NCBI RefSeq assembly: GCF_019974135.1
Contig: NZ_AP025017.1
Location: forward strand, 1,984,001 to 2,048,000
Reading direction: 5' to 3'
Source of the DNA: Actinomyces capricornis
GTDB lineage: Bacteria; Actinomycetota; Actinomycetes; Actinomycetales; Actinomycetaceae
DNA length: 64,000 bases
The position numbers and the translations under genes were made by a program. This document shows, piece after piece, positions 1 through 64,000 of this stretch (position 1 is its first letter; the number at the start of each line of letters is the position of its first letter). The notes beneath the pieces were generated by a model. The model did no database searches and was not told the DNA's origin. It was given only the letters and a program-made list of their open reading frames with translations.

Positions 1-2
1 AG

Positions 3-719
3 CGCCTCGACTGGGGGCCCGCCCAGTGCCGGCGGGTGCGCGATGCCGCCGACGACGTCGGGGCGGCCATCGGGGGCGTGTGCCTGTCCCTGCACCGCCG
101 GATCGGGCCGGGCTCAGCCGACCCCGAGGTGCGCCGTCGGGCCCGCCAGGTGATGACCCGCGGCCTGGAGGTCTGCCACGACCTGGGGGCGCCGGTCATC
201 CAGATCGCCGGCTACTACGCCTACTACGAGCAGCCCGGGCCCGAGGCCGAGCGCTGGTACCGCCAGATGCTGGCCGACGCGGCGCCGATGGCCGCCCGCC
301 TGGGCGTGGTCATGGGCATCGAGAACGTCGACGGCCATGACGTGACCTCCATCCGCAAGGCGGTCGAGCTCGTCCGCGAGGTCGACTCCCCCTACCTGCA
401 GGTCTACCCGGACCTGGGCAATATCGCCGAGCAGGGCCTGGACCCGCGCGTCGAGCTGGCCGCCGGGCGCGGGCACATGGTGGCGATGCACGCCAAGGAC
501 GTGCGCCGCGGGGAGCCCCGGCGCGTGGAGATGGGCCGGGGCATCGTCGACTGGGACCTCAGCTTCCGCCTGCTCAAGGACCAGCACTGGGCGGGGCGGC
601 TCATGATCGAGATGTGGAACGACGACGCCCCGGACTCCCTGGAGCGCTGCCGCCAGGCTCGCGCCTTCATCGAGGACCGTGCCCGCGGCGCCGGCATCGA
701 GGTGCGCACCGCGGCCTGA
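3..719 (+). CDS. ulaE: L-ribulose-5-phosphate 3-epimerase (UlaE/SgaU-like), 5' end missing
   Basis: TIM-barrel sugar-phosphate epimerase that would interconvert L-xylulose-5-P and L-ribulose-5-P in the cytoplasm. The frame is open from the left window edge and begins RLDW, a motif found internally in UlaE proteins, so the true start lies outside; 238 residues are visible against about 284 in the family. A GTG at 36 is an internal codon, not the start. The four metal-ligand positions expected for UlaE can be seen in order: Glu in GIENVDGHD, Asp in YPDLGN, His in MHAKD and Glu in IEMWND. An 80-base gap separates it from the PfkB kinase on the same strand, so the two are probably co-transcribed, and the 4-epimerase of the same pathway lies at 3419-4150. 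Specificity among UlaE, SgbU and related epimerases cannot be settled from sequence alone. Confidence 0.82.
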   Translation, partial: RLDWGPAQCRRVRDAADDVGAAIGGVCLSLHRRIGPGSADPEVRRRARQVMTRGLEVCHDLGAPVIQIAGYYAYYEQPGPEAERWYRQMLADAAPMAARLGVVMGIENVDGHDVTSIRKAVELVREVDSPYLQVYPDLGNIAEQGLDPRVELAAGRGHMVAMHAKDVRRGEPRRVEMGRGIVDWDLSFRLLKDQHWAGRLMIEMWNDDAPDSLERCRQARAFIEDRARGAGIEVRTAA

Positions 720-799
720 CCACCGACCAACCCACCGCCACCCACTGACATCGACTATTCACCGGTCCGGCCAAGGGCCGCACGGAGAGGACAACGACA

Positions 800-1747
800 A
801 TGACGTACGACCTTTCGACCATCGGGGAGGGGCAGATCCGGCTCACCTGCGAGCACGGGGAGCGCCTGTCCACCGCACGATCCCTGCGCATGACCGCCGC
901 GGGCTCGGAGGCCAATGTCTCGGGCCTGCTGGCCCAGCTCGGGCGCAGCACCGCCTGGGCCACCAAGCTCCCCCGCGGCGGGCTGTCCGAGCGCATCGCC
1001 ATCGAGTACAGCGCCGTGGGCGTGGACATGTCCCACATGGTGCTGGCCGATGAGGGCAGGGTGGCCCTGTACTTCCTGGAGCCGGGGGAGTTCCCCCTGC
1101 CGGGCAAGGTCACCTACGACCGCCTGCACACGCCCTTCCGGGAGATCACCCCCGAGGAGCTGGACTGGGACAGCCTGCTGGACACGCGGGTGGTCTTCCT
1201 CACCGGCATCACCGCCGCCCTGACGCCGGCCACGGCGCGGGTGGTGCGCTACTTCGCCGACGCCGCCCGCGAGCGCGGCGTGCCCGTGGCTCTGGACGTC
1301 AACTTCCGCTCCCTGCTGTGGAGCGGGGAGCAGGCCCGCGAGGTGCTCGAGCCCATCGCCAGGATGTCCTCCATCCTGTTCTGCTCGCGCACCGATGCGG
1401 GCATCGTCTTCGGGGTGGAGGAGGCGGGGGTCCAGGCCTGCCGCGCCCTGCGCGAGCAGCTGGAGGTGCCCGTGGTGGTCTCCACCGACGGGCGCGCCGG
1501 CACCTACCTGTCCACCCCCGAGGGGGAGCGGGTCTACGAGATCCGCTCGGTGCCCGTCCTGGACCGCCCCGGCGCCGGGGACGCCTTCGTCGCCGGCACC
1601 CTGCACGGCTGGCTCGACGACGACGTCGAGCGGGGCATCGAGATGGGCACCCGCGTGGCCTGCCTGGCCCTGACCCACCACGGCGACCTCACCCACGTCT
1701 ACCCCGGCGAGCTCATGGCCGGCCAGGGCACGGACATCGTCCGCTGA
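800..1747 (+). CDS. PfkB-family sugar kinase, 2-keto-3-deoxygluconate kinase-like
   Basis: Cytoplasmic ATP-dependent sugar or sugar-acid kinase of 315 residues. The N-terminal region (GEGQIRL, then SEANVSGLLAQLG near residue 35) and the segment YDRLHTPF resemble 2-dehydro-3-deoxygluconokinase (KdgK) rather than fructokinase. The second PfkB signature DRPGAGDAF near residue 255-263 holds the catalytic Asp and the anion hole. The ATG at 800 follows the purine-rich stretch GGAGAGG at 784-790. It lies between a UlaE-like epimerase and an MFS carrier, so it may phosphorylate the imported substrate or a ketose derived from it. Classical L-xylulose pathways use an FGGY kinase, so a PfkB enzyme here is a departure. 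The family is certain, the substrate is not. Confidence 0.8.
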   Translation: MTYDLSTIGEGQIRLTCEHGERLSTARSLRMTAAGSEANVSGLLAQLGRSTAWATKLPRGGLSERIAIEYSAVGVDMSHMVLADEGRVALYFLEPGEFPLPGKVTYDRLHTPFREITPEELDWDSLLDTRVVFLTGITAALTPATARVVRYFADAARERGVPVALDVNFRSLLWSGEQAREVLEPIARMSSILFCSRTDAGIVFGVEEAGVQACRALREQLEVPVVVSTDGRAGTYLSTPEGERVYEIRSVPVLDRPGAGDAFVAGTLHGWLDDDVERGIEMGTRVACLALTHHGDLTHVYPGELMAGQGTDIVR

Positions 1748-1830
1748 GCGCTGGCACGGCCGCACCGACGGGGGCCGAGGACGCCGGCCCCCGTCCCACC
1801 CCACCCGCATCCTTTCAGAGAGGTCCGCAG

Positions 1831-3228
1831 ATGAGTACATCGAGTACATCAGCCCTCACCAGTGCGCCCCAGGGCCGCACCGCCCCCGAGCAGATCGACA
1901 ACCACCGCCTCACCGGCCACCAGAAGTCCCTCATCGGCATGGCCATCGTCGGCAATGTCTCGGAGTTCTTCGACCTGTTCCTCATCGGTTTCATCGTCAA
2001 CATCCTCATGGAGACCCCCGGGTGGAGCCTGACCGGCTTCCACTCCGGCGTCATCCTGGCCGGGGCCGGCCTGGGCACCGTCGTCGGTGCCATTGCCTGG
2101 GGTCGCCTGGCCGACATCTTCGGCCGCCGGCACGCCTTCGTGGCCTGCATCATCGTCCTGGTCATCTTCACCGCGATCTCCGCCCTGACCCCGGTCAACG
2201 GCTGGATCCTCCTGGCCATCATGCGCACCGGTGTGGGGATCGGCGTGGGAGGCCTGAACATCACCTCCGTGCCCTTCGTCCAGGAGTTCGTCCCCGCCCG
2301 GCAGCGGGGCCTGCTGGCAGGCCTGACCAGTGTCTTCATCCCCGCGGGCATCTTCCTGGGCGGGGTGGTCACCAAGTACTTCGGGGACGCCCTGGGCTGG
2401 CGCGGCCTCATCGCCGTGGGCTGCATCCCCATCGTCCTGCTCGCCTGGGCGCGGATCATCCCCGAGTCCCCGCGCTTCCTCCAGGCCCAGGGCCGCGAGC
2501 AGGAGGCCAAGGAGGCCTACGCCTGGGCCATGGAGATCCCCGTGGAGCAGGTGGCCGACCTGCCCGAGATCAAGGAGACCGGCTCTGCCTCCTACCGGGT
2601 CATCTTCAGCCGCTACCCCCGCCAGCTCCTGGTGGTGGCCCTGGGATCCTTCTGCTTCATCATGGGCTCCTTCACCGTCCAGTCCTGGGGGCAGAGCCTC
2701 CTGGGGCAGTCCTTCGGCTTCCACGTGGGCACGGTGGCCACGCTGTTCATGCTCGTCTCCCTGGGCGACCTCCTGGGGCGCCTGGGCTCGGCCTGGATCT
2801 CCGACCGCATCGGGCGGCGGTGGACCATGTTCGGCTGCGGGATGATCGGTGGTGTGGGGGCGCTCATCGCCGCCCTGTCCACCCGGATGGTCCACGGCGA
2901 CCAGGTGGGCGCGGCCGGCTACGTGTTCTTCATCGGGATCCTCATCATCATGACCTTCGGTGATGGGGCCTTCGGCATCCTCAACGCCTTCGGGGGGGAG
3001 CAGTTCCCCACCGAGGCGCGCTCGACCGGCCTGGGCCTGGGCTACGGGATCGGGGCGATGGCCAAGGTGGTGGGCCCCTACTTCGTGGGAGCGCTCATCG
3101 GCTCGGCCAAGCTCAGCGCGCAGGTGGTCTTCCTGCCCTTCCTCATCTTCGCGGGCCTGCTGTTCCTGGGCGGGTTCATCTACCTCTTCGCCAAGGAGAC
3201 CAAGGGGGCCTCGCTGGAGGACATCTAG
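1831..3228 (+). CDS. MFS transporter, sugar/sugar-acid:H+ symporter type
   Basis: Twelve-helix major facilitator of 465 residues in the cytoplasmic membrane. Motif A is clear after TM2 (GRLADIFGRRHAF) and again in the second half (WISDRIGRRWTM), and the first helix begins NVSEFFDLFLIGF. ATG 1831 is preceded by AGAGAGGTC at 1817-1825; in-frame codons further upstream lack a ribosome site and would add low-complexity sequence. It closes the run ulaE-kinase-MFS and is followed by two very strong convergent hairpins. By context it should import the pentose, aldonate or related substrate processed by its neighbours. Assignment to a single MFS subfamily is not possible by eye. Confidence 0.83.
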   Translation: MSTSSTSALTSAPQGRTAPEQIDNHRLTGHQKSLIGMAIVGNVSEFFDLFLIGFIVNILMETPGWSLTGFHSGVILAGAGLGTVVGAIAWGRLADIFGRRHAFVACIIVLVIFTAISALTPVNGWILLAIMRTGVGIGVGGLNITSVPFVQEFVPARQRGLLAGLTSVFIPAGIFLGGVVTKYFGDALGWRGLIAVGCIPIVLLAWARIIPESPRFLQAQGREQEAKEAYAWAMEIPVEQVADLPEIKETGSASYRVIFSRYPRQLLVVALGSFCFIMGSFTVQSWGQSLLGQSFGFHVGTVATLFMLVSLGDLLGRLGSAWISDRIGRRWTMFGCGMIGGVGALIAALSTRMVHGDQVGAAGYVFFIGILIIMTFGDGAFGILNAFGGEQFPTEARSTGLGLGYGIGAMAKVVGPYFVGALIGSAKLSAQVVFLPFLIFAGLLFLGGFIYLFAKETKGASLEDI

Positions 3229-3271
3229 CAGGCCCCTCCCTCCCGGGGCTGTCAGCGGCGCCAGTGGCCGC

Positions 3272-3323
3272 GAGGGCCTCCGGCGGGGTGCGAGTCGATA
3301 CGCTCGCCCCGCCGGAGGCCCTC
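3272..3323. terminator. Bidirectional hairpin terminator 1
   Basis: A perfect 17-bp inverted repeat (3272-3288 against 3307-3323) sits between the convergent MFS and 4-epimerase genes. There is no T-tract, as is common in high-GC actinobacteria. Confidence 0.75.
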
Positions 3324-3364
3324 ACCGCGCGTTCGCGGGGCCGGCCCGTGCGGCGCCGTCGACG

Positions 3365-3410
3365 GCGGTGCGCCGGTGGGGCCCGCACCGGGGCCCCACC
3401 GGCGCACCGC
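3365..3410. terminator. Bidirectional hairpin terminator 2
   Basis: A perfect 20-bp inverted repeat (3365-3384 against 3391-3410) with a 6-base loop ends 8 bases before the stop codon of the minus-strand epimerase gene. With the hairpin at 3272-3323 it makes a double barrier between the converging transcripts. Confidence 0.78.
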
Positions 3411-3418
3411 GCCCGTCC

Positions 3419-4150
3419 TCACTCCTCGTGCTGGCCGTAGACGTTCTGGTAGCGATCGTTGAGGCTGTCGATCTGCGCCTGGTCGATGGGCACCGGCTCC
3501 CCGCCCTGCCGGGCGACGTGCACGGTGCGGGCCACCTCCTCGCACATGGCGGCGGCCTTGACCGCTGCCCGGGCGTCGCGGCCGATGGTGAAGGGGCCGT
3601 GGTTGGCCATGAGCACCGCCGGCGAGCGCGAGCCCGACAGCGTCTCGACAATGCCGCGGCCGATGGAGTCGTCCCCGATGAGGGCGAAGGGGCCCACGGG
3701 GATATCCCCGCCGAACTCGTCGGCCATCATCGTCAGCACGCAGGGGATGGGCTCGCGGCGGGCCGCCCAGGCGGTGGCGTAGGTCGAGTGCGTGTGGACC
3801 ACGCCCCCCACCCCCTCCATGTGCCGGTAGACGTAGGCGTGGGCGGCGGTGTCCGAGGAGGGGGTCAGGGAGGCCGGGGTGCCGTCCTCGATCTTGTCGC
3901 CCTGGAGGGTGCACACCACCATGGTGCCGGGGCTCAGCTCGTCATAGGAGACCCCGGAGGGCTTGATGACGAACAGGCCGGCGCACTGCGGGCCCCGGCC
4001 GCGGTCCACCATGACGCGCTCGGAGACATTGCCCGCCGTCCAGACCACCAGGCCCCAGCGCGGCAGCTCGGCGTGCAGGGCCGCCACGCGCTCGCGGGTG
4101 GCGGCCACCGCGGCCTGGACCTCCTCATCGAGCTCGGACAGGACGATCAT
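3419..4150 (-). CDS. araD: L-ribulose-5-phosphate 4-epimerase
   Basis: Class II aldolase-family epimerase of 243 residues converting L-ribulose-5-P to D-xylulose-5-P, which enters the pentose phosphate pathway (transketolase is at 5330-7420). Zinc ligands are visible in VHTHSTYAT (two His) and in ANHGPF (third His); GNVSER and KPSGVSYDEL are family signatures. The start is supported by AAGGAGGACC just upstream on the minus strand. It converges on the ulaE-kinase-MFS run, so it is a separate transcript, but the 3-epimerase plus 4-epimerase pair indicates one catabolic route. It could equally be named ulaF or sgbE; AraD is the generic name. Confidence 0.88.
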   Translation of the reverse strand: MIVLSELDEEVQAAVAATRERVAALHAELPRWGLVVWTAGNVSERVMVDRGRGPQCAGLFVIKPSGVSYDELSPGTMVVCTLQGDKIEDGTPASLTPSSDTAAHAYVYRHMEGVGGVVHTHSTYATAWAARREPIPCVLTMMADEFGGDIPVGPFALIGDDSIGRGIVETLSGSRSPAVLMANHGPFTIGRDARAAVKAAAMCEEVARTVHVARQGGEPVPIDQAQIDSLNDRYQNVYGQHEE

Positions 4151-4534
4151 GCGGTCCTCCTTGTGGTCATGCGGTGGTCATTGCCGTTCTCGTTCTCGGG
4201 ATGACTGCCTCCCACTGGTACTCCTTCGTCGTGGGTTCGCCCTGCGTCCATCACGCAAGGCCCTATCAAGGCCCTGCTGCGGGCCGCGGAGGGCAGTCCC
4301 GCCGCCCGCGGCCGTGGTGGGATTCTACGAGGCGGGCGAAGGCTCGCGGCAGTCGCCGATGAACGGGTGTGCACGGCGGATCACGAAGGACGGCGGTGCT
4401 CGGGTTGAGAGGGGCTGAGGGGCCGCAGAGATGCGGTAGGCGGCTCAGCTGGGAGGAGGAAGGCACAATGAACGCGCACATCTGTTCGCAGGAGGTGCTC
4501 CCTGGAGGCACTGGCCCCCAGTGCCCGCCTCTGG
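4151..4534. other. Intergenic region, promoter side of the 4-epimerase gene
   Basis: No convincing coding sequence was found in these 384 bases. The part nearest 4150 must contain the minus-strand promoter and ribosome site of the 4-epimerase gene; no clear -35/-10 pair could be fixed. Confidence 0.5.
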
Positions 4535-4599
4535 AATGCGAGTTCGGGGTGCAGAATGCGATGACCCTGCACTCGCATTCTGCACCCCGAACTCGCATT
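4535..4599. repeat. Large palindrome, family A copy 1
   Basis: A perfect 27-bp inverted repeat (4535-4561 against 4573-4599) with an 11-base centre. Both arms carry AATGCGAGT-CGGGGTGCAGAA. Nearly the same palindrome is at 60078-60142. It ends 4 bases from the stop codon of the minus-strand YGQ-rich gene, so it probably also serves as that gene's terminator. Confidence 0.85.
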
Positions 4600-4603
4600 G
4601 TGC

Positions 4604-5113
4604 TCAGGTGGGCTGGCCGTAGCCCGCTGGTGGCTGGCCGTAGCCGGCACTGCCCTGGCCGTAGCCCTGCGGGGCGCCTGCCTGCTGCTGGCCCATGCCC
4701 TGCTGTGTGCCGTGGTGCTGCCCATAGCCGCCCTGGCCGTAGCCGGCTGGCTGGCCATAGGCCTGCGGAGCGGAGAGCTGGCCGTAGCCGGCCGCCGTCG
4801 GGTCGTAGCCCGACTGGGGCAGGGGCGAGCCCATCTGGGAGGCGGAGCGGGCCTCCTTCTGGCGCTGCAGGCCCTCGACATAGCGCACGCCGTAGACCAT
4901 CGCAATACCGAGGCCCACCAGAATGAACCGGGTGACGCCCCGGCTGCTATCGCTGGAGAAGACGAGCACGGCGACGATGATCCACAGGACCACGGCGCCG
5001 GCCACCATGGGCCAGAAGAGTTTGGACTTCGGAGTCTTCCATGGTGACTGCTTGGCCTCGGGCTGGGAGTCCTGGCCTGGGAAGGGTGACTGCGCTGGCT
5101 GCTGGTAGGACAT
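4604..5113 (-). CDS. Small membrane protein with YGQ-rich C-terminal tail
   Basis: Not a recognised family. 169 residues. A Q/P-rich cytoplasmic head (about 1-30) is followed by two hydrophobic helices, about 32-54 (begins LFWPMVAGAVV) and 62-78 (FILVGLGIAMVYGVRYV), then a charged segment EGLQRQKEAR. The last 70 residues are low-complexity with repeated YGQ, AGYGQ and GQPAGYGQ. The DNA shows matching degenerate tandem repeats of a GGCCGTAGCC core on the plus strand. The start has AAGGAAAGAG ahead of ATG. Tails of this kind are common in actinobacterial membrane proteins of unknown role and are probably disordered. It stands alone between palindrome A and the transketolase terminator. Confidence 0.72.
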   Translation of the reverse strand: MSYQQPAQSPFPGQDSQPEAKQSPWKTPKSKLFWPMVAGAVVLWIIVAVLVFSSDSSRGVTRFILVGLGIAMVYGVRYVEGLQRQKEARSASQMGSPLPQSGYDPTAAGYGQLSAPQAYGQPAGYGQGGYGQHHGTQQGMGQQQAGAPQGYGQGSAGYGQPPAGYGQPT

Positions 5114-5217
5114 AGGTCTCTTTCCTTAGGCACGGGATACGAGCGAGATCAGCCTAACCGGACCGACGCCGTTCCCGTCCAACGTGGCGCACGGGGAGAA
5201 GAACCCGCCCCGGCGCG

Positions 5218-5258
5218 TGATGCGCCCCCCGGGGCGGGGCTCCCCGGGGGGCGCATCA
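5218..5258. terminator. Terminator between the YGQ gene promoter side and tkt 3' end
   Basis: A perfect 17-bp inverted repeat (5218-5234 against 5242-5258), 7-base loop, lies downstream of the minus-strand transketolase stop. It is placed to end tkt transcription before the next minus-strand gene. Confidence 0.72.
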
Positions 5259-5329
5259 GGCAGGAGGTGCGGACCTCGCCGACAGCCCTTCGCCGACAGT
5301 CCATTGACGGTGCTCAGGCACGACGACGC

Positions 5330-7420
5330 TCAGGCGCGACGGGCCTCCAGGGCACGTCCGGCCACGGCCGCGACATTGTCACCGGTGAAGCCGTACTCCT
5401 CGAATAGGCGTCCGCCGGGCGCCGAGGCGCCGAAGTGCTCGATGGAGACCACGGCACCGGCGTCGCCCACGATCTCGCGCCACCCCATGGCGATGCCGGC
5501 CTCCACCGAGACCCGCACGGCGTCGGCGGGCAGGACAGCGGCGCGGTAGTCCTCGTCCTGCTCGGCGAACCACTCCAGGCAGGGGGCCGAGACCACGCGG
5601 GTGGGCGTGCCCTGGGCCTGGAGGATCTCGCGCGCCGCCACGGCCACGGAGACCTCCGAGCCGGTGGCGATGAGCACCAGCTCGGGGGCGGCCTCGGCGC
5701 CCGAGGCGTCAGTGGCCTCCATCAGGACGTAGGCGCCCCGGCGCACGCCGTCGGCGGCGGCCTCGGGCGAGGCGTGCACCGTCAGGTTCTGGCGCGAGAG
5801 GATGAGGCCCACCGGCTCGCGGTGGCGGCGCAGGATCTCGGCCCAGGCGGCGGCCGTCTCATTGGCGTCCCCGGGCCGCACCACGGCCAGGCCCGGGATG
5901 GCGCGCAGGGCGGCCAGGTGCTCGATGGGCTGGTGGGTGGGGCCGTCCTCGCCCACTCCGATGGAGTCGTGGGACCACACGAAGATGGAGCCCACCCGCA
6001 TCAGGGCGGCCAGGCGGACGGCCGGGCGCATGTAGTCGGAGAAGACCATGAAGGTCCCCCCGTAGGCGCGGGTCAGGCCATCCACGGCGATCCCGTTGAG
6101 GATCGAGCCCATGGCGTGCTCGCGCACACCGAAGTGGATGGTGCGCCCGTAGGGGCTGCCGTCATGGCTCGCCGCGAGCGAGGCGGGCAGGAAGGAGGCC
6201 TCGCCGGCCATGGAGGTGTTGTTGGAGCCGGCCAGGTCGGCCGAGCCGCCCCACAGCTCGGGGACCACCGGGGCCAGGGCGCTGAGGGTCTTGCCGGAGG
6301 CCGAGCGGGTGGCCACCGCCTCCCCGGGCTCCCAGGTCGGCAGGGCCTCCTCCAGCCCCTCGGGCAGGCCCCCGCTGAGCAGGCGCTCCAGCAGTGCAGA
6401 GCCCTGCGGGTTGGCGGCCTTCCACGCCTCGAAGCGCTCGTCCCACTGGCCGCGCAGCTCGGCGGCCCTCTGGGCGGCCTGGGCGCGGGTGTGCTCGAGG
6501 ACCTCCTGGGGCAGCTGGAAGTCCTGCTCGGGGTCCAGGCCGAGGGCCTCCTTGAGCCCGGCGACCTCCTGGGGCCCGAGCTTGGCGCCGTGGGAGGACT
6601 CCTGGCCCTGCTTGGTGGGGGAGGGCCAGGCGATGATCGTGCGCAGGCGGATGAGGCTGGGGCGCGTGGTCTCGGCCCGGGCGGCCTCCAGGGCGGCGTG
6701 AAGCGCCTCGTAGTCCTCGTGGTACTGGCCGCCGGCGCGCCAGTCGACGTCGAGGACCTGCCAGCCGTAGGCCTCGAAGCGGGCCGAGGGATCCTCGGTG
6801 AAGGCGATGTCGGTGTCGCCCTCGATGGAGATGTCGTTGTCGTCGTAGATGGCGATGAGGTTGCCCAGCTCCTGGGTCCCGGCCAGGGAGGCGGCCTCAG
6901 CGGCCACGCCCTCCTGCATGCAGCCGTCGCCGACGATGGTGTAGACGTAGTGGTCGAAGACCGACTCCCCGGGGGCGGTCTGGGCATCGAGCATCCCGTG
7001 CTCGCGGCGGGCGGCCATGGCCATGCCCACGGCGGTGGCGATGCCCGCCCCCAGGGGCCCGGTGGTGGTCTCCACCCCGGCGGTGTGGCCGAACTCGGGG
7101 TGGCCCGGGGTCAGGGAGCCCCACTGGCGCAGCTGGCGCAGGTCGTCGAGCTCCAGGCCGTAGCCGGCCAGGGCCAGCTGGATGTACTGCAGCAGGGAGG
7201 CGTGCCCGATGGACAGCACGAAGCGGTCGCGCCCCAGCCAGGCGGGGTCGGCCGGGTCTGCGCGCATCTCGCGCTGGTAGAGCAGGTAGGCCACGCCCGC
7301 CAGGGAGATCGGGGTGCCGGGATGCCCGGAGCCGGCGTTCTCGACGGCGTCGGCGGCCAGTGCCTTGGAGACGGCGATGGCCCGGTGGTCGAGGTCGGTC
7401 AGCAGTGGCTCAGCAGTCAT
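5330..7420 (-). CDS. tkt: Transketolase
   Basis: Thiamine-diphosphate enzyme of the non-oxidative pentose phosphate pathway, transferring two-carbon units between ketose and aldose phosphates in the cytoplasm. 696 residues, the normal length. Visible in order: SGHPGTP at 31-37, TTGPLGAG near 119-126, the ThDP motif from GDG (164-166) to DDNDISIEG (193-201), and the pyrimidine-domain FGVREHAMG with the catalytic Glu, then HDSIGVGEDGPTHQP. ATG at 7420 is preceded by AGGAG. It stands alone, with a terminator at 5218-5258. In other actinobacteria it often precedes tal and zwf; here it does not. It would take the xylulose-5-P made by the 4-epimerase at 3419-4150. Confidence 0.96.
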   Translation of the reverse strand: MTAEPLLTDLDHRAIAVSKALAADAVENAGSGHPGTPISLAGVAYLLYQREMRADPADPAWLGRDRFVLSIGHASLLQYIQLALAGYGLELDDLRQLRQWGSLTPGHPEFGHTAGVETTTGPLGAGIATAVGMAMAARREHGMLDAQTAPGESVFDHYVYTIVGDGCMQEGVAAEAASLAGTQELGNLIAIYDDNDISIEGDTDIAFTEDPSARFEAYGWQVLDVDWRAGGQYHEDYEALHAALEAARAETTRPSLIRLRTIIAWPSPTKQGQESSHGAKLGPQEVAGLKEALGLDPEQDFQLPQEVLEHTRAQAAQRAAELRGQWDERFEAWKAANPQGSALLERLLSGGLPEGLEEALPTWEPGEAVATRSASGKTLSALAPVVPELWGGSADLAGSNNTSMAGEASFLPASLAASHDGSPYGRTIHFGVREHAMGSILNGIAVDGLTRAYGGTFMVFSDYMRPAVRLAALMRVGSIFVWSHDSIGVGEDGPTHQPIEHLAALRAIPGLAVVRPGDANETAAAWAEILRRHREPVGLILSRQNLTVHASPEAAADGVRRGAYVLMEATDASGAEAAPELVLIATGSEVSVAVAAREILQAQGTPTRVVSAPCLEWFAEQDEDYRAAVLPADAVRVSVEAGIAMGWREIVGDAGAVVSIEHFGASAPGGRLFEEYGFTGDNVAAVAGRALEARRA

Positions 7421-7588
7421 GCGGGCTCCTTGGATGGTGCGAGTGCCTGGCGGCCCCGGAAGGGGGCTGGACCGATCCTCCCCGCTGTGGGGCGGGCGGG
7501 CAAGTAGAGGCGTGAACGCCTGCTCAGATGGGCGCCAGGCCCGGCAGCCCGCTGCACGCATGTGTGGGCCCGCCACCCCTCCCCACTC

Positions 7589-7656
7589 TTCGACAATTTG
7601 CATGAGATCGTACTTCTCCAGGCCCGGAGAAGTACGATCTCATGCAAATTGTCGAA
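7589..7656. repeat. 31-bp perfect hairpin of low GC content
   Basis: Arms 7589-7619 and 7626-7656 are perfectly complementary, with a 6-base loop. The arms are about 42% GC (13 of 31) against roughly 70% around them. It lies 11 bases past the stop codon of the minus-strand SPFH gene, where it could act as a terminator, but its base composition suggests an imported element. No other copy was seen in the window. Confidence 0.85.
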
Positions 7657-7667
7657 AAGAAGGAGGG

Positions 7668-9089
7668 TCAGGGGGTGTCCTGCTCCTCGGCCCCGTGCCC
7701 ACTGCCGTCCTGGGGCAGGAGGTGGCCCACCATGTCGGTCAGGCCCGTGCCCACCAGGCTGCGCAGCACGGCGTCGAGCTGGTCGACATTGCCGGCCACG
7801 GCCCGGGGCAGGGCGCTGGCGCCCTCGGTGGAGATGATGGACATGTCGCGCACATTGCCCAGGGGCTCGCTCAGGGCCCGGGCGATCTCGGGGGCCTTGT
7901 CCAGCAGCATCTGGCGCGTGGCCGCCTCGCCGTACTTGGCCAGGGCATCGGCCTTGTCGCTCATCGCCTTGGCCTCGGCCTCACCGGCGGCGCGGATGGT
8001 CTCGGCCTCGGCCTGACCCCGGGCGGCGATCGCATCGGCCTCGGCACGGGCGCGCGCTGCCGTCGCCTTGGCCTCGGCCTCGGCGCGGGCGACGGTGGCC
8101 TGCGCCTGGGCCTCGGCGTCCAGCCGGGTGCGCTCGGCCTCGGCCTCGGCGCGCAGCAGTGCCTCGGTCTTGGAGGCCTGGGCCTCCTGCTCGCGCTGGT
8201 AGCGGGCGGCATCGGCGGGCTTGCGCACCGAGGAGTCCAGCTCGCGCTCGGTCAGGGCCGCCTTGGCCTCGGCGGCCTCCTGCTCGATGACGGCGATCTC
8301 GCGCTCCTTGGCGGCGCGCGCCAGGGGCCCGGCGGAGTCGGCGTCGGCCTGGGCCTTGTCGGTCTCGGCCTTGAGCTGGGCGGCGCGCAGGGCCAGGTCG
8401 CGCTCGCGCTCGGCGATGAGCTGGCGCGAGGTCACCTCGGCGTCGCGGGCCTCGCGTTCGGCATTGGCCCGCGCGATGCGCGCGTCCTTCTCCACGCGCT
8501 GCTGCTCGGGCACGCCCAGGGACTCGATGTAGCCGCCGGCGTCGGTGATCTCCGAGACCTGGAGCATGTCGATCTCCAGGCCCATGTTGGCCAGGACCGA
8601 CTTGGCGTCGTCGAAGACGTTCTTCTGCAGGGCGTCGCGGTCGGAGATGAGGTCGGTGACCGTCATGTGGCCGATGATGGAGCGCAGGGAGCCGATGAGG
8701 GCCTCACGGGCGGAGTCGGCGATGGCCTGGTCGGTGTTGGGCTTGCCCAGGAAGCGCTTGGCGGCGGCCCGCACCTGCTCGTCGGAGTCCCCGACCTTGA
8801 CGGCCGCCACCGCCGAGACATTGACATTGATCTTGTTCTCGTCCTCGGCGGTGACCTTGAAGCCGATCGTGGTCTGGGTGAAGGGCAGGTACTGGATGGA
8901 CTGGATGATCGGCAGCACGAAGTCGCGCCCGCCGGGGTGGATGATCTTGACCGCTCCCCGGTTGGACCCGGAGATGAGCCCGGTGAGGTTGGAGGGGACG
9001 ACGACGACCCGCGTGAGCATGTAGCCGCCCAGGAGCAGCACGATGACGATCAGTGCTGCGATGGGTAGGACCACGGAGGAGTCGAGCAT
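7668..9089 (-). CDS. SPFH/Band 7 domain protein, flotillin-like
   Basis: Membrane-microdomain scaffold type protein of 473 residues. An N-terminal helix (about 7-26) anchors it, followed by the SPFH/Band 7 domain (about 27-190, including LPFTQTTIGFKVTAEDENK and VNVSAVAAVKV). About 190-410 is a long Ala/Glu/Lys/Arg-rich coiled coil with many AEAEA and ARAEA runs, typical of flotillins, and the C-terminus is short. Start 9089 is supported by GAAAGGAACAG upstream. The NfeD-like gene lies 113 bases upstream on the same strand, the usual partnership of SPFH and NfeD proteins. Known members organise lipid domains and membrane fluidity; a specific role here is inference. Confidence 0.88.
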   Translation of the reverse strand: MLDSSVVLPIAALIVIVLLLGGYMLTRVVVVPSNLTGLISGSNRGAVKIIHPGGRDFVLPIIQSIQYLPFTQTTIGFKVTAEDENKINVNVSAVAAVKVGDSDEQVRAAAKRFLGKPNTDQAIADSAREALIGSLRSIIGHMTVTDLISDRDALQKNVFDDAKSVLANMGLEIDMLQVSEITDAGGYIESLGVPEQQRVEKDARIARANAEREARDAEVTSRQLIAERERDLALRAAQLKAETDKAQADADSAGPLARAAKEREIAVIEQEAAEAKAALTERELDSSVRKPADAARYQREQEAQASKTEALLRAEAEAERTRLDAEAQAQATVARAEAEAKATAARARAEADAIAARGQAEAETIRAAGEAEAKAMSDKADALAKYGEAATRQMLLDKAPEIARALSEPLGNVRDMSIISTEGASALPRAVAGNVDQLDAVLRSLVGTGLTDMVGHLLPQDGSGHGAEEQDTP

Positions 9090-9202
9090 GGCTGACTGTT
9101 CCTTTCGGTGATGAGGAGGGAACTGGGAATGGGAACGGGGCGGGGAGGCTGCGGGGCGCGGGACCGGGAGGCCCGCAGCGGCTGAGAGGGGCTCTGGGCG
9201 GC

Positions 9203-9703
9203 TCAGTCCTGCAACCAGGGGGTGATGAGGAGCGCGTCGTCCTCGGCGGCGATGTCCAGGACCCAGGCCTTCTGGCCCGCGCTCAGCGGCTCGGTGGAGC
9301 GCGCCGCCAGCGTGAGCTGGTGGCCGCGTGTGAGGGCGCGGACCTCGCCGGTGCCCTCCTTCCACCACAGGACGCTGACCTCCTGCCCCACCAGCTCGGC
9401 GGCCGACGGCGGTGCGGCGTCCAGGGGCATGGAGCGCCGCAGCCGGCACCAGGTCCAGCGCGTGGCCCCGCCGGCGGCCAGGGCCAGGGCGGCGGGCGCG
9501 CCCCACAGCACGACGGCGGAGACCTGGCGGGACTGGCCCGCGGCGGCCTCCACGCCCATGCCCACGGCCCCGAAGACCGCCAGGGCGACGGCCAGGACCG
9601 GCAGTGCGCCGTCGGGCAGCAGCTCGTCCAGGGGCCCGTCCAGGAGGATCCCCAACAGCAGGACGGCGCAGCCGATGAGAGTGCACCAGGCGAAGATGCT
9701 CAT
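9203..9703 (-). CDS. NfeD-like membrane protein
   Basis: 166 residues with three hydrophobic stretches (about 3-21, 34-52 and 62-80) and a C-terminal soluble part from about 100 (VGQEVSVLWWKEGTGEVRAL) of the size and composition of the NfeD OB-fold domain. It lacks the long serine-protease-like NfeD1a segment, so it is the short NfeD1b type. Start 9703 follows AGGAGGG on the minus strand. It is directly upstream of the SPFH gene and probably in the same operon. The assignment rests on topology, size and partner rather than a strong motif, so some doubt remains. Confidence 0.68.
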   Translation of the reverse strand: MSIFAWCTLIGCAVLLLGILLDGPLDELLPDGALPVLAVALAVFGAVGMGVEAAAGQSRQVSAVVLWGAPAALALAAGGATRWTWCRLRRSMPLDAAPPSAAELVGQEVSVLWWKEGTGEVRALTRGHQLTLAARSTEPLSAGQKAWVLDIAAEDDALLITPWLQD

Positions 9704-9810
9704 GAGTCCGCCCTCCTGGGATGTGGGAATCGGGGATCGTGACCACCGCCTCTGGCGGTGGCCACGGGTGGGATTCTGCCACGCGGGGGCGGGCTGGTCA
9801 GTCCAATGGC

Positions 9811-10482
9811 TCAGCCCAGCTCGTAGTGGGCGGGGTCCTGGCCGGTATTGCGCAGGACGTCGGACAGGGGGCTGATGAGGGCCAGGCGGAAGGCGGGGTC
9901 CATGCTCCCGGCACTGATGGAGCCCCAGATCTGCTCGGCGCTCAGGGGCGTGCTGGTGGGGTCCAGGTCCCGGCGCATGGCGGCCACCAGGTCGGACTCC
10001 AGGCGGGCGTAGGCCATGGTGTAGGAGTCGGGCCACACCGCCTGGGGCCGCCGCGAGCGCAGGATGGTGAAGTTGCGCAGGGCGCGCTGGACCTCGTGGG
10101 AGGCCCACAGCATCGACTCCACCCGCAGGTGGTTGAGGGCCTCATCGGCCGAGCCGATGACCGGCACGTGCCCGGGGCGCATGAGGTGGCGGTTCTCCTG
10201 GGCCGCTTGGTGGAGGAAGGCCCGGTAGAGCCGGGTCTTGTCGGCCATGACCCGCTCCTCCGAGGCGGTTCGCAGCTGCTTGAGGGCGCGCTGCTCCCCG
10301 GCCTGGGCGCTGTGCGCCGCCGACTGCACCCGGCGCAGCCGCTCGATGCTGGCCCGGGAGATCCTGGAGGCCTCCCTGGCGGCGATCTCGGCCCGCGCCG
10401 CACTGCGGCCGGCCACGATGATGGCCACCAGGGCGATCGCCAGGCTCAATCCGATCGCCGGTGCCACAACAAGCAGGTCCAT
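9811..10482 (-). CDS. Membrane-anchored protein of unknown function
   Basis: Not recognised. 223 residues: one N-terminal helix (about 3-24, begins VVAPAIGLSLAIALVAII), then an Arg/Ala/Glu-rich segment likely to be coiled coil (about 27-80), then a mixed globular part with HLMRPGHVPVIGSADEAL and a Trp-containing region near residue 125-155. No catalytic motif is obvious. It sits 107 bases upstream of the NfeD-like gene on the same strand and may belong to that membrane-domain operon. The ATG at 10482 is weakly supported by AGGAT about 8 bases upstream. Codon use matches its neighbours, so it looks like a true gene. Confidence 0.68.
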   Translation of the reverse strand: MDLLVVAPAIGLSLAIALVAIIVAGRSAARAEIAAREASRISRASIERLRRVQSAAHSAQAGEQRALKQLRTASEERVMADKTRLYRAFLHQAAQENRHLMRPGHVPVIGSADEALNHLRVESMLWASHEVQRALRNFTILRSRRPQAVWPDSYTMAYARLESDLVAAMRRDLDPTSTPLSAEQIWGSISAGSMDPAFRLALISPLSDVLRNTGQDPAHYELG

Positions 10483-10783
10483 GGGCCCATCCTGCCTGGC
10501 TCCGGGCCCTGCGGCATACCATCTCAGGCGCGAATGGGCCCCGATTCAGACACAGAGTCCGGACGCAGAAGAATCTGATGAAGCTCTGAATCATCCCTGA
10601 AGTGCGCCGGAGTCGGGTCGGGTGGGGCAGGGGGCCTGACGGGGGAGGCGATACCGGGAGGCGGGGCCGGGGCGCACCGTGGGGCGCACCGCGGGGTGCG
10701 CCACGGGGTAGGGCCGCGGTGGCCTGCGGATCGCCGTCGTGCCCGTGTGGCGGGGCCCGCCCCGGGCCGGTAGCGTCGCCCCC
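10483..10783. promoter_or_regulatory. Divergent intergenic region upstream of dhaK
   Basis: No gene seen. It holds a small inverted repeat GGCGCACC (10683-10690) against GGTGCGCC (10695-10702), with a direct copy of GGCGCACC just before at 10671. TAGCGT at 10771-10776 is placed like a -10 box only 8 bases before the dhaK ATG, and no Shine-Dalgarno sequence precedes that ATG, so dhaK may be transcribed as a leaderless mRNA. Promoters for both divergent genes must lie here. Confidence 0.4.
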
Positions 10784-11788
10784 ATGAAGAAGCTCATCGA
10801 TTCCGCCGACACCGTCGTCGCGGACGCACTGGCGGGGATGGCCGCGGCCCACCCCGACCAGCTCGCCGTCGACCTGGACCACCACATCGTCTACCGCCGC
10901 ACTCCCAAGGAGGAAGGCCGGGTCGCCATCATCTCCGGCGGTGGCAGCGGCCACGAGCCCCTCCACGGCGGCTTCGTGGGCGCGGGTATGCTCGACGCCG
11001 CCTGCGCCGGGGAGATCTTCACCTCCCCCGTCCCCGACCAGATCGTGGCGGCCACCACCGCCGTGGACCGGGGCGCCGGCGTGCTCCACATCGTCAAGAA
11101 CTACACCGGCGATGTCATGAACTTCGAGATGGCCGCCGAGATCGTGGACATGGAGTCCGGTATCGAGGTGGCCACCGTGGTGACCAACGACGACGTCGCC
11201 GTCGAGGACTCCCTGTACACCGCGGGCCGCCGCGGGGTGGGGATCACGGTCATGGTGGAGAAGATCGCCGGGGCGGCCGCCGAGGAGGGGCGCAGCCTGG
11301 CCGAGGTCGCCGAGATCGCCTCGCGCGTCAATGCTGCGGGACGCTCCATGGGGATGGCCCTGACCTCCTGCACGGTGCCCGCCAACGGCAAGCCCTCCTT
11401 CGACCTGCCCGAGGACGAGATGGAGATCGGGATCGGCATCCACGGCGAGCCCGGCCGCCACCGCGAGAGGATCGCACCGGCCAAGCAGGTCGCCGCCCAG
11501 CTCATCGAGCCCATCCTGGCCGAGCTCCCCCAGGGCGATGGCCACGGTGTCATCGCCATGCTCAACGGGATGGGGGCCACGCCGCTGCTCGAGCTCTACC
11601 TCATGTACGGGCACGTCGCCGACCAGCTCGGCGCCGCGGGTGTCACGGTGGAGCGCTCCCTGGTGGGCAACTACATCACCAGCCTGGACATGGCCGGCTG
11701 CTCCCTGACCCTGCTGCGTGCCGACGAGGAGATGCTGCGCCTCTGGGACGCCCCGGTCCTCACCCCCGGGCTGAGGTGGGGGGCATGA
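10784..11788 (+). CDS. dhaK: Dihydroxyacetone kinase subunit DhaK (PTS-dependent)
   Basis: 334-residue substrate-binding subunit of the phosphoenolpyruvate-dependent dihydroxyacetone kinase. DhaK binds dihydroxyacetone covalently through a His; the matching GIGIHGEPG motif puts it at H220. Other marks are GGGSGHEPLHGGFVG near 47-61 and KNYTGDVMNFEMA near 105-117. The ATG at 10784 is chosen over an upstream GTG because the DhaK fold starts at MKKLIDSA. Its stop overlaps the start of dhaL-dhaM by 4 bases (ATGA), indicating translational coupling. The product, dihydroxyacetone phosphate, feeds glycolysis. Confidence 0.94.
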   Translation: MKKLIDSADTVVADALAGMAAAHPDQLAVDLDHHIVYRRTPKEEGRVAIISGGGSGHEPLHGGFVGAGMLDAACAGEIFTSPVPDQIVAATTAVDRGAGVLHIVKNYTGDVMNFEMAAEIVDMESGIEVATVVTNDDVAVEDSLYTAGRRGVGITVMVEKIAGAAAEEGRSLAEVAEIASRVNAAGRSMGMALTSCTVPANGKPSFDLPEDEMEIGIGIHGEPGRHRERIAPAKQVAAQLIEPILAELPQGDGHGVIAMLNGMGATPLLELYLMYGHVADQLGAAGVTVERSLVGNYITSLDMAGCSLTLLRADEEMLRLWDAPVLTPGLRWGA

Positions 11789-13029
11789 GCCGGGCGCCGG
11801 GCATCCAGGAGCTGGGCGCCGCCGACCTGCGGGCCTGGCTGCACGAGTGCTCCGCACTGGTGAGCGCCCACGCCGAGGAGCTGACCGCCCTGGATGCGGC
11901 CATCGGGGACGCCGACCACGGCGCCAATATGAAGCGGGGCCTCAGCGCCGTCGAGGCGGTCCTGGAGGCCGGTGGCTTCGAGACCATCGGGGCCCTGCTG
12001 AAGAAGGCGGGCATGACCCTGGTCTCCACGGTCGGGGGTGCCTCGGGCCCCCTGTACGGCACGTTCTTCATGCGCATGGGGGCGGCCGCGGGGGCGGCCG
12101 CGGCCCTGGATGCCCAGGGGCTGGCGCAGGCGATGGCCGCGGGCGTGGAGGGCATCGCCGCGCGCGGGCGGGCCACCACGGGGGAGAAGACCATGCTCGA
12201 TGCGTGGAGCCCCGCCCTGGAGGCCCTCGGCTCCCACCCCGAGGACCTGGTGGCCGCCACCGCCGCGGCCGCCCGGGCGGCTGAGGAGGGCCGCCAGGCC
12301 ACCGAGGCGATGATCGCCACCAAGGGGCGGGCCTCCTACCTGGCCGAGCGCTCCGTGGGTCATATCGATCCCGGGGCGGCCTCCACGGCCCTCATCCTCC
12401 AGGCCCTGGCCCAGGTGGTCGCCGGCGGTAGTGCCGGCGACGGCGGGACTGGCGCCGCCGCTGAGGCGGTGCCTGCCCCCGGCACCGGTGCGGACGATGG
12501 CGCCTCCCCGACGGGGGGCGCGCAGTCCCGGGAGGGGGCGCCCGCCGATGAGCCGGCGGCTGCGGCCGTCGCGCCCGCGCAGGAATCCGCTCCGAGTGCG
12601 GCGCCCTCCGCGGTGGGCATCGTGCTGGTCTCGCACTCGCGCGCCCTGGCGCAGGCCGCCGCCGACCTGGCCACCAGCCTGGTGGCGGGCCTCGACGTCG
12701 TCGTCGAGATCGCCGCAGGGCTGCCCGACGGCGGTCTGGGGACTGACGGGTCGGCCGTGGCCGCGGCCATCACGCGGGTGGCCCAGGGGCGGGGCAGCGC
12801 CGGAGTACTGGTCCTGGCCGACCTGGGCAGTGCCATCATGAGCGCCGAGGCCGCCCTGGAGCAGCTGGAGGAGCCGGTGGCCGCGCGCACGCGGATCAGT
12901 GCGGCCCCCTTCATCGAGGGGCTTGTGGGCGCCTATGCGGCGGCGGGCATTGGCCGCGACCTGGATGCCGTGGCCGCTGAGGCGCTGACGGCGTCGGCGG
13001 CCAAGGAGGCCCAGGTCGGCGCGTCATGA
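11785..13029 (+). CDS. dhaL: DhaL-DhaM fusion: dihydroxyacetone kinase ADP-binding subunit plus PTS EIIA(Man)-like phosphocarrier
   Basis: A single 414-residue polypeptide with two domains. Residues about 5-210 are DhaL, which carries the bound ADP cofactor: DAAIGDADHGANMKRG (37-52) holds the Mg-ligating Asp residues, and TLVSTVGGASGPLYG follows. Residues about 212-273 are an Ala/Pro/Gly-rich linker. Residues about 274-400 are the DhaM EIIA domain, with the phosphorylated His in LVSHSRALAQ (H284) and VLADLGSAIMSAE. In most bacteria DhaL and DhaM are separate proteins, so the phosphocarrier and the cofactor domain are joined here. The HPr and EI domains of E. coli DhaM are absent. ATG at 11785 overlaps dhaK (ATGA). 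The frame is continuous through the linker with no sign of a sequencing join. Confidence 0.92.
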   Translation: MSRAPGIQELGAADLRAWLHECSALVSAHAEELTALDAAIGDADHGANMKRGLSAVEAVLEAGGFETIGALLKKAGMTLVSTVGGASGPLYGTFFMRMGAAAGAAAALDAQGLAQAMAAGVEGIAARGRATTGEKTMLDAWSPALEALGSHPEDLVAATAAAARAAEEGRQATEAMIATKGRASYLAERSVGHIDPGAASTALILQALAQVVAGGSAGDGGTGAAAEAVPAPGTGADDGASPTGGAQSREGAPADEPAAAAVAPAQESAPSAAPSAVGIVLVSHSRALAQAAADLATSLVAGLDVVVEIAAGLPDGGLGTDGSAVAAAITRVAQGRGSAGVLVLADLGSAIMSAEAALEQLEEPVAARTRISAAPFIEGLVGAYAAAGIGRDLDAVAAEALTASAAKEAQVGAS

Positions 13030-13364
13030 AGCTCGGGGCGTCATGAATGACGCCCGGTGATGAGCCGGCGCCGGTGCGATGGCCGCCCGAGACCAGGCAG
13101 CCACTGCCGCGAGGGGACGGTGGGCCGCGGGAGCGGCGCGGCGGGTGCCGTCCCCTCGCGCTGTGCCGGCCGGATGCCGGCTGGGGATAGCGGTAGGATG
13201 GGGCGGCTCGACCCGAGCCCCAGGCAGCGCATCGAGGGGCTGCGGGACGGGCGGGCCGCCGTGAGGGCGTCGGGACCAGCATGCGACAGTCCACCGCGCC
13301 TTGCGGACTTCCGACCAATGGCAGACCGAGGGTCCGGCGCCGGGCCCCTGAGAAGGACCCCACC
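13030..13364. terminator. Intergenic region with terminator hairpin after dhaLM
   Basis: A perfect 12-bp inverted repeat (13109-13120 against 13148-13159) with a 27-base loop that itself can pair is the likely terminator for dhaKLM. The remaining bases up to 13364 must hold the promoter of the epimerase gene; no clear boxes and no coding sequence were found. Confidence 0.5.
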
Positions 13365-14423
13365 ATGTCCCACACGCGCACCCAGCAGCCGCACCAGTAC
13401 GCCGCGAGCGGCAGTGATGCCCCGGATTGTCAGGACTCTGCGGATCCGGCGAGGGCCATGGAGGCCGCCGGTGAGCCGCAGCCCGGTATCAACGGACGGC
13501 TCATCGACCTGGAGGCGGGGCCGTACCGGGCCCGCATCGCCACATGCGGGGCCACCCTGGTCCACCTGAGGCGCTCGGGGCGCGACCTCGTCCTGCCCTT
13601 CGACGCGCAGACCGGCCTGCCCGGCGGGTGGCAGGGCAAGACGCTGGCCCCCTGGCCCAACCGGGTGGCGGGGGCGCGCTACACCTACGGCGGCACCCAG
13701 TACCTGCTGGCCTGCAACGAGCCCGAGACCGGTGCAGCCCTCCACGGCCTGGTGGGATGGAGCGACTTCCAGGTGGCCGAGCGCACCGGCAGCGAGGCGG
13801 TCCTCGCCCTCCTCCTGCCCGCCTCCTACGGCTACCCGTGGACCCTGGAGATCCGGGTGCGCTTCACCCTGGATGCGAGCGAGGGCCTGCGCCTGGGCAT
13901 CACGACGACGAGCCTGGGCGCCGCCCAGCCCGCCGCGCACACCCCGGGCGCCCCCCAGGGGAAGGACGGCGCCCTGCCCGCCCCCTACGGCGTGTCCTAC
14001 CACCCCTACCTCACCCGATCGGTCCCCATCGACCAGTGCCACCTGAGCGCCCCGGGCCGGCTCGTCCTGGAGACCGACCCCGCCACCCTGGCGCCCACTG
14101 GGGAGCGCGGCGTGGAGGGCACCGACTGGGACTGGCGCGAGGGGCGGCAGGTGGGCCCGACATCGACGGACAACGCCTACCTCGGCCTGCCCGAGGGGCC
14201 CTGGCAGGTGCGGCTGCGTGGGGGCCGGGATGGCAGCAGCGTCGTCCTGGAGGCCCAGGCGCCCTGGCTCCAGATCTACACCGCCGAGCACCTGGGGCGT
14301 ACCGGGGTGGCGGTTGAGCCCATGACCTGCCCGCCGGATGCCTTCAACAGCGGTCGCGACCTGCTCAGGCTGGCGCGGGGCCAGTCCCACGACTTCACCC
14401 TGTGCCTGCGCGAGGAGGACTGA
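13365..14423 (+). CDS. Aldose 1-epimerase family protein (GalM-like)
   Basis: Cytoplasmic mutarotase-family protein of 352 residues that would interconvert alpha and beta anomers of an aldose such as galactose or glucose. The fold starts near residue 43 (INGRLIDLEAGPYRARI). WPNRVAGARY, TGAALHGLVGW and VSYHPYLT give the Arg and two His positions conserved in GalM enzymes, and TDNAYLGL and VAVEPMTCPPDAFNSG give the C-terminal half with the Glu. The first 40 residues are extra and polar. The ATG at 13365 has AGAAGGACC upstream. A beta-galactosidase and sugar importer lie downstream, so galactose released there is a plausible substrate. Confidence 0.87.
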   Translation: MSHTRTQQPHQYAASGSDAPDCQDSADPARAMEAAGEPQPGINGRLIDLEAGPYRARIATCGATLVHLRRSGRDLVLPFDAQTGLPGGWQGKTLAPWPNRVAGARYTYGGTQYLLACNEPETGAALHGLVGWSDFQVAERTGSEAVLALLLPASYGYPWTLEIRVRFTLDASEGLRLGITTTSLGAAQPAAHTPGAPQGKDGALPAPYGVSYHPYLTRSVPIDQCHLSAPGRLVLETDPATLAPTGERGVEGTDWDWREGRQVGPTSTDNAYLGLPEGPWQVRLRGGRDGSSVVLEAQAPWLQIYTAEHLGRTGVAVEPMTCPPDAFNSGRDLLRLARGQSHDFTLCLREED

Positions 14424-14779
14424 GGCCGCGCCTTCGGGCTGCGATGGCTGGCGGTCCGCCTGGCGAGTTCCCCGCGATGGGGCGTATCTGCGCAGGCCGC
14501 GCGTGAAGTTCCTCTTTGATCCAGTCGCCACGGCCGCGAAACGGTGGTACTTTATGCGCTCAAGAAGCTTCAATGAAGCAGGATGACGCACCCCACGTCA
14601 TGATCCCAGTGGACTCCCATGCCGGCCGGGCTCCGAAGGAGGAGCCCGGTGGAGCCGAGGGCGCCAGGATGCGGGGCGGTACTCCACCTGCCCATCGAAG
14701 TCCTCACATTGATCACATCGCATATGGGCGCATCGCTGTGCCCCGTGCCCCGTAGGAGCATCTCAAGGAGGAGACTGCC
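14424..14779. promoter_or_regulatory. Leader of the sugar importer/beta-galactosidase operon
   Basis: No gene seen in 356 bases. A perfect 9-bp hairpin (14626-14634 against 14641-14649, loop 6) could terminate the upstream gene or act as an attenuator. The stretch 14505-14560 is locally AT-richer (TGGTACTTTATGC), a likely promoter zone. AAGGAGGAG at 14766-14774 is a strong ribosome site for the binding-protein gene. Confidence 0.45.
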
Positions 14780-16087
14780 ATGTCTGCACTGCTCTCACGC
14801 CGTTCCATCCTCGCCGGTTCCCTGGCGGCCGCCGCCGCTGCCAGCCTCGCCGCCTGCGGCGGCTCCGGGGGGTCCCAGGGCTCGTCTGGCAAGGACGGCA
14901 ACACCCTGACGGTGTGGACCTGGGACCCCAACTTCAACATCTACGCGATGAAGGAGGCTGAGAAGATCTATAAGAAGGACCACTCGGACTTCAGTCTCAA
15001 CATCGTGGAGATGGCCTGGGATGACGTGCAGCAGAAGCTCACCACCCTGGCCCAGAGCAAGGAGACCGACCAGCTGCCGGACATCTTCCTCATGCAGAAC
15101 CTGGCGGCGCAGAAGAACATTGCCAACTACCCGGACATCTTCTCCGACCTGGAGGACTCCGGCGTCGACTTCTCCCAGTTCCCCGAGTCGGTCCTCAACT
15201 ACTCCATGGAGGACGGGGTCCACTACGCCCTGCCCTTCGACTCGGGCACTGCCGTGCTGGCCCTGCGCACCGACCTGCTGGAGCAGGCCGGATACACGGT
15301 CAAGGACTTCACCGACACGACGTGGAGCAAGTTCATCGAGATGGGCAAGACCGTCAAGGACAAGACCGGTCTTCCCATGCTCTCGAGCCTGGCGGGCGGC
15401 TCGGACCTGTCCACCATGATCCTCCACTCCTCGGGCTCCAGCCTGTTCGCGGAGGATGGCAAGGTGACTATCGCCGACAACCCGGCGGTCCTCAAGGTCG
15501 CCGAGGTCTACAAGCAGCTGGTGGAGACCGGCGTGCTCATCGAGGTCAACTCCTGGGACGAGTACGTCGCCACCTTCACCAATGGCCAGGTGGTGGGCAC
15601 CATGAACGGCATCTGGATCTCGGGCTCCATCCAGACCGCCGAGGACCAGTCCGGCAAGTGGGCCCTGACCAATGTGCCGTCGCTCGACGGCGTCGACGGC
15701 GCCACCAACTACACCTCCAACGGCGGCTCGTCCTGGGTGATCTCCTCCAATGCCGACTACGAGCTGGCGGCCGACTTCCTCAAGGCCACTTTCGCAGGGT
15801 CCACCGAGCTCTACGACACGATCCTGCCCTCCTCCGGGGCGATCGCGAACTGGCTGCCCGCAGCCAAGTCCGAGGTCTACCAGAAGCCGGTCGAGTTCTA
15901 CGGCGGAGAGCCTGTCTACGCCCAGGTGGTGGAGTACGGCACCAAGGTGCCGGCAGTCAATATCGGTGTCTACGCCTACGAGGGGCGCGACGCCTTGACG
16001 GCCGCCATTACCCAGATCGTCAACGGAACCGACCCCAAGACGGCTCTGAAAGAGGCGCAGGAGACCACTGAGTTCGCCATGAGCTGA
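14780..16087 (+). CDS. ABC transporter sugar-binding lipoprotein (family 1 solute-binding protein)
   Basis: Extracytoplasmic lipoprotein of 435 residues that captures an oligosaccharide for import. The leader has a twin-arginine motif (SRRSILAG) and a lipobox LAAC with the lipidated Cys at 26, followed by a Ser/Gly linker, so export may use the Tat route. The mature part begins NTLTVWTWDPNF and has the carbohydrate-binding features SWDEYVATF, GTMNGIWISG and SNGGSSWVIS typical of CUT1 binding proteins. The ribosome site is AAGGAGGAG. Permease genes follow 136 bases downstream. With the coupled beta-galactosidase, a beta-galactoside such as lactose or a host-derived galactoside is the likely ligand. 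Confidence 0.92.
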   Translation: MSALLSRRSILAGSLAAAAAASLAACGGSGGSQGSSGKDGNTLTVWTWDPNFNIYAMKEAEKIYKKDHSDFSLNIVEMAWDDVQQKLTTLAQSKETDQLPDIFLMQNLAAQKNIANYPDIFSDLEDSGVDFSQFPESVLNYSMEDGVHYALPFDSGTAVLALRTDLLEQAGYTVKDFTDTTWSKFIEMGKTVKDKTGLPMLSSLAGGSDLSTMILHSSGSSLFAEDGKVTIADNPAVLKVAEVYKQLVETGVLIEVNSWDEYVATFTNGQVVGTMNGIWISGSIQTAEDQSGKWALTNVPSLDGVDGATNYTSNGGSSWVISSNADYELAADFLKATFAGSTELYDTILPSSGAIANWLPAAKSEVYQKPVEFYGGEPVYAQVVEYGTKVPAVNIGVYAYEGRDALTAAITQIVNGTDPKTALKEAQETTEFAMS

Positions 16088-16223
16088 GGTCCGCCATTCC
16101 CGGGGCTGGTGCCCGTGGCGGCCGTGGAGGGCCGCGGGTATCAGCCCCGGAGCAGTGGGGCCGGGTCCGCATGGCCGGCCCCGCACGGCGAGAAGAACAC
16201 GGTGAGAAGAAAGTAGGTTGTCC

Positions 16224-17195
16224 ATGTTGCACGTCTCGTCCAGGGGGCCTGCGCGTGAGGCGGCGCGCGCTGGTGCTCAGGGATCCGCCGGAGCGCGCCC
16301 CGGATCCGGGCCCACCAGATCGGAGAGGCGCCGCAGCCTCATCGGCTGGGCCTTCCTCGCGCCCGCCTCCCTGCTCATCCTGGTGATGAGCTTCTATCCC
16401 ATGCTCCAGGCCTTCCTGCTGTCCATGCAGACAGGAAAGGGGACCAGGCTGCGCTATGCGGAGCCGCTGTGGTCCAACTACCAGCGGCTGCTCAGTGATG
16501 AGACCTTCCTGATGACGCTGCGGACCACATTCATCTACCTGCTGGTCCAGGTTCCCATCATGCTGGTGCTGGCCATGATCCTGGCCGTCATCCTCAATGA
16601 CCCCAACCTGCGGTGGAAGGGGTTCTGGAGGACGGCGATCTTCCTGCCCTGCGCCGTGTCCCTGGTCTCCTACTCCCTGGTCATGCGCACGCTGTTCGCC
16701 ACCGATGGCTTCATCAACGACCTGCTGATGGCCGTCCACCTCATCGACAGCCCGATCAACTGGCTGGGGCAGACCGGCACCGCCCGCATCGTCATCATCC
16801 TGGGGCTGCTGTGGCGGTGGACCGGGTACAACATGATCTTCTACCTGGCCGGCCTGCAGAATATCGACCAGTCCACGATCGAGGCCGCCCGCATCGATGG
16901 GGCCGGTCCGTGGCAGACCTTCTGGTACGTCATCGTCCCCCAGCTCAAGCCCATGATCCTGCTCACGGCGATCCTGTCCACCAACGGAACCCTCCAGCTC
17001 TTCGATGAGTCCTGGAACCTCACGCGCGGTGGCCCGTCCTACACCTCGATGACCATGTCGCACTACCTCTTCGAGCTCTCCTTCCTCAAGAGCCCCAACT
17101 TCGGGTATGCCTCGGCCATCTCCTACGTGATCCTCATTCTCGTCGCGGTCCTCGCGATCATCCAGATGAAGGTTGGTGACAAGCGCGATGGCTAA
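16224..17195 (+). CDS. ABC sugar transporter permease, MalF/LacF type
   Basis: Integral membrane permease of 323 residues with six predicted helices after a basic N-terminal tail of about 35 residues. The EAA loop that contacts the ATPase is visible as EAARIDGAGPWQTFWYVIVP. The ATG at 16224 is preferred to a TTG two codons earlier because GAAAGTAGG lies 7 bases upstream. Its last 8 bases overlap the next permease gene, so the two are coupled. No ATPase gene is in the operon; CUT1 importers of Gram-positive bacteria often share one MsmK/UgpC-type ATPase encoded elsewhere. Confidence 0.91.
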   Translation: MLHVSSRGPAREAARAGAQGSAGARPGSGPTRSERRRSLIGWAFLAPASLLILVMSFYPMLQAFLLSMQTGKGTRLRYAEPLWSNYQRLLSDETFLMTLRTTFIYLLVQVPIMLVLAMILAVILNDPNLRWKGFWRTAIFLPCAVSLVSYSLVMRTLFATDGFINDLLMAVHLIDSPINWLGQTGTARIVIILGLLWRWTGYNMIFYLAGLQNIDQSTIEAARIDGAGPWQTFWYVIVPQLKPMILLTAILSTNGTLQLFDESWNLTRGGPSYTSMTMSHYLFELSFLKSPNFGYASAISYVILILVAVLAIIQMKVGDKRDG

Positions 17196-17997
17196 GCGCA
17201 TGAGACGGCTCCTGTCCTACTCGTTCCTGACCGTGGCGGCGGTCCTGTCGGTCTTCCCCCTGTACTTCATGGCGGTCTCGGCCACCAACACCTCCAATGA
17301 GGTGATCTCCTCCAAGCTCCTGCCGGGGACCAATCTGGTGGAGAACTTCCACAAGCTCCAGATGGACACCAATGTCTACCCCGCTATGGGCTACTCGGCG
17401 GCCATCGCCCTGGTGACCACGGTGGCGGCCCTCCTGGTGTGCTCGATCGCCGGCTACGGCTTCGAGATCTTCCACTCCAAGGGCAAGGACCGGGTGATGA
17501 GTGTCCTGCTGCTGGCGATGATGATCCCCTTCGCGGCCACCATGATCCCCCTCTTCCAGCTCTTCGGCAGCCTGGGGCTCATCAATTCCCTGTGGGCCGT
17601 CGTCCTGCCGGTGGTCTCCACACCCTTCCTCATCCTCCTGTTCCGCCAGGCCTCGCGCTCCTTCCCCCACGAGATCCTGGAGGCGGCCCGCCTCGATGGG
17701 CTCAACGAGCTGGCGATCTTCGTGCGCATCTACATGCCCACCATGAAGTCCACCTACGCGGCAGCCGCCGTGGTGACCTTCATGACCTCCTGGAACAACT
17801 TCCTGTGGCCCCGGATCATCCTGGTGGACCAGAAGTTCCAGACCATGCCCATGCTCATCTCCAACCTCTCCGCCGGATACACCACGGATTACGGCGAGCT
17901 CATGCTCGCCGTGCTCCTGGCCTCCCTGCCCGCCATGGTCGTCTTCCTCGTCCTCCAGCGCTCCTTCGCCAACGGCATCATGGGGGCGGTGAAATGA
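17188..17997 (+). CDS. ABC sugar transporter permease, MalG/LacG type
   Basis: Second permease half, 269 residues. It begins MAKRMRRLLSY, has six helices, and the EAA loop is EAARLDGLNELAIFVRIYMP. FMTSWNNFLWPRI near residue 200 is typical of MalG-type permeases. The ATG at 17188 is used because it directly starts the fold and overlaps the preceding stop by 8 bases; a TTG at 17173 is possible. Its own stop overlaps the beta-galactosidase start (ATGA), giving an unbroken translational chain from the importer to the hydrolase. Confidence 0.91.
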   Translation: MAKRMRRLLSYSFLTVAAVLSVFPLYFMAVSATNTSNEVISSKLLPGTNLVENFHKLQMDTNVYPAMGYSAAIALVTTVAALLVCSIAGYGFEIFHSKGKDRVMSVLLLAMMIPFAATMIPLFQLFGSLGLINSLWAVVLPVVSTPFLILLFRQASRSFPHEILEAARLDGLNELAIFVRIYMPTMKSTYAAAAVVTFMTSWNNFLWPRIILVDQKFQTMPMLISNLSAGYTTDYGELMLAVLLASLPAMVVFLVLQRSFANGIMGAVK

Positions 17998-20900
17998 CCG
18001 GGACGACCCGCGCCGCAGGGGCGGAGCAGGGCATGCAGCCCCCCTCGGCATTCGACCCCGCATGCCTCCACGACCCCGGGTTCATCGCCGAGAACCGGCT
18101 CCCGGCCCACTCCGACCACCTGTGGTACGCCGACTGGGACGAGGCCGATCGGGGCCGCTCCAGCTTCCAGACCAGCCTGGACGGGGTGTGGAAGATCAGC
18201 TGCGCCAAGAACCCCGCCCTGGCGGTGGAGGGCTTCTGGGCCGAGGACGTCGATGTCAGCCATTGGGACGACATCCCCGTGCCCGCCCACATCCAGTTCC
18301 ACGGCTACGACCGCCCCCAGTACGTCAACACCCAGTACCCCTGGGACGGGCACGAGGCGCTGGAGCCCGGCCAGGCCCCCATCCATGGCAACCCGGTGGC
18401 CAGCTACGTCAAGGACATCAGCCTGGGCGCGCTGCCCGAGGGCGAGCGCCTCATCCTGCGCCTGGAGGGCGCCGAGAGTGCCGTGGCCGTCTGGTTCAAC
18501 GGGCACTACATCGGCTACTCCACGGACTCCTTCACCCCGTCCGAGTTCGACCTCACCGGCGCCGCCCGCTGCGGGCGCAACCGCCTGGCTCTGCGGGTCT
18601 TCAAGTGGTCGGCCGCCTCCTGGCTGGAGGACCAGGACTTCTACCGGTTCTCCGGGCTCTTCCGCTCCGTGCTGCTGCGGCGCCTGCCCGCCGTCCACCT
18701 GGAGGACCTCCGGGTGCGCACCGAGCTGGGAGCGGACCTGGGCGCCGCCGTCGTGCGCCTGGACTACCGGCTGCGCGGTCGCGGTCGCGTGCGCGCCGTG
18801 CTCGACGGCGTCGGGGAGCTGGGCGCCGAGGATGCGGCTGACTCGGAGGCCTTGGAGGGCTCGGAGGCGCAGGAGGGGCGAGGCGCCCTGAGCATCACTG
18901 TGCCAGACCCCCACCTGTGGAGCAGCGAGGACCCCCACCTGTACTCCCTGAGCATCGAGGTGCTCGACGAGGAGGGCCGGCTGATCGAGGCCGTTCCCCA
19001 CAGCGTGGGCATCCGCCGCGTGGCCATCGAGGACGGCATCCTCAAGGTCAACTGCAGCCGCGTCGTCTTCAAGGGCGTCAACCGCCACGAGTTCGGCCTC
19101 CAGGGCCGGGTGGTCAGCCGCGAGAGGACCGAGGCCGACCTGGTGGCCCTCAAGCGCGCCAATGTCAACGCCATCCGCACCTCCCACTACCCCAACAGCA
19201 GCTTCTTCTACGAGCTGTGCGATCGTTACGGCTTCTACGTCATCGACGAGGCGAACCTGGAGGCGCACGGGATGTGGGATCTCATCGCCAGGGGCGGTGC
19301 GCCGATCTCCTCGGCCGTCCCCGGTGATGCTCCGCAGTGGCGCGAGGCGGTCCTGGATCGGGCCCGCTCCATGTACGAGCGCGACAAGAACCACCCCTCG
19401 ATCATCATGTGGTCCTGCGGCAATGAGTCCTTCGGGGGCACCAACCTGCGCGACATGGCAGACCTGCTGCGCAGCCTGGATGCCAGGCCCGTGCACTACG
19501 AGGGCGTCCACTGGGATCCCCGCTACCCGCAGACCTCCGACGTCATCAGCCAGATGTACACCCCCGCCGCCCACGTCGAGGAGCAGATCCGCACCCGCAG
19601 CGCCCCGGTGGAGCAGGCCGGCCGGCCCGACGGCGCCCAGGAGGATCCGGGGCCCAAGCCCTTCATCCTGTGCGAGTACGCCCACGCCATGGGCAACTCC
19701 CTGGGCGCGGTGGACCGCTACCTGGACCTGGCCGAGCGCGAGCCCCGCTTCCAGGGCGGCTTCATCTGGGACTTCTCCGACCAGGCCATCGAGCTGCGCA
19801 GCTCCAGCGGGCGCACCTACTTCGGCTACGGCGGGGACTGCGGGGAGGCGCCGCATGACGGCGACTTCTGCGGCAACGGGATCTTCTTCGCCGACCACAC
19901 CCCCTCGCCCAAGGTCGCGGAGGTGGCCCACCTGTACCGGCCGCTGCTCACCGAGGTGAGCCAGGAGGGCCTGACCATCACCAACCGCTTCCTGTTTACC
20001 GCCTCCAGCGAGGTCGAATGCGTGGTCAGCCTGGAGCGCGAGGGCAGGCTACTGGCGCGGGCCGTGGTGGACACCGACGTCGCACCCGGGCAGACGCAGT
20101 CCTACCCGCTGCCCCTGAGCCTGCCGGAGCAGGCGGGGGAGTACGCCCTGACCGTCTCCTTCCACCTGAGGCGGGCCACCAGCTGGGCTCCCGCCGGCCA
20201 TGAGATCGCCTGGGATCAGCAGGTGCTGACCCGTGGCGAGCAGGCCGGACCAGCCGCTGGGGGCGGCACGGCGGCGCAGGGCGCTGCGGCGTCGGCCTCA
20301 GGCGGGCCCCTCTGGCGGGTGGAGGCCCGGGCTCCCGAGCTCATCCGCGGTGGGCACAACATCGGGGTGCGGGGCGAGCACTTCGAGGCGCTCTTCTCCC
20401 GCCTGGCGGGGGGCCTGAGCTCCTACCGCTACGGCATGACCCCCGACGGCGGCAACGAGCTGCTGCGCTCTGTGGTGCGCCCCTGCTTCTGGCACGCCCC
20501 CACGGCCAATGAGCGCGGCTATGCGGGGCCCTTCCACGAGGGCGCCTGGCTGCTGGCCAGCCGCTACTCCCGGCCCGTGGACGCCTGGCCCCGGGTGGAG
20601 CAGGACGACGCAGCGGTCACGGTCGCCTTCGACTACGAGCTGGCGGGCCTGCCCGGCTCGACCTGCTCGATGTCCTACCGGGTGCTGGCCGACGGGACCG
20701 TGGAGGTGGCCCAGGTGCTCCGGCCCGCCGGAGAGGTGCCCGAGCTGCCCGAGTTCTCCACCCTCTTCGAGGTCCCCGGCTCCCTGGGCCGCCTGACCTG
20801 GTACGGCCAGGGCCCCCAGGAGTGCTATGTCGACCGCTGCGGGGGCGCCCGCCTGGGCGTCTACGAGGCTGAGGTCCGCGAGCAGCTGACCGCCTACCTC

Positions 20901-21212
20901 AAGCCGCAGGAGGCCGGCAGCCGCACCGGGGTGCGCTGGGCCGAGTTGCGCGGGCCGCGGGGCCTGGGGCTGCGCTTCGAGTGCGAGCCGGGGGCGCCCA
21001 TGGAGTTCTCCGCCCTGCCCTGGACGCCTTTCGAGGTGGAGAATGCCGCCCACCCCACGGAGCTGCCCCCCTCGGAGCGCATGGTCATCCGCCCCGCCCT
21101 CATGCGGCGCGGCGTGGCCGGCGACGACTCCTGGGGAGCACGGCCCCTGCCCGAGTACCGCCTGCCCACGGGCCGCCTGGAGCTGCGCTACTCCTTCCGC
21201 GGGCTGCTGTAG
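17994..21212 (+). CDS. lacZ: Beta-galactosidase, glycoside hydrolase family 2 (LacZ type)
   Basis: Cytoplasmic hydrolase of 1072 residues with the five-domain LacZ layout: sugar-binding domain (about 40-230), two immunoglobulin-like domains, the TIM barrel (about 355-650), and the C-terminal beta-gal small chain domain (about 775-1070). NRHEFGLQGR is the metal-site motif; the acid/base Glu is E478 in SCGNESFGG and the nucleophile is E561 in ILCEYAHAMGNSLG. No signal peptide is present, in agreement with hydrolysis of imported sugar. ATG at 17994 overlaps the MalG-type stop by 4 bases. Two Ala/Gly/Glu-rich inserts (about residues 280-300 and 750-770) are linker-like. Beta-glucuronidase or other GH2 activity is less likely because of its length and LacZ motifs. 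Confidence 0.95.
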   Translation: MTGTTRAAGAEQGMQPPSAFDPACLHDPGFIAENRLPAHSDHLWYADWDEADRGRSSFQTSLDGVWKISCAKNPALAVEGFWAEDVDVSHWDDIPVPAHIQFHGYDRPQYVNTQYPWDGHEALEPGQAPIHGNPVASYVKDISLGALPEGERLILRLEGAESAVAVWFNGHYIGYSTDSFTPSEFDLTGAARCGRNRLALRVFKWSAASWLEDQDFYRFSGLFRSVLLRRLPAVHLEDLRVRTELGADLGAAVVRLDYRLRGRGRVRAVLDGVGELGAEDAADSEALEGSEAQEGRGALSITVPDPHLWSSEDPHLYSLSIEVLDEEGRLIEAVPHSVGIRRVAIEDGILKVNCSRVVFKGVNRHEFGLQGRVVSRERTEADLVALKRANVNAIRTSHYPNSSFFYELCDRYGFYVIDEANLEAHGMWDLIARGGAPISSAVPGDAPQWREAVLDRARSMYERDKNHPSIIMWSCGNESFGGTNLRDMADLLRSLDARPVHYEGVHWDPRYPQTSDVISQMYTPAAHVEEQIRTRSAPVEQAGRPDGAQEDPGPKPFILCEYAHAMGNSLGAVDRYLDLAEREPRFQGGFIWDFSDQAIELRSSSGRTYFGYGGDCGEAPHDGDFCGNGIFFADHTPSPKVAEVAHLYRPLLTEVSQEGLTITNRFLFTASSEVECVVSLEREGRLLARAVVDTDVAPGQTQSYPLPLSLPEQAGEYALTVSFHLRRATSWAPAGHEIAWDQQVLTRGEQAGPAAGGGTAAQGAAASASGGPLWRVEARAPELIRGGHNIGVRGEHFEALFSRLAGGLSSYRYGMTPDGGNELLRSVVRPCFWHAPTANERGYAGPFHEGAWLLASRYSRPVDAWPRVEQDDAAVTVAFDYELAGLPGSTCSMSYRVLADGTVEVAQVLRPAGEVPELPEFSTLFEVPGSLGRLTWYGQGPQECYVDRCGGARLGVYEAEVREQLTAYLKPQEAGSRTGVRWAELRGPRGLGLRFECEPGAPMEFSALPWTPFEVENAAHPTELPPSERMVIRPALMRRGVAGDDSWGARPLPEYRLPTGRLELRYSFRGLL

Positions 21213-21225
21213 CAGGCCCGGTTGG

Positions 21226-21272
21226 CCGGCCGCCTCATCGAGGTGACATCCTCACCTCGATGAGGCGGCCGG
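21226..21272. terminator. Bidirectional terminator between lacZ and trkA
   Basis: A perfect 21-bp inverted repeat (21226-21246 against 21252-21272) with a 5-base loop lies 13 bases after the lacZ stop and 28 bases before the trkA stop on the other strand. Confidence 0.85.
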
Positions 21273-21300
21273 TGCGCTGAGGATGTGCAGGGGGGAGGGG

Positions 21301-21969
21301 TCAGTCCCGGTTGGCGAAGCGCTCCAGGAGCGCGGCGTCGCCCCCGACCACCAGGATGTCATCGGGGGCGATGAGGGTGTCGGGGGTGGCGTACTCGAAG
21401 GGCTCGCCGGGGCTCATGAGGCCCACGACCGTCACCCCGTAGCGGGAGCGGATCCTGGACTGGCCGATGGTGAAGCCGTGCAGGTCCGAGCGCGGGCGCA
21501 TCTTGACGATGGTGAAGCCGCCCTTCTCCATCTCGATGTAGTCCAGCATCCGCCCGGAGACCAGGTGAGCGGCGCGCTGCCCGGCGTCGAACTCGGGGTA
21601 GACCACGTGCTGGGCGCCGATGCGGCGCAGGATGCGCCCGTGGGCCCGGGAGATCGCCTTGGCCCAGATCTGGGGGGTGCCCAGGTCCACGAGGTTGCCG
21701 GTGATGAGCACGGAGGCCTCCAGCGAGGTGGCCACACCCACGACGGCGGTGCCGAAGTCGGTGGCGCCCAGTTGCTCCAGGGCCTCGGCGTCGGTGGCGT
21801 CGGCCTCCACCAGGGGGATGCGCCCGGTCCACTGGCGCACGGTGGAGGGATTGGTCTCCACGGCCAGGACCTCGCGGCCCAGGCGGTCCAGGGTGGCGGC
21901 CACGGCCGAGCCGAAGCGGCCCAGGCCGATGACGAGGGTGGAGTCGTTGTGGGCGGAGCGGTCTGGCAT
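21301..21969 (-). CDS. trkA: Potassium uptake regulatory protein TrkA/KtrA
   Basis: Peripheral cytoplasmic subunit of a Trk/Ktr potassium channel, 222 residues, the length of single-RCK KtrA proteins. The RCK-N Rossmann fold starts VIGLGRFGSAVAATL with the GxGxxG nucleotide motif near 15-20 and an acidic end of the second strand (ETNP). RCK-C covers about 140-222. It lies 195 bases downstream of the membrane subunit on the same strand, so both are probably one operon. Nucleotide binding would gate potassium flux. The start has GAGGA close upstream. Confidence 0.9.
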   Translation of the reverse strand: MPDRSAHNDSTLVIGLGRFGSAVAATLDRLGREVLAVETNPSTVRQWTGRIPLVEADATDAEALEQLGATDFGTAVVGVATSLEASVLITGNLVDLGTPQIWAKAISRAHGRILRRIGAQHVVYPEFDAGQRAAHLVSGRMLDYIEMEKGGFTIVKMRPRSDLHGFTIGQSRIRSRYGVTVVGLMSPGEPFEYATPDTLIAPDDILVVGGDAALLERFANRD

Positions 21970-22164
21970 GGGTCCTCGCGGCGTCCTTGCGGTGGCGGTT
22001 GGGTGGTCGGGTGATGGTCGTGGTCTCGGCCATGCGCCCTCCGGGATCCCGGCCGGGGCGGTCACGGGGCCGGCCAGGCCTACGGTAGCCTCCGGCGTCG
22101 CCCGCGTACACAACCGCCGGGCTCGTGACCGGGGAGGCGCCCGGGAGGGGCGGGTCGCGGGACC

Positions 22165-23646
22165 CTACCCGATGAGGGGGCTCTCCTCGGGCATGCGGAT
22201 GACCCGACGGCGGTCTCGCAGGGCCAGCGCCGAGGCCGCCGTCATGGTGCCCACGCGCCCGACGAACATCAGGGCCACCACGACGTACTTCGCGCTCTCG
22301 GGCAGGATCGGGGTGATGCCCGTCGATAGCCCCACGGTGGCGAAGGCGGAGATCACCTCGAACAGGACCCGGTCCAGGGTCAGGTGGGTCAGCTGGAGCA
22401 GTACCAGGGTGGCGATGCCGATGATGGAGACCCCGATGAAGGCCACCGCCACGCTCACTCTCACCGTGGAGGGCGGGATCCGGCGGCCGAAGGCCTCGAT
22501 GTCCTCGTCCCCCCGGGCCTCGGCCAGGATCGCCAGGACCAGCACTGCGAAGGTGGTGACCTTGATGCCCCCGGCGGTCGAGGCGGTGCCCCCGCCCACG
22601 AACATGAGGACGTCCTGGAGCAGCCAGGTGGTCTCGTGCATGTGCTCGGGGGCGATGAGGGACAGCCCCGAGGAGCGGGCGTTGACGCCGTTGACCAGGG
22701 CGGTCAGGAGCTTGCCGCTGGTGGGCAGGGCCCCGTAGGTGCGCGCATTGCCCCACTCCAGAGCCGCGATGGCGACCGCCGAGAGGAGGCTGAGGCTGAG
22801 ATAGGTGGTCAGGGTGATCTTGGTGTGCAGGCTCCAAGCCCGGGGCCGGCGCCGGTGGCCGGCGACGTCGAGGATGACGGGGAAGCCCACTGCGCCCACG
22901 ATGGTGCCCAGAACGATAGGAAGCCCCATCCACCAGTCGGAGGCGTAGGGGGCCAGCCCCTCGGGCATGACCACGAAGCCCGCGTTGTTGAAGATGGACA
23001 GGGCCATGAACAGCGAGTACCACAGCGCATGGCCCAGATCCAGGCCGCCGATGAGGAAGCGCGGCAGCAGGGCGGCCATGAGCACCAGCTGGCATCCCAC
23101 CGAGGTGTAGATGACGGCGCGCAGCAGGGAGGCGACGTCCCCCAGGCGCGACTGGTTCTCCTGGGCCGCCAGCATCCGCTGGGTCAGGCCCACGTGGCGG
23201 GAGACCACCAGGGAGAGCAGGGAGGCGATGGTCATGATGCCCAGGCCGCCCACGGCAGCCCCCAGGATGATGACGGCCTGGCCGAAGGGCGACCAGTAGG
23301 TGGCGGTGTCCACCGTGGTCAGGCCGGTGACGCAGACGGCGGAGGTGGCCGTGAACAGGGCGTCGACGAACTCTGCCCGCTGCCCGGAGGCGGTGGCCAC
23401 CGGCAGGCTGAGCAGCCCCGTGACGACGGCGATGATCCCGGCGAAGACGGCGACGGCCAGCCGCGAGGGGGTGAAGCGGGCAGCCTGGGCCACTCGCTTG
23501 AGGGAGCCGAGTCGGCGGAGCCGGCCCAGCAGTTCGCGCAGCGCGGAGGGCTGCTGAGCGCTTCTGCCGGCCCTGGCGGTCCTGCGAGGCGCGTCGGATT
23601 GCTGGGGCACGCCCGCCATTGTTGCTGACCGGGGGCTCCTGGTCAT
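22165..23646 (-). CDS. trkH: Potassium channel/transporter subunit TrkH/KtrB
   Basis: Integral membrane subunit, 493 residues from the ATG at 23646. Four M1-P-M2 repeats are visible through their selectivity-filter Gly motifs: SAVCVTGLTTVD, FNNAGF, GTASTAGGIKVT and SAFATVGLSTGI. The basic, Ala/Arg-rich N-terminal 60 residues precede the first helix. No start has a good ribosome site: ATG 23619 would remove 9 residues and starts further upstream would add low-complexity sequence. Partner of the TrkA-type gene downstream. Whether ions move by Na+ coupling (KtrB) or H+ (TrkH) cannot be told. Confidence 0.9.
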   Translation of the reverse strand: MTRSPRSATMAGVPQQSDAPRRTARAGRSAQQPSALRELLGRLRRLGSLKRVAQAARFTPSRLAVAVFAGIIAVVTGLLSLPVATASGQRAEFVDALFTATSAVCVTGLTTVDTATYWSPFGQAVIILGAAVGGLGIMTIASLLSLVVSRHVGLTQRMLAAQENQSRLGDVASLLRAVIYTSVGCQLVLMAALLPRFLIGGLDLGHALWYSLFMALSIFNNAGFVVMPEGLAPYASDWWMGLPIVLGTIVGAVGFPVILDVAGHRRRPRAWSLHTKITLTTYLSLSLLSAVAIAALEWGNARTYGALPTSGKLLTALVNGVNARSSGLSLIAPEHMHETTWLLQDVLMFVGGGTASTAGGIKVTTFAVLVLAILAEARGDEDIEAFGRRIPPSTVRVSVAVAFIGVSIIGIATLVLLQLTHLTLDRVLFEVISAFATVGLSTGITPILPESAKYVVVALMFVGRVGTMTAASALALRDRRRVIRMPEESPLIG

Positions 23647-23871
23647 CTCAGCGCGCCGGTGACCCGCCGGCGGTGGGCTCGTGGTGCGCCGGCCAGGCGC
23701 CGGCCCGGCGCTGCTGCGGGCGGTGCGGTGCCGGGGCGGCCGAGGAGCTGTCGGGACTCCTGTTGCTCCAGGGCCCAAGGTGGCTATGGTTGCGCTGGAT
23801 ACTCCAGTGTGAGATGCGACGCGCGTGATTCATGTGAGTGCGAAACCCTGTGCCGGGCTGCCGGCTCGGGC

Positions 23872-23877
23872 TATATT
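23872..23877 (+). promoter_or_regulatory. Possible -10 box of the HTH-bS22 unit
   Basis: TATATT, striking in this GC-rich context, lies 51 bases before the ATG at 23929 and matches the sigma-70 -10 consensus closely. The -35 region (near 23849) is poor. Confidence 0.35.
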
Positions 23878-23928
23878 GGCTGTGTTCCTGCCCCCCGTGG
23901 GCGCCCTCGACGATGGGACTCAAGAGTC

Positions 23929-24171
23929 ATGGCACCGGGTCTGCCCACATCCTCCAGCGCCTCCGGCGCCCCCTCCTTCCTCACGGTGGCCGAGGTGGCC
24001 GGGATGCTGCGCGTCTCGAAGATGACCGTCTACCGCATGGTGCACTCGGGGGATCTGCCCGCGATGCAGGTCGGGCGCTCCTTCCGCGTCCCCGAGCGGG
24101 CCGTCCAGGAGTACCTGGCCGCCGGGCTTGGTGACTGGGGCCACGAGAAGTCAGAGGCATCAGGGTCCTAG
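23929..24171 (+). CDS. Small helix-turn-helix (excisionase/BldC-like, HTH_17) DNA-binding protein
   Basis: 80 residues. The MerR-like winged helix-turn-helix is LTVAEVAGMLRVSKMTVYRM followed by the wing VGRSFRVPERAVQEYLA. No recombinase or phage gene is nearby, so despite resembling excisionases it is more likely a chromosomal regulator of the BldC type. The gene pair HTH protein followed by bS22 is a familiar arrangement in actinobacteria. The ATG at 23929 is chosen because it starts a short polar tail before the domain; the frame is open further upstream but with implausible composition. Confidence 0.8.
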   Translation: MAPGLPTSSSASGAPSFLTVAEVAGMLRVSKMTVYRMVHSGDLPAMQVGRSFRVPERAVQEYLAAGLGDWGHEKSEASGS

Positions 24172-24311
24172 GACCCGCTAGACTCACCCGGTCACCCGTG
24201 TGGTCGGCTGTGAGTCGTCACGCGCCGACCAATCGCCCCAAGGCGCCCGCCGGTCGATCCCCGGCCCCGGCGGACCCGGTGGGCACGACCAGCGAACTGC
24301 AAGGAGATCTC

Positions 24312-24410
24312 ATGGGATCCGTGATCAAGAAGCGCCGCAAGCGCATGGCCAAGAAGAAGCACCGCAAGCTGCTTCGCAAGACCCGCCACCAGCGTCGCAA
24401 CAAGAAGTGA
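24312..24410 (+). CDS. Small ribosomal protein bS22 (AURKAIP1/COX24 domain)
   Basis: 32 residues, almost entirely basic: MGSVIKKRRKRMAKKKHRK and then LLRKTRHQRRNKK. This matches the actinobacterial 30S protein bS22 related to the mitochondrial AURKAIP1/COX24 domain, which binds 16S rRNA near the decoding centre. It has a strong ribosome site (AAGGAGATCTC). A hairpin follows at 24434. It is too short for many gene finders and easily missed. Confidence 0.88.
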   Translation: MGSVIKKRRKRMAKKKHRKLLRKTRHQRRNKK

Positions 24411-24433
24411 CGGTCACGCGCCCGTGATCGGCG

Positions 24434-24462
24434 AGGGCCTCGTCCGCGCAGGACGGGGCCCT
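24434..24462 (+). terminator. Terminator after bS22
   Basis: Inverted repeat 24434-24445 against 24451-24462, 12 bp with one T-G pair and a 5-base loop, 24 bases after the bS22 stop. Confidence 0.65.
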
Positions 24463-24637
24463 GTGCATATCCGTGTGCATCCACCCGGGGCTGGCGCGCC
24501 CGCAGGGCCGGAGCCCGCCCAGCGCCCCGTGCCGGGGCTCCGCCGCCGTCGCCCCGTGGGCTGGGGCTGGCGCTGCTGGCCTATCCTGCTCCTGCCACCG
24601 TGATCACCAGCAGCGCCCGACTCCCGAGGAGAGCCCC

Positions 24638-25939
24638 ATGACGCAGCCCAGCCGCGCAGCCCGCACCGACTCCGTGGGTCGGGGGCCTGACGCTGCGGAT
24701 GCCTGCCTGATGCCGCTGACCGCCCCGGAGGGGGAGTCCCAGGAGGCGTGGCCCGCAGCCGTGGCCGCCCTGGCCCGGCCGCTGGGCGGCCCGGCGCCCA
24801 CGACCCTGGCCGAGATGACGACCCTGCGCGTGGGCGGGCCCATCGGCGGCTTCGTGGAGGCCACCACCGAGGCCGAGCTCATCGACGCGGTGCGGGGCGC
24901 CGATGACGCCGGCACCCCCCTGCTGGTCATCGGCGGGGGCTCCAACATCCTGGCCTCCGACGCCGGCTTCGAGGGCCTGGTGGTGCGCGACGCCCGCCAG
25001 GAGGTGCGGACCGACTCCGACAGCGCCTGCGGGGGCGTGGAGTTCACCGTGACGGCGGGCACCACCTGGGACGACCTGGTGCGCCAGGCCATCGCCTCCC
25101 ATTGGGCGGGCTTCGCCCCCCTGTCCGGCATCCCCGGCACCGTGGGGGCGGCGCCGGTGCAGAACATCGGGGCCTACGGCGCCGAGGTCTCCGAGCTCCT
25201 GGCCTCCGTGCGCGCCTGGGATCGGCTGACGGGCCGCACCGCCCACCTGCCCCTGTCGAAGCTGGCCCTGTCCTACCGGGACTCCGCCCTCAAGCGCTCC
25301 CTGACCGACGCCGAGGTCGGCGGCGGGCGCCTGTGGGGCCCTACGGGCCGCTGGGTGGTCCTGGAGGTGGGCTTCCATGTGCGCCAGGCCTCCCTGTCCG
25401 CCCCCATCGCCTACAGCCAGCTCGCCGGTGCCCTCGGCGTCGAGCTCGGGGAGCGCGTCCCAGCCGCGCGGGTGCGCGAGGCGGTCCTGGAGCTGCGCCG
25501 CTCCAAGGGCATGGTCCTGGACGACGCCGACCGCGACACCTGGTCGGCCGGCTCCTTCTTCACCAACCCGATCCTCACCGAGGAGCAGGCCGCGGCCCTG
25601 CCCGAGCAGGCCCCCCGCTTCCCCGTGACCGACCACTCCAAGGTGGTCCTGGGCACCCGGGCCGCCCCCGTCATCGAGGGCCTGGTCAAGACCAGTGCTG
25701 CCTGGCTCATCGACCATGCGGGATTCACCAGGGGCTTCGCCCTGGGCGGCGCCGGCACGGAGAGCGGCGCACCGGGTGGTGCTCCCGCCTCGCTGTCCAC
25801 CAAGCACGTCCTGGCGCTGACCAACCGGGGTGGGGCCACGGCGGCGGATATCGCGGCCCTGCGCGACGCCGTCGTGGCCGGGGTCCAGGAGCGCTACGGC
25901 GTGACCCTGGTGCCCGAGCCGGTGCACGTGGGCTGGTGA
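24638..25939 (+). CDS. murB: UDP-N-acetylmuramate dehydrogenase (UDP-N-acetylenolpyruvoylglucosamine reductase)
   Basis: FAD and NADPH enzyme that reduces the enolpyruvyl group to make UDP-MurNAc in peptidoglycan synthesis. 433 residues, longer than the usual 300-350 because of a 50-residue N-terminal tail and a Gly/Ala insert near residue 375. FAD-binding motifs VIGGGSNILASD and SGIPGTVGAAPVQNIGAYG are clear, and AGSFFTNPIL holds the Ser proton donor; LVKTSAAWLIDHAGF and the closing VPEPVHVGW are C-terminal marks. The ATG at 24638 has GAGGAGAG upstream. It stands alone after bS22. Confidence 0.95.
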   Translation: MTQPSRAARTDSVGRGPDAADACLMPLTAPEGESQEAWPAAVAALARPLGGPAPTTLAEMTTLRVGGPIGGFVEATTEAELIDAVRGADDAGTPLLVIGGGSNILASDAGFEGLVVRDARQEVRTDSDSACGGVEFTVTAGTTWDDLVRQAIASHWAGFAPLSGIPGTVGAAPVQNIGAYGAEVSELLASVRAWDRLTGRTAHLPLSKLALSYRDSALKRSLTDAEVGGGRLWGPTGRWVVLEVGFHVRQASLSAPIAYSQLAGALGVELGERVPAARVREAVLELRRSKGMVLDDADRDTWSAGSFFTNPILTEEQAAALPEQAPRFPVTDHSKVVLGTRAAPVIEGLVKTSAAWLIDHAGFTRGFALGGAGTESGAPGGAPASLSTKHVLALTNRGGATAADIAALRDAVVAGVQERYGVTLVPEPVHVGW

Positions 25940-26029
25940 GGGCGGCCCGGGCCCACCGCTGAGGGCCCCGCGCCGCGGGCGCCTGCCTTCCTGAGGAGCT
26001 CCTGCGCCGCGGGCCGCCAACCCCGCACG

Positions 26030-26057
26030 CAAACGATTGCGTTTGTGCAAACGTTTG
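26030..26057. promoter_or_regulatory. Two LacI-family operator-like palindromes upstream of the organophosphate antiporter
   Basis: CAAACGATTGCGTTTG (26030-26045) has perfect CAAACG/CGTTTG arms, and CAAACGTTTG (26048-26057) is a perfect palindrome with the central CG typical of LacI-GalR operators. They are about 90-115 bases before the antiporter ATG. The LacI-family protein at 28363-29379 is the obvious candidate to bind them. Confidence 0.7.
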
Positions 26058-26143
26058 TGTACCGTGTGGGGCACCATCACGCCGCCCCGGGCCCGCGCCG
26101 CCGGGGCGGCGCCCATCCCTTCTGAACCACAACGAGGTGGATC

Positions 26144-27556
26144 ATGAACAACAGCAGTGGTCTGTTCGGGATCAGCGCCAAGCCGCTGGGACAGATACCC
26201 CTCCAGGTCCAGCGCAAGCGCTGGATCTGGGAGTTCCTCAAGACCTACTCCGTCCTCATCATCGCCTACGGGGGCTTCTACCTCCTGCGGACCAACTTCA
26301 AATCGGCCCAGCCCTTCCTCGTGGAGCAGGTGGGCCTGACCACCACACAGCTGGGGGCCATCGGCTTCGGCTTCTCCCTGACCTACGGCTTCGGCGGCCT
26401 GGTGCTCGGCTTCTTCATCGACGGGCGCAACACCAAGAGGGTGGTGGCCGCCCTGCTCCTCGCCTCGGGCCTGACCTCGATCCTCATCGGCATCGTGCTG
26501 GCCGCCGGGGGCAGCCCGTACGGGTGGATGATCCTGCTGTGGTCCCTCAACGGCCTGTTCCAGGCCCCCGGAGGGCCGTGCTGCAACTCCACGATGAACC
26601 GATGGACGCCACGACGCCTGCGGGGCCGCTTCATCGGCTGGTGGAACTCCTCCCACAACCTGGGCGCCATGATCGCCGGCGCACTGGCCCTGTGGGGCGC
26701 CAACACCCTGTTCCACGGCTCAGTCATCGGCATGTTCATCGTGCCCGCCATCGTGGCCATCCCCATCGGCATCTGGGGCTACTTCTTCGGCAAGGACGAC
26801 CCGGTGGAGCTGGGCTGGAGCACGCCCGAGGAGATCTTCGACGAGCCCCAGTCCAAGGCCGACGCCGTTACCGAGGACATCCCCAAGGGCCGGATCCTCA
26901 TGGACTACGTCGTGAAGAACCCCGCCGTCTGGTTCCTGTGCATCGCCAACGTCGCCGCCTACTGCGTGCGCATCGGCATCGACAACTGGAACGTCCTCTA
27001 CACCCATGATGTCCTGGGCTTCTCCGACTACGTCGCGGTCAACTCCACCATCGCCCTGGAGCTCGGCGGCCTGGCCGGCTCCCTGCTGTGGGGCTACGCC
27101 TCGGACAGGATGGGCGGGCGCCGGGCCCTGGCCGCCGCCATCGGCATCGCCCTGGTCATCATCCCCATCTGGGTCTACTCCCAGGCCACCACCCCGACCG
27201 TGGTCTATGTCTCCCTGTTCCTCATCGGCTTCCTCATCTTCGGGCCCGTCACGCTCATCGGCATCTGCGTCATCGGCTTCGCCCCCAAGACCGCCACCGT
27301 CGTGGTCAATGCCGTGCCCCGCGCCTTCGGGTACGTCTTCGGCGACTCCATGGCCAAGGTCCTCCTGGGACGGATCGCCGACCCCACCAAGGACGGCGTC
27401 ACCATCCTGGGCCACACCCTGCACGGCTGGGGATCGACCTTCACGGTGCTCATCGCCTCGGCGGCGGTGGGCCTGGCCTGCCTCATCGTCGTTGCGCTGC
27501 TGGAGGAGCGGCTCATCCGCGGTGACCGCGCCTTCTCCCAGGGCGAGGAGGAATGA
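26144..27556 (+). CDS. Organophosphate:phosphate antiporter (GlpT/UhpT family)
   Basis: MFS carrier of the OPA family, 470 residues, twelve helices. GGFYLLRTNFKSAQPFLVEQ closely follows the first-helix motif of GlpT/UhpT with the Arg that binds phosphate, and the second conserved Arg lies in the CVRIGIDNW segment near residue 270. It would import a phosphorylated sugar or glycerol-3-phosphate in exchange for phosphate. GAGGTGG precedes the ATG. Its stop overlaps the phosphatase-family gene start by 4 bases. Two LacI-type operators lie upstream. Whether the substrate is hexose-P, glycerol-P or another ester is not decided. Confidence 0.86.
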   Translation: MNNSSGLFGISAKPLGQIPLQVQRKRWIWEFLKTYSVLIIAYGGFYLLRTNFKSAQPFLVEQVGLTTTQLGAIGFGFSLTYGFGGLVLGFFIDGRNTKRVVAALLLASGLTSILIGIVLAAGGSPYGWMILLWSLNGLFQAPGGPCCNSTMNRWTPRRLRGRFIGWWNSSHNLGAMIAGALALWGANTLFHGSVIGMFIVPAIVAIPIGIWGYFFGKDDPVELGWSTPEEIFDEPQSKADAVTEDIPKGRILMDYVVKNPAVWFLCIANVAAYCVRIGIDNWNVLYTHDVLGFSDYVAVNSTIALELGGLAGSLLWGYASDRMGGRRALAAAIGIALVIIPIWVYSQATTPTVVYVSLFLIGFLIFGPVTLIGICVIGFAPKTATVVVNAVPRAFGYVFGDSMAKVLLGRIADPTKDGVTILGHTLHGWGSTFTVLIASAAVGLACLIVVALLEERLIRGDRAFSQGEEE

Positions 27557-28344
27557 TGGGCGCCATGGCACCCCGCAGCGATCTCGACGATCTCCTGGCA
27601 CTGGCGGTCGACGTCGTCCGGGAGGCGGCCGCCATGGCCCTCCACCCGGGCCGCGACCTTGGGATCCGCGTCAAGGCGGACCGCAACGATCTGGTCACCG
27701 CCGTGGACCGGCGCATCGAGGAGTATGTGGCCGCCCGCCTGCAGGCCACCGGGTACGGCCTGCTGGGGGAGGAGGGACACGGCGTGGAGACCTGGCAGGG
27801 CCGGGTGTGGGTCCTGGACCCCATCGACGGGACGATGAACTTCGTCCAGACCCATCGGGACTACGCGGTCAGCCTGGCCCTGTGCGAGGACGGCGCCCCG
27901 GTGCTCGCCGTGGTCATGGACGTGGTGGCCGACCGCTGCTACACCGCCGTGCGCGCAGGCGGCGCGCGCTGCAACGGCCAGGCCCTGAGCCCCGTCGTCG
28001 ACGGGCGCGGCTACCGCGACGCCGTCCTCATCACCGATCTCAAGGAGATGCGGGCCCTGCCCCGCCTGGCCCAGTGCCTGGAGGAGTCCCGCGGGCACCG
28101 GCGCTACGGCTCGGCGGCCCTGGAGTGCGTGGAGGTCGCGGCCGGCCGGGCCGGCGCCTTCGTGCACATGTGGGTCTCGCCCTGGGATATCGCGGCGGCC
28201 AGCCTCATCTGCTCCGAGCTCGGGGTGCGGGTCACCCGCCTGGACGGCACGCCCCTGGACCTGCGGTGGAAGGGCTCCGTGCTCGCCGCGCCCCCGACCA
28301 TCCACGACCAGCTCCTGCACCGGCTCATGATCGACCCCCGGTAG
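27553..28344 (+). CDS. Inositol monophosphatase family protein (SuhB-like)
   Basis: Mg-dependent phosphatase of 263 residues. Motif GEEGHG gives the metal-ligand Glu, WVLDPIDGTMNF is the core DPIDGT motif, and SPWDIAAASLI gives the last Asp. It could hydrolyse inositol phosphate, another sugar phosphate, or fructose-1,6-bisphosphate. Start 27553 overlaps the antiporter stop (ATGA), so carrier and phosphatase are made together; an attractive inference is that the imported phosphate ester is dephosphorylated. Its stop is only 18 bases from the stop of the convergent LacI gene, leaving no room for a classic terminator. Confidence 0.88.
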   Translation: MMGAMAPRSDLDDLLALAVDVVREAAAMALHPGRDLGIRVKADRNDLVTAVDRRIEEYVAARLQATGYGLLGEEGHGVETWQGRVWVLDPIDGTMNFVQTHRDYAVSLALCEDGAPVLAVVMDVVADRCYTAVRAGGARCNGQALSPVVDGRGYRDAVLITDLKEMRALPRLAQCLEESRGHRRYGSAALECVEVAAGRAGAFVHMWVSPWDIAAASLICSELGVRVTRLDGTPLDLRWKGSVLAAPPTIHDQLLHRLMIDPR

Positions 28345-28362
28345 AGCGGAGCGCAGGAGCAC

Positions 28363-29379
28363 TCAGCGGCGCGCCGGGCCGGTGGAGGAGCGCGGCACCA
28401 GGGTGGTGCCCACGGTGCGGCTGACCGGCTCATGGGCTGGTGAGCCGGACTCGACCCGGGCCTCGGCCAGCTCCACGGCCAGGCGCGCCACCTCGGCCGG
28501 GCTGCGGTCGATGGAGGTCAGGTCGAAGGCCGCCGAGGCCGCCAGCCGGGAGTTGTCGACGCCGGCCACCGACAGGTCGGCCCCCGGCCGCAGCCCGGCG
28601 CGCAGCGCGGCGATGATGGCGCCCTGGGCGCACTGGTCGTTGTAGCACACCACCGCCGTGCACGGCTCCTGGCCGGGGTCCGGGCGCAGGCTCCCGGCCA
28701 GGTCCAGGAGCGGGGCGAGAGCGGCCAGGCCCGAGTCGACGTCCGCCCCGCCCGCAACGGTGTGGAAGGCCAGCCCGGCCTGCCCTGCGGCCTGCTGGAA
28801 GGCCCGGCGCCTGGCATCGGCCGAGACCCCCGGGGTGGAGTCGATGTAGAGCAGGCGGCGGTGGCCCAGGCCCCGGAGGTGGTCGATGAGCTGGGCCATG
28901 CCTCCGGAGTTGTCGCTGGTGACCAGGTCCGAGGCGGCCACGGGCCGCTGCTGGCCGATGGTCACCGCCCCCTCCAGGAGGGCGGGCTCGGCCTGCGCCA
29001 CGGTCGCCGGGTCGATGATGATGAGGGTCTGGCAGCGCAGACGGTGCAGGTTCCCGATGGCCTCACCGGCTCCGCGCAGCGGTCCGACGCTCTCGGTGAC
29101 CAGGCGCAGGCCATGGGCCTCGGCCCGGGCCAGGATGTGATCGCGGTAGACGACGTGGAGCTCCTGGTCCAGGCGGCACAGCAGCCCCAGGACGCGGGGG
29201 CGCGGGGCGCGCAGCAGGCTGCCGATGGGGTCGGCCTGGTAGCCCAGGCGCCGTGCGGCCGCCCCGATCCGACGGCGGGTGGACTCGCTGATCTGCGGGC
29301 TGCCGGCCAGCGCCCGGGAGACCGTGGAAGCGGAGTACCCGGTCGCCTCGGCGACATCCTTGAGCGTGGGGCGCCTCAT
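28363..29379 (-). CDS. LacI-family transcriptional regulator
   Basis: 338 residues: an N-terminal HTH (PTLKDVAEATGYSASTVSRA, residues 4-23, with the hinge after SESTRRRIGAAARRLGY) and a periplasmic-binding-protein-like effector domain (about 62-330). Effector is unknown. The ATG at 29379 has GGAGG 11 bases upstream and overlaps the adenosine deaminase stop by 4 bases, so the regulator is translated together with the deaminase. It converges on the antiporter-phosphatase operon, whose upstream region has two LacI-type operators, so it probably represses that operon. Confidence 0.9.
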   Translation of the reverse strand: MRRPTLKDVAEATGYSASTVSRALAGSPQISESTRRRIGAAARRLGYQADPIGSLLRAPRPRVLGLLCRLDQELHVVYRDHILARAEAHGLRLVTESVGPLRGAGEAIGNLHRLRCQTLIIIDPATVAQAEPALLEGAVTIGQQRPVAASDLVTSDNSGGMAQLIDHLRGLGHRRLLYIDSTPGVSADARRRAFQQAAGQAGLAFHTVAGGADVDSGLAALAPLLDLAGSLRPDPGQEPCTAVVCYNDQCAQGAIIAALRAGLRPGADLSVAGVDNSRLAASAAFDLTSIDRSPAEVARLAVELAEARVESGSPAHEPVSRTVGTTLVPRSSTGPARR

Positions 29380-30524
29380 CGGCTCTGCGCCTCCGGTGCT
29401 GCGGAGCCCCACTGGCCATCGTTCCCACGGCTGTCCCCGGGGCCATCCCCCTGGAGGCCGCCGCCGGGGCCCCCGGTGGGCTGGGGTCCGGAGCGCTGCG
29501 AGTCGGGGTCGGGGCCCGCCAGCCAGTCCTCGACCTGGGCCAGCCACTGCTGCTTGGAGTCCGCAGAGGCCAGTGAGGCGCGGATCGAGCCGCGCGCGAG
29601 CTCTGCCAGGGCCGCGTCGTCGCAGCCCAGGGATCGGGCGATCTCGTACTGGTCGACCAGCCGGGACTGGAAGAGCAGCGGGTCGTCGGCGCCCAGGGCC
29701 ACCTGGGCCCCATGGGCCAGCAGTGCGGGGAGCGGCACCTGCTGCGTGCTGGGGTAGACGCCCAGGCCCACATTGGAGGCCGGGCACACCTCCAGGCTGA
29801 TGCCCTGGCCGACCACCTCCGCCAGTAGCGCCGGGTCCTCCCCGGTGCGCACCCCGTGCCCCAGGCGGGTGGGGCCCAGGGCGGAGACCACCTCGCGCAC
29901 ATGCTCGGGCCCCAGCAGCTCCCCGCCGTGGGGCATGCAGGCCAGGCCGCCGCGGCGGGCGATGGCGAAGGCCGGGCCCCAGGAGGCCGTCTGCCCGGCG
30001 CGCTCGTCATTGGACAGCCCGAAGCCGACGACGCTGCCCGGATCCTGCCCGGCGTAGCGCACCGCCAGGCGGGCCAGGGTGCGCCCGTCCAGGGGGTGGC
30101 GCATGCGGGAGGCCGCCACGATGATCGCCACCTCCACGCCCGTCAGGGCGGTGGCCTGGCGGGCGGCGTCCAGGATGATCTCCAGGGCCGGGGTGATACC
30201 GCCCACGAAGGGGGCGTAGCTGGTGGGGTCCACCTGCATCTCCAGGCGGCGCGAGCCCTCAGCCGCGTCATCCATGGCCGCCTCCAGGACCAGGCGGCGC
30301 ATGGTCTCCTCACTGCGCACCAGGGCTCGGGCAGTGTCGTAGGCGCGCTGGAAGCGGAACCAGCCCCGCCGGTCCGCCGGGACGCGCAGCGGGTCGCCGT
30401 CCAGGAGGCTGGCGGGCAGGCGCGTGCGCGTGGCGGTGGCGAGCTCGACCAGCGTCTCCAGGCGCATGGAACCCGTGAAGTGCAGGTGCAGGTGCGCCTT
30501 GGGCAGGGCGGCGAGATCGCGCAT
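29376..30524 (-). CDS. add: Adenosine deaminase
   Basis: Zinc hydrolase of purine salvage converting adenosine to inosine, 382 residues. Metal and catalytic motifs are all present: KAHLHLHFTGSMR near 9-21 (HxH), MPHGGE (catalytic Glu and His), LGHGVR, SNVGLGVYPS and the Asp pair in LGADDPLLF. The last 45 residues are a Gly/Pro/Ser-rich extension beyond the family's usual end. Family members such as adenine deaminase or aminodeoxyfutalosine deaminase are also conceivable. ATG 30524 starts the fold. It is the first gene of the add-lacI operon. Confidence 0.88.
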   Translation of the reverse strand: MRDLAALPKAHLHLHFTGSMRLETLVELATATRTRLPASLLDGDPLRVPADRRGWFRFQRAYDTARALVRSEETMRRLVLEAAMDDAAEGSRRLEMQVDPTSYAPFVGGITPALEIILDAARQATALTGVEVAIIVAASRMRHPLDGRTLARLAVRYAGQDPGSVVGFGLSNDERAGQTASWGPAFAIARRGGLACMPHGGELLGPEHVREVVSALGPTRLGHGVRTGEDPALLAEVVGQGISLEVCPASNVGLGVYPSTQQVPLPALLAHGAQVALGADDPLLFQSRLVDQYEIARSLGCDDAALAELARGSIRASLASADSKQQWLAQVEDWLAGPDPDSQRSGPQPTGGPGGGLQGDGPGDSRGNDGQWGSAAPEAQSR

Positions 30525-30565
30525 GGACGGAATTGTTCCATGAAGCGACCCCTCAGCCGGTGGCG

Positions 30566-30617
30566 GGACCCGCGGGCCGGACCCGCGGGCCGGACCCGCG
30601 GGCCGGACTCGCGGCCC
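30566..30617. repeat. 13-bp tandem repeat, four units
   Basis: GGACCCGCGGGCC occurs three times in a row (30566, 30579, 30592) with a fourth degenerate unit at 30605. Each unit is nearly self-complementary. It lies 42 bases upstream of add, in the shared upstream region of two divergent genes. Confidence 0.8.
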
Positions 30618-30731
30618 GATCCGCGCCGGACCCACGGGGAACCGGTGCGCATCCCGCCCGCGAGCCCGGCCTGGACCTCTTATCCACGGCGAATCATGGT
30701 CTTGGCGCAGTCGGTGGGGCAGACTTGAGGC

Positions 30732-31976
30732 ATGAACCACTCGTCGGCCACGCATGAGCCGGAGGAGGTCGCCCTGCTGACCGGGCCGCGCGCTGCCTCT
30801 GTGCTCTCGGCGGCATTGGCGCCCTCGGGGCAGGGACTGGCCAGCTGGGAGGTCCACTCGGTCCACCACCGCCCCGGCGCGGGGGTCTCCGTGGGCTACA
30901 CCGCCGTCGTCGTCTCCGGGGGGCGCTCGACCACCGAGTACCTGTGCGCGACCACCGCCCGCCTGTCCAATCCCGGTGCCCCCGGGCTCACGCGCGTGGC
31001 CCCCACGGGAGGCGATGGGCCCGTGGTCCATGTGTGGCGCCACCCGGCCGACCCCGAGCTGCCGGGGCTGGCGGTGGCCTGCACCCCGGCGCTGCTCTCG
31101 GCCCGCATCGGCACTCAGATCAAGGCCACGATGGTGGCCTACCGCCCCACCCGCCGGGCAGTGGTGCGCACGACCTTCCCGGATAAGACCACCGCCTACG
31201 CCAAGGTCCTGCGCCCCACGCAGGCGGCCGGCTTCGCCCAGCGCCACCGCATGCTCACCGCCGCGGGTGTGCCGGCCCCGGAGGTGCTGCGGGAGGACTC
31301 CGACGGCCTGGTGCTCATCTCGGCCGGCTCCGGCGTGGCCCTGTCGAGCCTGCTGTCCCAGGGGATGGAGGTCGACCAGGCCGAGAGGGTCTTCAACGGC
31401 CTGATCTCCCTGCTGGACTCGCTGCCCCGCAGCGCCCTGCAGCTGCCCGTCCACCCCGCCTGGTCCGACCGGGCCCGCCACTACGCCCATGCCGCCGCCA
31501 CCGTCCTGCCCCAGAGCGCGGTGCGCGCCCGGGCCGTGGCCGACGGCGTGGAGCACCTGATGAAGAGCTCGCACACCGGGCCGCTGGTCCCCGTCCACGG
31601 AGACTTCTACGAGGCCAATATCCTCATGGAGGGGGAGAAGGTCACCTGCCTGCTGGACGTGGACTCCCTGGGACCGGGCTACCGGGTCGATGACCTGGCC
31701 TGCCTGCTGGGGCATATCAGCGTCCTGGACCACCTGGCCCCCTCCTCCTACCCGCGCCTGCGCCCCATCCTGGAGACCTGGACGCGGATGGCCGAGGCCC
31801 TCGTGGACCCCGTGGCCCTGCGCGCGCGCTGCGCCGGGGTGGTCCTGTCGCTGGTGGCGGGCGCCCGGCGGGAGGACGGCGGGCCGTGGCGGGCCGACGC
31901 CGAGGGGCGCCTGGCGCGGGCCGAGGCCTGGCTGGCCCAGGGCCGCGAGATCCTGGCCCGCCGCGGTGCCCACTGA
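30732..31976 (+). CDS. Aminoglycoside phosphotransferase/choline kinase-family protein
   Basis: Kinase-fold protein of 414 residues. The catalytic loop is VPVHGDFYEANIL (near 290-302) and the Mg-binding motif is LLDVDSLGPGYRVDDLACLL. The N-terminal 130 residues form a lobe with KATMVAYRPTRRAVVR and YAKVLRP (ATP Lys). Such proteins in actinobacteria include antibiotic, maltose, fructosamine and small-metabolite kinases; none of the signatures of a resistance enzyme is distinctive, so the substrate is unknown. No ribosome site is evident before ATG 30732. It is divergent from add. Confidence 0.75.
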   Translation: MNHSSATHEPEEVALLTGPRAASVLSAALAPSGQGLASWEVHSVHHRPGAGVSVGYTAVVVSGGRSTTEYLCATTARLSNPGAPGLTRVAPTGGDGPVVHVWRHPADPELPGLAVACTPALLSARIGTQIKATMVAYRPTRRAVVRTTFPDKTTAYAKVLRPTQAAGFAQRHRMLTAAGVPAPEVLREDSDGLVLISAGSGVALSSLLSQGMEVDQAERVFNGLISLLDSLPRSALQLPVHPAWSDRARHYAHAAATVLPQSAVRARAVADGVEHLMKSSHTGPLVPVHGDFYEANILMEGEKVTCLLDVDSLGPGYRVDDLACLLGHISVLDHLAPSSYPRLRPILETWTRMAEALVDPVALRARCAGVVLSLVAGARREDGGPWRADAEGRLARAEAWLAQGREILARRGAH

Positions 31977-32155
31977 ACGGGCCCGCTGAAGGGCGCTGAA
32001 GGGCCCAGCAGCTCCTCCGCCTTTCTCCGGGCTCGCCGCGCCTGCGGTGAGGGCGCCCTGCCCGGGGCGGGTGTCCGGGGCCGTCATCGTCCTGTCATCC
32101 CCATTGCCCGTAGGCTGCCCGCGAGTCCGGTGCCCGCCGGGCGGGAAGGCCAGTC

Positions 32156-33745
32156 ATGCTCCATCCCCTCGCTCCAGTCGCCCTGGCAGGCCCTCTCGGG
32201 TCCGCTGGTGGATCCCCTGTGCCCGCACTGCCGGCGGCGGCTCCCGCCGGCTCGCCCGGGACCGCCTCCGCCGGCCTGCCGGCCGTACTGTCCTCAACGG
32301 CCCTGCCCGCCTCGACGGGGGCGGCCGGGCAGGCCGAGGCGGTGCTCAACGCCCTCCGCGACTTCATCTGGGGCCCGTGGTTCCTCATCCCCCTGCTCCT
32401 GGGCACCGGCATGGTGCTCACGGTGCGCCTGCGGGGCCTGCAGCTGCGCAAGCTCGGGCCGGCGCTGCGCTTCGCCCTCCTCGATCGCCAGGACGGGGAG
32501 AAGGACACCGCCGAGGGCGATATCTCCCACTACCAGGCCCTGACGACGGCGCTGGCGGCCACGGTCGGGGTCGGCAATGTCATCGGCGTGGCCACGGCCA
32601 TCCACCTGGGTGGCCCGGGGGCCCTGTTCTGGATGTGGGTGACGGCGCTGTTCGGCATGGCCTCGAAGTACGCCGAGGCCTTCCTGGCGGTGCGCTTCCG
32701 CACCACCGACGCCCACGGCAAGCAGTCCGGTGGGCCCCAGTACTACCTGCGCCACGCCATCAAGGGCCCCATGGGGCGCTTCCTGTCGGTGTTCTTCGCC
32801 GTGGCCGCCATCCTGGCCTCCTTCGGGATCGGCTCGACCACCCAGTCCAATGCGGTGGCCGCTCAGCTGTCCCACTCCTTCGGTTGGGACCCGGCCCTGG
32901 TGGGGATCCTGCTGGCTATCGCCGTCGGCGCGGTGCTCCTGGGCGGCATCAATGCCATCGGCACCGTCACGGCTGCCTTCGTGCCCATGATGATCGTCTT
33001 CTACGTCTCGGGGTGCCTCTACATCCTGGCGGCCAATATCGGCTCCATCCCCGACGCCCTGGGCATGGTCCTCCAGGGGGCCTTCACCGGCTCGGGGGCG
33101 GCGGGCGGATTCCTGGGCTCCACAGTCCTCCTGGCCATCCAGTACGGGGTGGCCCGGGGCATCTTCTCCAATGAGTCGGGCATGGGATCGGCGGCCATCG
33201 CCGCAGCGGCGGCCAAGACCAAGCACCCCACCCGCCAGGGCCTGGTGTCCATGACCCAGACCTTCATCGACACCATCATCGTGGTCACCTGCACGGGCCT
33301 GGTCATCCTGACCACGGGCAGCTGGATGGGGCAGGACCCCGAGACCATGACGGCGGAGGCCTTCAGCCACGGCCTGCCCGGCCAGTGGGGCCACTACATC
33401 GTCTCGGTGGCCCTGGTCTTCCTGGCCTCCTCCACCATCCTGGGGTGGGCCTACTACGCCGAGCGCTGCGTGGTCAGGCTCGTGGGGGTCCACGGGGTGC
33501 TGCCCTTCCGCATGGTGTTCACCATCGCCGTCTTCATCGGCTCGGTAACGAGCCTGGATGCGGTGTGGGCCTTCGCGGATATCGCCAACGGGCTCATGGC
33601 CGTGCCCAACCTCATCGGCCTGCTCGTGCTCTCGGGCCTCATCGTCCGTGAGACCCGCGACTACCTGGCCCAGGACCCCCACCTGCGCCGGCCCGGGGGC
33701 GAGTTCACCTCCGTGCCGGGGTCGCCGGCGCTCCAGGAGTCCTGA
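32156..33745 (+). CDS. Alanine/glycine:cation symporter (AGCS family)
   Basis: Sodium- or proton-coupled amino-acid importer of 529 residues, about 11 helices. After a long Ala/Pro-rich N-terminal tail (about 1-60) the family starts at IWGPWFLIPLLLGTGM. AGCS marks are ATVGVGNVIGVATAI near 133-147, GGPQYYLRHAI, and IFSNESGMGSAAIAAAA. The tail could be an uncleaved signal or a sign that translation starts further in, but no better start is seen. It is alone on its transcript. Confidence 0.9.
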   Translation: MLHPLAPVALAGPLGSAGGSPVPALPAAAPAGSPGTASAGLPAVLSSTALPASTGAAGQAEAVLNALRDFIWGPWFLIPLLLGTGMVLTVRLRGLQLRKLGPALRFALLDRQDGEKDTAEGDISHYQALTTALAATVGVGNVIGVATAIHLGGPGALFWMWVTALFGMASKYAEAFLAVRFRTTDAHGKQSGGPQYYLRHAIKGPMGRFLSVFFAVAAILASFGIGSTTQSNAVAAQLSHSFGWDPALVGILLAIAVGAVLLGGINAIGTVTAAFVPMMIVFYVSGCLYILAANIGSIPDALGMVLQGAFTGSGAAGGFLGSTVLLAIQYGVARGIFSNESGMGSAAIAAAAAKTKHPTRQGLVSMTQTFIDTIIVVTCTGLVILTTGSWMGQDPETMTAEAFSHGLPGQWGHYIVSVALVFLASSTILGWAYYAERCVVRLVGVHGVLPFRMVFTIAVFIGSVTSLDAVWAFADIANGLMAVPNLIGLLVLSGLIVRETRDYLAQDPHLRRPGGEFTSVPGSPALQES

Positions 33746-33851
33746 GCCCCGATCCGGCGGGCGGACCCCCGGGGCACCGACCGGCACGACCCCGCCCCAT
33801 TCTCCCGGTCCGAGGCGGGGATAGGCGTTATGGTGATGTGATCCCTGCGGC

Positions 33852-33879
33852 ACGGCTCCCGCCCCGGGGCGGGAGCCGT
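33852..33879. terminator. Perfect 28-bp palindrome between agcS and narK
   Basis: A loopless palindrome (14-bp arms 33852-33865 and 33866-33879) lies 106 bases past the symporter stop and 29 bases before the NarK GTG. It could be the symporter terminator or a control site in the narK leader. Confidence 0.5.
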
Positions 33880-33908
33880 CGTCGCCGCGTGTCGAGAGAA
33901 GGTGCGTC

Positions 33909-35252
33909 GTGCCCGCTGAACCCCCTGTGCCCGCCGCTGATCCCGGGACGCCCGCTGAGGCGCCGCATCACGAGGCGCCGGGCGCCTACCGGGTGCTGAC
34001 CATGTCCTCCATCGCCTTCACCCTCATGTTCGCGGTGTGGCTGATGTTCGGGATCCTGGGCAAGCCGATCCAGAAGGAGTTCGGCCTCGACGCCGTCCAG
34101 TTGTCCTGGATCAGCGCCGTCGCGGTCCTCAACGGCTCCATGTGGCGCTTGCCCGCGGGGATCCTGGCCGACCGCTACGGCGGCAGGATCGTCATGACGG
34201 TGATGATGGCCCTGGGCGCCGGGGCCTGCGTGCTGGTGTCCATGGCCTCCAGCTACGCCATGCTGCTGGTCCTGGCCTTCTGCGTCGGCATCGTGGGCAA
34301 CTCCTTCTCCAGTGGCATCGCCTGGAACTCCGCCTGGTTCTCCGAGAGGCACAAGGGCCTGGCCCTGGGGGTCTTCGGGGCGGGCAATGTGGGGGCCTCG
34401 GTCACCAAGCTCATCGGCCCGGGCATCATCGCGGCGACGGCGGGCTCCACCTACCTGCTGGGCATCCAGGGCGGGTGGCGCCTCATCCCCGTGGTCTACG
34501 CCGTGCTGCTGGTCGTGTGCGCGGTGACCCTGTGGCTCATCACCCCGAGCCCGGACCGCAAGCCCGGCCGCTCCACCCCGGTGCGCGTCATGCTCCGGCC
34601 CATGTCGGATATCCGCGTGTGGCGCTTCAGCCTCTACTACGTCATCGTCTTCGGCGCCTACGTGGCCTACTCGGCGATCCTGCCCGGCTACTACCAGGAC
34701 GCCTTCGGGGTGTCGCTGGGCACCGCGGGCCTGCTGACGGCCTCCTTCATCTTCCCCGCCTCCCTGCTGCGCCCCCTGGGCGGGTGGGTCTCGGACAGGT
34801 GGGGGGCCCGCGCCGCCATGTACGGCACCTTCCTCATCATCGGGGCGGTGCTCACCGTCCTGTGCCTGCCCTCGGGCGTCGATGAGCAGGGCAGGGCCTA
34901 CGGGCTGCCCCTGTGGCTGGTGGTGCTGCTCATCTTCCTGGTGGGCTGCTCCATGGGCATCGGCAAGGCCGCGGTCTACAAGCACATCCCCACCTACTTC
35001 CCGGGCAATGTGGGCTCCGTGGGAGGCCTGGTGGGCATGCTCGGCGGCCTGGGCGGCTTCTTCCTGCCCCCGGCCTTCGCCTATATCGAGGGTCTGACCG
35101 ACCTGACCTCCACCCCCTTCATCGTCCTGACCCTCATCACCGGGCTGACCCTCATCTGGATGCACCTGGTCATCACGCGCATGAGGCGCGCCCAGCCGCA
35201 GGCCGACCTCATCGACGTTCCTGCGGCGTCGGCCGCCGAGGCCGGGAGCTGA
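33909..35252 (+). CDS. narK: Nitrate/nitrite transporter, NarK type (MFS, NNP family)
   Basis: MFS carrier of 447 residues for nitrate uptake or nitrate/nitrite exchange. The two nitrate-signature segments are visible: GAGNVGASVTKLIGPGI in TM5 and PGNVGSVGGLVGMLGGLGG in TM11, and the first-half motif A is GILADRYGGRIV. The GTG at 33909 follows AGAGAAGGTG. No nitrate reductase or assimilation gene is in the window, so its role in respiration or assimilation is inferred. It ends at a hairpin shared with the converging aminotransferase gene. Confidence 0.87.
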   Translation: MPAEPPVPAADPGTPAEAPHHEAPGAYRVLTMSSIAFTLMFAVWLMFGILGKPIQKEFGLDAVQLSWISAVAVLNGSMWRLPAGILADRYGGRIVMTVMMALGAGACVLVSMASSYAMLLVLAFCVGIVGNSFSSGIAWNSAWFSERHKGLALGVFGAGNVGASVTKLIGPGIIAATAGSTYLLGIQGGWRLIPVVYAVLLVVCAVTLWLITPSPDRKPGRSTPVRVMLRPMSDIRVWRFSLYYVIVFGAYVAYSAILPGYYQDAFGVSLGTAGLLTASFIFPASLLRPLGGWVSDRWGARAAMYGTFLIIGAVLTVLCLPSGVDEQGRAYGLPLWLVVLLIFLVGCSMGIGKAAVYKHIPTYFPGNVGSVGGLVGMLGGLGGFFLPPAFAYIEGLTDLTSTPFIVLTLITGLTLIWMHLVITRMRRAQPQADLIDVPAASAAEAGS

Positions 35253-35368
35253 GGCCGGGAGCCGACGCCGGCCGGTGGGTCCGGCTGCCGAGACGGGCCA
35301 CCCGGCCCCGGGATCGGTGCGGGAGATGGACCCCTGCGCCGCCGGCACCACCGAGGTCCGTGGCGCGC

Positions 35369-35405
35369 CGCGTCCCTGCCACCTGGTGAGGGCGGCAGGG
35401 ACGCG
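35369..35405. terminator. Bidirectional terminator between narK and aspC
   Basis: A perfect 12-bp inverted repeat (35369-35380 against 35394-35405) with a 13-base loop between convergent genes. Confidence 0.7.
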
Positions 35406-35436
35406 TGAGTGCGGGACGCCTGGAGGCCGGGCCCGG

Positions 35437-36669
35437 CTACTCGACCTCAGCCAGCAGGGCCTGGACGCGCCCGACGCCCTCGGCCAGGTCGTCGTCGCCC
35501 AGGGCGTAGGACAGGCGCAGGAAGCCGGAGGGGCCGAAGGCCTCACCGGGGACCACCGCCACCTCGGCGTGCTCCAGGATGAGCCCGGCCAGGGTGGCCG
35601 AGGAGTCGATCCCGGTGCCGCGCAGGGTGCGCCCGATGAGCCCCTCGACGCTGGGGTAGGCGTAGAAGGCGCCCTGGGGGACCGGGACGGTCAGGCCCTC
35701 AATGGCGGTGAGCATCTCGATCATGGTGCGACGGCGCCGGTCGAAGGCCGTGCGCATCTCCTCCACCGCGGCCAGGTCCCCGGCCACGGCCGCCAGGGCG
35801 GCGCGCTGGGAGACGTTGGCGACGTTGCTGGTCAGGTGTGACTGGAAGTTGGTGGCCGCCTTGATGACGTCGCCGGGTCCGATCATCCAGCCCACGCGCC
35901 AGCCGGTCATGGCGTAGGTCTTGGCCACCCCGTTGAGCACGATGGTCTGCTCGGCCAGCTCGGGGACGAGGGCGACGATGTGGGCGGGGGCGGCGCCGTC
36001 GTAGAGGAGGTGCTCGTAGATCTCGTCGGTGATGACCCAGATGCCGTGCTCCAGCGCCCACTGGCCGATGGCGGTCAACTCGGCGGGGGTGTAGACGCTG
36101 CCGGTGGGGTTGGAGGGGGAGCACACGAGCAGGGCCTTGGTGCGCTGGGTGCGGGCGGCCTCGAGCTGGTCGACGGTGACCTTGTAGTCCTGCTCGGCGC
36201 CGGCGAAGACCTCCACGGTGGTGCCCCCGGCCAGTGCGATGGCCTCGGGGTAGGTGGTCCAGTAGGGGGCGGGAAGCAGGACCTCGTCGCCGGGGTCGAC
36301 GACGGCGGCGAAGGCCTGGAAGACGGCCTGCTTGCCGCCGTTGGTCACCAGGATGTCCTCGGGGGAGGGCTCGTAGCCCGAGTCCCGCAGGGTCTTGGCG
36401 GCGATGGCCTCGCGCAGGACCGGCAGGCCCTTGGCGGGGGAGTACTTGTGGTTGGCGGGGTCCTTGGCGGCCTCGACGGCGGCCGCGACGATGTAGTCGG
36501 GGGTGGCGAAGTCGGGCTCCCCGGCACCGAAGCCGATGACCGGGCGGCCGGCGGCCTTGAGGGCCTTGGCCTTGGCGTCCACGGCGAGGGTGGCGGAGGG
36601 GGCGATGGCGGACAGGCGGGCGGAGACGCGGCTCTTGGGCGCGGTGCTGGCTGTGCTCACGGCTCCCAT
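35437..36669 (-). CDS. aspC: Aspartate aminotransferase (class I/II, PLP)
   Basis: 410 residues, subgroup Ib aspartate transaminase that interconverts aspartate and oxaloacetate with 2-oxoglutarate. The PLP Lys is K250 in [25 protein letters not shown] (50-58), [19 protein letters not shown] and [10 protein letters not shown] are family motifs. It commonly lies next to tRNA-Trp, secE and nusG in actinobacteria; here the ArsR/MFS pair and a DUF4862-like gene (37046-40234) separate them, a sign that these were inserted. Aromatic amino-acid or prephenate specificity is possible. Confidence 0.92.
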
Positions 36670-37045
36670 CGTCCCACACCGCCCTGCCGTGCCGCCCGCT
36701 CAGGGCGCACGGGGATGGTCGTGTCCTCCAGGCGGGCCCGGTGGGCCTCGGGGCGGTGCCGGCCAGCTCTGGAGGCGTTTTCCGCGCGGGGCGGCCCGAC
36801 GCATCCGCTCCCCTCCCGCTGGATGCGGCTGCCTGTGGGATGCACGTGCTCGTGGGCATGTGCGGGGCTCAGATGGGCGGCGTTTGGCGGAAAGGTCGTC
36901 ACTTGGCGGAATGGACGACACCTACAAGGTACGTCCATTCCGCCAAGTGACGACCTTTCCGCGAAGTGGGGTTCAACCTATGCGCCCACCTCAGTACCGC
37001 AGGCCGCCCTGCCAAGCGCATGCGCAGCCTTCCAGGGAGGGACGA
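36670..37045. repeat. Intergenic region holding large palindrome, family B copy 1
   Basis: A perfect 31-bp inverted repeat (36887-36917 against 36932-36962), 14-base loop. Its inner sequence, containing CACCTACAAGGTACGTCCAT, recurs at 48848-48963 and 50526-50641. It is 83 bases past the stop codon of the minus-strand ArsR gene. No gene is supported between aspC and the ArsR gene. Confidence 0.85.
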
Positions 37046-37663
37046 CTACTCGCGGGCCGGGTGGGGAGTCCTTTCGCCTGTCGCCTCGATGGGCAGGCCA
37101 TTGGCCGAATCGGGGTACAGGTCCAGGAGGTAGCTGTAGCGCCGTATGGGGGCGCCGGTGATCCTCGCGGTCTCAGCGGCACGAGCGGAGGCTGCCCGCA
37201 GGTCGGCGGCGAGCTCGCCGATTCGAGGCCCGAGTCGTGCGGCGTCCTCCTCCAGGAGCCACACCGTGCCATCGGCGTGGTGAGTGGGGGTGAGCCCGGT
37301 GAGCTCCGCGGCGCGCAGAGCATCGGCGTGGCGCAGGTGGATGGTCCGCATGAGGTCGGTGAAGGCGGCGGCAGTCGGGGCATCGGAGTCGTCGCTGCGT
37401 GCCCCGTTGAGGATCTGCGGTGAGGCGGTGTACCAACGCTCGTGGGCGGCCGCGCCTGCTGGGGGCTCGGCCGCCACGAGGAGCCCTGCCCTGTGCAGGG
37501 TGCTGACGTGGTAGCGCACGACATTGCCCGGCTCGCCCAGGGCCTGAGCCAGGTCCTGGGGCCGCAAGGGCTGAGAGGAGCTGCGCAGCTCCTCGATGAT
37601 CCGCAGCCGCAGGGGATGCGAGATGGCGCGCAGGGCTCGGGTGTCTGCAGAAACCTCAGGCAT
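37046..37663 (-). CDS. ArsR-family HTH regulator
   Basis: 205 residues. The winged HTH (about 10-75) contains ISHPLRLRIIEEL, the recognition helix GEPGNVVRYHVSTLHRAGLL and then the wing. The C-terminal 120 residues are helical and rich in Ala, Glu and Arg, longer than a classical metal-sensing ArsR, and there is no Cys cluster, so a metal sensor is unlikely. It is divergent from an MFS exporter with a long palindrome between them, so it most likely represses that exporter and itself. No clear ribosome site precedes ATG 37663, suggesting leaderless translation. Confidence 0.85.
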   Translation of the reverse strand: MPEVSADTRALRAISHPLRLRIIEELRSSSQPLRPQDLAQALGEPGNVVRYHVSTLHRAGLLVAAEPPAGAAAHERWYTASPQILNGARSDDSDAPTAAAFTDLMRTIHLRHADALRAAELTGLTPTHHADGTVWLLEEDAARLGPRIGELAADLRAASARAAETARITGAPIRRYSYLLDLYPDSANGLPIEATGERTPHPARE

Positions 37664-37694
37664 GGGATCAGGGTAGCGCCGACGAGCGCGGGCG

Positions 37695-37753
37695 GCAGGA
37701 GTTGTTGCGCAGCAGTTATTGCGCAACAACTCCTGCTCTCCTATGCTGGGTGG
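37695..37753. promoter_or_regulatory. Operator palindrome and overlapping promoter between arsR and the MFS gene
   Basis: Arms 37695-37711 and 37720-37736 are a perfect 17-bp inverted repeat with an 8-base centre; the core is TTGTTGCGCA on each side. TTGCGC at 37719-37724 and TATGCT at 37742-37747, spaced 17 bases, form a good sigma-70-like promoter, with the -35 lying inside the right arm. The GTG start at 37754 is 6 bases after the -10 box, the layout of a leaderless transcript. A repressor bound here would block the promoter. Confidence 0.72.
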
Positions 37754-39052
37754 GTGCGAGGCGTTGATGGTTGCGACGATGGTTGCGAGCAGTGTGACCG
37801 GGGCGCGAGGCATCCTCCGTCGCTGTGGCGGAATCGCGACTATCTGAGGTGGTTCACCGGCGATTTTCTGGGTGATCTGGGATCCTCCCTGCGGGGCTTC
37901 GCGATGCCCCTGGTGGCATTGACGATCGGTGGGACGGCGACCAGCTCGGGGATGATCGGCACACTCACCCGAGTCGCCTGCGTGGCGGCGCTCGTGCCCG
38001 GCGGCGTGCTCGCCGACAGGGTGAACCGGCGCGGCCTCATTGTTCGAGGGCACCTCTTACGCGCGGTGGTCTTCACCGCCGTCGTACTGGCCTGGTGGTT
38101 GGGGGCGCTGAGCATGTGGGTGCTCTGCCTGGCGGCCGTGTGCTCAGGCGCTATGTCAGGGGTCTTCGGCCTGGCCTCCGATGCGGCCGTCAAGAATGTC
38201 GTCCCGGAGGATCAGCTTCCCTCCGCGGCGGCGGCCAACCAGGCTCGGTCTAGTGCTGTGGAGCTGGTCTCCTCTCCACTGGCAGGCCTGCTCCTGGCGG
38301 TATCACCCGTGCTTCCCTTCCTGGCGGAGGTATCAGGTCACGTCCTCGGGGCTGCCTGCGCGGCCGGGATCGAGGCCGACATGGAGCCTGGTGACGAGGG
38401 CGAGCCGGTCGAGCAGGAGCCGCGCTCCTTCATCCGTGACCTGCGGCAGGCCTGCCGGCTGCTGGCCTCCCAGCCGCCCCTGCTGGCTCTTGCCGCCGCC
38501 TGCTCCTTAGGAAGTGCGGCCCTGACGGGCTTCTTCCTGGGGCTCATGCTCTGGTGGAGGCTTCAGGAGGTCCCGACCGCGCAGATCGGGCTCCTGCTGA
38601 CGGCTCCGAGCGCGGCGATGCTCCTGGGGGCAGCCCTCGCGCCCCTGATCATCGACCGCCTGCCGGCGGGGGCGATCCTCATCGGCTTTCAGGCCGTCCA
38701 TGCGCTGGTACTGCTGTCCTGTGCACTGACCCGGGTTCCGCTTGTTCAAGCGGCTCTTCTCGCGTGCGCCGGGCTGATCCTGCCGGTGTGGAACGCTGAG
38801 GCGAGCGCGCGCATGATGCGCCTCATCCCCAGTGGTGGCATGGGGCGAGTACTGGGCCTGATCCAGACCTTGATCATGGCGCCACCGATCCTCGCCCCGT
38901 TCCTGGCGGGGCGCGGCCTTGATCTTCTTGGGGGGATGCCCACCCTGGTGCTCTTCGCCGTCGTCGATCTGCTTGCCGCTGGTGTCCTCATCGGGGCCCG
39001 CGGTGCATGGGTGCGGCCGCGCTTGGAGGCCGGGTGGGCCGTGGGCCGGTAG
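37754..39052 (+). CDS. MFS efflux transporter (MFS_3, macrolide/enterobactin-exporter type)
   Basis: 432 residues from GTG 37754. The segment SLWRNRDYLRWFTGDFLGDLG at residues 22-42 and GGVLADRVNRRGLIV (motif A) are typical of this exporter group, with about 12 helices. It lies divergent from the ArsR-type regulator and behind a promoter that overlaps an operator, the usual set-up for inducible drug or toxic-metabolite efflux. The start is chosen because the family begins about 10-20 residues before the LWRNRDY motif; no ATG is available. Base composition is somewhat less GC-rich than in its neighbours. Confidence 0.82.
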   Translation: MRGVDGCDDGCEQCDRGARHPPSLWRNRDYLRWFTGDFLGDLGSSLRGFAMPLVALTIGGTATSSGMIGTLTRVACVAALVPGGVLADRVNRRGLIVRGHLLRAVVFTAVVLAWWLGALSMWVLCLAAVCSGAMSGVFGLASDAAVKNVVPEDQLPSAAAANQARSSAVELVSSPLAGLLLAVSPVLPFLAEVSGHVLGAACAAGIEADMEPGDEGEPVEQEPRSFIRDLRQACRLLASQPPLLALAAACSLGSAALTGFFLGLMLWWRLQEVPTAQIGLLLTAPSAAMLLGAALAPLIIDRLPAGAILIGFQAVHALVLLSCALTRVPLVQAALLACAGLILPVWNAEASARMMRLIPSGGMGRVLGLIQTLIMAPPILAPFLAGRGLDLLGGMPTLVLFAVVDLLAAGVLIGARGAWVRPRLEAGWAVGR

Positions 39053-39166
39053 TGCCCCTCGATTGCTCCGGCCTCACACGGGTTGGGGTGGGGCGGTCGT
39101 CAGTCAGCGGAACGAGCGATGGCGGGCGGGCGCAGACCCGTGCTCCGGCGGCGGTGCGGGCCGTGC

Positions 39167-40234
39167 TCAGGAGGTCCACGGCTCCACGCCGGTGGCCTGG
39201 AGGATGCGGGTGAGCATGGCCACCCGCGTGGGCAGATCCGCCTCGGCGGGCACCTGGCACTTGGCGCCCAGGTAGCCGGCGGCAGGAGCCGTGGAGTCGG
39301 GCCCGACGGCGGCCAGGGCGCACTCGCGCACGCGCGCGGCGCTCATCGCCGAGCCCGGCTCGTCGGTCTCCAGGGGCAGGTGGCCGTCCATCCAGGCCTT
39401 GGCGTAGGGGGTGTCCACCGGGCCGGCCCCCGAGAAGGCCACTCCCTCCAGGACCCCGGCGGCCCGGGCGGTGCGCACATGCTCCAGTGGGACCCCGGCG
39501 TCGTGGGCCTCCAGGGCGCTGCGCCCCCAGTTCAGGCTCATGCGCACCCCGGGATGGTCCAGCTCGCGCAGCACCTCGAGCTCCTCGGCCAGGGTCAGCA
39601 TCCGCTTCTCCCCGCGGTCGTCGCTGACGTAGGCGTCGCAGTGCTCCACCAGCAGCAGCGCCCCGCCCCAGTCCCAGTCGGCCACCTCGGCCAGGGACTC
39701 CCCGAAGGCCTCCGCCACGTGCGCCACCCCCGGCGCCCCCGAGGGCGCCGAGTGCAGCTCGACCCCGGCCACGACGTCGCGCCCGGCCGCCTCCCGCAGG
39801 GCCTCGACGCCGTCGCGCACGGCGCGGGTGAAGGCCAGGGCCTCGGTCCGCCCGGTGCGGTCGGTGGAGGCCAGGCCGAACGTGGCGGTGGCCCACACGC
39901 GCACCATGGTCCCGGGGATCGCGGTGACGATATTGCGGTCCCAGGCGGGGGCGAGCCGCCCCACCAGCCAGTCGATGCCGGCGGGGCCGGCCAGGTCGTC
40001 GCGGAAGGGCAGCTCCAGGCCCCGGACGTTGGGGACGGCGGCCAGCAGCCGGTAGTACTCCTCGACCTCCTCCTGCCTGCCCGGCAGGGAGGCGTAGGCG
40101 CCCAGAACGGCGATCGGGCGTGGCGAGGGGCCGGCGGTGGCTCCGGCAGGGCTGGCCGGGCCGGTGGGGCCCGAGCTGGGGCCGGTGGCGGGGCCGGCAG
40201 TAGGGCGGGCGGTGGGATCGCCGGTGGGGGTCAT
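39167..40234 (-). CDS. TIM-barrel protein, DUF4862-like
   Basis: 355 residues. The first 40 are Ala/Pro/Thr/Gly-rich; the rest begins RPIAVLGAYASLPG and has the alternating pattern of a xylose-isomerase-like TIM barrel, with VAGVELHSAP, LLLVEHCDAY and VRMSLNWGRSALE. The motifs match my memory of the DUF4862 family, often found beside sialic acid or sugar-acid genes, but this identification is by memory of sequence and not certain. No catalysis is proven. The gene is separate from its neighbours and converges on the MFS gene. The upstream sequence 40337-40357 holds a short palindrome-like stretch around CATCAGACATCAGATGATA, a possible GntR-type site. Confidence 0.6.
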   Translation of the reverse strand: MTPTGDPTARPTAGPATGPSSGPTGPASPAGATAGPSPRPIAVLGAYASLPGRQEEVEEYYRLLAAVPNVRGLELPFRDDLAGPAGIDWLVGRLAPAWDRNIVTAIPGTMVRVWATATFGLASTDRTGRTEALAFTRAVRDGVEALREAAGRDVVAGVELHSAPSGAPGVAHVAEAFGESLAEVADWDWGGALLLVEHCDAYVSDDRGEKRMLTLAEELEVLRELDHPGVRMSLNWGRSALEAHDAGVPLEHVRTARAAGVLEGVAFSGAGPVDTPYAKAWMDGHLPLETDEPGSAMSAARVRECALAAVGPDSTAPAAGYLGAKCQVPAEADLPTRVAMLTRILQATGVEPWTS

Positions 40235-40436
40235 GCTCTCCTCCTTGAGCGCAATGGGTGCGATGGGGCCGGCAATGCTGCCGGGACCGGTGGGGGCGCC
40301 GCCGGTGGTGGGCGACGTCGTCGCAGCCCCACCGAAGCATCAGACATCAGATGATACGCCACCGGCGACGTGTCGCAGCCCACGGCGGCAGGCTGTCGTG
40401 GAGGGCTGTCCATGTGGCAGACTAGGGCACCGCTGA

Positions 40437-40509
40437 AGGGCAGTGGCGCAATTGGTAGCGCACCGGTCTCCAAAACCGGCGGTTGTGGGTTCGAGTCCCG
40501 CCTGCCCTG
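40437..40509 (+). tRNA. tRNA-Trp (CCA anticodon)
   Basis: 73 bases, no encoded CCA. Acceptor AGGGCAG pairs with CTGCCCT, followed by discriminator G. The D arm is GCGC/GCGC, the anticodon arm CCGGT/ACCGG with CTCCAAA loop, and the T arm GTGGG-TTCGAGT-CCCGC. It lies upstream of secE, a conserved actinobacterial position. Confidence 0.96.
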
Positions 40510-40606
40510 CTGAGAACGGCGGATCTGTCGGGGGATCCCGTCGGTTCCGTCTTCTCGCCCGTATGCGGGCACTGACCGAGCCGTATGACCCTGAGGACCG
40601 ACATTC

Positions 40607-40837
40607 ATGAGCGAGAGCGCAGCGAGCACCCCCCGCAAGAGCCGTGGCGGCATCTTCGGGCGTATTGCCCTGTTCATCCGCCAGGTCATCGACGAGCTGC
40701 GCAAGGTCGTGTGGCCTACCCGCTCCGAGATGAGCACCTACTTCGTCGTCGTGGTCGTCTTCATCCTCGCCATCATGCTGTTCACCGGCGTGCTGGACTT
40801 CGTCTTCAACCGCGCCGTCACGTGGATCTTCGTCTGA
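40607..40837 (+). CDS. secE: Preprotein translocase subunit SecE
   Basis: 76-residue single-helix SecE that clamps SecY in the membrane. The conserved amphipathic segment is VIDELRKVVWPTRSEM (27-42), and the helix follows at about 45-68. A short charged N-terminus is as expected for the one-TM type. Start at 40607 follows GAGG. It is the first gene of the secE-nusG-rplKA run after tRNA-Trp. Confidence 0.96.
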   Translation: MSESAASTPRKSRGGIFGRIALFIRQVIDELRKVVWPTRSEMSTYFVVVVVFILAIMLFTGVLDFVFNRAVTWIFV

Positions 40838-40935
40838 GCGCGGACTGGGCTGCCGATCAGCAGCCTCCCGGGCGCGCCTGACATACTTGGGGGCCGTGCC
40901 CCGCCCGCATCGAGCCACCGGAAAGCAGGTACACC

Positions 40936-41751
40936 ATGTCAGAGGACACCTCCGCCCAGCCCTTCGCCGAGGGCGTTGAGGACGTCGAGGGCGCGCAGCA
41001 GGCCACTGCCCCGCAGGTCGACGAGCACTCCGAGGCCACTGGGTCCAACGGGGCCGTCGAGTCCCCCGAGATTGAGGCCGCCGCCCAGGAGGCGCCGGTG
41101 ATCGACCCCCTGGAGGAGTTCCGCAAGCAGATGTCCGCCCTGCCCGGGGAGTGGTACGTGCTGCACACCTACTCCGGCTATGAGCGCCGGGTGGCCACCG
41201 ACATCATGACCCGCGCCGAGAACTTCGAGGTCGAGGACTACGTCTTCGATGCCACGGTCCCCATGGAGACCGTCATCGAGATCAAGAACGGGTCCAAGAA
41301 GAAGGAGGTCTCCCGTGTGCGCATCCCCGGCTACGTCTTCGTGCGCATGGATCTGGACGACCCGGAGACCTCCGACCGCGTGTGGCGCACCATCAAGGAC
41401 ACCCCGGCCGTCACCGGCTTCGTCGGCGACCGCTACAACCCGGTGCCCCTGACCTTCGAGGAGGCCGTCTCCCAGCTCGGCCCCACCCCCGAGGAGGTGG
41501 CCGCCCAGCAGGCCGAGGCCCAGGCTGCCCCGGAGTCCGGCTCGGGCACCCAGATCACCGCGGACGGCAAGGTCTTCGAGGTGGCCTTCGAGGTGGGCGA
41601 GTCCGTCATCGTCACCGACGGGCCCTTCGAGACACTGCCCGCCACCATCGCCGAGATCCACCCCGAGACCCAGAAGCTCCAGGTGCTCATCTCCCTGTTC
41701 GGCCGCGACACCCCCGCCGAGCTCTCCTTCACCCAGGTCGCCAAGATCTGA
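40936..41751 (+). CDS. nusG: Transcription termination/antitermination protein NusG
   Basis: 271 residues. Residues 1-70 are an acidic Glu/Ala/Asp tail as in other actinobacterial NusG. The NGN domain starts [19 protein letters not shown] (about 72-90) and binds RNA polymerase; the KOW domain at the end has [15 protein letters not shown] and [18 protein letters not shown] second acidic/Gln-rich linker near residue 180-205 separates the domains. Start 40936 follows GAAAGCAGG. Co-transcribed with secE. Confidence 0.95.
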
Positions 41752-41763
41752 GGCGCCCCGCAT

Positions 41764-41797
41764 CCCCGCCGCAGCCTCCCTGCGGGCCGCGGCGGGG
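41764..41797 (+). terminator. Hairpin between nusG and rplK
   Basis: A perfect 9-bp inverted repeat (41764-41772 against 41789-41797) 12 bases after the nusG stop. It may end secE-nusG or act as an attenuator ahead of rplKA. Confidence 0.55.
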
Positions 41798-41960
41798 CAG
41801 GGGCGGGAGCCGAGGATCACAGCTCGGCTCCTGTGAAACCGCGCACCGAGCGCCCTGAGGAGTCCCGGGCGGGGCTACGATGGGCGCTTGTGCGTGCCCA
41901 CGCATGCATACACTGCACGGCAGGCGTGCAGCATCTTCCGGACACGATAAGGACCCAACT

Positions 41961-42392
41961 ATGGCCCCCAAGAAGAAGGTCGCCGGGCTGATCAAGCTCC
42001 AGATCCAGGCCGGCCAGGCCAACCCCGCTCCGCCGATCGGCCCCGCCCTGGGTGCCCAGGGCGTGAACATCATGGAGTTCTGCAAGGCGTACAACGCTGC
42101 CACCGAGTCGCAGCGCGGCAACGTCATCCCCGTGGAGATCACCGTCTACGAGGACCGCTCCTTCACCTTCATCACCAAGACCCCGCCGGCCGCCGAGCTC
42201 ATCAAGAAGGCCGCGGGCATCTCCAAGGGCTCCGCCACCCCGCACAGCGCCAAGGTGGCCTCCCTGAGCGCCGACCAGATCCGTGAGATCGCCGAGTCCA
42301 AGATGCCCGACCTCAACGCCAACGACATCGAGGCCGCCTCCAAGATCATCGCCGGCACCGCCCGCTCCATGGGCATCACCGTCGAGGCCTGA
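41961..42392 (+). CDS. rplK: 50S ribosomal protein L11
   Basis: 143 residues, full length. It starts [20 protein letters not shown] and has [20 protein letters not shown] and the C-terminal rRNA-binding domain (IRTIAESKM-like [14 protein letters not shown]). The ATG at 41961 has GATAAGGACC upstream; an in-frame start at 41880 would add sequence unlike L11. L11 and the downstream rplA form one unit. Confidence 0.98.
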
Positions 42393-42530
42393 GGCACCCC
42401 GATCACCCACCGGGGCGCCTGAGGGCGGCCCGGAGCGCGGGCCCAGGGCCCGGCGCACCCACCAACGCCATGAACCACCCGTGGTAGGGCCCAGCGCGGC
42501 CCGCCAACCACGACTGCTAAGGAGAAGCAG

Positions 42531-43220
42531 ATGACCAAGCGCAGCAAGGCCTACCGCGCCGCCGCTGAGAAGATCCAGTCCGGAATCCTCTACACGCCGG
42601 CCGAGGCCGTCCGCCTGGCCAAGGGCACCACCGTCACGAAGTTCGACTCCACCGTGGACGTCGTCTTCCGCCTGGGCGTGGACCCCCGCAAGGCCGACCA
42701 GATGGTCCGAGGCACCGTGTCCCTGCCGCACGGTACCGGTAAGACCGCCCGCGTCCTCGTCTTCGCCCAGGGTGAGCGTGCCCAGCAGGCGCTGGACGCC
42801 GGGGCCGACGAGGTCGGTGGCGACGAGCTCATCGAGAAGGTCGCCGCCGGCTACACGGACTTCGACGCCGCCGTGGCCACCCCCGACCTCATGGGCAAGG
42901 TCGGCCGCCTGGGCCGCGTCCTGGGCCCCCGCGGCCTCATGCCCAACCCCAAGACCGGCACCGTGACCATGGACGTGGCCAAGGCCGTCACCGACATCAA
43001 GGGCGGGCGCATCGAGTTCCGCGTGGACCGCGCCGCCAACCTCCACTTCATCATCGGCAAGGCCGGCTTCACCGAGGACCAGCTGCTGGACAACTTCCAG
43101 GCCGCCCTCGATGAGGTCCTGCGCCTCAAGCCTTCGACCTCCAAGGGCCGCTACATCCTCAAGGCCACCATGAGCACCACCATGGGCCCCGGCATCCCGG
43201 TGGATGTCACCAAGGCCTGA
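42531..43220 (+). CDS. rplA: 50S ribosomal protein L1
   Basis: 229 residues. Visible motifs are [20 protein letters not shown], the central [19 protein letters not shown] and [20 protein letters not shown]1 binds 23S rRNA at the stalk and often its own mRNA as a repressor. Ribosome site AAGGAGAAGC. Terminated by the hairpin at 43302-43336; in most relatives rplJ follows soon after, but here 4.5 kb of accessory genes intervene. Confidence 0.98.
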
Positions 43221-43301
43221 GGTGCCCTGAGGCCTTTCGGGGCACGGCAGCCGGCGCTCCGAGCCCGCTGATCCGGGCTGCCTCCGCTGCTGAATCGACG
43301 C

Positions 43302-43336
43302 CGTCGGCCGTCTCCCCGCGTGGGAGGCGGCCGACG
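43302..43336. terminator. Recurrent hairpin, copy 1 (after rplA)
   Basis: 15-bp stem (43302-43316 against 43322-43336, one T-G pair), loop CGCGT. The same 35-base sequence recurs at 44821-44855 and 46471-46505. It is followed at 43341-43383 by a second conserved stretch that reappears at 44862-44900 ahead of the second lipoprotein gene. Confidence 0.82.
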
Positions 43337-43517
43337 ATGTCTCTCACTACTCCCCGGGGCCTCCCCGTGGAATGGGGTGAGGCATGGGCTCCACACGCCT
43401 TTTCCCCGTGGGAACCTGCCCATTTCTCTGTTTCGGTGACCCTTCTACGGTGGTGCCAATTCCTCAAGCCGAGACGGCTGGCGAGGAGTGGCAATCGAGC
43501 GCGATGGAGGTTTCGTC

Positions 43518-44153
43518 ATGATGAGGATGACTGGGCGGGCTACTGGGCGAGTACTCGCTGCGATGAGTGCAGCCGGGCTGGCGCTGGGGCTGGCGGGATG
43601 CCAGCTCACGGGAGGAGGGGGCGATGATGCGGCCTCGCCACCTCCTGCCTCCGCGGCCAGCAGCGCAGGCGCGGCTACGAGCGGTGCTGGTGGCGAGGGC
43701 GGGGGAGCGCCGGGGAATCTCGGCTCCTATGAGACGACCGTTGAAGGGAATGCGGCCACCGTCACCCTCAACTCGGTCGATGGCACGGGGAGCACGATCA
43801 CCGTCACCTTCACCGTGACGAATAATGACCCGGACGATGACATGTGGGTCTATGAGACCTTCTCCGACGGTGATGACGCCGTTCCGCAAGCCGATGGCAA
43901 AGCCTCCCCCGGAGGGGATACGAACAATGCCGACGGCCTCACGCTGACCGAGCCCTCCTCCTCGACGGTCTACCGGGTGGCCTATGACGGTAACGGCGGC
44001 TGCCTGTGCTCCGGCCCCTTGACGGAGTATGTGAAGCCGGGGAACTCGCTGGTCCTGCAGGCGACCTTCGCCGGAGTTCCCGCCGAGGCCTCCACAGTCA
44101 CGGTCGCCATCCCCGGCGGGGGCACCTTCAGCAATGTGACGGTGGCCCGATGA
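43518..44153 (+). CDS. Secreted lipoprotein of unknown family, cassette copy 1
   Basis: 211 residues. A short leader ends in the lipobox LAGC (Cys 28). A Ser/Ala/Gly-rich linker (about 33-72) is followed by a beta-rich domain: VTLNSVDGTGSTITVTFTVT, the conserved STVYRVAYDGNGGCLCSG and STVTVAIPGGGTFSNVTVAR at the end. The layout resembles immunoglobulin-like domains of surface lipoproteins (DUF4352-like), but I do not recognise the family. GGAGG is 7 bases before the ATG at 43518. It overlaps the OmpA-domain gene by 4 bases (ATGA). Its paralogue is at 45017-45772; shared elements include NNADG/DNADG, YR.AYD..G.CLCS and STVTV.IP. Confidence 0.75.
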   Translation: MMRMTGRATGRVLAAMSAAGLALGLAGCQLTGGGGDDAASPPPASAASSAGAATSGAGGEGGGAPGNLGSYETTVEGNAATVTLNSVDGTGSTITVTFTVTNNDPDDDMWVYETFSDGDDAVPQADGKASPGGDTNNADGLTLTEPSSSTVYRVAYDGNGGCLCSGPLTEYVKPGNSLVLQATFAGVPAEASTVTVAIPGGGTFSNVTVAR

Positions 44154-44806
44154 GACCCGGGGTGCTTGGATCATGGGCCCGTGAGTGTCGGGGCCGTCGT
44201 AGGAGGGTGCGGTTCTCACTCCTGCCGGGTGTCGCGGCCCTCGCCGTGGGGGCGCTCCTTCCCGCGCCGGGCGTTGCGGTCCCCGCCTCCTCAACGCCTT
44301 CAGGCAGCGCTGCCGTCGAGAGGATCCCCCCTGAGAGCACCGGCCCGGCAGTACCCCGAACCGCGGACCTCATTGTGCGCGCGATGGAGCCCATCTCCAG
44401 GCAGGGCAGCGTCGATAGCGCGGTCACCTACTCCTCCGACGGCTCGACGACGACGGCCTCCCTGTCCGGGGACGTGAACTTCGACGTCGATTCAGCGACG
44501 CTCACCGATCGTGCCAAGCAGGTGCTGGATGAGATCGTCTCGGGGTGGGGCGGCACTCCGCCGGAGTCGGTGGCGGTGGTGGGGCATACGGATTCGGTGG
44601 CTGATGATGCGCATAATCAGACGCTGTCTGAGCAGCGGGCGCAGGCGGTGGCCGACTACCTGACCTCCAAGGTGCCCTCGTTGACGGTGGAGTCCTCGGG
44701 TAAGGGTGAGAGCGAGCCGGTGGCCAGTGAGACCAAGGAGGACGGCTCGGTCAGTGAGGAGGGCAGGGCTGCCAACCGCCGCGTGGAGATCACCTGGCAG
44801 CAGTAG
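44150..44806 (+). CDS. OmpA-domain (peptidoglycan-binding) protein, cassette copy 1
   Basis: 218 residues. A basic N-terminus and a hydrophobic segment (about 24-42, LPGVAALAVGALLPA) form a signal peptide; no lipobox. The C-terminal half (about 110-218) is an OmpA-like domain that binds diaminopimelate-type or related peptide stems: GDVNFDVDSATLTDRAKQVL, then GHTDSVADDAHNQTLSEQRA with the Asp and Arg positions of the motif. OmpA-domain proteins in cell-wall actinobacteria (for example ArfA) anchor to peptidoglycan. It is coupled to the lipoprotein by ATGA, which suggests a two-part wall assembly. Confidence 0.85.
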   Translation: MRPGVLGSWARECRGRRRRVRFSLLPGVAALAVGALLPAPGVAVPASSTPSGSAAVERIPPESTGPAVPRTADLIVRAMEPISRQGSVDSAVTYSSDGSTTTASLSGDVNFDVDSATLTDRAKQVLDEIVSGWGGTPPESVAVVGHTDSVADDAHNQTLSEQRAQAVADYLTSKVPSLTVESSGKGESEPVASETKEDGSVSEEGRAANRRVEITWQQ

Positions 44807-44810
44807 GAGG
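44501..44810. repeat. Homogenised OmpA-coding block, copy 1
   Basis: By base-by-base reading it differs from 46144-46453 at 5 of 310 positions, while the 5' half of the same genes is diverged. Codons such as GAT, CAT, AAT, GCT and ACG are more frequent than in the neighbouring genes. Confidence 0.85.
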
Positions 44811-44817
44811 CATCGTG

Positions 44818-44858
44818 CGCCGTCGGCCGTCTCCCCGCGTGGGAGGCGGCCGACGGCG
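44818..44858. terminator. Recurrent hairpin, copy 2 (after cassette 1)
   Basis: Same hairpin as at 43302-43336, here with an 18-bp stem, 12 bases after the first OmpA-gene stop. Followed by the same conserved leader stretch (44862-44900) before the second lipoprotein gene. Confidence 0.82.
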
Positions 44859-45016
44859 TCCCCATGCTCCCCGGGGCCTCCCCGTGGAATGGGGTGAGGC
44901 CCGGGCCCTGCACGTTCTTTCCCCGTGGGATCCTGCCCATATGCCCGCAATGGCGGCAGTTCTACGCTGGGAGCAGCGGCGGGCCGCGGGGGCCTGCTCG
45001 ATCATGGAGGTTCGCG

Positions 45017-45772
45017 ATGATCCGCACGACGATCCGCACTGGCAGGACCACGGAGAGGGCCGAGGGCGGTGGGGCAGCCCGGCGCTGCGCCTTGCCGCTG
45101 GGCGGACGACGCCGTCGGCTGCTGGCCGCCGTGAGCGCCGCCGCCCTGGCCACCGGCACGCTGGGCGCCTGCTCCTTCCTCGGAGGCGGCTCGGAGGAGT
45201 CCGCCGACGGCGGCTCGCAGCAGGCGTCGAATGCTCCCGCGGCTGTCACCTCCGTGCTGGAGTCCACCCGGGCCTCGGCTGGCTCCACCGAGCCGGTGCC
45301 GATCTCTACTGAGCTTCCGGTCCTCGCCTCGCGGGAGACCTCCCAGAATGGGCGATCATTGACGATGACGCTGAACTCGGTGACCGTCTCGGGCGGGGTG
45401 ACAACCGTCCTGTTCTCCGTGACCAATATGGGTTCTGAAGGCTCTGATCACTGGCAGGTGGGTAGCAACCTCGCCGACGATATCAGCGGTGTGCCCCTCA
45501 ACGCTGAGGGGGCTGTCAGTAACACCCCTGTACGGGACGATAATGCTGACGGCGTCACTATCATCGACACGGCCAACAGTCAGGTCTACCGGGCCGCCTA
45601 TGACACTGGGGGCAGCTGCCTGTGCTCCTCGGGGCTGTCGGGCGTATTCGTGGATCCTGGTCAGACAGTGGTCTTCCAGACCAGCTTCGCCGCCCTGCCC
45701 GAGGATGTGAGCACCGTGACGGTGACGATCCCGCTGGCCGGCTCCTTCGACAACGTGTCGGTGACGCGATGA
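45017..45772 (+). CDS. Secreted lipoprotein of unknown family, cassette copy 2
   Basis: 251 residues, paralogue of 43518-44153. The leader has a long basic region and a lipobox LGAC (Cys 52). After a Ser/Ala linker (about 58-100) the beta-rich domain has the family motif VYRAAYDTGGSCLCSSG and ends STVTVTIPLAGSFDNVSVTR. The start has the same ATGGAGGTT ribosome site as copy 1, with ATG 7 bases later. It overlaps the second OmpA gene (ATGA). The two lipoproteins are clearly related but well diverged, unlike the near-identical OmpA domains. Confidence 0.78.
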   Translation: MIRTTIRTGRTTERAEGGGAARRCALPLGGRRRRLLAAVSAAALATGTLGACSFLGGGSEESADGGSQQASNAPAAVTSVLESTRASAGSTEPVPISTELPVLASRETSQNGRSLTMTLNSVTVSGGVTTVLFSVTNMGSEGSDHWQVGSNLADDISGVPLNAEGAVSNTPVRDDNADGVTIIDTANSQVYRAAYDTGGSCLCSSGLSGVFVDPGQTVVFQTSFAALPEDVSTVTVTIPLAGSFDNVSVTR

Positions 45773-46449
45773 GTGCCCCGGGAATCCGCAGAGCACATCG
45801 CGGCCTCCTCAGGGGCGCGGGCACCCTGGCGGCCCTGGGGGTCGTCCTGAGTGGGATGGTGGGCCCGGCCTGGGCCGATGACGAGTCCTCCGAGGACCCC
45901 AAGGGCGGCGTGGCCACGAGGACCTCAGGATCGGTCACCCACCCGCCGGCCGTTATCGGCGAGGCGATCCCGCCGGCCTCCGTCCGGCCCGATATCGCAC
46001 CGGTGAGGCAGATCGTCATGCCGAGGATGGACCTCGTCCTGCGCGTGGGCGCCTCCGATGGCGCGGTCACCAAGGACTCCGACGGCACGAAGACCAGGGC
46101 GACCCTGTCGGGCGACGTCAACTTCGAGACCGACTCGGCCACCCTCACCGATCGTGCCAAGCAGGTGCTGGATGAGATCGTCTCGGGGTGGGGCGCCACT
46201 CCGCCGGAGTCGGTGGCGGTGGTGGGGCATACGGATTCGGTGGCTGATGATGCGCATAATCAGACGCTGTCTGAGCAGCGGGCTCAGGCGGTGGCCGACT
46301 ATCTGACCTCCAAGGTGCCCTCGTTGACGGTGGAGTCCTCGGGTAGGGGTGAGAGTGAGCCGGTGGCCAGTGAGACCAAGGAGGACGGCTCGGTCAGTGA
46401 GGAGGGCAGGGCTGCCAACCGCCGCGTGGAGATCACCTGGCAGCAGTAG
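45769..46449 (+). CDS. OmpA-domain (peptidoglycan-binding) protein, cassette copy 2
   Basis: 226 residues. A signal peptide (about 1-36, with GTLAALGVVLSGMVGPAWA) is followed by an Asp/Glu/Ser-rich linker and the OmpA-like domain from about residue 118. The domain is almost the same as in copy 1; only G/A and K/R differences were noted (WGATP against WGGTP, SSGRG against SSGKG). The N-terminal 110 residues are unrelated apart from general composition. Coupled to the lipoprotein by ATGA. Confidence 0.85.
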   Translation: MSAPGIRRAHRGLLRGAGTLAALGVVLSGMVGPAWADDESSEDPKGGVATRTSGSVTHPPAVIGEAIPPASVRPDIAPVRQIVMPRMDLVLRVGASDGAVTKDSDGTKTRATLSGDVNFETDSATLTDRAKQVLDEIVSGWGATPPESVAVVGHTDSVADDAHNQTLSEQRAQAVADYLTSKVPSLTVESSGRGESEPVASETKEDGSVSEEGRAANRRVEITWQQ

Positions 46450-46453
46450 GAGG
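46144..46453. repeat. Homogenised OmpA-coding block, copy 2
   Basis: Partner of 44501-44810 with 5 differences in 310 bases, including the stop codon and 7 bases of 3' flank. Offset is 1643 bases. Confidence 0.85.
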
Positions 46454-46470
46454 TCCCTCGTTTCGCGAGC

Positions 46471-46505
46471 CGTCGGCCGTCTCCCCGCGTGGGAGGCGGC
46501 CGACG
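46471..46505. terminator. Recurrent hairpin, copy 3 (after cassette 2)
   Basis: Same 35-base hairpin as at 43302 and 44821. It lies between the second OmpA gene and the convergent prepilin peptidase gene, so it can stop transcripts from both sides. Confidence 0.8.
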
Positions 46506-46520
46506 GCATGCCCGGCCCGC

Positions 46521-47195
46521 TCAACTGATGGCCAAGGCCCAGACCAGCAGGACTCCCGCAATGAGGTAGGGACCCAACGCCACGGAGTCCTTGAGGCGCG
46601 CCCTCCTGAACACGATGAAGGCGAGGGCGGCCAGTCCGCCGATGAAAGCCCCCGCCGTCAGCGCCCACAAGGGGGCCAGGAAGGAATAGCCGCCCAGCCA
46701 GAGCCCCACCACACCCATGAGCTTGACATCCCCGTAGCCCATGCCGGATCTGATGCGGGAGAGCAGGTAGGTGATGGCGTACGCCAGGGCTGTGGCCCCC
46801 AGCCAGGACAATGCGGTGGGGGCATGGGGGCTGGTCGCCAACCGCACCGCGCCGCTGAGGATGGCGAGCAGCGCAGCGATCAAGAGCAGGGCGTCGGGCA
46901 GTCGATGGCATACCGCATCCACGGCACCGGCCTGGCAGAGAATCGCAGCGATCGGTGCGGCCAGAAGCCCGTCCATCGGCGCATCGCAGGCAGCTGCCCA
47001 CCCGATGACGAGGGCTGAGACGACGAGCGCCAGCCCGGTCTGCCATGGTGGGCTCAGGAGCCAGGTGTAGCGGGGCGGCGGATCCTCGACGGCCCGGATG
47101 TAGACGCGGCACCATGATGACCCACTCCTGCCCACCAGGACGGCGCACAGGGCAGTGACGAGCACTCCGGCAATGCCCGTGAGGATCCCGCTCAT
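46521..47195 (-). CDS. A24 family (prepilin/leader) peptidase
   Basis: Membrane aspartyl protease of 224 residues that cleaves type IV-type prepilin leaders. Catalytic Asp sites are in AVDAVCHRLPD and in GMGYGDVKLMG (GxGD type); about seven helices are predicted. The N-terminal N-methyltransferase domain of PilD-type enzymes is absent, as in TadV/FlaK-like or short actinobacterial enzymes. No pilin, tad or flp gene is near. The ATG at 47195 has GGCGGAG upstream. It converges on the OmpA cassette and is divergent from rplJ. Confidence 0.86.
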   Translation of the reverse strand: MSGILTGIAGVLVTALCAVLVGRSGSSWCRVYIRAVEDPPPRYTWLLSPPWQTGLALVVSALVIGWAAACDAPMDGLLAAPIAAILCQAGAVDAVCHRLPDALLLIAALLAILSGAVRLATSPHAPTALSWLGATALAYAITYLLSRIRSGMGYGDVKLMGVVGLWLGGYSFLAPLWALTAGAFIGGLAALAFIVFRRARLKDSVALGPYLIAGVLLVWALAIS

Positions 47196-47549
47196 CCCCG
47201 GGACTCCGCCGACGGCCCCGAAGCCGGGGACGCATGGTGGGTGAGGAGGCGCCAGTGGCGCACACGGGGGCCGGTGGCGGTGTTCCGCGGTGCGCTCGCC
47301 CTGCTCATGGGCGCTGCCAGTGCGATGGCATGATCGGTGCGCGGCAGGGCCCGCCCGTGCGGGCAGGTGGGGGCGGTGATCGACATGCTCCAAGCCTGGC
47401 AGAGCAAGGGGCCCCGTGCGGGCCCGATGCCGCGTGATCCGGAGGTCGGGAGCTCCATGCTTCGACCCATGCGGGAACCAGGCCATCCGCCCCGCGTGAC
47501 CAGCCCCACGGCCTCGGGCCTTGCGGCAGCGGCGCCGTCGGCCTGTACA
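47196..47549. other. Intergenic region before the L10 leader
   Basis: No supported gene. It must contain the minus-strand promoter of the peptidase gene and the plus-strand promoter of rplJL. TTGCGG (47521) and TACAGT (47546) could be boxes but with a long 19-base spacer. Confidence 0.4.
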
Positions 47550-47727
47550 GTTGGCCCCGCCAAAGACCGCAGGTCCCCCACTCCGGTGGGGCCAAGTCCG
47601 CCCACGGCGGAGCCGGCGCAGGTGAGACGAGACCCGGCCGGGCTGCCCCGGCCCGCGAGCCCCGTGCCCACCGGCGCGGGGCTCTTCTGCTGAGCGGGCC
47701 CTGCGGCAGACCACGGAAGGAGGGCTC
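47550..47727 (+). promoter_or_regulatory. Ribosomal protein L10 leader (autoregulatory mRNA element of rplJL)
   Basis: This long leader contains the L10-leader-like hallmark AAAGACCGCAGGTC and several GC-rich stems, then a hairpin (47657-47664 against 47677-47684) followed by TTCTTCTG-like pyrimidines, a possible attenuator. L10 or L10-L12 complex binding to this structure is known from other bacteria; here the assignment is by position and motif. AAGGAGGG precedes rplJ. Confidence 0.68.
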
Positions 47728-48249
47728 ATGGCACGGCCTGACAAGGAAGCAGCCGTTGCTGCACTCGCGGACAAGTTCCGTGAGGCGGACGCGGTCCTGC
47801 TCACCGAGTACCGGGGACTGAGCGTCAGCCAGCTCAAGGAGCTGCGCCGTGCTCTCGCCGGTAACGCCGAGTACGCCGTGGTGAAGAACACGCTTGCCGC
47901 GATCGCCGCCCGCCAGGTCGGCCTCGAGGCCTTCGCCGAGGACCTCAAGGGCCCCTCCGCCCTGACCTTCGTCACCGGTGAGCCGGTTGAGGCCGCCAAG
48001 GCCCTGCGTGACTTCGCCAAGGACAACAAGCAGCTCGTCATCAAGGGCGGCGTCATGGACGGCGATGTGCTGTCCGCCGACGGCGTGGACAAGCTCGCTT
48101 CTCTCGAATCCCGCGAGGTGCTGCTGGCCAAGGCCGCGGGCGCTATGAAGGCGTCCCTGTCCAAGGCTGCCTACCTCTTCGCCGCACCGGCCTCCCAGGC
48201 CGTGCGCACCGTCGACGCCCTGCGCGAGAAGCAGGAGACGGCGGCCTGA
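47728..48249 (+). CDS. rplJ: 50S ribosomal protein L10
   Basis: 173 residues, full length. Motifs: [34 protein letters not shown] and the C-terminal helix binding L7/L12. L10 forms the base of the stalk. Ribosome site AAGGAGGG is strong. Co-transcribed with rplL 63 bases downstream. Confidence 0.98.
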
Positions 48250-48312
48250 GGCCGCACGCGTCATCCACCACCCCTGCACGCGCAGGAACCACACCAGGAA
48301 GGAACGCCCATC

Positions 48313-48702
48313 ATGGCGAAGCTGACCACTGAAGAGCTCATCGAGCAGTTCAAGGAGCTCACCCTCATCGAGCTCTCCGAGTTCGTCAAGGCCTTCGAGG
48401 AGACCTTCGACGTCACCGCCGCCGCCCCGGCCGCCGTGGCCGTGGCCGCCGCCCCCGGCGCCGCCGGTGGCGAGGCCGCCGCTGAGGAGAAGGACGAGTT
48501 CGACGTCATCCTCGAGGCCGCCGGCGACAAGAAGATCCAGGTCATCAAGGAGGTGCGCGCCCTGACCTCCCTCGGCCTGAAGGAGGCCAAGGAGCTGGTC
48601 GACGGCGCCCCCAAGGCCGTCCTGGAGGGCGCCAACAAGGAGGCCGCCGAGAAGGCCAAGGAGCAGCTCGAGGGCGCCGGCGCCACCGTCACCCTCAAGT
48701 GA
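48313..48702 (+). CDS. rplL: 50S ribosomal protein L7/L12
   Basis: 129 residues. N-terminal dimerisation helix ([20 protein letters not shown]), Ala/Gly-rich hinge (about 38-58), and C-terminal domain [20 protein letters not shown] with [17 protein letters not shown], which binds translation factors. Followed by a strong hairpin, so rplJL is terminated before the inserted gene and rpoB. Confidence 0.98.
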
Positions 48703-48760
48703 GTCCCGCCCCGGCGTGGCGCCCGGTAGTTGCCGGTGCCGCGCCGGGGGACTGCTTCCA

Positions 48761-48797
48761 CGTGGCCCCGTCCACCCCTGCGGTGGGCGGGGCCACG
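48761..48797 (+). terminator. Terminator of rplJL
   Basis: 16-bp stem (48761-48776 against 48782-48797) with one T-G pair and a 5-base loop, 58 bases after the rplL stop. Confidence 0.72.
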
Positions 48798-48847
48798 TCG
48801 CGTTCCTGGGCCCGGGGGTGTCGGGGCGTGCCGGGGGCCGCAGGTTG

Positions 48848-48963
48848 GGCGTCACGTGGCGACTTGGGCGTCGCCTGGCGGAATGGACGTACCTTGCAGG
48901 TGTCGCCTTTTCCGCGAAGCGACGCACTTTCCGCCAAGTGACGCTCTTCTTGCGCCCGGCCGG
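48848..48963. repeat. Family B palindrome, copy 2 (left flank of the nuclease gene)
   Basis: 116 bases identical to 50526-50641, in the same orientation. Internally it is an imperfect palindrome of about 100 bases with GCGTCAC...GTGACGC ends, sharing the core around GGCGGAATGGACGTACCTTG with the perfect palindrome at 36887-36962. Confidence 0.85.
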
Positions 48964-49331
48964 CCCCGCATCCTCCCGACGACGGCGCACCGGCCCGCCC
49001 TGCGATGCCTCCCCGCACCCGCTCCCGTCTCTGCCCACTGCCTCCCGGCCCCCTCCCGACGACGGCGGTCGCGCTCTGGTCGGGGCCGGCCGGCGGTCGC
49101 CGGGCGGGCACGTCGTCGGGACGGGGGAGCAGTCGGGAGCCCGGGACCGGGAGCCGGAGTCGCAGTGGCGGTGCCTCGCATGTTGGTCCCGCTCGGCTGA
49201 AGCACGGCCATGGCGCCATTCCGGCCAGAGCCGTGCACCTCAGGTGTGGAGAAGTGCGCAGAGAGCCCCGCTGTCCACAGGCAGCCCCTGCAGGGCGCGA
49301 CATCCCCGCCCGCCCGCCGCACACTCCGGTC
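48964..49331. other. Intergenic region upstream of the nuclease gene
   Basis: No gene supported. A Gly/Arg-rich open stretch is present but lacks protein-like composition. GTGTGGA (49237-49243) and TCCACAG form an inverted pair around 49237-49281, CTGTCCACAG resembling sequence often seen ahead of DUF559-type genes. No ribosome site is clear. Confidence 0.35.
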
Positions 49332-50429
49332 ATGACTCCCGCAACGCACTACCCCATGTCCCCCAGGCTCCGCGTCCGTCTCGTCAGGCACGGCCGCGGT
49401 GGCCCCGCCCACTCGCGGCGCACGAACGAGCTGCCCATCATGCGTGGCTATTCCCTGGTGACCAGCCCCGACCTCGCCCCATGGGAGCAGCGCACCGTGG
49501 TCTCGCTGGCGCGCGCCATCGCGGCGCTGCAGCGGGCGCCGGCCGCCCGGTGCCTGACTCACAGTTCCGCAGCACTCGTGCTGGGGCTGGGGATGTGGAG
49601 CCAGGAGCCCGATGTCCACCTCGCCACGGCGAGCCGGCCCCGCCGTACTGCCACGCGCCTGCCCGCCGTCCACTACCCCCGCACGGGCCCGCCCACCCCG
49701 GCCCCGGGCGGGTCGGCCACAGGAGTGCAGCGGGTCCGCCTGTGCCGCAAGCGCCTGGACGTGCCCGACGAGGACATCATCGAGGTGGCGGGCCTGCCGG
49801 TGACCACCGCGCTGCGCACCGCCTTCGACTGCGCCTGCGACGAGTCGGCCCACAACGCCCTGTGCATCGCCGACTCCGCCCTGCGCCTGGTCTGCGACCC
49901 CTGCGCGTGGCGTCCCGGCGAGTGCGAGGCGCCCTTGGCGCAGGCCCGAGCAGCCTGGCAGCGGATGATCGAGGCGAGCGCCGGCAGGCATGGCATCCGG
50001 CGGGCTCGGGCGATTCTGGCCGCCGCCAGCCCGTGGTCGGAGTCACCCGCCGAGAGCCTGGTGCGGTGGCTCGTGCTGGCCCTGGGCCTGCCGGCGCCCG
50101 AGCTCCAGCACCCCGTGGAGGGCCGCCGCGGCACCAGGTACCTGGACCTGAGCTGGCCCGGCCTGCGGATCGTGCTGGAGGTGGACGGCCGCATGAAGTA
50201 CCAGGCGCCGCAGGACCTCTACGACGAGAAGCTCCGCCAGGACGACATCCACGCCCAGGGCTGGACCATGCTGCGCATCCCCACCGAGGACCTGCGCGAC
50301 CTGCGCGCCCTGGCCGGCCGCATCCTGGCCCTCTTCCCCGCCCCGGTGCTGGCTGGGCTGAGGCCCGACCCCCTCCTGCGCGGCGCGGGACTGTGGGGCT
50401 CGCACTCCGAGGGGCCGGTCCTGCTGTGA
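49332..50429 (+). CDS. AbiEi-like/DUF559 endonuclease-domain protein
   Basis: 365 residues. The middle part contains CLTHSSAALVLGLGM (75-89) and EVAGLPVTTALRTAFD (151-166), as in the AbiEi antitoxin-like/actinobacterial DUF559 proteins. The C-terminus (about 238-335) is a Vsr-like PD-(D/E)XK fold: helix Glu in SPAESLVRW, Asp in YLDLSW (270-275), ExDG in VLEVDG (281-286) and Lys in GRMKY, then WTMLRIPTEDL. Such proteins are common single genes in actinobacteria; a nuclease role is predicted, an antitoxin role unproven. It is flanked by identical 116-base repeats and splits rplL from rpoB. The start is uncertain because no ribosome site is evident; ATG 9 codons on (49356) is possible. Confidence 0.7.
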   Translation: MTPATHYPMSPRLRVRLVRHGRGGPAHSRRTNELPIMRGYSLVTSPDLAPWEQRTVVSLARAIAALQRAPAARCLTHSSAALVLGLGMWSQEPDVHLATASRPRRTATRLPAVHYPRTGPPTPAPGGSATGVQRVRLCRKRLDVPDEDIIEVAGLPVTTALRTAFDCACDESAHNALCIADSALRLVCDPCAWRPGECEAPLAQARAAWQRMIEASAGRHGIRRARAILAAASPWSESPAESLVRWLVLALGLPAPELQHPVEGRRGTRYLDLSWPGLRIVLEVDGRMKYQAPQDLYDEKLRQDDIHAQGWTMLRIPTEDLRDLRALAGRILALFPAPVLAGLRPDPLLRGAGLWGSHSEGPVLL

Positions 50430-50525
50430 GCCTGAGCCGTGGGAGGGACCCGGGTGCGCCCGGCGCACGGGCGGGTCGGCGGTCGCCGGGTGGGTGCGTC
50501 GTCGAGGCCCGGCGGCCGCAGGATC

Positions 50526-50641
50526 GGCGTCACGTGGCGACTTGGGCGTCGCCTGGCGGAATGGACGTACCTTGCAGGTGTCGCCTTTTCCGCGAAGCGA
50601 CGCACTTTCCGCCAAGTGACGCTCTTCTTGCGCCCGGCCGG
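50526..50641. repeat. Family B palindrome, copy 3 (right flank of the nuclease gene)
   Basis: Direct repeat of 48848-48963, offset 1678 bases, no difference found. Related to 36887-36962. Confidence 0.85.
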
Positions 50642-50935
50642 TCCCGCTCATCGCCAGGAGCCCAGCGGCGCCGGGACGCTCTGGACGGGATGCGGCCCGC
50701 CGGGGGCGTGAGCGTGGGGCAGTATGCGCGACTGTGGTGGGAATCGCAAGAAGCGGGTGCTGCTGGGCATGGCTACCTGTGGGGCGGGCGTGTACGCTAG
50801 CGCTTTGCGTCCATTGTGTGTACTAGCGCCAGTGGTGTGTCCAAGCCCGGGGCCCAGCCGCCCCGGTGAGGCACTCCGCCGGGGCCCGCACCCAGTGTAC
50901 GAAGAGTGATCCCCGATCTGAGGGAAGGATCCCCT
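50642..50935. promoter_or_regulatory. Upstream region of rpoBC
   Basis: No gene. It must contain the rpoB promoter because rplJL ends at a terminator and the nuclease gene intervenes. TACGCT at 50793-50798 is a plausible -10, with no convincing -35. The stretch 50799-50870 carries AT-richer sequence. GGGAAGGA at 50922-50929 is the ribosome site. Confidence 0.4.
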
Positions 50936-54457
<3,522 letters not shown>

Positions 54458-54659
54458 GACGGGTCGCGGCTAGCACCGACAACTCCATCACGGGTCCCGG
54501 TTGAGGACCGGGGGCGGCGCAGGCACTGGGCCTGCCGGCACCGGCGCCCGCGCCGCCCCCATCCTCCCGGACCACCGGGCACCGTCGTCGTCCTGGAACA
54601 ACGACGACGGAGCGCCCCCACCACACCACCTGATGACTGAACCATCGGAAGTAGGAACT

Positions 54660-58616
<3,957 letters not shown>

Positions 58617-58650
58617 GCCGCTGAGGCCGGTCCTCCGGCACCGGTGCCCC

Positions 58651-58691
58651 ATGGCTCTGGCGGCCGCCCCACGGGTGGCCGCCAGAGCCAT
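58651..58691 (+). terminator. Terminator of rpoBC
   Basis: Perfect 15-bp inverted repeat (58651-58665 against 58677-58691), 11-base loop, 34 bases after the rpoC stop. Confidence 0.82.
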
Positions 58692-58899
58692 ACCTGTCGA
58701 TGCCCGGGTGGTGCGGCCATCGCGGGTGGGGGCCTCGGCCGGCCCGGCCTCCGCATTGGGAGTCGGGTGGGCGGGGCCTGTCTGCCCATGGCGGAGCCCG
58801 GCGGGAGGATGCCGCCGGCCCGCCAGGAGCACGTAGGCTCTCGGGGGAGGCCGGCGCCCGCCGTCGGCCGCCCCGACCGCCTCTGGAGGAGTCATCGCC

Positions 58900-60051
58900 G
58901 TGCCCCTGCCCTCACGTCCAGGACAGCCGCCCGCCTCATCCTCAACCCCGGCCATGGCCGCCGAGCCGACCACCCAGGCCTTCGACTCAGCCGATGAGAC
59001 CTCGGCCTTCCCCGTGCCCGGGGGAGGGCAGGGCTATGGGGCCTATGCCGAGCAGGCCGGGTACGAGGGCCAGTACACCGAGGCCTTCCCGGGCTCGGCC
59101 GACCCCACCACGGCCCTGCCCGCCGGTGCCCTGCACACCGAGGCCTTCCCCGGCTCTGCCGACCCCACCTCGGCCTTCCCGGCAGGGGCGGGGCAGGGCT
59201 ATGAGGCCTATGCCGAGCAGGCCGGGTACGAGGGCCAGTACACCGAGGCCTTCCCGGGCTCTGCCGACCCCACCTCGGCCTTCCCGGCAGGGGTGGCCCA
59301 CACCTCGGTCATGCCCGCGGCCGGTCGCCCCGCAGCGCCCGGAACGCCCCAGCGCACCCCCCAGCGCACCACGGTCATGCCCGCCCACCTCCGGCCCACC
59401 CAGACCCCGCCCGAGTCGGCCTGGCAGTCACAGCCCCGGTTCGCCCCTCCACCCGCATCCCAGCCGGCTCCTGCCCACCGGCGCCCCGAGCCGGTGGAGC
59501 CGGCCACCCCACCGGTGAGGCTTCCCCGGCCCCCGCAGCGACGGCGCACCCTCGCCCTGCCACTGGGCGTCCTCATGCTCCTGGCCACTCTCGCCCTGCT
59601 GGGCTGGGGGACCTACACCCTGCTCGTCTCCCTCCACGTCTTCGACCTGGCCCAGGGGGACACCAGCAGTCTCGACCAGGTCGCCGCCGGCGCGATCGTC
59701 GGCGGCGCCGTCCTGGCCTTCCTCACCGTCATCACGAGCCTGGTGGCCGTCTCGCGCTCCAAGCCCAAGACCGCCGCCATTGCCCTCATGCTCGGCGCCT
59801 TCTTCCTGCCCCTGGGGGCCGTGGCCGCGGGCGGCTACTACGGCGGCCAGATCCTCAAGGACCGCACCCTGGCCGAGGCCCATGAGGTCACGGGGCAGGT
59901 CGACCCCGACCAGATCGATGCGCTCCTGGGCCAGGTGGAGTCGGTGGGCATCGAGGTGCCCTGGCGCGAGGAGCTCATCGGCATCCTGCGGGGCGCCGAC
60001 CAGGTCACCGCGCCCGCGGAGGATCCCGGCTCCGGCGAGCAGGGGGAGTAG
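58900..60051 (+). CDS. Membrane protein with disordered repeat-bearing N-terminus
   Basis: Not recognised. 383 residues. About 1-220 is Pro/Ala/Thr-rich and disordered, with AYAEQAGYEGQYTEAFPGSA present twice (about residues 49 and 104, a 165-base period in the DNA) and a half-unit TEAFPGSADPT between. Three helices follow: about 224-246 (LPLGVLMLLATLALLGWGTY), 264-286 (VAAGAIVGGAVLAFLTVITS) and 290-316 (AAIALMLGAFFLPLGAVAAG). The tail ends in a Glu/Gly-rich segment. GTG at 58900 has CTGGAGGAG upstream. It lies between rpoC and rpsL and has no visible partner. Confidence 0.75.
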   Translation: MPLPSRPGQPPASSSTPAMAAEPTTQAFDSADETSAFPVPGGGQGYGAYAEQAGYEGQYTEAFPGSADPTTALPAGALHTEAFPGSADPTSAFPAGAGQGYEAYAEQAGYEGQYTEAFPGSADPTSAFPAGVAHTSVMPAAGRPAAPGTPQRTPQRTTVMPAHLRPTQTPPESAWQSQPRFAPPPASQPAPAHRRPEPVEPATPPVRLPRPPQRRRTLALPLGVLMLLATLALLGWGTYTLLVSLHVFDLAQGDTSSLDQVAAGAIVGGAVLAFLTVITSLVAVSRSKPKTAAIALMLGAFFLPLGAVAAGGYYGGQILKDRTLAEAHEVTGQVDPDQIDALLGQVESVGIEVPWREELIGILRGADQVTAPAEDPGSGEQGE

Positions 60052-60527
60052 TAGCACTCACCGGCGGCACCACTGCAGAATGCGAGTGCGGGGTGCAGAA
60101 GGCGAGTACCCCGCACTCGCCTTCTGCACCCCGCACTCGCATTTCGCGCCCTGAGGCGCGATCGGTGTCCGGAGCGCGCCCCCGCCGCTGCGCCTGGCCG
60201 CCTCCCTCCCGCACGTGCGCAGTCTCACGGGGCTCAGCCGCCCGCAGCCCTGGTGCTGCGTGAGGCCATGGCCGTAGCATTGCCCGCGGTGCCCGCACGC
60301 CGGTCACCGCTCTTCATTCCGTTCCCAGCCGCGGATCACCGGATCGCGGTCACGCGGGTCTGCCGCGGCGGGAACCGACGGGCCCCTTGCGCGGGGCTCC
60401 GGACGCCGCCCCTCCTGGGGCGTGGCGGGCCGGCCCTCCCCGCGGCAACGTGCGCCGTCAGGCGGGAGGGCGGGGCGCAGCGCGGGCAGCACAGTACGTC
60501 CATGCACGTCAAGATGGAGAATCCATA
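60052..60527. repeat. Intergenic region with family A palindrome copy 2 and rpsL upstream region
   Basis: A perfect 29-bp inverted repeat (60078-60106 against 60114-60142), 7-base centre, closely resembles 4535-4599. It lies 26 bases after the membrane-protein stop, the same position relative to a 3' end as copy 1. The remaining bases up to the rpsL GTG hold no supported gene and must contain the promoter of rpsL-rpsG-fusA. Confidence 0.8.
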
Positions 60528-60902
60528 GTGCCCACGATTCAGCAGTTGGTCCGCAAGGGCCGCTCGACCAAGCGCACGGCGTCCAAGACGCCCGCGCTGA
60601 AGTCCAGCCCGCAGCGTCGTGGTGTGTGCACCCGCGTGTACACCACCACCCCCAAGAAGCCGAACTCCGCCCTCCGTAAGGTCGCCCGTGTGCGCCTGTC
60701 CACCGGGATCGAGGTCACCGCCTACATCCCCGGTGAGGGCCACAACCTCCAGGAGCACTCGATCGTGCTCGTCCGCGGTGGTCGTGTGAAGGACCTTCCC
60801 GGTGTCCGCTACCACATCGTGCGCGGCTCCCTGGACACCCAGGGTGTCAAGGGCCGCCAGCAGGCACGCTCGAAGTACGGCGCCAAGAAGGAGAAGAAGT
60901 AA
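60528..60902 (+). CDS. rpsL: 30S ribosomal protein S12
   Basis: 124 residues. GTG start at 60528 with ATGGAGAA upstream. [17 protein letters not shown] includes the Lys where streptomycin resistance arises (wild-type), as does [16 protein letters not shown]. The C-terminus ends [10 protein letters not shown]12 sits at the decoding centre. It overlaps rpsG by 1 base. Confidence 0.98.
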
Positions 60903-61372
60903 TGCCTCGTAAGGGTCCCGCGCCCAAGCGCCCCCTCGCCGTCGACCCGGTCTACGGCTCGCCGGTGGTCACCCAGCTGGTCAACCGCGTGCTGCTGGAC
61001 GGCAAGAAGTCCACCGCTGAGCGGATCGTCTACGGCGCCCTGGAGGGCGTGCGCTCCAAGACGGACCAGGACCCGGTCTCCGTGCTCAAGCGCGCCCTGG
61101 ACAACATCCGCCCCGCCCTGGAGGTCCGCTCCCGCCGCGTGGGTGGCGCCACCTACCAGGTTCCCGTCGAGGTCCGCCCCAGCCGCGCCACCACCCTGGC
61201 CCTGCGCTGGCTGGTGGACTTCTCCCGGCAGCGCCGCGAGAACACGATGACCGAGCGCCTCATGAACGAGATCCTCGACGCATCCAACGGCCTGGGGGCC
61301 GCGGTCAAGCGCCGCGAGGACATGCACCGCATGGCCGAGTCCAACAAGGCCTTCGCCCACTACCGCTGGTAA
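60902..61372 (+). CDS. rpsG: 30S ribosomal protein S7
   Basis: 156 residues. It begins [19 protein letters not shown] and has [20 protein letters not shown] and [20 protein letters not shown]7 nucleates the 30S head and contacts tRNA in the E site. Start overlaps the rpsL stop by 1 base (TAATG). Confidence 0.98.
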
Positions 61373-61483
61373 TACCGGCCGCTCGCGGCTCGGCCGCGAC
61401 CCGCCGCCCCGCTGCTGCGGGCCGACGGCGCAGCCGCGCAGCCGCCCCACTCGCCAAGACCTCACGAACGAAGGACATCACTC

Positions 61484-63622
<2,139 letters not shown>

Positions 63623-63630
63623 CGCCCCCT

Positions 63631-63665
63631 GCCGGGGCTGCTCGCGCTCAGCGATCAGCCCCGGC
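63631..63665 (+). terminator. Terminator of rpsL-rpsG-fusA
   Basis: Perfect 10-bp inverted repeat (63631-63640 against 63656-63665), 9 bases after the fusA stop. Confidence 0.65.
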
Positions 63666-63815
63666 GCCTCCCGGCAGGCGCTGACGCGCTGGCCGGGGAT
63701 GCCAGTCCAGTAAGATTTCCAACATCCATCAGTAGAGACTCTCGGCGTCGCTGCGGTTAGCATGTGCTAGTCGAATCACGACGAAGAGAACTACCCGAGT
63801 CCCAGGAGGGCACCA

Positions 63816-64000
63816 GTGGCCAAGGCCAAGTTCGAGCGGACCAAGCCGCACGTCAACATCGGAACGATCGGTCACGTCGACCACGGTAAGACGACGCTGA
63901 CCGCCGCCATCTCCAAGGTTCTGCACGACGAGTACCCCGAGCTGAACCCGTTCACCCCCTTCGACGAGATCGACAAGGCTCCTGAGGAGCGTCAGCGCGG
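63816..64000 (+). CDS. tuf: Elongation factor Tu, 3' end missing
   Basis: 61 residues are visible before the window ends: [20 protein letters not shown] and then [27 protein letters not shown] is the P-loop. GTG start at 63816 with AGGAGGG upstream. EF-Tu delivers aminoacyl-tRNA. The 193-base gap from fusA contains a terminator, so tuf probably has its own promoter (TAAGAT at 63711 is a possible -10). Confidence 0.96.

What the first reader, a model, noticed from the sequence alone, without database searches (positions are those of the whole stretch)
43302..46505. Tandemly duplicated lipoprotein-OmpA cassette inside the ribosomal operon, with homogenised 3' halves
Two copies of [hairpin, leader stretch, lipoprotein gene, OmpA-domain gene, hairpin] follow rplA. 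The OmpA 3' coding block is 305/310 identical between copies by direct reading, while lipoproteins and OmpA N-termini are well diverged. That is the mark of gene conversion or selection on the wall-binding domain. The block also uses more A/T-ending codons (GAT, CAT, AAT) than its surroundings. A coupled lipoprotein plus peptidoglycan-binding partner in a monoderm suggests a two-part surface structure. Its job is unknown; this is the strongest candidate for an undescribed system in the window.
Basis: partly seen in the sequence, partly recalled or inferred. Interest (0 to 1): 0.72.

Follow-up and report, generated by a model that had tools for sequence, protein, structure and literature searches.

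The report
Two-part membrane-to-wall tether genes
This Actinomyces genome carries two side-by-side copies of a lipoprotein-plus-OmpA gene pair that recurs in many actinobacteria; the pair is predicted to form a two-piece link between cell membrane and cell wall, and the near-identical ends of the two copies were most likely made alike by gene conversion.

Summary
In detail: two [hairpin, leader, lipoprotein gene, OmpA gene] cassettes lie between rplA and rplJ, and 305 of 310 bases at the OmpA 3' ends are identical while the rest is diverged. Synonymous divergence falls from about 1.0 outside to 0.04 inside the block, below the 0.23 between the copy-A orthologues of A. bowdenii, so recent gene conversion fits and protein-level selection alone does not. 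The copies are not a young duplication: trees place them in two old lineages, found together in 2 of 49 Actinomyces genomes. The pair itself is widespread: 23 of 49 genomes carry both genes, adjacent in all 23, and a split pair or a single-chain fusion occurs in other actinobacterial families. The lipoprotein domain matches no Pfam family, mostly carries a CxC motif and is predicted to fold like MPT63/YxkC. Single-chain relatives lie near strong rcpC genes of Tad (Flp) pilus loci (17 of 20 within 20 kb); the same domain ends some Ser/Thr kinases. The split pair itself does not track the Tad locus. Best reading: a split, Pal-like membrane-to-peptidoglycan tether of a monoderm. Complex formation and wall binding are untested.

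The parts
43300..43336 (+). Hairpin 1, downstream of rplA
   Evidence: 3 exact copies genome-wide; folds at -38.2 kcal/mol, 0 of 200 shuffles as low; no T run follows
43337..43517 (+). Leader of cassette A with the element TTTCCCCGTGGGAACCTGCCCAT at 43401-43423
   Evidence: the element is found only twice in the genome within 3 mismatches, once per cassette; core CCCCGTGGG in 10 of 13 aligned leaders, 0 of 9 others
43518..44153 (+). lipA: predicted lipoprotein (lipobox LAGC), beta-sandwich domain, CxC motif
   Evidence: lipobox is my reading of the sequence
44150..44806 (+). ompA: predicted secreted OmpA-domain protein, start overlaps lipA stop (ATGA)
   Evidence: PF00691, 63.7 bits against cut-off 27.2; overlap
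44501..44810 (+). Homogenised block, copy A
   Evidence: 305 of 310 identical to copy B; no site of full paralogue type up to the stop codon
44819..44855 (+). Hairpin 2, between the cassettes
44856..45016 (+). Leader of cassette B with the element at 44918-44940
   Evidence: more like the leader of A. bowdenii cassette A than of its B (94% against 67% in one 60-column window), not significant by permutation
45017..45772 (+). lipB: predicted lipoprotein (lipobox LGAC), beta-sandwich domain, CxC motif
   Evidence: model
45769..46449 (+). ompB: predicted secreted OmpA-domain protein, start overlaps lipB stop (ATGA)
   Evidence: PF00691, 63.6 bits against cut-off 27.2
46144..46453 (+). Homogenised block, copy B
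46469..46505 (+). Hairpin 3, after cassette B (no such hairpin after cassette B of A. bowdenii)
46524..47240 (-). Neighbour: prepilin peptidase (A24) gene frame, the only A24 match in this genome; start not fixed
   Evidence: PF01478, 39.6 bits; one match in G000

Best explanation
The finding is two old, tandem copies of an overlapping two-gene unit, a predicted membrane lipoprotein with a predicted MPT63/YxkC-like beta-sandwich and a predicted secreted OmpA-domain protein, which likely work together as a two-piece tether between membrane and wall and whose OmpA 3' blocks were most likely made alike by recent gene conversion. Shown: gene order, ATGA overlap, conservation as a pair, natural fusion of the two domains in one chain, and the divergence pattern of the block. 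Predicted: lipid anchoring (lipobox), secretion (signal peptide), the beta-sandwich fold, wall binding (OmpA domain with its invariant Asp and Arg). Inferred: the lipoprotein domain holds the OmpA protein, so that a membrane-anchored and a wall-anchored half meet. The split pair would then do with two proteins what single-chain lip-OmpA-lip lipoproteins do with one; those sit in Tad (Flp) pilus loci of Actinomyces, where a wall anchor would be useful.
Confidence: 0.6

Rival explanations
1. The module is an accessory of the Tad (Flp) pilus: it anchors the pilus base or guides the fibre through the wall, and the split pair is a relic or a helper of other Tad-like systems.
For: 17 of 20 strong RcpC genes have an OmpA-family gene within 20 kb, 13 of them at 8.4-8.9 kb; about 4-9% would be expected for 3-7 such genes at random. 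The single-chain gene lies between a response regulator and tadG in A. bowdenii. The split pair lies within 2.5 kb of the prepilin peptidase gene in seven genomes that lack this RcpC, the window's included.
Against: The split pair and the Tad locus do not co-occur: 12 of 23 pair genomes have it, P 0.11. The window genome lacks this locus yet keeps two pairs. A survey of Gram-positive type IV pili lists the known tad genes without OmpA and does not mention OmpA in its main text (passages of PMC3244431).
Confidence: 0.25
2. The lipoprotein domain is a sensor or ligand binder, not a tether; the OmpA partner only places it near the wall.
For: The same domain is the C-terminal part of Ser/Thr kinases in 3 of 29 class-wide loci. 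CxC motif kept in 27 of 31 lip proteins.
Against: A stand-alone lipoprotein has no signalling part, and most loci returned pair the domain with OmpA (25 of 29).
Confidence: 0.2
3. The identical block reflects strong selection on the wall-binding domain, or a young duplication, not conversion.
For: The OmpA domain is the best-kept part in relatives too.
Against: Synonymous sites are also nearly identical (3 synonymous differences in 75 sites); lip and OmpA N-terminal trees split the copies at the base of two old lineages.
Confidence: 0.03
4. The near-identity is an assembly fault between two similar stretches 1.6 kb apart.
For: Near-identical repeats in tandem; a public MAG protein of this locus (P0016) reads on past its normal end in another frame.
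Against: Five mismatches remain inside the coding block, and flanks differ on both sides. Another strain has a partly homogenised block: left 44 of 45 residues alike, right 53 of 59.
Confidence: 0.05

Closest known systems
Pal (peptidoglycan-associated lipoprotein) of the Tol-Pal system
   Same: A lipid-anchored part and an OmpA-type wall-binding domain
   Different: Pal is one protein and sits in an outer membrane (recalled); here lipid and OmpA domain are on two proteins and the cell has one membrane (recalled). Pal_lipo scores 41.5 bits against a cut-off of 125.35.
ArfA/OmpATb (Rv0899) of Mycobacterium tuberculosis
   Same: Actinobacterial membrane-linked protein with an OmpA-type domain; sequence match to its C-terminal domain, E 6e-11 for 2lbt
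   Different: Rv0899 has an N-terminal membrane anchor and a central BON domain (passage of PMC6151718); no BON match in ompA or ompB
MPT63, YxkC, YcdA, YjhA (secreted or lipid-anchored beta-sandwich proteins)
   Different: Sequence identity 9-15%, no shared Pfam family found, no OmpA partner known to me
OmpA-type anchors of machines (TssL/TagL of type VI secretion, MotB of flagella)
   Different: Here the machine, if any, would be a Tad pilus, and only the single-chain relatives lie in its locus

Membership tests
OmpA family (PF00691) | Match to the family profile over its cut-off | tested here: met
   63.7 and 63.6 bits against 27.2
OmpA family (PF00691) | Conserved Asp and Arg of the peptidoglycan-binding site | tested here: met
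   D148 and R163 invariant in 15 sequences; their role is recalled
OmpA family (PF00691) | Peptidoglycan binding | not testable with these tools
   needs protein
Pal | Match to Pal_lipo (TIGR02802) over its cut-off | tested here: not met
   41.5 (ompA) and 41.6 (ompB) bits against 125.35
Pal | Lipobox on the OmpA-domain protein itself | tested here: not met
   none seen in the ompA and ompB translations (read by eye)
ArfA/OmpATb | BON domain before the OmpA domain | tested here: not met
   no BON match at E 1 in either protein
MPT63/YxkC-like beta-sandwich fold | Shared fold | tested here: inconclusive
Tad pilus component | Single-chain relative lies in the Tad locus | tested here: met
   OmpA-family gene within 20 kb of RcpC in 17 of 20; position in L126
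Tad pilus component | Split pair co-occurs with the Tad locus | tested here: not met
   12 of 23 pair genomes have the locus, P 0.11; absent from the window genome

The most novel reading that the evidence does not exclude
Actinobacteria have their own envelope-tether system, built from a CxC beta-sandwich domain and an OmpA domain, that comes as a split pair, as a single chain inside Tad pilus loci, and as the outer part of Ser/Thr kinases: one domain family that both holds surface machines to the wall and reports the state of the wall.
Probability: 0.3. Interest if true: 0.75.

Novelty: new variant of a known kind. Interest (0 to 1): 0.55.

Why it matters
OmpA-type wall anchors are textbook parts of envelopes with two membranes; what they do in cells with one membrane is little described. 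A pair conserved over many actinobacterial families, with an unnamed domain that also occurs in Tad loci and kinases, gives a concrete, testable handle on how such cells fix surface structures to the wall. The window also gives a clear example of gene conversion limited to one domain.

Tried and rejected
Young duplication: rejected by trees of lip and of the OmpA N-terminal part. Protein-level selection as the only cause: rejected by synonymous sites. A block with its own codon bias: GC3 does not set it apart from its own cassettes. One direction of conversion: not upheld. Of 46 sites in the block where the A. bowdenii copies differ and the window copies agree, 24 follow bowdenii A, 18 bowdenii B and 4 neither; the left part looks B-like, the right part A-like. 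Conversion in the leader: suggestive but its segment score of 11 does not exceed the permutation maximum of 12. A leader element shared by all pairs: not upheld; 0 of 9 leaders from other lineages have the core. Hairpins as ordinary terminators: no T run follows; left open. Split pair as a Tad gene: not supported by co-occurrence. Order search with the full lipoprotein profile: 113 of 198 genomes matched at E 0.001, but of the 29 loci that I looked at, 16 matched only the N-terminal part of the profile (up to position 121 of 236) and were dropped, and one (L105) is a fragment; weaker matches beyond those loci were not looked at. In the OmpA trees two of 26 rows (G082, G098) were dropped because my split motif missed them. 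Papers: ten searches. Four found no paper; in the others I saw listings with titles and abstract starts, none about this pair. Of two papers I saw passages only (PMC3244431; PMC6151718).
Full report
What is there. The window is part of a 3.17-Mb single-contig genome; the genus Actinomyces follows from the named relatives and from A. bowdenii. Between rplA (ends 43220) and rplJ (starts 47728; both names are my reading) lie two cassettes. Each has a hairpin, a leader of 160-180 bases, a lipoprotein gene and an OmpA-domain gene; a third hairpin follows. In both cassettes the OmpA start codon overlaps the lipoprotein stop codon (ATGA). The hairpin occurs three times in the genome, all here. A 23-base leader element occurs twice within three mismatches, both here. 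Its core CCCCGTGGG is in 10 of 13 aligned leaders (window, A. bowdenii and the oris/naeslundii set; my count), but in 0 of 9 leaders from other lineages, so it is not a feature of all pairs.

The homogenised block. The four-way alignment with A. bowdenii, which has the same two cassettes, shows paralogue-type sites through lip and the 5' part of ompA and none of the full type from 44501 to the stop codon. Nei-Gojobori dS between the window copies is 1.15 (lip), 0.91 (ompA 5' part) and 0.041 (block); between the A. bowdenii copies 1.08, 1.06 and 0.51; between species in the block 0.23 for copy A and 0.66 for copy B. The permutation test gives 0 of 20,000 for the window and 1,815 of 20,000 for A. 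bowdenii. Three synonymous T changes (44602, 44605, 44608) are shared with bowdenii copy A and found in 0, 1 and 0 of 8 outgroups, which points to A-to-B transfer in the right part; in the left part 44540-44566 the window copies mostly share states with bowdenii B. A second strain, labelled A. bowdenii in public records, has its left half alike between copies (44 of 45 residues) and its right half less so (53 of 59, against 58 of 59 in the window) (that its two proteins share one contig is inferred from the equal contig length, 8983). So the block was likely made by at least two events, the last in the window's lineage.

Age of the copies. In the lip tree (25 rows) copy A groups with the oris/naeslundii set (11 rows, 100/100); copy B stays outside. 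The tree of the OmpA N-terminal part agrees (11 rows, 100/97). In the tree of the C-terminal part both window copies sit on zero-length branches at one unresolved node, and bowdenii B joins the other lineage (8 rows, 89/94) (24 of 26 rows in the OmpA trees). Long branches are present, so finer branching is not relied on.

The pair elsewhere. In 49 Actinomyces genomes 23 have the short OmpA protein (E 1e-43 or better), and the same 23 have the lipoprotein next to it; a 24th lip match lies in a 601-aa single-chain protein (G048). Two of the 23 look broken: G040 (stops in both genes) and G012 (lipoprotein in pieces). In the ten loci that I laid out, the pair lies within about 4 kb of rplA in A. 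bowdenii, A. naeslundii, A. johnsonii, A. oris P6N, A. israelii and A. massiliensis, and elsewhere in A. timonensis, A. denticolens, Actinobaculum oral taxon 183 and Pengzhenrongella frigida. The order search examined 198 genomes; of 29 loci returned and new, 2 are own or same genus, 8 are pairs and 2 fusions from other families, 1 is a fragment and 16 match only the N-terminal part. The class search examined 246 genomes with a domain-only profile; 52 had a match at E 1e-5 (the own one included), and of the 29 other loci handed back 17 are split pairs, 8 a fusion plus a second lip gene, 3 kinases and 1 has no OmpA within the stretch held.

Coupling. Start and stop overlap in 25 of 25 pairs looked at from the genus and its near kin, ATGA in 22 and GTGA in 3 (the broken pairs and G021 were not looked at). 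Of 25 more distant pairs (two counted before) 13 show NTGA at the lip stop, 12 do not.

Single-chain relatives. I collected 28 long OmpA proteins with a C-terminal part over 110 residues; 27 have a lipobox-like motif. The lip profile matches their N- and C-terminal domains at 96-98% probability; reversed and OmpA controls give 0.1-0.3%. The 574-aa member is modelled with strands-only domains on both sides of the OmpA domain (pLDDT 79, pTM 0.78). L108, from another family, shows the same order by sequence.

Tad pilus link. I took the 20 strong RcpC matches (E below 1e-15) of 51 listed; 17 have an OmpA-family gene within 20 kb, 13 at 8.4-8.9 kb; two lie on contigs without a listed one and one is 44 kb away. 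The OmpA list holds the 150 matches printed, which was cut by the tool. By chance 4-9% would be expected. The same 20 genomes have the matching TadA (71-100% identity). In A. bowdenii the order after cassette B is: unknown gene, rcpC, tadZ-like, tadE, tadA, two T2SSF genes, histidine kinase, response regulator, single-chain lip-OmpA-lip, tadG-like, prepilin peptidase. The window genome has three TadA-like ATPases at 38-42% identity but not this locus, no RcpC over the cut-off, and one prepilin peptidase gene, beside cassette B. Because the Tad locus follows the pair in A. bowdenii and in A. oris P6N, loss in the window's lineage is the simpler reading. A survey of Gram-positive type IV pili lists 13 known tad genes, none an OmpA gene; I saw passages only (PMC3244431).

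Mechanism. The lipoprotein would sit in the membrane by its lipid and display a beta-sandwich; the OmpA protein would be secreted, bind the wall and dock on the lipoprotein. Overlapping genes would give similar amounts. Natural fusions of the same two domains are the best sign that they work together. What the tether carries is open: the wall itself, a pilus base, or a signal, the last suggested by kinases that carry the domain.

Novelty. The OmpA half is a known family; public names are 'OmpA family protein' and 'hypothetical protein' for the two halves. Ten paper searches listed nothing on the pair. I rate it a new variant of a known kind.

Noticed in passing
L143, L146, L159: Ser/Thr kinases (PF00069) whose C-terminal end is the lip-type domain with the CxC motif; L143 holds two such frames in a row.
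   Followed up: partly
L126:10871-12499: Single-chain lip-OmpA-lip lipoprotein gene inside a Tad pilus locus, between a response regulator and a tadG-like gene.
   Followed up: yes
Leaders in L007, L009, L010, L041, L049, L050: Arrays of degenerate repeats like CTCCCCGTGTACTCCCCAT ahead of the pair in the oris/naeslundii set, perhaps binding sites.
   Followed up: no
L105, L081, L090/L094: Broken copies: a lip fragment in G007, stops in the pair of G040, a lipoprotein in pieces in G012.
   Followed up: no
L003 (G000:C1:1679131): Third OmpA protein of this genome, an apparent lipoprotein with repeats of the kind HGDGSGTYSDG before the OmpA domain.
   Followed up: no
L126:1754-2548: A 264-aa protein without any Pfam match precedes rcpC and recurs in 6 of the other 8 loci compared.
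   Followed up: no
46524-47240 (-): The only prepilin peptidase gene of this genome lies beside cassette B although the genome's TadA-like ATPases lie elsewhere.
   Followed up: partly
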